From positions 1 through 22,075 of the IMG/VR virus record IMGVR_UViG_3300041414_000097: a stretch of DNA of 22,075 nucleotides; one strand, written 5' to 3'. How positions within the stretch are numbered: position 1 is the first letter of the stretch; each line of letters begins with the position of its first letter. A model generated the notes under the pieces. That model was not told the origin of the DNA and ran no database searches. It was given only the letters and a program-made list of their open reading frames with translations. The stretch comes from a virus. Positions 1-22,075 of this stretch are shown in pieces. A program made the position numbers and the translations under genes.

Positions 1-1371
1 ATGCCTGATCTCTCAGTTCCGGGGGCGCGCGTCACGCCGGTGCCAAAGGGCTTCACGACGCGCGTTGGCGAAGCCGTTCGTTACCTGATCACCGGTGTTG
101 CGCCGACGACATGGTTCGGACCCATGCAGCCATTGCAGCCCATGGCTCCGGAAGGGACCGGCGGACGCGCCTTCGATTATCCGACGGGATACAATCTCAA
201 TTACCAACCGCGAACCGACGAACCGATTTCCTTTGCCGATCTGCGTGCGCTTGCAGACGGATGCGACATGCTTCGCCTCGTCATCGAGACGCGAAAGGAT
301 CAGATCGAGGGGCAGGATTGGGACATCCGCCCGCGAAAATCGCCTGACGGGTCGCGCCCCGGAAGCAGCCAATTCGCCAACGAGATAGAAGCTGCCAGGG
401 ACTTTTTTGCATGGCCCGACAAAGAACACGACCTTGCGTCCTGGATGCGGGCGGTTGCCGAAGAGCTGTTCGTGATCGACGCCGTATCCGTCTATGTGCG
501 ACCTGACCGGTCAGGACGGATATTTGCATTCGAGCTGATCGATGGCACGACGATTTCGCCACGCATCGACGCGTGGGGACGCACTCCCGCCGCGCCCGAT
601 GTTGCCTACCAGCAGATCCTGCATGGTGTTCCCGCCGCCGATTTCTCGACGGAACAGATGATCTATTTTCCGAGGAATCGCCGGCCTGGACATGTTTACG
701 GGTTTTCGCCGGTCGAACAGGTGATCTCGACGGCCAACATCCTGGTCCGTCGAAACGCACACCAACTCGCTTTCTATACCGACGGTAACTTGACTGACGG
801 CATTTTCGTTTCGCCCGAGACATGGAGCAACGACCAGATCCGGGCGTGGCAGGTGTACTGGGACTCCCAGTTCGGCGGCAACATTCAAACCCGCAGGCAC
901 GGCGTCTGGGTGCCGGGAGGCGTGGACTTTAAAGACCTCAAGCAACCGAGCTTGAAAGATCCGTACGACGAATTTCTTGCACGCATCATCTGCTTTGCAT
1001 TCTCGGTCAGCCCGCAGCCTTTCGTCAGCATGATGAATCGCTCCACAGCCGAAACGGCGCACGATACCGCCATCGAAGAGGGCCTCGTTCCCATCCTCAA
1101 CTACTACAGACGCCTGTTCCGGCTGATGTTCGATCGTCTCGGCTGGGCCGACATCGAGATGGTCCCGGTCGACGAAGGGGAACTCGATCCGCAGATCGCC
1201 GACAATATCGACGTCGCCGATGTGAAGGCCGGAATCCGGACGATCAACGAAGTGCGCACGAGCCGGGGCCTCGATCCCATGCAAGGAGGCGATCAGCTCA
1301 TGGTCGCAACGGGAAGCGGCTATACGCCCATCGCCGGCGCTGAACAGACGGCCGGGACTGCGGATCGATAA
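1..1371 (+). CDS. Phage portal protein
   Basis: This is a 456-residue portal protein, the dodecameric ring at the capsid vertex through which DNA is packaged and ejected. Recognition rests on the conserved N-terminal block around residues 58-110 (FDYPTGYN, then LRLVIETRKDQIEGQDWDIR), followed by an all-alpha/beta core. A helical segment at about residues 352-380 (AETAHDTAIEEGLVPI) is typical of the portal stem and crown in this family. The prohead protease and major capsid genes directly downstream give the classical order. The first base of the window is the A of the ATG, so an upstream start cannot be excluded. However, the length and N-terminus look like a complete protein. The family assignment comes from remembered sequence patterns and was not searched. 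The large antisense reading frames over this gene are shadows. Confidence 0.88.
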   Translation: MPDLSVPGARVTPVPKGFTTRVGEAVRYLITGVAPTTWFGPMQPLQPMAPEGTGGRAFDYPTGYNLNYQPRTDEPISFADLRALADGCDMLRLVIETRKDQIEGQDWDIRPRKSPDGSRPGSSQFANEIEAARDFFAWPDKEHDLASWMRAVAEELFVIDAVSVYVRPDRSGRIFAFELIDGTTISPRIDAWGRTPAAPDVAYQQILHGVPAADFSTEQMIYFPRNRRPGHVYGFSPVEQVISTANILVRRNAHQLAFYTDGNLTDGIFVSPETWSNDQIRAWQVYWDSQFGGNIQTRRHGVWVPGGVDFKDLKQPSLKDPYDEFLARIICFAFSVSPQPFVSMMNRSTAETAHDTAIEEGLVPILNYYRRLFRLMFDRLGWADIEMVPVDEGELDPQIADNIDVADVKAGIRTINEVRTSRGLDPMQGGDQLMVATGSGYTPIAGAEQTAGTADR

Positions 1372-1402
1372 GCCCGCGGTTCGTGCTGCTCAACATTCTC
1401 AC

Positions 1403-1406
1403 GGAG
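1403..1406 (+). promoter_or_regulatory. Shine-Dalgarno for the protease gene
   Basis: GGAG lies 6 bases before the ATG at 1413. It favours that start over the in-frame GTG at 1383, which would add ten residues and has no such site. Confidence 0.6.
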
Positions 1407-1412
1407 TTCCCC

Positions 1413-2384
1413 ATGGATTTTCGACTCTTTATTCCCATCACCAAAGTCGACGTCGCCAAGCGACTGGTTTACGGGACGATCGCCGAGGAAGTGCCGGACA
1501 AGTCCGGCGAGATCATGGATTATCAGTCGGCAAAGCCTGAGTTTGAGGCCTGGTCTGCCGCAGTAGGACGCGCCTCGAACGGCAAGAGCGCGGGAAATCT
1601 GCGTGCCATGCACGGTAGCGTCGCCGCGGGGCGCCTAGACCGAATCGTGTTCGACGATAAGGAAAAACGCATCGCAACCGTCGCCAAGGTCGTCGACGAC
1701 ACCGAATGGCAAAAAGTGCTGGAGGGCGTCTACACCGGCTTCTCCATGGGCGGCAAATACAAGAAGCGATGGCGTGATCCCAAGAAGCCCGAGCTCACCC
1801 GCTACACGCCCGAGCCGATGGAGGTCTCTTTGGTGGACAACCCCTGCATTCCCTCCGCGACGTTCGAAGTCATCAAGGATGATGGTTCGAGCGAATTGCG
1901 GAAGTTCAATCTGAAACAGTCGACAAGCAAGGATCGGTCGGTCATGGACCTGGCAAAATACGGAGCGCGGCATTCAAGGGAAGATCTTTCACGCGTGCAG
2001 CTGATGCACGATACGTCGGTCGATCTGGGCGCAACTTGCGGCGGTGACGAGGACGCCGATCCCGACTACGATCTGAGCGACTCGCTCAAGTCGATGCGAC
2101 CCCAACTCGCCAAACTCGCAGGCGACATTGCGGCCCGAACGCTCGAGAAGCTTGCCCCCAGGCTCGATGCTTTGGGCAGGCGCATCGAGGCGCTCGAAGC
2201 GATGCCCATGCCCGGCGGACCTTATGCGCCCGCTTTCGCCGTCGCGAAGTCGCATGACCTAGGCGGCCGCAATCTCGGCAGCGATCCTGTGGGATCGTTC
2301 GAACAACACCTCGACACTCTTGCACCCGCGCAACGCGCCCATGTTCTGGCGAAACTTGCGCTCAAGAACCCGATGAGCCGCTAG
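1413..2384 (+). CDS. Prohead protease with scaffold-like C-terminal extension
   Basis: This 323-residue protein probably cleaves capsid and scaffold proteins during head maturation. The N-terminal ~155 residues match the HK97/XkdF-type prohead serine protease pattern. The candidate catalytic His is H67 (AMHGS) and the candidate nucleophile is S111 (YTGFSMGG). The conserved EPMEVSLVDNP segment at about 134-144 is typical of the fold. Residues 165-323 are a separate part. They contain the HDTSVDLGATC segment, then an amphipathic helix-rich stretch (about 222-265), and resemble a scaffolding domain. No separate scaffold gene lies between this gene and the capsid gene, which supports a fused protease-scaffold. 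The ATG at 1413 is preferred because GGAG lies 6 bases upstream. An internal ATG at 1944 could give the scaffold part alone. The protease call is fairly firm; the scaffold role is inferred. Confidence 0.82.
   Translation: MDFRLFIPITKVDVAKRLVYGTIAEEVPDKSGEIMDYQSAKPEFEAWSAAVGRASNGKSAGNLRAMHGSVAAGRLDRIVFDDKEKRIATVAKVVDDTEWQKVLEGVYTGFSMGGKYKKRWRDPKKPELTRYTPEPMEVSLVDNPCIPSATFEVIKDDGSSELRKFNLKQSTSKDRSVMDLAKYGARHSREDLSRVQLMHDTSVDLGATCGGDEDADPDYDLSDSLKSMRPQLAKLAGDIAARTLEKLAPRLDALGRRIEALEAMPMPGGPYAPAFAVAKSHDLGGRNLGSDPVGSFEQHLDTLAPAQRAHVLAKLALKNPMSR
1929..1946 (+). promoter_or_regulatory. Candidate internal ribosome binding site and start (nested scaffold)
   Basis: AAGGA at 1929-1933 precedes an in-frame ATG at 1944 with a 10-base spacing. 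Initiation here would make a 146-residue protein equal to residues 178-323 of the protease, that is, the scaffold-like part. Lambda makes scaffold Nu3 from an in-frame start inside protease gene C in just this way. The spacing is long and the site is only moderate, so this is a suggestion. Confidence 0.3.
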
Positions 2385-2430
2385 CCGGCTCGCCCCTCGC
2401 CCGATCAATCGTCTGCGCGTCGTGCCGGAG

Positions 2431-2458
2431 CTGCACTTCTTCCCCCTCGGAAGTGCGG
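2431..2458 (+). other. Hairpin in the leader of the capsid gene
   Basis: In the 142-base gap before the capsid gene, GCACTTC (2433-2439) pairs exactly with GAAGTGC (2450-2456) around a pyrimidine-rich 10-base loop. One G-T and one C-G pair can extend the stem to nine. No T-run follows, so it is not a standard intrinsic terminator. It may be an mRNA processing or stability element. The rest of the gap shows nothing recognisable apart from the capsid ribosome binding site AGGAG at 2515-2519. Confidence 0.4.
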
Positions 2459-2526
2459 CGCGGGCCAGTGCGCGGATTCGGGCGGGGGGCATCTTTCTCA
2501 ACCGCTGAACATCCAGGAGCATTCGC

Positions 2527-4020
2527 ATGAACATCACCCAGGAAAGCATGGCGCTGATGCGCAATGCGCTTACGCAATCTCAGCCCGATCTGCGCAAGAC
2601 CGTGACCGAATCTACCGGTCTCACTTTCTATGATCTGCAGGCGCCGGCAAAGAATCTGTATCCGACCATCACCAAACTCAGGAACATGACGCCGCGCGTG
2701 GGCCGTCCGTCCGGTTACGGCACCGCCGCTCACTGGAAGCAGATCACCGCAGTCAACGGTTCCGGCTATGACGCGATGGGCTGGATTCCCGAAGGTCAGC
2801 GTTCGGCCGCGATGAGCTACACGAGCTCGGACATGTCAGCGACTTACGTGACGGTCGGCGAAGAAGACTATCTGACATTCGAAGCGGAATCCGCGGCTGA
2901 GGGGTTTGAGGATATGAATGCAACCGTGTCTCTGCGCCTGCTCCAGAAGACGATGCGCAAGGAGGAGACAGGCCTCCTCGCAGGCAACGCGAGCCTCGCA
3001 CTCGGAACACCGTCTGCGCCATCGCTGTCGGCGCCAACGGATTCCACATCGACATTGCCTGCCGCGACCTACTCGGTGATCGTTGCTGCGTTGACGGCAG
3101 AAGGCTGGCTCAACTGCAAGGGCAATGCGGTGGCCGGTTTCACGCCGCAGAAAACTATCACCGGCATGGATGGCCAGAACTACACGCTCAACGGCGGCAA
3201 CTCCAATGTGTCGTCGAACACCACGTTGGCCGTCACGTCCGGCAAGGGCCTCGCGGCCTCGGTCACGAACGTGAAAGGTGCAGCGGCTTACGCCTGGTTC
3301 GTCGGCACCGCTGGCAGTGAAACGCTGCAGGCAATCACGACGGTGAACTGCGCTTACTTCAACGCGCCACTTGCAACCGGTCGCCAGGCAGCAACGACTG
3401 TAACCGCCGACAGCTCGACCAATTCCACGCTGGCCTTCGACGGGTTTCTGACCAATGCGTTCAATGGCGGAAGTCTCATGACGCAGGCGACCGGCACCAA
3501 CGGTGTCGGCACACCCCTGACGGCCTCCGGTCGCGGATCGATTGTGGAGATCGACACATTGCTGCAAAACATGTGGGACAACTACCGGCTAGGCCCGACG
3601 GTGATCTTCGTTTCGAGCCAGGAGCAGAAGAACATCACCAACAAAGTCCTGTCCAATGCGTCCAGTCCGCTGCTGCGCTACGATGTGACCGCCACGCCGG
3701 GGCAACCTTATGCAATCACGGCCGGCGGGCAGATCAAGTACTACTACAACCCGTTCGACGGCGACGGCATGACGATCCCCATCGTGCCACATCCCGATCT
3801 CGCTCCGGGCACGTTGTTCGCCTATTGCGAACGTCTGCCCGAATGGTACCAGTCCAACGAAGTGCCCAACGTCGCCGAAGTGATCACAAGACGCGACTAC
3901 TATCGCGTCGACTGGCCGCTGCGTACCCGCCGCCGCGAGTATGGCATCTACGCCGAAGAGGTGCTCGCGGTTTATGCCCAGTTCGCGATGGGCATCATCA
4001 CGAACATCGGCAACGGCTGA
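2527..4020 (+). CDS. Major capsid protein
   Basis: This 497-residue protein is the likely HK97-fold shell subunit. Residues 1-150 contain an N-terminal arm and a strand-rich segment (TVGEEDYLTFEAE at about 109-121). The C-terminal third, about 300-497, contains features typical of capsid proteins (GPTVIFVSSQEQ near 356 and the basic segment PLRTRRREYGIYAEE near 465). Between them, residues ~161-300 form a Thr/Ser/Gly-rich insertion (TYSVIVAALTAEGW, AYAWFVGTAG). It looks like an added beta-sandwich domain of the FN3/Ig type, which in other phages sits on the outer capsid face. The start is supported by AGGAG at 2515-2519, 7 bases upstream. Its place directly after the portal and protease genes, ahead of a gp6-like connector, supports the call. 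A strong hairpin follows the stop codon. Confidence 0.87.
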   Translation: MNITQESMALMRNALTQSQPDLRKTVTESTGLTFYDLQAPAKNLYPTITKLRNMTPRVGRPSGYGTAAHWKQITAVNGSGYDAMGWIPEGQRSAAMSYTSSDMSATYVTVGEEDYLTFEAESAAEGFEDMNATVSLRLLQKTMRKEETGLLAGNASLALGTPSAPSLSAPTDSTSTLPAATYSVIVAALTAEGWLNCKGNAVAGFTPQKTITGMDGQNYTLNGGNSNVSSNTTLAVTSGKGLAASVTNVKGAAAYAWFVGTAGSETLQAITTVNCAYFNAPLATGRQAATTVTADSSTNSTLAFDGFLTNAFNGGSLMTQATGTNGVGTPLTASGRGSIVEIDTLLQNMWDNYRLGPTVIFVSSQEQKNITNKVLSNASSPLLRYDVTATPGQPYAITAGGQIKYYYNPFDGDGMTIPIVPHPDLAPGTLFAYCERLPEWYQSNEVPNVAEVITRRDYYRVDWPLRTRRREYGIYAEEVLAVYAQFAMGIITNIGNG

Positions 4021-4045
4021 GCACGTTCCCGAAGCAACAAAGCCT

Positions 4046-4069
4046 GCGAAGCGGCGAGAGCCGCTTCGC
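4046..4069 (+). terminator. Perfect 10-bp hairpin with GAGA tetraloop after the capsid gene
   Basis: GCGAAGCGGC (4046-4055) and GCCGCTTCGC (4060-4069) are exact reverse complements separated by a GAGA (GNRA-type) loop. The stem starts 25 bases after the capsid stop codon. There is no T-run downstream, so it is not a canonical intrinsic terminator. It could act as a partial terminator, or as a 3' stability element giving more capsid mRNA than downstream tail mRNA. Confidence 0.6.
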
Positions 4070-4100
4070 GTACGGCTGCGTCCTCCCTCCCCGTCCGCTT

Positions 4101-4104
4101 GGAG
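4101..4104 (+). promoter_or_regulatory. Shine-Dalgarno for the connector gene
   Basis: GGAG lies 10 bases before the ATG at 4115. It marks that codon as the start, rather than the in-frame codon at 3941 deep inside the capsid gene. Confidence 0.45.
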
Positions 4105-4114
4105 CGAAACGACA

Positions 4115-4960
4115 ATGGCAGCGAACGATCTGACGAATCTCGCAGATATCAAAGCCTGGCTCGGCCGTACAGACTCGAATTCCGACTCGCTCCTGTCGGC
4201 TCTGATTACCCGTGCGAGCAGGCAGATTTACTCGCATCTGCAGCGAGGCCTGATCCTTCCCCGCGCCGTAGACGAAGTCCGCAACGGCTCAGGCGGCGAC
4301 ACGCTCATGCTGAAGGAATGGCCGGTCATTTCGGTGACATCTCTCGTTATCGGGCATCTGGCCGTGCCACAGGCGGCGAGTGCATCGACCTTCGCGCAGC
4401 CCGCGAGTGGTCCGGGCTGGACATGCGAAATCTGGGACGGAACGCCGCCCGGCAGGCCACAGGCGCTTTACCTGCGCGGATACACGTTCGGAAGATCGTT
4501 TCCAGGCGCGGCAAACACCCAGAATGTCTTCGTGTCCTATCAGGCCGGATATCAGGTTTCCGCCGAGCCACAGATCGTCAGCGGCAGCATGGTGACAGTA
4601 AACGCTCCGTTCGGATATTGGGCAACGAACGAGGGCGTCACCTACGCGACAGGCGCACCGCTTGAACAGGTCAGCGGAAGCCCAGCCATGGGTCAGTACC
4701 AGCTTGGATCGACCGCTGGAGTCTACAATTTCAACGCCGGCGACGACGGAGCGACGGTGCTTGTCAGCTACGGGTTCATTCCTTCGGACCTGGCAGATGC
4801 CTGCATCGAACTTGTCGCGGAACGTTACAAATATTCGGAGCGCGTGGGAGAAAGGTCTCACAGCCTCGGCGGAAACGAAACTGTGAGCTTCGACACCGGC
4901 CGGTTCACACCTCTCATCGCCGCGATGCTCGAGCCTTACCGAAATGTCGCTCCATTCTGA
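4115..4960 (+). CDS. Head-tail connector protein, gp6-like, with inserted beta module
   Basis: This 281-residue adaptor probably docks under the portal ring and links the head to the tail. The N-terminal segment NLADIKAWLGRTDSNSDSLL and the helix ALITRASRQIYSHLQR (residues 7-44) are typical of gp6-like connectors. The C-terminal helix DLADACIELVAERYKYSERV (about 225-244) also fits the family, which is usually much shorter (100-200 residues). The extra length comes from an insertion at about 148-220 that includes GQYQLGSTAGVYNFNAGDDG. The same type of insert occurs in the tail tube protein encoded at 5977. The reading frame is open back to 3941, but the codons before 4115 overlap the capsid gene and encode an arginine/serine-rich shadow peptide. 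The ATG at 4115, with GGAG upstream, is therefore chosen. Confidence 0.8.
   Translation: MAANDLTNLADIKAWLGRTDSNSDSLLSALITRASRQIYSHLQRGLILPRAVDEVRNGSGGDTLMLKEWPVISVTSLVIGHLAVPQAASASTFAQPASGPGWTCEIWDGTPPGRPQALYLRGYTFGRSFPGAANTQNVFVSYQAGYQVSAEPQIVSGSMVTVNAPFGYWATNEGVTYATGAPLEQVSGSPAMGQYQLGSTAGVYNFNAGDDGATVLVSYGFIPSDLADACIELVAERYKYSERVGERSHSLGGNETVSFDTGRFTPLIAAMLEPYRNVAPF
4556..4774 (+). repeat. Insert module shared with the tail tube gene (copy 1)
   Basis: This stretch encodes residues 148-220 of the connector. The pattern YATGAPLEQVSGSPAMGQY, then AGVYNFNAGDDGATVLVSYG, lines up with residues 97-165 of the tail tube protein (YAAGMQLQPTTGTPTQGQY, then AGTYTFAAADEGAAMVVYYS). It is similar at protein level, and the DNA is diverged. 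Confidence 0.6.
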
Positions 4961-4978
4961 ACGGGCCGACCGACGCAC

Positions 4979-5470
4979 GTGGCCACGGCAGTGATAAAGG
5001 TGATTGCCGATACGACGGACATGGTCCGATCGTTTGATCGGCGCAGCGGTGCTGTGAAAGCGACGGTGACGCGTGCCGTCCGCGCCAACGCGCAAGGTCT
5101 GCTTTCACGAATCGACGGCAAGCTGTCGGGACAGGTTCTCAATCTTCGCTCGGGCGCGTTGCGGCAAAGCATCGTTGACGCAGAGTTTGCAGCCGGGGAC
5201 GCCGTGATCGGCAATGCCGTTGCGAGTGATGGCTCCGCGCAATATGCACGGATCCAGGAATATGGCGGTCGCGTCAACATTCCGCGAGTCTTTCCCGAAA
5301 CGGCGAAAGTCTTGGCCTTCGAGTATCAGGGGCGGCTCGTTTTCGCGAAGCACGCCGCGGCGCACGTTGCCGATATTCCCGAACGAAGCTTCATGCGCGC
5401 GTCACTGACCGAGATCGAAGGAGGCTTCATACGCGACATGCAGGACGCGATCGATGAGGCGTTGTCATGA
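4979..5470 (+). CDS. HK97 gp10-like head-tail / virion morphogenesis protein
   Basis: This 163-residue protein resembles the HK97 gp10 / phage virion morphogenesis family, proteins of the head-tail joint. Supporting signs are the helical N-terminal half (VRANAQGLLSRIDGKL), the central IQEYGGRVNIPRVFP segment (about 91-105), in which E-Y/F-G-G is characteristic, and a C-terminal IPERSFMRASL (about 133-143), equivalent to the usual PxRPF motif. Position between the connector and the tail terminator fits. The start is uncertain: the GTG at 4979 gives the full length, and a second in-frame GTG lies at 4991. Neither has a clear ribosome binding site, so translation may be coupled to the upstream gene, whose stop is 18 bases before. 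Its stop overlaps the next start as ATGA. Confidence 0.75.
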   Translation: MATAVIKVIADTTDMVRSFDRRSGAVKATVTRAVRANAQGLLSRIDGKLSGQVLNLRSGALRQSIVDAEFAAGDAVIGNAVASDGSAQYARIQEYGGRVNIPRVFPETAKVLAFEYQGRLVFAKHAAAHVADIPERSFMRASLTEIEGGFIRDMQDAIDEALS

Positions 5471-5907
5471 GCGAACCGCAATTCTCCCGCGAAACCATCT
5501 TTGCGGCACTTTTTTCGCTGGTCAGTGAAGCCGGTTCATTCCAGACCGCTACCCGGCGCATCAAGGAATATGCCGACGTCAGCCAGGCGACTCAGCCTGC
5601 GATCCTGCAGGTCGAGATCGGCGAGAAGTGGGATGCGCCGGTCGGAAAACCGCCGATCGTCACGCTCAACTGCCGGCTGTTCATCTATTGCGAATGCAAC
5701 GATCCGACGCAGCCGGTTTCGACACAGTTAAACGATCTGCTGGACTCCGTGATGAATGCGCTCGCATCGACCCAGTGGCAAAACTGGCGTCAGACACTCG
5801 GCGGGCTGGTTTGGCACGCGCGCATATCCGGCGAAATCACAATTACAGAGGGGCTATCGGGACAATCGGAAGCGCTGATACCCGTCGAAATCCTCGTGAA
5901 CTCCTAG
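5467..5907 (+). CDS. Tail terminator / tail completion protein
   Basis: This 146-residue protein is probably the ring that caps the finished tail tube and docks it to the head. It matches small phage tail terminators in length and in layout: an N-terminal helix (RETIFAALFSLV), the segment RRIKEYADVSQATQPAILQV (about 30-49), a beta strand TLNCRLFIYCE, and then the helix TQLNDLLDSVMNALA (about 85-99). Its ATG overlaps the stop codon of the preceding gene (ATGA), which indicates translational coupling. The tail tube gene follows, the usual neighbour of a terminator. Function is from position and general pattern, since these proteins diverge strongly. Confidence 0.68.
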   Translation: MSEPQFSRETIFAALFSLVSEAGSFQTATRRIKEYADVSQATQPAILQVEIGEKWDAPVGKPPIVTLNCRLFIYCECNDPTQPVSTQLNDLLDSVMNALASTQWQNWRQTLGGLVWHARISGEITITEGLSGQSEALIPVEILVNS

Positions 5908-5917
5908 GTGCCGGCAC
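5908..5917 (+). other. 10-bp perfect palindrome GTGCCGGCAC
   Basis: The palindrome begins at the base after the terminator gene's stop, in a 69-base gap. It could be chance in G+C-rich DNA or a small dyad site. No known function is assigned. Confidence 0.25.
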
Positions 5918-5976
5918 GGAAAACCGGGGCCGCCACACTTCAACCAGTTTAGCCAGGGCTGGGAGGCCCAACAGAC

Positions 5977-6720
5977 ATGCAACTCAACTTCGGAGTCGGC
6001 ACCGCCATCGGCAAGCGAACCGACATTGCCAACGCCAAACCGTCCTTCATCGGTGTTCTGCAGGATCTCGAAATTGACTTCGACGTCACGCTCAAGGAAC
6101 TGACCGGTGCATTCAAGATGCCTGTCGATATTGCGCCATCCAGCATGAAGGTGACCGGCAAGGCGAAGTTTGCGCGCATCCAGGGTGCAAGCGTCAACAA
6201 TCTTCTGCTCGGCCAGACGGAAACGGACTCGTCCGGCATTGATATGGCGGTCGCCGAAGCGTTCATCGTACCCGCCAGTTCCCCCTATACCTATCAAGTC
6301 GTGAATCACAGCGGTTTCATCGAAGATCTTGGTGTGTTTTACGCGGCCGGGATGCAACTTCAGCCCACAACGGGCACGCCGACGCAGGGCCAATACTCGA
6401 TCAGCGCCGGCACCTACACATTCGCAGCCGCCGATGAAGGCGCAGCGATGGTTGTCTACTATAGTTATACCGTCGCCAATCTGGTGCAACTCTCGCTTGC
6501 CAACCAATTGATGGGTTCGGGTCCCGTTTTTGAGTTCAATGCCAAACAGGATTATTTCGTGCAGGGCGTCGAGAAAAAGCTGATCATCAAGCTCAATGCC
6601 TGCCGATCATCGAAGTGGTCGTTGCCGTTCAAGAATACCGACTACACGATCCAGGATTTCGAATTTACGGCCTTCGCCGATCCCAACAACAACTGGGGGA
6701 CGTTCGCCTTCAGCGAATGA
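5977..6720 (+). CDS. Major tail tube protein
   Basis: This 247-residue protein probably stacks as hexameric rings to form the non-contractile tail tube. The N-terminal part (SFIGVLQDLEIDFDVTLKEL, then MKVTGKAKFARIQGASVNNL, residues 23-76) and the C-terminal part (NAKQDYFVQGVEKKLIIKLN, then YTIQDFEFTAFAD, about 188-235) are strand-rich and typical of tail tube proteins. They are separated by an insertion at about 97-165 with GQYSISAGTYTFAAADEGA, which is homologous to an insert in the connector protein. Such inserts usually decorate the outside of the tube. GGGAGG at 5961-5966 is placed about 10 bases before the ATG. The neighbours, tail terminator before and chaperone-type proteins and tape measure after, support the role. 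Confidence 0.77.
   Translation: MQLNFGVGTAIGKRTDIANAKPSFIGVLQDLEIDFDVTLKELTGAFKMPVDIAPSSMKVTGKAKFARIQGASVNNLLLGQTETDSSGIDMAVAEAFIVPASSPYTYQVVNHSGFIEDLGVFYAAGMQLQPTTGTPTQGQYSISAGTYTFAAADEGAAMVVYYSYTVANLVQLSLANQLMGSGPVFEFNAKQDYFVQGVEKKLIIKLNACRSSKWSLPFKNTDYTIQDFEFTAFADPNNNWGTFAFSE
6265..6471 (+). repeat. Insert module shared with the connector gene (copy 2)
   Basis: This encodes residues 97-165 of the tail tube protein. It pairs with the module at 4556-4774: both have GQY, then AGxYxF, then D-x-G-A, then a short hydrophobic strand ending in SY. Confidence 0.6.
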
Positions 6721-6756
6721 CATCCGTCGCCCACAGCGATCAGGCAGGCTTCGTGC

Positions 6757-7290
6757 ATGACCGAAGCAGAAATCATCATTGCCGGCCGGCCATGGCGCGT
6801 TCCGCTGCTGGCGCCGCGGCAAAACCGTATCATCGTGCCGCTGATTGTCGCGCGCGATCTCAGCTATTCCTTCATGCTCGAAATCGCTATCACAGCCCTG
6901 ACGCGAGCGTATCCGGATTTGGACAGAGCTGCCGTCGAGGATTGGCCGATACCGCTTTACGAGCTTCGAACCGCGGTTCCGGTGATTGCGCAGCAGACCG
7001 GTATGATCGCGGCCGCGACGCGCGATCAACCCCGCAGTAGTTCCGGGCCCCCAGACTGCGATGCGATCATCGCGGAGTTTTGCAACTTTCTTCCCGGCAC
7101 GACTCCCGATTACTGGGAGGACGCGCTGACATGGCGCCGCTACGAAGCACAGCAGGAAGAATGGCGGCGTCATCCTCCCGTCGCCGTTCTGGTGGCCGGT
7201 TACCTTGGATACAAACCCAAGTCGCGCGACCTGGATGCGGTGAGCGAGCTCATGCGACTGTTTCCAACCGGAAGGCTTCGGCTGAACTGA
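6757..7290 (+). CDS. Tail assembly chaperone-like protein, long paralogue
   Basis: This 177-residue protein lies between the tail tube and tape measure genes, the usual place for tail assembly chaperones (G and GT in lambda). Residues 8-86 (IAGRPWRVPLLAPRQNR, ITALTRAYPDL, VIAQQTGMI) are clearly homologous to the next gene's product. Residues ~100-177 are an extension rich in Trp/Tyr/Arg (DYWEDALTWRRYEAQQEEW) that the second protein lacks. The pair therefore resembles a short form and an extended form made as two genes instead of by a programmed frameshift. The ATG at 6757 has only a weak AGG upstream. The chaperone role is inferred from position and layout; the paralogy is seen directly. Confidence 0.55.
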   Translation: MTEAEIIIAGRPWRVPLLAPRQNRIIVPLIVARDLSYSFMLEIAITALTRAYPDLDRAAVEDWPIPLYELRTAVPVIAQQTGMIAAATRDQPRSSSGPPDCDAIIAEFCNFLPGTTPDYWEDALTWRRYEAQQEEWRRHPPVAVLVAGYLGYKPKSRDLDAVSELMRLFPTGRLRLN

Positions 7291-7326
7291 CACTCACCAA
7301 AGGCAATTCAACGTCTATCGGGAGCC

Positions 7327-7340
7327 CGGGCAGCCGCCCG
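7327..7340 (+). other. Small G+C hairpin between the chaperone paralogues
   Basis: CGGGC (7327-7331) pairs with GCCCG (7336-7340) around AGCC, 9 bases before the next ATG at 7350. The site could limit initiation there. The stem is short, and chance is possible. Confidence 0.25.
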
Positions 7341-7349
7341 CGTTGATCC

Positions 7350-7736
7350 ATGACAGAGTCCACTTCGCCAGCCGAACCGACCGTTCCGACAATCCGGCTC
7401 GCGGGCCGGGAACTGCCGATTCCTGTTTTGGCGCCCAGGCAGAACCGCACGATCGTGCCTGCGCTGCTCGACTTGATCCCGAAGGTCATCGAAGCGCGAT
7501 CATGCGCTCTGGTCGATCCGCAGGATGAATCCAAGGGCATCAATCGGCTCCGTCTGCTCACGCATCTGATCGACACCAGCACCTACGATGCCATGTGCGA
7601 CATCGTCTTCACGGCCATGACACGCGCCCAACCCGATTTCAAACGTATAGAGTTCGACGATCTATCGCTCGACATCGAAGACTTGATTGCGGCGATCTTC
7701 GTCGTCGCACGTCAGTCGGGCGTCATCCGGAACTAA
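7350..7736 (+). CDS. Tail assembly chaperone-like protein, short paralogue
   Basis: This 128-residue protein shares LAPRQNR, an IVP segment, TAMTRAQPDF and ARQSGVI with the product of the preceding gene, so the two arose by duplication. Compared with that protein it has an insertion (about 48-75) and no C-terminal extension. It ends 26 bases before the tape measure gene, consistent with a chaperone that coats the tape measure during tail assembly. No Shine-Dalgarno sequence is close to the ATG, and the nearest GGGAG (7320-7324) is 25 bases away and partly inside a small hairpin. Expression may therefore be low or coupled. The function is inferred from position and paralogy. Confidence 0.55.
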   Translation: MTESTSPAEPTVPTIRLAGRELPIPVLAPRQNRTIVPALLDLIPKVIEARSCALVDPQDESKGINRLRLLTHLIDTSTYDAMCDIVFTAMTRAQPDFKRIEFDDLSLDIEDLIAAIFVVARQSGVIRN

Positions 7737-7762
7737 ATTGCGGATTCTGAAAGGCAAACGCC

Positions 7763-9001
7763 ATGGACAGCACGCTATCCGTAAAGATCACAGCCGATAT
7801 CGGTGATCTTCAGGACAAGTTCGCGGCAGCAAAAGAAGAAACGTCGCAACTTGGCGACGGTCTGAACGCTCTCTCGAGACAGGCGGAAGCCGGCGCGATC
7901 TCAAGCGGTCTGATTCCGCAACTCAAAGACACGGCGGCCGCGGCGAAAGAGGCAGCGGACATCTGGAAGGAGGCCGTCAATCAGATCGGCACTGCGGAGA
8001 GCAGCCTCGTCAAGGATGTCCTGGAGAAGCGCAAAGGCCTCAGCCGCGACATGCTTCAGATCGTCGAGAGGCTCGCCGAGACGGAGATCGCCGATGACGT
8101 CAAAATGTGGACCGCGAAGATTCTCAATGCCACCGTGGCCCAGGGGAAAATCGCCGCGATCGAAAAAGGCGGCGTGTTGTACCGCGCAACGGCAAGCCTG
8201 TTCGGCGAGGGTACTTCCGACGCCAGCGCGGGTGTGACCCAGCAGGGCGCGGGAGGATTAGTGAAGGCTGCTTCGCAGGCATCGGGCGACGCGCAAGGTG
8301 CAGCCCAAACAGCCGCACTTACGTCCAATAGCGCAGCTCTCACCGCGCTGACGGCTGCGCTGACCGGTCATGGAACCGTACCGGCAACGAATACAGCCGC
8401 ACAGTCAGCGGGGGCCGTGGCAACAACCACCAACACGGCAGCAACAGCCACAGGCAGCGTTGCAACAGCAACCCACACCGTCGCAACCACCGGCAACGCG
8501 GTCGCAACCTCCACAAACACTGCGGTTCAATCGACCAATCTAGCTGCCACAGTTGCAAATACGATCGCGACGCTCGCTAACACGATCGCGCTCGATATCG
8601 AAGATGCGATAGAAGCGGTTGGCGACCTCCTCGGTTTCGACACAGGCGCCGACAACATTCCCAATGACATGGTCGCCAGGGTGCACAAGGGCGAGATGAT
8701 CATTCCCGCACATCGCGCCGCTGAAATCCGTGCCTCGGGCGGCTTGGCCGGATGGGAATTGAAGGATGCCTCCCGCTATCGGTCGTCGGCATTAAGCGTC
8801 GGCAGCTTCCAGGCCATGAAGTACGCTGGTGGCCGCGGTGGCGATACAAACTTTCATAATCATTACTACCCGACGATCAACATGCGGGAGCCGGCCGACC
8901 TCAAACGCTTGCTCGGGACAAGCGGCGCCGAGTTTGCCGACTCGATTCAGCGCGGATACCGCGTCGGTTCACCGACGCGTCCATCCGGCCGTACGGTTTA
9001 G
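7763..9001 (+). CDS. Tail tape measure protein (short)
   Basis: This 412-residue protein probably sets tail length and is threaded through the tube. Residues 1-130 are helical, starting LSVKITADIGDLQDKFAAAK, a typical tape measure opening. Residues 184-204 and 209-278 are Ala/Thr-rich heptad repeats. Residues ~290-325 have the motif FDTGADNIPNDMVARVHKGE followed by MIIPA, a hallmark of tape measure proteins. The C-terminus (NFHNHYYPTINMREPADL) also fits. At about 1.5 angstrom per residue, a rule of thumb for helical tape measures, the tail would be only about 60 nm. Most siphophage tape measures are much longer, whereas those of gene transfer agents are short. AAAGG lies about 8 bases upstream of the ATG. 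The gene sits between the chaperone-like pair and the distal tail gene. Confidence 0.78.
   Translation: MDSTLSVKITADIGDLQDKFAAAKEETSQLGDGLNALSRQAEAGAISSGLIPQLKDTAAAAKEAADIWKEAVNQIGTAESSLVKDVLEKRKGLSRDMLQIVERLAETEIADDVKMWTAKILNATVAQGKIAAIEKGGVLYRATASLFGEGTSDASAGVTQQGAGGLVKAASQASGDAQGAAQTAALTSNSAALTALTAALTGHGTVPATNTAAQSAGAVATTTNTAATATGSVATATHTVATTGNAVATSTNTAVQSTNLAATVANTIATLANTIALDIEDAIEAVGDLLGFDTGADNIPNDMVARVHKGEMIIPAHRAAEIRASGGLAGWELKDASRYRSSALSVGSFQAMKYAGGRGGDTNFHNHYYPTINMREPADLKRLLGTSGAEFADSIQRGYRVGSPTRPSGRTV
8387..8596 (+). repeat. Ten tandem 21-bp (heptad) repeats in the tape measure gene
   Basis: Residues 209-278 divide into ten heptads: TNTAAQS, AGAVATT, TNTAATA, TGSVATA, THTVATT, GNAVATS, TNTAVQS, TNLAATV, ANTIATL, ANTIALD. 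Three further AALT heptads (184-204) precede them after a 4-residue break. The DNA has the same 21-base period with diverged copies, so this is a coding repeat and not a CRISPR-like array. Confidence 0.8.
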
Positions 9002-9053
9002 ACGAAGGCACCCTTCTCGTTCATTCGCTCACGCTTAACTCGAGCCCAAACCT

Positions 9054-10046
9054 ATGACGTATCTGCTCTACCCCAGGGCATTTCCGGGCCTGGCACCGGA
9101 AATCACACGACGCCCAAAGCACTCGATCGAACTGCAATCACATCAATCGGGTGCAGAGGTCAGGGTGTCCTACTGGTCGGAACCTCTGTGGGAATGGGAC
9201 ATCGCATACAATGTGCTGCGTGACGGTCACCGCGATGGCATAGCTTACGATGAGTTGCGGCAGATCGAGGGAATGTTTCTCGCTTGTTCCGGTTCACTGT
9301 TGGGATTTCAGTTCTGGGATTGCGACGATCACCAGGTGTTCCAGCAGGCCTTCGCCACTACTGACGGGCTTTCCAGTGCGTATACGCTCGTTCGAACCCT
9401 GGGCGCCAATAACCCCGCTATGGGATACCTCGGCACGGAGGCAATCGGATTCTTGGATCTGAACCGGCCCTTCAACCTCTACGCAGACGGGTCGGCCATG
9501 CCGGTTTCTCCCACCGATCCGATTTTTGGTTACTCGCTCTCAACATCCGCACCAAAACAGCAGCAGATCGTGTTCAATGAAGCGCCGCCTGCTGGACACG
9601 TTCTGAGCGCAGACCTTTCCTATCTCTATTATGCCCGATTCAATGCGGACTCGCAGGACTTCGAGAAGTTCATGCATCAGCTCTGGGGCCTGAAGAAGGT
9701 AACACTGGTCAGCCTGCGATTTGGCTCGGGCGGATCGTCGCTACCGCAATCAACATCGCAGGCGGCGGGGCGTTCGATCACAGTCTATGCTTCCCCCCTG
9801 CAACTCATGAATACCGACGGCTACGTTGGCATCACAAATGCCACCGGAACGACGCTTGCCATTGACCTTCCGATCTATCCCAGCGCAAACCAGGTCGTGA
9901 AGCTCGCCGACGAAGGCGGAAATGCGGGCACTAACAACTGGATGATCCAATACGACGGTGCGCCGGTGGCCAACGTCGTCGTCAGCGGCGGCTTCGTTTC
10001 GCTGAGATGGAATGGCGACACATGGTTTCAGATCGGCGCTCAGTAG
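9054..10046 (+). CDS. Distal tail protein, DUF2460 type, with C-terminal beta module
   Basis: This 330-residue protein resembles the DUF2460 family (gene 12 of the Rhodobacter gene transfer agent), a distal-tail ring protein joining the tube to the tip. Residues 1-95 include YPRAFPGLAPEITRRPKHS and SEPLWEWDIAYNVLR. Residues ~100-200 form the usual beta insertion, ending in VFNEAPPAGHVLSADLSYLY and YYARFNADSQDFE, which is characteristic of the family. Residues 238-330 are an additional domain homologous to the C-terminus of the tip protein encoded at 11443. There is no strong ribosome binding site before the ATG at 9054. The stop TAG abuts the GTG of the next gene, implying coupled translation. 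The domain call rests on remembered family patterns and gene order. Confidence 0.75.
   Translation: MTYLLYPRAFPGLAPEITRRPKHSIELQSHQSGAEVRVSYWSEPLWEWDIAYNVLRDGHRDGIAYDELRQIEGMFLACSGSLLGFQFWDCDDHQVFQQAFATTDGLSSAYTLVRTLGANNPAMGYLGTEAIGFLDLNRPFNLYADGSAMPVSPTDPIFGYSLSTSAPKQQQIVFNEAPPAGHVLSADLSYLYYARFNADSQDFEKFMHQLWGLKKVTLVSLRFGSGGSSLPQSTSQAAGRSITVYASPLQLMNTDGYVGITNATGTTLAIDLPIYPSANQVVKLADEGGNAGTNNWMIQYDGAPVANVVVSGGFVSLRWNGDTWFQIGAQ
9765..10043 (+). repeat. C-terminal beta module shared with the tip gene (copy 1)
   Basis: Residues 238-330 of the distal tail protein. GRSITVYASPL, LAIDLP, LADEGGNAGTNNW and VSLRWNGDTW line up with GRSVTVSASPL, LAIDLP, LADEGGNAATFNW and ISLHWTGAVW in the tip protein. 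The DNA is also similar: the stretch from 9903 matches that from 14224 closely over about 23 bases. Such DE(S)GNA-type modules are frequent at the ends of tail fibre proteins. Confidence 0.8.
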
Positions 10047-10943
10047 GTGCGCGGTGCATCCCTAGCTCTGCAGGACTACCTGCGCACACGCGCACCTTGC
10101 TGGATCGCCGAACTCTTTTCAATCACTCTGGCCGATGGCGTGACTCAATTTCTTTGGACGAGCTTTGATGAAAATATCTGCTATGGCGGCTCAACATGGT
10201 CAGCGCTCGGCAGTCTCATCAAACGCTCGCGTATGACGCTCAGGAGCACCGTGGAAGTTCCCGAGCTGGAAGTCGCGCTAACAGCTCTGGACTCGGTTCA
10301 GTTGCAGGGCATCGATCTAAAGCTGGCGGTACACAACGGCGTTCTCGACGGAGCGAGACTTTCCATGCAGCGGGTGTTCATGCCGGCTCCAGGCGATACG
10401 TCTCTTGGCCCGGTCCTGATGTTTGGTGGACGCATCAGTCAGGCAGTGATCACCGCTGCCGGCATTACCTTCACCGCGAAAGGTGATAACGTGCTGATGA
10501 ACCAGCAAACGCCCAGAAACCTCTACCAGACAACGTGCCTGCACACGTTCTGCGATTCCGGTTGCACGCTTCTCGAGGCGAACTATACGATCGCAAATTC
10601 GGTGGGTAATGGGGCAACCACAAGCTTTGTCCCGTGGGGCACTGCGCCGTCCAATCCCGCACTTTTTGTGCTTGGGAAGATCACGTTCAACGCAGCTGAG
10701 GAAGGTGGCGGCGTATGCGCCGCTCAAGTCCGGTCTGTCCGCAACGCGAACTCCAAGGGCGTGTATCTAACCTACCCGCTCTATGGCACACCAAACGCAG
10801 GCGATGCATTCAGCGTGTTGATTGGTTGCGCGCGTTCGCTGAACTCATGCCAGAACCGAACGGATGACAACGGCAACGTTGTCGATAATTCGCAAAATTT
10901 TCGCGGCGAACCATGGGTTCCACAGGCCGAGTACGGCGTATGA
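10047..10943 (+). CDS. Tail hub protein, DUF2163 / lambda gpL type, probable Fe-S site
   Basis: This 298-residue protein is like gene 13 of the Rhodobacter gene transfer agent and lambda gpL, a hub protein of the tail tip. Residues 1-155 contain the usual N-terminal beta barrel region (CWIAELFSITLADGVTQFLW, then FGGRISQAVI). The C-terminal part has C164-x8-C173 and C261-x6-C268, followed by NFRGEPWVPQ near the end, which is typical of this family. The two cysteine spacings match, as far as I recall, the cysteines that hold a [4Fe-4S] cluster in lambda gpL. Further cysteines are C169 and C224. The GTG start directly follows the previous TAG without any gap. The stop overlaps the next ATG (ATGA). 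Both suggest translational coupling within the tip block. Confidence 0.8.
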   Translation: MRGASLALQDYLRTRAPCWIAELFSITLADGVTQFLWTSFDENICYGGSTWSALGSLIKRSRMTLRSTVEVPELEVALTALDSVQLQGIDLKLAVHNGVLDGARLSMQRVFMPAPGDTSLGPVLMFGGRISQAVITAAGITFTAKGDNVLMNQQTPRNLYQTTCLHTFCDSGCTLLEANYTIANSVGNGATTSFVPWGTAPSNPALFVLGKITFNAAEEGGGVCAAQVRSVRNANSKGVYLTYPLYGTPNAGDAFSVLIGCARSLNSCQNRTDDNGNVVDNSQNFRGEPWVPQAEYGV

Positions 10944-11419
10944 CGGAATCTGAGGAACGCGCCAAAGTGGTTGCCGAAGCGCTGACGTGGACCGGCACGC
11001 CATTCCGAGACCAATCGGACATAAAGGGCGCCGGCGTGGATTGCGCAATGCTGTTGGTGCGTACCTTCGTTGACACCGGTGTCGTTCCGGCGTTCGACCC
11101 AAGGCCCTACTCGCCGCAATGGCACTTGCATCACAGTGAGGAAAAGTTCCTCACGATCATCGAAACGCTCGGCACCGAAGTCAGACGGCCTCCAATTCCC
11201 GGCGACGTCATTGTCTACAAATTCGGCCGCTGCTTCAGTCACGGCGCACTCGTGACCAGTGAGGAAAACATCATCCATGCCTGGTATCTGGAACAGCACG
11301 TAACGATCACGCCGGTACGGGACAGCAAGCTCTGTCAAATGAACAATGGCCGCCCCCGGCCGCACAAGTTGTTCGATTGCTGGGCTTCCAGGTGTCCAGC
11401 GGGGCATTTGCCTTCTTAG
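10940..11419 (+). CDS. NlpC/P60-family tail peptidoglycan hydrolase
   Basis: This 159-residue protein probably cleaves peptidoglycan cross-links at the tail tip during DNA entry, as lambda gpK and gene 14 of the Rhodobacter gene transfer agent do. The catalytic triad is visible: Cys35 in GVDCAML, His101 in FSHGALV, and a third polar residue, probably His113 in IIHAW. The N-terminal helix AKVVAEALTWTGTPF and the segment PIPGDVIVYKFG are typical. An in-frame ATG at 10913 would add nine residues, but the ATG at 10940 forms an ATGA overlap with the upstream stop and is preferred. It lies between the hub protein and the large tip protein, the standard order. Confidence 0.86.
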   Translation: MTESEERAKVVAEALTWTGTPFRDQSDIKGAGVDCAMLLVRTFVDTGVVPAFDPRPYSPQWHLHHSEEKFLTIIETLGTEVRRPPIPGDVIVYKFGRCFSHGALVTSEENIIHAWYLEQHVTITPVRDSKLCQMNNGRPRPHKLFDCWASRCPAGHLPS

Positions 11420-11442
11420 TGCGTCACTAAGAGTGAACCGAC

Positions 11443-14364
11443 ATGGCAGGTATGTTTTCCAGCGGAACCAACACGCAGGTACCCCGCTACACCCAACTCC
11501 AAGTTCAGACAAGCGCGCAGGGACTGCCCGTTCCCCTCTGCTGGGGCGCGGTGCGCGGCGCCTTCAATCTCATCTGGAATGGCAACTTCAATTCGGAACC
11601 GGTCAGCGGCAAAGGAGGGGGCGGGAAAGGCGGCGCGAAGGGCGGACAACAATACACATATTCGACGGCCTTCATCGGCGGTCTCTGCGAGGGGGCGCTC
11701 ACAGATATGAACACCCTGTTTCCGGATCTGTACCCGAACGCGAACACCTTCATCGGCAGAGTCTGGCGCGACCAGGCGCAGATGACCACGCTATCAAAGT
11801 TGAATGTTATTCCATTTCAAGGCGAGGCTGGCCAATCGACCTGGCCATACCTTGCTTCAAATTTCCCAAGCGAAGCGATTCCGTATTCAGCGCTGGCTTA
11901 CGTCGCATCGTCTAAATACGACCTTGGATACTCTCCGTCCTTGCCGGATCACAGCTTCGAACTGTTCGGCAAGTACTGCGGCTCGTACACGCAGCCGATG
12001 GAACAGTTTACGCCGACTGGAAACATCCAGGTCGCCGTGCAGGGTGGGGCCGTCTACTCGTCGAGCGACTCGTTCTTCGACGGCATTGAGTTCACCTATC
12101 AAGGACCGACCACGAACCCGAGCGCAAATGTCTACCTGTTCACTCCACCCGGACCAGCCGGCACGCGCGGCAGCGGCACGCTTACACTGGTGAGCGGGTC
12201 AGGTCCGACCGCAATTCCATACAGTGCTGCAGAGAACGTCAGCGCGCCTGTTCTCGACGCGAACCCGGCAGACGTGATTGAGGATTTTCTGACGAACCCC
12301 CAATACGCTATCGGTCTGACTTCGGGCGCCATCGACTCGGTAAGTCTGGAGTTCTATCGCACCTACTGTGCTGCGCAAGGATTGTTCATTTCGCCCTTGC
12401 TCTCCGACCAGGAGCAGATGAGTCAGACGATCGACCGTTGGGCATCGATCACCAACACGCTGATCTTTTGGAGCGAGGGTATGCTGAAGTTCGTGCCGCT
12501 GGGCGATTCCGCCATCACCAACACCGGCATTGCACCCAATGTTTCCTTTACGCCGAATCTCTCCGTCGCTTACGGCCTGACCTATGATGATTATATCGAC
12601 AAGGGACACCATGGCCGTTCAGGCGAAGCGGCGCCGCCTCTGCAGGTGACGCGCATCGATCCGGCAGACGCACCCAATCACGTCAAGGTTGAAGTGAAGG
12701 ATCGCGCCAACGCTTACAACACCGCTCCCATAGAGTGGCAGGATCAGGCACTTGTCGACCAATTCGGGCAGATTAACTCCAACGTTACAGATGCTCATGA
12801 GATTTGCAGCATCTCGACGGGAAATATCGTTGCCCAGTTGATCGGGCAGCGACTCGCTTACCAGCGTAATACCTACGCCTTCACGCTGGGGGCGGAATTT
12901 TCCCTGCTCGAGCCTGGCGACATCGTCACGGTTACCGAGCCGCACATTGGCATTTTCAATCAGCCGGTACGCATCAAGACGATCGACGAGGATGACAAAT
13001 ACAATCTGGCGATCACTGCCGAAGAATTTCCGGGAACGCTGGGTACCGCAATCGCACCCGACATCGTCGGTGCGCAGCAATCCGGCGGGGGAACCGGCGG
13101 CTACGATCAATATGTCGATCCGGGCAATGCAAATCCACCCTGCGTGTTCGAACCCAATTCGGCGCTGACGGGAGGAGTTGCGCAGGTCTGGATTTCATTG
13201 AGTGGTGGCGCGAGCTGGGGCGGCAGCATTGTTCTGGTCAGTTTCGACGGGACAAACTACAATCAAATCGGATTCATCACCGCGCCTGCTCCGCAGGGTG
13301 CCACGACTGCGGATCTGCCATCGTTTTCAGGCGCGAACCCTGACACAACCCACACCCTAGCGGTCGACCTCACCGAGTCCGGCGCTGTTCTGCCCACCAA
13401 TGCGACGGACGCAGACGCACAGGCGTATCGTACGCTGTGCTATGTTACGTCGAGCTTCACAGTATCTGACGACGCAGCGACGCTGCCCGACACTGGCGAA
13501 TTGCTCGCCTATGGAAATGTTGCGCAGGGCGCCACGGCCGAGCAGTTCAACATCAGCTATCTCGAACGGGGACTTTATGGAACAGAAGCTCCGGATCATC
13601 CGGAAGGTTCGTTTTTCACCCGCGTGGAGCTCGGTCAGACAGACCCCCCAGGTAATTGTGTGCTGATCTATGATCTGCCGACCCAGTATATCGGCACGAC
13701 GATCTATCTGAAATTCCTCGGCTACAACACCTTCGGCAACGAGCTGCAGGATCCAAGCGACGTTGTTGCATATGCATACACGACGACCGGCGCGGGTTTC
13801 GGTGGCGGCGGGGCCGGAGTACCGATCGAGCCGACAGGATTGACGGCGACGGGCATCCCCGGCGGCATAGCTCTCTCGTGGAACGCGAATCCGCCAACCG
13901 ACAACGTCCTGTACTACGATGTCTACCGGGACGGCCTGTTGATATTCGAGGGTAACGTCACGAACTGGACAGACACGAGCGTGGTTCCTGGCGCTTCGCA
14001 CACCTACGCGGTCGAAGCTGTGAATATCGCCGGAGATTCTGTGCCAAGCGCAAGTGCGACGGCTGCCGCGTCGGCGTCCGTAAACGGCGGCCGCTCCGTC
14101 ACGGTGAGCGCGTCGCCGCTCCCGATCCTGACAAGCGACAATTACGTGGGGGTCACCAACACGAGTGGGGCCGCGTTGGCGATCGATCTACCCTCGACGC
14201 CGGCGACCAATCAGGATGTCCGCCTCGCCGACGAAGGTGGAAACGCCGCCACGTTTAACTGGACAGTCAGGAACACGGGCGGCGCGATAGTCGGCACCGT
14301 CGCGGTCGATGGCGGCGGCATCTCGCTGCATTGGACCGGCGCCGTGTGGCAGCAAGTTTTCTAA
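11443..14364 (+). CDS. Tail tip / host attachment protein with FN3 and C-terminal beta module
   Basis: This 973-residue protein corresponds to the central tip protein of lambda-like and gene-transfer-agent tails (gpJ/gene 15 role). Residues ~1-110 have a Gly/Lys-rich loop (55-68) and the segment YTYSTAFIGGLCEGALTDMN. Residues ~265-535 match the 'phage tail protein 3' pattern: ADVIEDFLTNPQYAIGL, FYRTYCAAQGLFISPLLSDQ, then ALVDQFGQ and LAYQRNTYAFTLGAEFSLLE. A 70-residue beta insertion occupies about 195-262. Residues ~560-790 are beta-rich and include a conserved ERGLYGTEAPDH. A fibronectin-III-like domain covers ~795-880, and residues 883-973 duplicate the C-terminal module of the distal tail protein. 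The 23-base gap to the hydrolase gene and a weak GAGTG precede the ATG. It probably reaches the receptor or cell envelope. Confidence 0.8.
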   Translation: MAGMFSSGTNTQVPRYTQLQVQTSAQGLPVPLCWGAVRGAFNLIWNGNFNSEPVSGKGGGGKGGAKGGQQYTYSTAFIGGLCEGALTDMNTLFPDLYPNANTFIGRVWRDQAQMTTLSKLNVIPFQGEAGQSTWPYLASNFPSEAIPYSALAYVASSKYDLGYSPSLPDHSFELFGKYCGSYTQPMEQFTPTGNIQVAVQGGAVYSSSDSFFDGIEFTYQGPTTNPSANVYLFTPPGPAGTRGSGTLTLVSGSGPTAIPYSAAENVSAPVLDANPADVIEDFLTNPQYAIGLTSGAIDSVSLEFYRTYCAAQGLFISPLLSDQEQMSQTIDRWASITNTLIFWSEGMLKFVPLGDSAITNTGIAPNVSFTPNLSVAYGLTYDDYIDKGHHGRSGEAAPPLQVTRIDPADAPNHVKVEVKDRANAYNTAPIEWQDQALVDQFGQINSNVTDAHEICSISTGNIVAQLIGQRLAYQRNTYAFTLGAEFSLLEPGDIVTVTEPHIGIFNQPVRIKTIDEDDKYNLAITAEEFPGTLGTAIAPDIVGAQQSGGGTGGYDQYVDPGNANPPCVFEPNSALTGGVAQVWISLSGGASWGGSIVLVSFDGTNYNQIGFITAPAPQGATTADLPSFSGANPDTTHTLAVDLTESGAVLPTNATDADAQAYRTLCYVTSSFTVSDDAATLPDTGELLAYGNVAQGATAEQFNISYLERGLYGTEAPDHPEGSFFTRVELGQTDPPGNCVLIYDLPTQYIGTTIYLKFLGYNTFGNELQDPSDVVAYAYTTTGAGFGGGGAGVPIEPTGLTATGIPGGIALSWNANPPTDNVLYYDVYRDGLLIFEGNVTNWTDTSVVPGASHTYAVEAVNIAGDSVPSASATAAASASVNGGRSVTVSASPLPILTSDNYVGVTNTSGAALAIDLPSTPATNQDVRLADEGGNAATFNWTVRNTGGAIVGTVAVDGGGISLHWTGAVWQQVF
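14089..14361 (+). repeat. C-terminal beta module shared with the distal tail gene (copy 2)
   Basis: Residues 883-973 of the tip protein, homologous to residues 238-330 of the product of the gene at 9054. Both copies are at the extreme C-terminus of their protein, which suggests the module moved as a unit. Confidence 0.8.
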
Positions 14365-14433
14365 CGCAAAGCCCGGCGCCGGCCGATCTATCCATTCCCT
14401 ACTCGCCGTTCGCCCTCGTTCGAAAGGACCATC

Positions 14434-16182
14434 ATGAGACATTGGAAACTCGCGGCCGCGATCGCGGTCGTGACAGGCATCGGCACTGCCTGGGCCGGAC
14501 AGGTGCCCAATCCCATCAATGCTGACAACACGATCATCGTCGGTGATTTCCTGCTCGGGAATGGCGCGCAACGCGTGACAGATTCGGGCTGGTCCCTTGT
14601 GCCGATGGCGAAAGGAGGCTGCAACGCCGCGCTGACGGCGACAGCGAACGATCTGCTGTACTCAACATCATCAGGCTGCGCGCTTTTGCCGACGGCGAAC
14701 TCCTCCATCCTCGCGACCAACGGTTCCGGCGCACTGGCGTGGGCAACGTCGCTGCCGGGCGGCATCATGGTTCCCGCCGGAGATTTGCCGCTTCCGACAT
14801 CGACGACGCTCGGCGGGCTGGAAGCGCAGACCTGCGCCGCTCATCAATGGCTCGACGTCATCCCGACAACACAGGTTCAGCCGTCCTGCGCGCAGCCGAC
14901 GTTTTCCGATCTCTCCGGATCGATTGCTGCATCGCAGCTGATTGCGCCGACGACGTCGGCCTTTGGAGGCATCTTTGCAATCGCCTGCCCGTCGCATCAG
15001 TGGATCGAAGTGATCCCGGCATCCGGGACACAACCCACATGCGCGCAGCCGGCGATCACCGATATTTCGGGCATCTCCGCAACGTCGCCGCTCAGCTACT
15101 CCGCAGGTGCGTTCGCGCTGAACATCGGAACCGGCCTGACGACATCGGGCGGCAATCTCGTGCTGGCCACGCCGACGGCAACGACGATCGGGGGTGTGGA
15201 GAGCGTCACCTGTGTCTCGCATCAATGGATCAACCAGGTCACGACAGCCGGCGTTCACAACTGCACACAGCCGGCGTTCTCCGATGTTTCCGGCTCCATC
15301 GCGGCCTCGCAGCTGATCGCGCCGACGACGTCGGCTTTCGGCGGCGTCTACGCGATATCCTGTCCGACCCATCAATGGATCGATGTTATTCCGACGAGCG
15401 GCACGCAGCCCGCCTGCGCGCAGCCGGGCTTCGCCGACGTCTCCGGCTCGCTTGCGCTGTCACAGATGGCGGCGCAAAGCGCCGACACCGTCGACATGAA
15501 CGCGTCCGGATCGAGCGGATCGCCGACCGCCGTGGCGATGCCGACGTCCGGCACAAATGGCTGCGCGGGTTCGTCGAACGCGCTGACCTACAACACTGCA
15601 ACGCATGCGTGGGGCTGCAACACGATCTCGGGCGGCGGGGGCGGTATTTCCGCCGTGACGGGACCCGGATACGTGTCGGGATACTACTACCCGCCGCTCG
15701 GCTCCGGGCAACCCTCCACCGAATCGCTCTCGAGCACAGGAACCATCTACTTCTTCTGGATTCCCGTCACCACCAGCCAGACGTTCACAAAGATCAGCAT
15801 CGATGTCACCACATCTGGCACGGGCAACTGCGAACTCGGAGTTTTCGGCACCACTGCAGGCGAGCCAGGCAATCTGATCGACGACTCCGGAAATGTCTCG
15901 GAAGGCGGCGGCATGCAGACAATATCGGGCCGCTCGATCGCACTTTCGCCGCCTGGCGCATGGGTTGCAATGAATTGCAGCGCGTCGGTCAGCGTCGAAG
16001 GATCTGGAAACGTGGGCGCTGCGGAGTCCCTGATCGGAACCTTTCTCGGATTTTCGAACGGAACGACGGTGGTCGAGGGCTACAAGGAAACCTACGCGTA
16101 CGGCGCGATGCCGTCGTCCGCCAGCAGTCTCACGGCGCTGACGGGTTCCAACGTCACCTACTTCGTTTTCCTCAGTCCGTGA
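14434..16182 (+). CDS. Exported, cysteine-repeat fibre-like protein
   Basis: This 582-residue protein lies between the tip and fibre genes and carries a clear Sec signal peptide: basic MRHWK, a hydrophobic LAAAIAVVTGIGTAW and a likely cleavage after AWA (residue 21). Residues ~122-345 hold four related repeats with the core GGx6CxxHQWI, then CxQP and DxSGS. Cysteine pairs are C134/C152, C185/C203, C260/C277 and C310/C328. Each repeat could hold a disulfide if exported to the periplasm. Residues ~400-405 are a Gly linker. The C-terminal ~175 residues are beta-rich with no family I recognise (YYYPPLGSG, FFWIPVTTSQ). AAAGGA at 14423-14428, 5 bases before the ATG, is the strongest ribosome binding site in the block. 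It could be a secreted virion-associated or cell-surface fibre. Repeats of this style occur in tail-fibre-like proteins, but a signal peptide is odd for one. Confidence 0.6.
   Translation: MRHWKLAAAIAVVTGIGTAWAGQVPNPINADNTIIVGDFLLGNGAQRVTDSGWSLVPMAKGGCNAALTATANDLLYSTSSGCALLPTANSSILATNGSGALAWATSLPGGIMVPAGDLPLPTSTTLGGLEAQTCAAHQWLDVIPTTQVQPSCAQPTFSDLSGSIAASQLIAPTTSAFGGIFAIACPSHQWIEVIPASGTQPTCAQPAITDISGISATSPLSYSAGAFALNIGTGLTTSGGNLVLATPTATTIGGVESVTCVSHQWINQVTTAGVHNCTQPAFSDVSGSIAASQLIAPTTSAFGGVYAISCPTHQWIDVIPTSGTQPACAQPGFADVSGSLALSQMAAQSADTVDMNASGSSGSPTAVAMPTSGTNGCAGSSNALTYNTATHAWGCNTISGGGGGISAVTGPGYVSGYYYPPLGSGQPSTESLSSTGTIYFFWIPVTTSQTFTKISIDVTTSGTGNCELGVFGTTAGEPGNLIDDSGNVSEGGGMQTISGRSIALSPPGAWVAMNCSASVSVEGSGNVGAAESLIGTFLGFSNGTTVVEGYKETYAYGAMPSSASSLTALTGSNVTYFVFLSP
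14797..15468 (+). repeat. Four protein repeats, two of them near-identical at DNA level
   Basis: Repeats start near residues 122, 171, 248 and 298. DNA at 14934-14970 and 15309-15345 agrees at 33 of 37 bases with an offset of 375 bases, and the surrounding ~150 bases also align. A repeat pair of about 125 residues was therefore probably duplicated fairly recently. Confidence 0.75.
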
Positions 16183-16290
16183 GCTGCAACACTAACCGCG
16201 GCTCCCTCCGCCAAGGGCGATGCGCTCGAGCCCGTCGGTAACGATGTGACTCTCAAGCCCTGTTCCTGAAATCAATCTCCGGAGAAACCC

Positions 16291-19200
16291 ATGATTCTGA
16301 TGCTCGCGCCCGCCGCGAACATGCAGTTCGCGTCCATGCCCTCAGGCTCCTCTTACGTCTCCGACGCGGACGGATTGATCACCATTGTGAACAACTCCAC
16401 CGCCGACCAGATCGCGCTGATGGCGGCAGGATGCCGAACGCTGCTTCCGGTGCCACAGGGACTGAACTTCGCGACGCTGGCCGCGCTGTACGCGACGGAC
16501 AACTATGTGGCCGGCACATTTGCACTGGTTTACGCCGATCCGACGAGCGCCAATAATGGCACCTGGGAGAAAACAAGCGGCGGCAACGGAGCCGGCAATT
16601 GGAGTCAGCTGTTCAACTACAGCCTGTCCACCATCTCGGCCGCCGTCGGCGCGGAGACCGCGCGCGCGGAGGCCGCCGAAGCCGCGTTGAGCACGCGCAT
16701 TTCCGAGATCCCATCGGTCAACTTCGGCATCGGGACCTCAGCATCCGGCGGGCCGGTCGTTGCGGCCACGACGGGAGCGCTGCCGTCCAACACCTATGGC
16801 GGCGGCGTTCTCACGGCCACGGCAAACGGCGCGCTTCCCGCGCAGGACGGCGTGACGCTTGCCGCCGGACAACGCCTGCTCGTCAAGAACGAGGCGACGG
16901 CCGCGAACAACGGCCTCTATGTCGTAACGCAGGCGGGCAGCGGTTCAACGCCTTACATTCTTACACGCGCGGGCGACGCGAGCACCGCCTCGCAGCTCGC
17001 AGGCCTCATGGTCGCCGTCCTGCAGGGAGGAACGACGAACGGTGGAACCTACTGGCTGCTGTTCCTGGCCGCGTCCGCAATCACCGTCGGCGCGACGCCG
17101 CTCTATTTCACGCCATTTCCGGTTCCCGCGAGCAGCACGCGGCAACTCGCGGTGAACGGCGTCTTCTGGCTCGGCGCCGCCAATCTGCCCAGCTCTCCCT
17201 CGGTCGGTGACCGCTGGATTCTCGGCTACGGCGACTCCTACTACACCGCCATCGCGCAATGGACGGGCACGTCTTGGATCTATGTCTTTCCGCTCGACGG
17301 CGATCAGGTGTGGAACCAATCGAGCGAAAGCTTCCTGCGCTACAATGCATCGCTGGTGGCGTGGTGCCTGATTCCCGGCGCGACCGAAGCAGCCAACACG
17401 GCACAGGCCACCGCCAACCAGGCCGGCTTCATGAACGCAGCGGCGGATGGATCATGCTATGTGCGGGCGCAGTTTGCGGCGCAGCGCTACCGGCTGGATG
17501 GCGGGCCGGCCGCGGGAGAAAGCAGCGTTGCGATCGTGGCACGCGCATCGTCCGCCGCGAGCTGGCCGCGCGACAACCAGGAACCGGTGGCGCAGTTCAG
17601 CGGAACGGCAACGCGGCGCGACGCCTATGGCGGCCAGGCATGCGAGCGTGCAAGCACGAACTTCATCCAGAACTCCAACATGGCCGGAGCAGCCACGCCG
17701 TCGACATTGCCGACGGACTGGATTCTAAGCAGCGGGGTTACTGCAACCGTAAATGCGGTGAACACGATCAACGGTTATAGCGGCGGGGCGGGATACGTAG
17801 AGTTGGACGTCACATTGTCAGTCGCGTCTCTGGAGTCGGATTCATTCAATATATATTTTCAATCTCCAAAAATCGTTTTGTCGTCTCAAGTTCGAGGGGG
17901 CTGCACCCTCTCCGCCTATATTGGCATAGTGTCCTCCAGTTTCACGGACACGTCCGGCACTTTCTGCGATTTGGCGCTGGACGAGTACTCGAGCGGGGGT
18001 TCGTACATCGGAACGACGATTGGCTACGGTTTTTCGTATCCGACGACAATTGTCCATCGAAGCGTTTTCCGCGCGGTACCATCCGGAAACGGAGTCAGCC
18101 CCTATCTTCGCATCCACTCTGCTGACAATGGAAATCTGGGCACCGGCTCGATCCGTCTCCTCATTGCAATGCCCCAGCTTGAGGACGCTTCGGGAGAATT
18201 CGACTACACCAGCTGGATCCCGACGACATCCGGCAGCGTCAGCCGCAATGCAGAAACCTGTTCGCTCGTCATTCCAGCAGAGTATTCTGGAAGTGCTGAT
18301 GTGTTTCTGCAGCATGAATGGTTCGGCGAGTGGCTTCCCGCGCAGAGTATTTTGTCGGGCACCGTCGGCATCAATCCGGTCGCCACAACGGAAGCAGCGA
18401 CAAACGGCTGGAGCGGCATCGCGGATGCCTATGCGATGCAGACCGGCACTTACGCCGGCAACTGGCAGGCACAGAACGCGTTGGCCGAGGCGCTTTATCC
18501 GACACTCATGGCGCTCCCATTCCCCGGTGAGACTGGCGGTATCGGACAACAACTTCCCGCGCAGTATACTCAGATATGGAATCCCCAGAACAACGCCTAC
18601 TACGGCCTCATGGCGCAAGGGGACGAACAGTTTCAATCGCCGTCGTCCTACGGGTTTCTCCGCGCCGCGAACAAGCTGGGCCTGTTTCAATTCGAAGCCA
18701 GGCCCGGAGACCAGTCCTGGTGGGACATTGCCAATCCGGAATCGCCGCCTGTCTGCCATCTGCAACTGGCCGCACAAACCGGCCCGGCATCCGCCTTCGC
18801 GACAAACGCCACCGTCTGGGGTTCATTCGCGTTCGAGCTTCTGGGTGCGTTGCCCATGTCGGGCGCCGTATGGACGACGAACGATTTCTGCGTTCTGAAC
18901 GAGTTGCACCAGGAGGGCCCGGGAGGCATCGGGCCGTCCGGGCCGTTCCAGTTCGTGCTGCTGCCTGGAGACTTCCTGGGCGTCAATGCATTTTCGAATA
19001 CCAACGTTCACACCAGTACTGCGCGCATCTGGACATCTCCCGCGCCACTCTCGCGCGGACTGGGACAGTGGCATCGCTGCGTCTACACCGTGACGTTCAC
19101 GCCGAGCGGAACAGGGAATGCCAATATCAGCGTCTGGGTCGATGGCGCCGAAGTAATAACCAGTCTCGATGTTCCGTGCGGCTACTCGGACGCGACGGGG

Positions 19201-19329
19201 TATTTTCATATCTTTTGCCTGTATCGGCAGGCGGATAACCCGAATGATGAAATCATCCGATTTGCAAACCAGGAATGCGGGATATCGAGCTTGGCAAATC
19301 GGACCACGTCGCCGCTGCCAATAGCCTAA
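16291..19329 (+). CDS. Modular tail fibre/spike with C-terminal polysaccharide-lyase-like domain
   Basis: This 1012-residue protein is probably the receptor-binding fibre or depolymerase spike. Residues 1-145 form the virion-attachment part, with an Ala/Glu helix (AETARAEAAEAALSTRI). Residues ~155-275 are a common fibre module (DGVTLAAGQRLLVKNEATAA, then NNGLYVVTQAG). Residues ~298-362 resemble DUF2793 (PSSPSVGDRWILGYG). Residues ~450-645 look like a carbohydrate-binding beta-sandwich (FIQNSNMAGAATPSTLPTDW, then DYTSWIPTTSG). Residues ~790-995 match the polysaccharide lyase pattern of the heparinase I/alginate-lyase jelly roll: LFQFEARPGDQSWWD, then FCVLNELHQEG, WHRCVYTVTF, ISVWVDGAEV and YFHIFCLYRQ. 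GGAG at 16281-16284 precedes the ATG by 6 bases. The stop overlaps that of the convergent methyltransferase gene. The lyase call comes from pattern memory, and the exact catalytic residues are not identified. Confidence 0.75.
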   Translation: MILMLAPAANMQFASMPSGSSYVSDADGLITIVNNSTADQIALMAAGCRTLLPVPQGLNFATLAALYATDNYVAGTFALVYADPTSANNGTWEKTSGGNGAGNWSQLFNYSLSTISAAVGAETARAEAAEAALSTRISEIPSVNFGIGTSASGGPVVAATTGALPSNTYGGGVLTATANGALPAQDGVTLAAGQRLLVKNEATAANNGLYVVTQAGSGSTPYILTRAGDASTASQLAGLMVAVLQGGTTNGGTYWLLFLAASAITVGATPLYFTPFPVPASSTRQLAVNGVFWLGAANLPSSPSVGDRWILGYGDSYYTAIAQWTGTSWIYVFPLDGDQVWNQSSESFLRYNASLVAWCLIPGATEAANTAQATANQAGFMNAAADGSCYVRAQFAAQRYRLDGGPAAGESSVAIVARASSAASWPRDNQEPVAQFSGTATRRDAYGGQACERASTNFIQNSNMAGAATPSTLPTDWILSSGVTATVNAVNTINGYSGGAGYVELDVTLSVASLESDSFNIYFQSPKIVLSSQVRGGCTLSAYIGIVSSSFTDTSGTFCDLALDEYSSGGSYIGTTIGYGFSYPTTIVHRSVFRAVPSGNGVSPYLRIHSADNGNLGTGSIRLLIAMPQLEDASGEFDYTSWIPTTSGSVSRNAETCSLVIPAEYSGSADVFLQHEWFGEWLPAQSILSGTVGINPVATTEAATNGWSGIADAYAMQTGTYAGNWQAQNALAEALYPTLMALPFPGETGGIGQQLPAQYTQIWNPQNNAYYGLMAQGDEQFQSPSSYGFLRAANKLGLFQFEARPGDQSWWDIANPESPPVCHLQLAAQTGPASAFATNATVWGSFAFELLGALPMSGAVWTTNDFCVLNELHQEGPGGIGPSGPFQFVLLPGDFLGVNAFSNTNVHTSTARIWTSPAPLSRGLGQWHRCVYTVTFTPSGTGNANISVWVDGAEVITSLDVPCGYSDATGYFHIFCLYRQADNPNDEIIRFANQECGISSLANRTTSPLPIA

Positions 19330-20324
19330 CGTTTCTCGATCACCAAATCCAAATTCGGATCAAAAAATCCGTCGTGAACCCCGGCATGAACGACCTTGAG
19401 AATGGCTTTGTATCGCCGATCCAGTACTGAGGTGCGCAGTCGTCTCACAATTCCCTGGTAGGCTGACAGACTGCTGACGACGTGAAGGTTTTGGACCCTG
19501 TCGATCGCGATATCAAACTCGTGAAAACTCACCCCCCGCCCTCGTCGCAGAAAATGATCTTCCGATGACGCGTCGCGTAGCCGGTACAGATTGTTGAAAT
19601 TCTGCCGCGGACTGAACTGCGAATATTCGAATGCGAGCTCGTCCGGCAACCAGTGAAAAAATGGCAATCGGGACGTATGTTCGTCGAAGTACCAAAGACG
19701 ATTCGGGGTTTCAACTATTGCGAGCGCGCCTCCAGTGCGTAGCGCCGTCCAGGCCGAGCGCAGGGCACGTAACCTCTCCGCAATCGTCATGTGCTCAAGA
19801 GATGCGAAAAACACGATGACGTCGAACGCATCAGCGCCGAAGGACTCAGCGATGTCTTCGGCGCGTAATGCTATAACCTCAGCGTCAACGTCATAGATAC
19901 GGCAACGATCACATGCGACCCGCAGTGCATCTTCGTCGATATCGATTCCAATGACTTTCGCGCCTTGTTCGGCCAGCGCAACCGTGGAAGAACCCGTGCC
20001 GCATCCGATTTCGAGTATCTTTTTTCCAGGCAGCGAACAAACGCTGTCCAGCCACGGAATGTTGGTGGTTCTATCAAGTTCCAGTCTCTTGTACAGATGA
20101 TCTTCAAGATCGGAGCGATAGGAATCCGGCGAATAGGTGGATTCGGCCCTCCATCCGGTGTGATAGTTCAGCCGGATCGATTTTTCGACGAGCGCCAGGT
20201 CAGTTACGCCGATCTGCTTTTGGTTTTTTGACAGGCGAACAGGCACAGGGGAAAGCACCTGTCGCACCGCTTTTTTCAGGGATCGAAGATTGTCGCTGAT
20301 CATCCTGAGCGCGCCATCCCACAC
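19326..20324 (-). CDS. SAM-dependent class I methyltransferase (first of two)
   Basis: This 332-residue protein has a class I methyltransferase core: motif I ILEIGCGTG at 103-111, the acidic residue D128 in VIGIDIDEDAL, and the later strand DVIVFFASLEHM at about 168-179. An upstream helical region and a C-terminal half (WYFDEHTSRLPFFHWLPDE) resemble methyltransferases of surface-glycan loci, which methylate sugars. The substrate cannot be read from the sequence. Its 3' end overlaps the tail fibre gene by four bases (stop codons share 19327-19328). A GTG at 20324 gives the full frame, and an in-frame ATG at 20303 is an alternative. No convincing ribosome binding site precedes the GTG. It lies 15 bases after the end of the next methyltransferase, so the two probably form an operon. 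Confidence 0.75.
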   Translation of the reverse strand: MWDGALRMISDNLRSLKKAVRQVLSPVPVRLSKNQKQIGVTDLALVEKSIRLNYHTGWRAESTYSPDSYRSDLEDHLYKRLELDRTTNIPWLDSVCSLPGKKILEIGCGTGSSTVALAEQGAKVIGIDIDEDALRVACDRCRIYDVDAEVIALRAEDIAESFGADAFDVIVFFASLEHMTIAERLRALRSAWTALRTGGALAIVETPNRLWYFDEHTSRLPFFHWLPDELAFEYSQFSPRQNFNNLYRLRDASSEDHFLRRGRGVSFHEFDIAIDRVQNLHVVSSLSAYQGIVRRLRTSVLDRRYKAILKVVHAGVHDGFFDPNLDLVIEKR

Positions 20325-20339
20325 TTCGAGTCCGCAGGT

Positions 20340-21302
20340 CTAAGTAGGTTTTCTTGCCTGTATAAATCCGCCAGACGTGTGGACATCTTCTTCAGTATAA
20401 GCCTGCCACTGTCGGCATAATTGTTTATGTGCAAGCGTGGGCTCTGCAGTCAATCGTTCGGACACCAATATCTCGAAGCCGGCGAGTTCCACCTCTTCTA
20501 CGATCCGCGAGTGCGGCAAGCGATTGATCATGAACGGCCTGGCGCCGACCACGACTTCCCATGTTGACGCGCCAAACGTTCGATGGCCGTCCCATGAACG
20601 CATTATGCCGTGAGAGCTGAGATCGTATTGGTGCGACATCAGCCCGCCGGGCCTCAGCCAGCGATGGGCCGACTGTAGCGTCGAGCGAATGTCGGTAACA
20701 TGTTCAAGCACGGAGTGTGAAATTACAAAATCTACACTCTCTTCTCTCACTTGGGCTGCTGAAAACGGAGCACAATAATCGATAAACGGAGTCTCGGATT
20801 CTCCTCCCATTGTCACCCGCCCCACGTCCCGAATAATGGAAGCTACCCTGTCTGGCTCGACCATCCTGCTCAAAACAGAGTCATCGAGAATGGCCGACGG
20901 AAATCCTTTACTATCGAGCAGATATCCGAAATCTGGCCAACCATTGACTTCAACCCGAACCCGTCGTCGAAAAAGCTCGAACAGGCCTTGCGCGACGTTC
21001 ACCGCATAGCAGTTGGCAGCGTACGGAATTGTATCCACGCCAATATATCGCTCGGCGCCACTCAGCAGGGCTGCAACGCCAACGCCCAGGGTGTCACCAG
21101 GACCAAGCTCCGCAATGATCCGGGGAACGCCGCAGTGGACTGTTCTGTTCAGGAGCGTAAGGTGTTTCAGCCATACGCCATATGAGTACTCTGCGCGCAC
21201 CGCTTCGCTGAGATTCATGTGGCGTTGACGGAACAGAGGATAGACCCCCGGAACATAGGTTGTCGCGCCTTTCAGAAGCGCAATACACGCATCAATTTTC
21301 AT
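20340..21302 (-). CDS. SAM-dependent methyltransferase (second), glycan type
   Basis: This 320-residue methyltransferase has the glycine-rich motif IAELGPGDTLG (63-73), the acidic YIGVD (86-90), and the type 11 segment VDFVISHSVLEHV (190-202), followed by LRPGGLMSHQYDL (216-228). The last two are typical of methyltransferases from O-antigen or exopolysaccharide clusters. A ~100-residue region between them (about 91-188) is longer than in minimal methyltransferases and may hold a substrate lid. The ATG at 21302 has no strong ribosome binding site. It is upstream in transcription order of the other methyltransferase gene and is likely co-transcribed with it. G+C is lower than in the phage genes: 24 of 60 at 20341-20400, against 47 of 60 at 16621-16680. 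Confidence 0.75.
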   Translation of the reverse strand: MKIDACIALLKGATTYVPGVYPLFRQRHMNLSEAVRAEYSYGVWLKHLTLLNRTVHCGVPRIIAELGPGDTLGVGVAALLSGAERYIGVDTIPYAANCYAVNVAQGLFELFRRRVRVEVNGWPDFGYLLDSKGFPSAILDDSVLSRMVEPDRVASIIRDVGRVTMGGESETPFIDYCAPFSAAQVREESVDFVISHSVLEHVTDIRSTLQSAHRWLRPGGLMSHQYDLSSHGIMRSWDGHRTFGASTWEVVVGARPFMINRLPHSRIVEEVELAGFEILVSERLTAEPTLAHKQLCRQWQAYTEEDVHTSGGFIQARKPT

Positions 21303-21535
21303 CGCCGCAACATTTTCATTGGCATGCGCTCAACCTTCGAGGAGCATAGAACAACACGACAGTGCCAGCAGACTGAAGCAGCCGCACGAATGCTACCGTT
21401 TTTCGGCCGACCGCTCGCCGAGCCGCCTCCAATGCGGAAATACTTACCTCGTGTTCGGTTTGAGCTCCAGTCCCAGACGTGACCAATGCGAACGACAAAC
21501 TTTCACACACGCGAGTCAGGGGGGCGTGACCGTCC
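21303..21535 (-). other. Intergenic stretch between acyltransferase and methyltransferase
   Basis: This 233-base stretch has no convincing gene on either strand. It may contain the promoter of the methyltransferase pair, but I see no clear -35/-10 boxes and no terminator hairpin with a T-run. Confidence 0.35.
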
Positions 21536-22075
21536 CTAGCGGGGTTGTGTGATTCGCCTGGTAGCAAGTGACAGGCGATCGAATTGCGTCTGTACTGATG
21601 CGATAATCGTCCTGCGTCTGGCCAACACCTGAGATTCTACCAAATGCCATGATAGGCTGGCGAACAGGAGCGCAACGGCTAGCGAAGTTCCAAAATTGAA
21701 CCACGTATTGTTCAGGGTCGGAAACGCGTACATCACTGTTTGCTGGACAGGATACCCGTATAGATAAACACCGTAGGAATAGTCACCTGTTGCCGTAACG
21801 AACGTTTTCCTAAAATCCGTCAGGCCGAGAAATACTGTGCAGTACGCGACCGGGAAGCTTGCAGCATACTGATAGGTGCCGTTCCACAGAAGCGCGTAGG
21901 ATGCAACCGAACACCCTATAAATATGGGAAAGTTCAGCGGGAGCAGGTCTCTGTAGAGGAATATCGCCACGCCGGCCAAGAATGAAATCAGTAGCGTGTT
22001 GAGGCTCACGCCTGCAAAAAGCGGCAATCCAGCGCTGTGGTTGTGGGCAGACATGAAAAGCGAAAGCGTCAAGAT
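21536..22075 (-). CDS. Acyltransferase 3 family membrane protein, C-terminal part (gene cut by window edge)
   Basis: The frame is open to the right edge, so the start and the N-terminal half lie outside. The visible ~180 residues contain several hydrophobic segments (LNTLLISFLAGVAIFLY, FIGCSVASYALLW, TSLAVALLFASLSW). They also contain the C-terminal signature GDYSYGVYLYGYPVQQTV and the ending SWHLVES, both typical of acyltransferase 3 (OafA/NodX-type) enzymes that O-acetylate surface polysaccharides. The catalytic His/Arg region would be in the missing part. The last residues are basic (RRRTII, RRITQPR), as expected for a cytoplasmic tail. It is on the same strand as the two methyltransferases, which suggests one glycan-modification locus. 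Confidence 0.8.
   Translation of the reverse strand: MLTLSLFMSAHNHSAGLPLFAGVSLNTLLISFLAGVAIFLYRDLLPLNFPIFIGCSVASYALLWNGTYQYAASFPVAYCTVFLGLTDFRKTFVTATGDYSYGVYLYGYPVQQTVMYAFPTLNNTWFNFGTSLAVALLFASLSWHLVESQVLARRRTIIASVQTQFDRLSLATRRITQPR

Follow-up and report, generated by a model that had tools for sequence, protein, structure and literature searches.

A predicted Sec-exported, fibre-like protein with paired cysteines encoded between the tail tip and tailspike genes of an uncultivated phage

It is generally taken for granted that tailed phages produce and assemble their fibres in the cytoplasm, and the locus described here raises the question of what a fibre-like product of a late operon might do if it is instead sent out through the Sec pathway. 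The window (the whole stretch of DNA analysed, i.e. a 22,075-base IMG/VR virus record that represents a 22-kb fragment) carries, in order, a portal, a putative head protease, phrog_13692, connector genes, DUF2460, a Gp84-type hub, NlpC/P60, a J-like tail tip protein, the gene of interest (P0001) and a putative tailspike; its tail genes form a module of GTA/phiJL001 type. The window J protein is related to J of cultured Brevundimonas, Acinetobacter and Pseudomonas phages, and as these are phages of Gram-negative hosts a periplasm is expected in the host of the window phage. P0001 lies on the same strand as the late tail genes and is tightly spaced with them, and no sigma-70-like promoter was found around it. 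The features to which the following text refers are:

11443 to 14364, plus strand: J-like tail tip protein, upstream of P0001 (Phage-tail_3; Rcc01698_C below cutoff)
14422 to 14428, plus strand: ribosome binding site GAAAGGA of P0001, predicted anti-SD pairing -9.5 kcal/mol
14434 to 16182, plus strand: gene P0001, fibre-like protein, predicted to be exported, 582 residues, ATG start
14434 to 14496, plus strand: predicted Sec type I signal peptide, residues 1-21 of P0001, predicted cleavage between AWA and GQ (rule-based score)
14620 to 14679, plus strand: Cys pair 63/82
14833 to 14889, plus strand: HQW repeat 1, Cys 134/152
14986 to 15042, plus strand: HQW repeat 2, Cys 185/203 (close match in viral contig locus L024)
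15211 to 15264, plus strand: HQW repeat 3, Cys 260/277
15361 to 15417, plus strand: HQW repeat 4, Cys 310/328
15562 to 15618, plus strand: Cys pair 377/395 (similar Cys-containing motif in locus L035)
15631 to 16179, plus strand: C-terminal domain, predicted to be beta-rich, Cys 466/515 (weak match to phrog_25864, low-confidence model)
16291 to 19329, plus strand: putative tailspike, 1012 residues, downstream of P0001 (weak C-terminal polysaccharide-lyase match)

The minus strand adjoining the tailspike (19326 to 22075) holds two methyltransferases and an O-acetyltransferase-like gene at a lower GC content (53.6%), which are possibly surface-modification genes. In the J protein of the window, a C-terminal segment (residues 864-972) matches stretches that lie upstream of J in two viral contig loci (L158:4273-4575 and L159:1484-1984), as if this were a module moved between tail genes.

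P0001 begins with MRHWKLAAAIAVVTGIGTAWA, followed beyond the predicted cleavage site by GQVPNP, and on a rule-based assessment combines the elements of a Sec type I signal peptide, i.e. a positively charged n-region, a hydrophobic core and small residues at -3 and -1 (A-x-A), with no lipobox, the AWA-GQ cleavage site being without Cys. Signal calls for P0001 and for the family described below were made with a simple rule-based score, not SignalP; when the 40 N-terminal residues of P0001 were shuffled 5000 times its score was reached in 7 cases, and amongst the 19 window ORFs tested P0001 alone had a signal-like N-terminus, which bears out the original prediction of a complete Sec signal peptide. 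The same prediction had credited P0001 with the best ribosome binding site nearby, and its calculated pairing energy (-9.5 kcal/mol) is indeed stronger than those of both neighbours (-4.7 and -6.6) and ranks second amongst 15 starts in the window, behind the start at 5977 (-10.2).

All four of the C...HQW...C repeats that had been proposed for P0001 were found, each with its Cys pair (CxxHQW-x11/12-C, HQW at residues 137, 188, 263 and 313), the second Cys following HQW by 12 residues in three copies and by 11 in one. Beyond those already reported, P0001 contains six further Cys in three local pairs (63/82, 377/395 and 466/515), and its 14 Cys all fall within seven such pairs. An even number of mature Cys and the co-inheritance of pairs, which are marks of DsbA-type periplasmic oxidation, are both found in P0001 and its family. 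A metal-site reading of the C..HQ..C arrangement was rejected, as the HQ is conserved in repeats that have neither Cys.

A search for homologues in the late operons of other phages had been suggested as a check, and at the level of the repeat it was productive. A scan for HQ[WF]...QPxFxDxxG, made without regard to Cys, located 78 loci in viral contigs, nearly all of them real on translation, with a consensus of roughly TLGGVxSxxAVSHQWINxISTxGVPxxxQPAFxDISG. To judge from these sequences the HQW repeat is a widespread phage-fibre repeat that is not private to P0001, which itself has the fibre-type shaft repeats by which a virion tail fibre would be recognised. Since the repeat is also carried by proteins that have no signal peptide, its fold should not depend on export, and the C-terminal modules of some signal-bearing HQW proteins likewise recur in proteins without a signal. 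When the whole P0001 protein was used as the query, viral contigs, phages and GTDB genomes all gave no match, the divergence of the repeats being too great for the patterns used; by tblastn the repeat was absent from 50,697 phage records and had no match in plasmids, and the only match amongst 289 genomes belonging to one class was weak and lay in an unrelated bacterial region. A further 39 pattern matches in genome_contigs were set aside as chance, the full repeat being present in none.

The distribution of the two Cys across these repeats is informative. Amongst 93 distinct repeats from the Cys-blind scan, 92 contain neither Cys and one contains both, and most copies have small or hydrophobic residues at the positions that are Cys in P0001. 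A scan in which only the first Cys was fixed returned 14 loci, and fixing only the second returned the same 14 together with one extra that is not a real repeat; this co-occurrence likewise holds at the 12-residue spacing found in three of the four P0001 repeats. The two residues thus appear to be gained and lost together, as would be expected of a disulfide, in what we estimate to be about ten to twelve independent lineages, because some of the loci are near-identical contigs. Other co-occurring Cys pairs are found elsewhere in the repeat, i.e. QCPxPSxSTIGC (L022, L046 and, in similar form, L040) and CDxTGxC (L060, L081). In L129 (6298-7674, minus strand) and L131 a connector-like protein (MPLQAQQ...) continues without a break into a hydrophobic stretch and an HQW repeat that has a Cys pair; this connector-like protein is separate in L067, and the L129 and L131 ORFs look like two fused genes.

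With one start chosen per ORF, signal-like N-termini were called in 36 of 71 HQW-repeat ORFs versus 47 of 556 other ORFs at the same loci (Fisher p 1e-16), i.e. in about half of the HQW proteins as against 8% of the remainder and 3% of shuffled N-termini. These N-termini occur in diverse members and differ in sequence whilst sharing the same tripartite design; several of the 47 signal-bearing ORFs of the comparison group are neighbours of HQW genes and themselves look like candidates for further exported fibre proteins. The mature Cys number, where not zero, was even in 43 signal-bearing HQW proteins and odd in one, which is an internal false call, whereas the even to odd ratios without a signal were 13:14 for HQW proteins and 181:243 for other ORFs. 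After redundancy removal, which was coverage-based as single-linkage clustering lumped the family through its shared repeats and was dropped, the ratios were 39-41:1 for signal-bearing and 10-11:12 for non-signal proteins (p about 4e-6), and the parity held each time that the signal rule was varied (thresholds of 4.0 to 4.5, with one Glu allowed in one run). Signal-bearing HQW proteins have between 0 and 46 Cys, and as the HQW pair accounts for only 34 of the 377 Cys in this set the parity is not a mere recount of the repeat; since signals were called without Cys counts, signal and parity are for the most part independent evidence. By automatic calls, signal-bearing proteins showed no significant enrichment of the HQW Cys pair as such (11 of 14 versus 34 of 64, p 0.13), although of the three signal-less exceptions two (L134 and L024) have a signal by eye and under a slightly relaxed rule, and the third (L129) is the fusion described above.

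It is established that the exported proteins of Gram-negative bacteria tend to have even numbers of Cys (PMC7678975). As even parity is in this sense a signature of exported, disulfide-bonded proteins, the export of P0001 is well supported, and the enrichment of signals in the family, the inheritance of the Cys pair as a unit and the restriction of even parity to signal-bearing members together uphold the proposal of export with periplasmic disulfides; we consider it very probable that P0001 is exported and disulfide-bonded.

Comparison of relatives indicates that P0001 is an accessory gene at the site between J and the tailspike. A scan with the J alignment gave 80 loci. In two of these (L160 and L162, J about 60% identical) a homologue of the tailspike, conserved in its N-terminal part, directly follows J after 114 and 92 nucleotides, respectively, and P0001 is absent; the contig of the nearest relative (L158, J 91-92% identical) ends inside J. 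Conversely, L133 (DUF2460-Gp84-NlpC-J) and L137 (NlpC-J) encode a signal-bearing CxxHQW..C protein downstream of J in the same orientation. No signal-bearing fibre gene follows J in the annotated cultured relatives (Brevundimonas, Acinetobacter), in which small genes and lysis genes occupy this position. Across the 80 loci, signal-like ORFs on the same strand numbered 22 of 180 downstream of J versus 3 of 235 upstream, although holins or spurious ORFs probably account for part of the 22.

For the C-terminal domain of P0001 a weak match to phrog_25864 (unknown function, E 2e-4) was the sole likeness found, with no confident homologue or fold; a search for phrog_25864 in three genomes and controls found nothing. 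Accordingly, receptor binding by P0001 is suggested by its architecture. No Pfam match was obtained across the whole protein, with no YadA-type anchor or autotransporter domain recognised, and the N-terminus, where a tail-attachment domain would be expected, had no match to the Pfam and PHROG families, which are incomplete. Modelled alone the C-terminal domain was unusable (pLDDT 44). A model of two repeats (pLDDT 74, pTM 0.37) contained a hairpin, which suggests that each HQW repeat may form a beta-hairpin; Cys-Cys distances were unreadable in this model, and no fold match to it was found.

We favour, with a probability of roughly 0.5, the reading that P0001 is an accessory, Sec-exported and oxidised fibre-like receptor-binding protein that works in free form, as a blocker or decoy, and is not a fibre that every virion must carry. 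The comparative case for this comprises the predicted signal peptide, paired Cys, even parity, accessory status and fibre-type repeats; the ligand binding, the localisation after export and the blocking role are what we infer from it. In such a mechanism the infected cell would export P0001, as a product of the late operon, via Sec, the signal would be cut after Ala21 to leave a mature chain of 561 residues, and oxidation in the periplasm would allow one disulfide to clamp each HQW hairpin of about 50 residues, giving a rigid shaft of fibre repeats with a beta-rich C-terminal end. The C-terminal domain would probably bind LPS or an outer-membrane protein as its ligand at the surface, and the free protein could then block receptors, either from the periplasm or once released by lysis, with superinfection exclusion or the protection of progeny from debris as the outcome. 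If export is granted, we put the free blocker at about even odds and a virion fibre that assembles after export clearly lower; the former is favoured because the gene is dispensable, because an exported protein is no longer present where virions are assembled and because there is a precedent in Llp of phage T5.

The suggestion that P0001 is not a classical fibre stands in part: the gene is not essential, being missing from L160 and L162, but the contrast was drawn too sharply, as the shaft repeat and, in other members of the class, some C-terminal modules are fibre-like. These same features, and the position of P0001 between J and the tailspike in a late operon, are what would be expected of a virion fibre matured in the periplasm, i.e. 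one that is exported, oxidised and joined to tails at lysis as an extra receptor-binding appendage; however, no tail-attachment domain is recognised downstream of the signal sequence, it would be unusual for assembly to be divided between two compartments, and the gene is accessory in relatives, so that we regard this, although the main rival account, as rather unlikely. Were P0001 instead an ordinary cytoplasmic virion fibre with a hydrophobic N-terminus that mimics a signal peptide, its location and its possession of a repeat common to non-signal proteins would follow readily, but not the confinement of even Cys parity to signal-bearing members, the placing of every Cys of P0001 in a local pair, or the recurrence of one tripartite design on differing N-terminal sequences in diverse members, and this explanation appears very improbable. 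A host-surface factor, by which P0001 would be displayed on the host like an adhesin, either by a prophage in lysogenic conversion or during infection, would suit an accessory gene on a contig whose minus-strand methyltransferase and O-acetyltransferase-like genes suggest surface modification; set against this, no surface anchor (YadA anchor, lipobox or autotransporter domain) is recognised in P0001, and its tight spacing with late tail genes on the same strand, with no sigma-70-like promoter of its own, renders this account improbable.

Viewed against known systems, P0001 resembles phage tail fibres and receptor-binding proteins in its late-operon location beside J and the tailspike, its tandem shaft repeats (the HQW...QPxFxDxSG unit of about 50 residues being common to many fibre-like phage ORFs) and its variable C-terminus, and differs from them in its predicted Sec signal peptide, its paired, even Cys, its accessory status and the lack of a recognised tail-attachment domain. 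Prophage-encoded trimeric autotransporter adhesins, e.g. the Eib proteins, are also phage-carried, exported and fibrous, but have a C-terminal YadA-type outer-membrane anchor of which none was found in P0001. The T5 Llp/Cor superinfection-exclusion lipoproteins are likewise phage-encoded, and share with P0001 the periplasmic export and disulfide that are predicted for the latter; Llp, which is small and contains a Cys11-Cys58 disulfide, halts adsorption to infected cells and debris (PMC9586334), whereas the free blocker proposed here has no lipobox, 561 residues when mature, and fibre repeats. Purified gp38 of vB_EcoM_SD286 provides an example of a free receptor-binding protein that blocks adsorption (PMC12946066), although it lacks the signal peptide predicted for P0001.

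These comparisons, in which dozens of other uncultivated phages show the same features, suggest a little-noticed class of putatively exported phage fibres with the potential to bind or block receptors of the host. We tentatively propose the term exofibres for Sec-exported, disulfide-bonded fibre-like proteins, encoded by accessory late-operon genes, often in strings of two or three, in several uncultivated tailed-phage lineages, for which host Sec and disulfide machinery would be used to make receptor-binding fibres outside the cytoplasm, acting as free blockers or joining virions after lysis. A literature search that covered few subscription papers and no preprints found no account of fibre-like proteins exported through Sec as a class in phages. 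If correct, this would add a new compartment to phage receptor biology and would provide a mechanism, based on fibres, by which superinfection is excluded or progeny are protected from debris, and infection could depend on host disulfide-forming enzymes. A Klebsiella screen picked out dsbA as a host factor of seven phages, with an effect that was weak and unexplained and for which the authors favoured host surface-protein effects (PMC13412088); nothing ties that result to exported HQW proteins.

Closely spaced strings of two or three signal-bearing fibre-like ORFs were observed in the late regions of L021, L057, L067, L125, L129, L221 and L235. An HQW protein of about 2200 residues in L039 (2254-8922, minus strand), called as non-signal, starts with a sequence resembling a lipobox (FLILVLASC) and contains 37 Cys, an even 36 without the lipid-linked one, and is possibly an exported lipoprotein fibre. 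Finally, the complete circular podovirus MW202898 (L150:3359-6112) encodes a late protein of 918 residues, annotated as a caprin-2 domain protein, which has a signal-like hydrophobic start and 6 Cys and is a candidate for another exported fibre.
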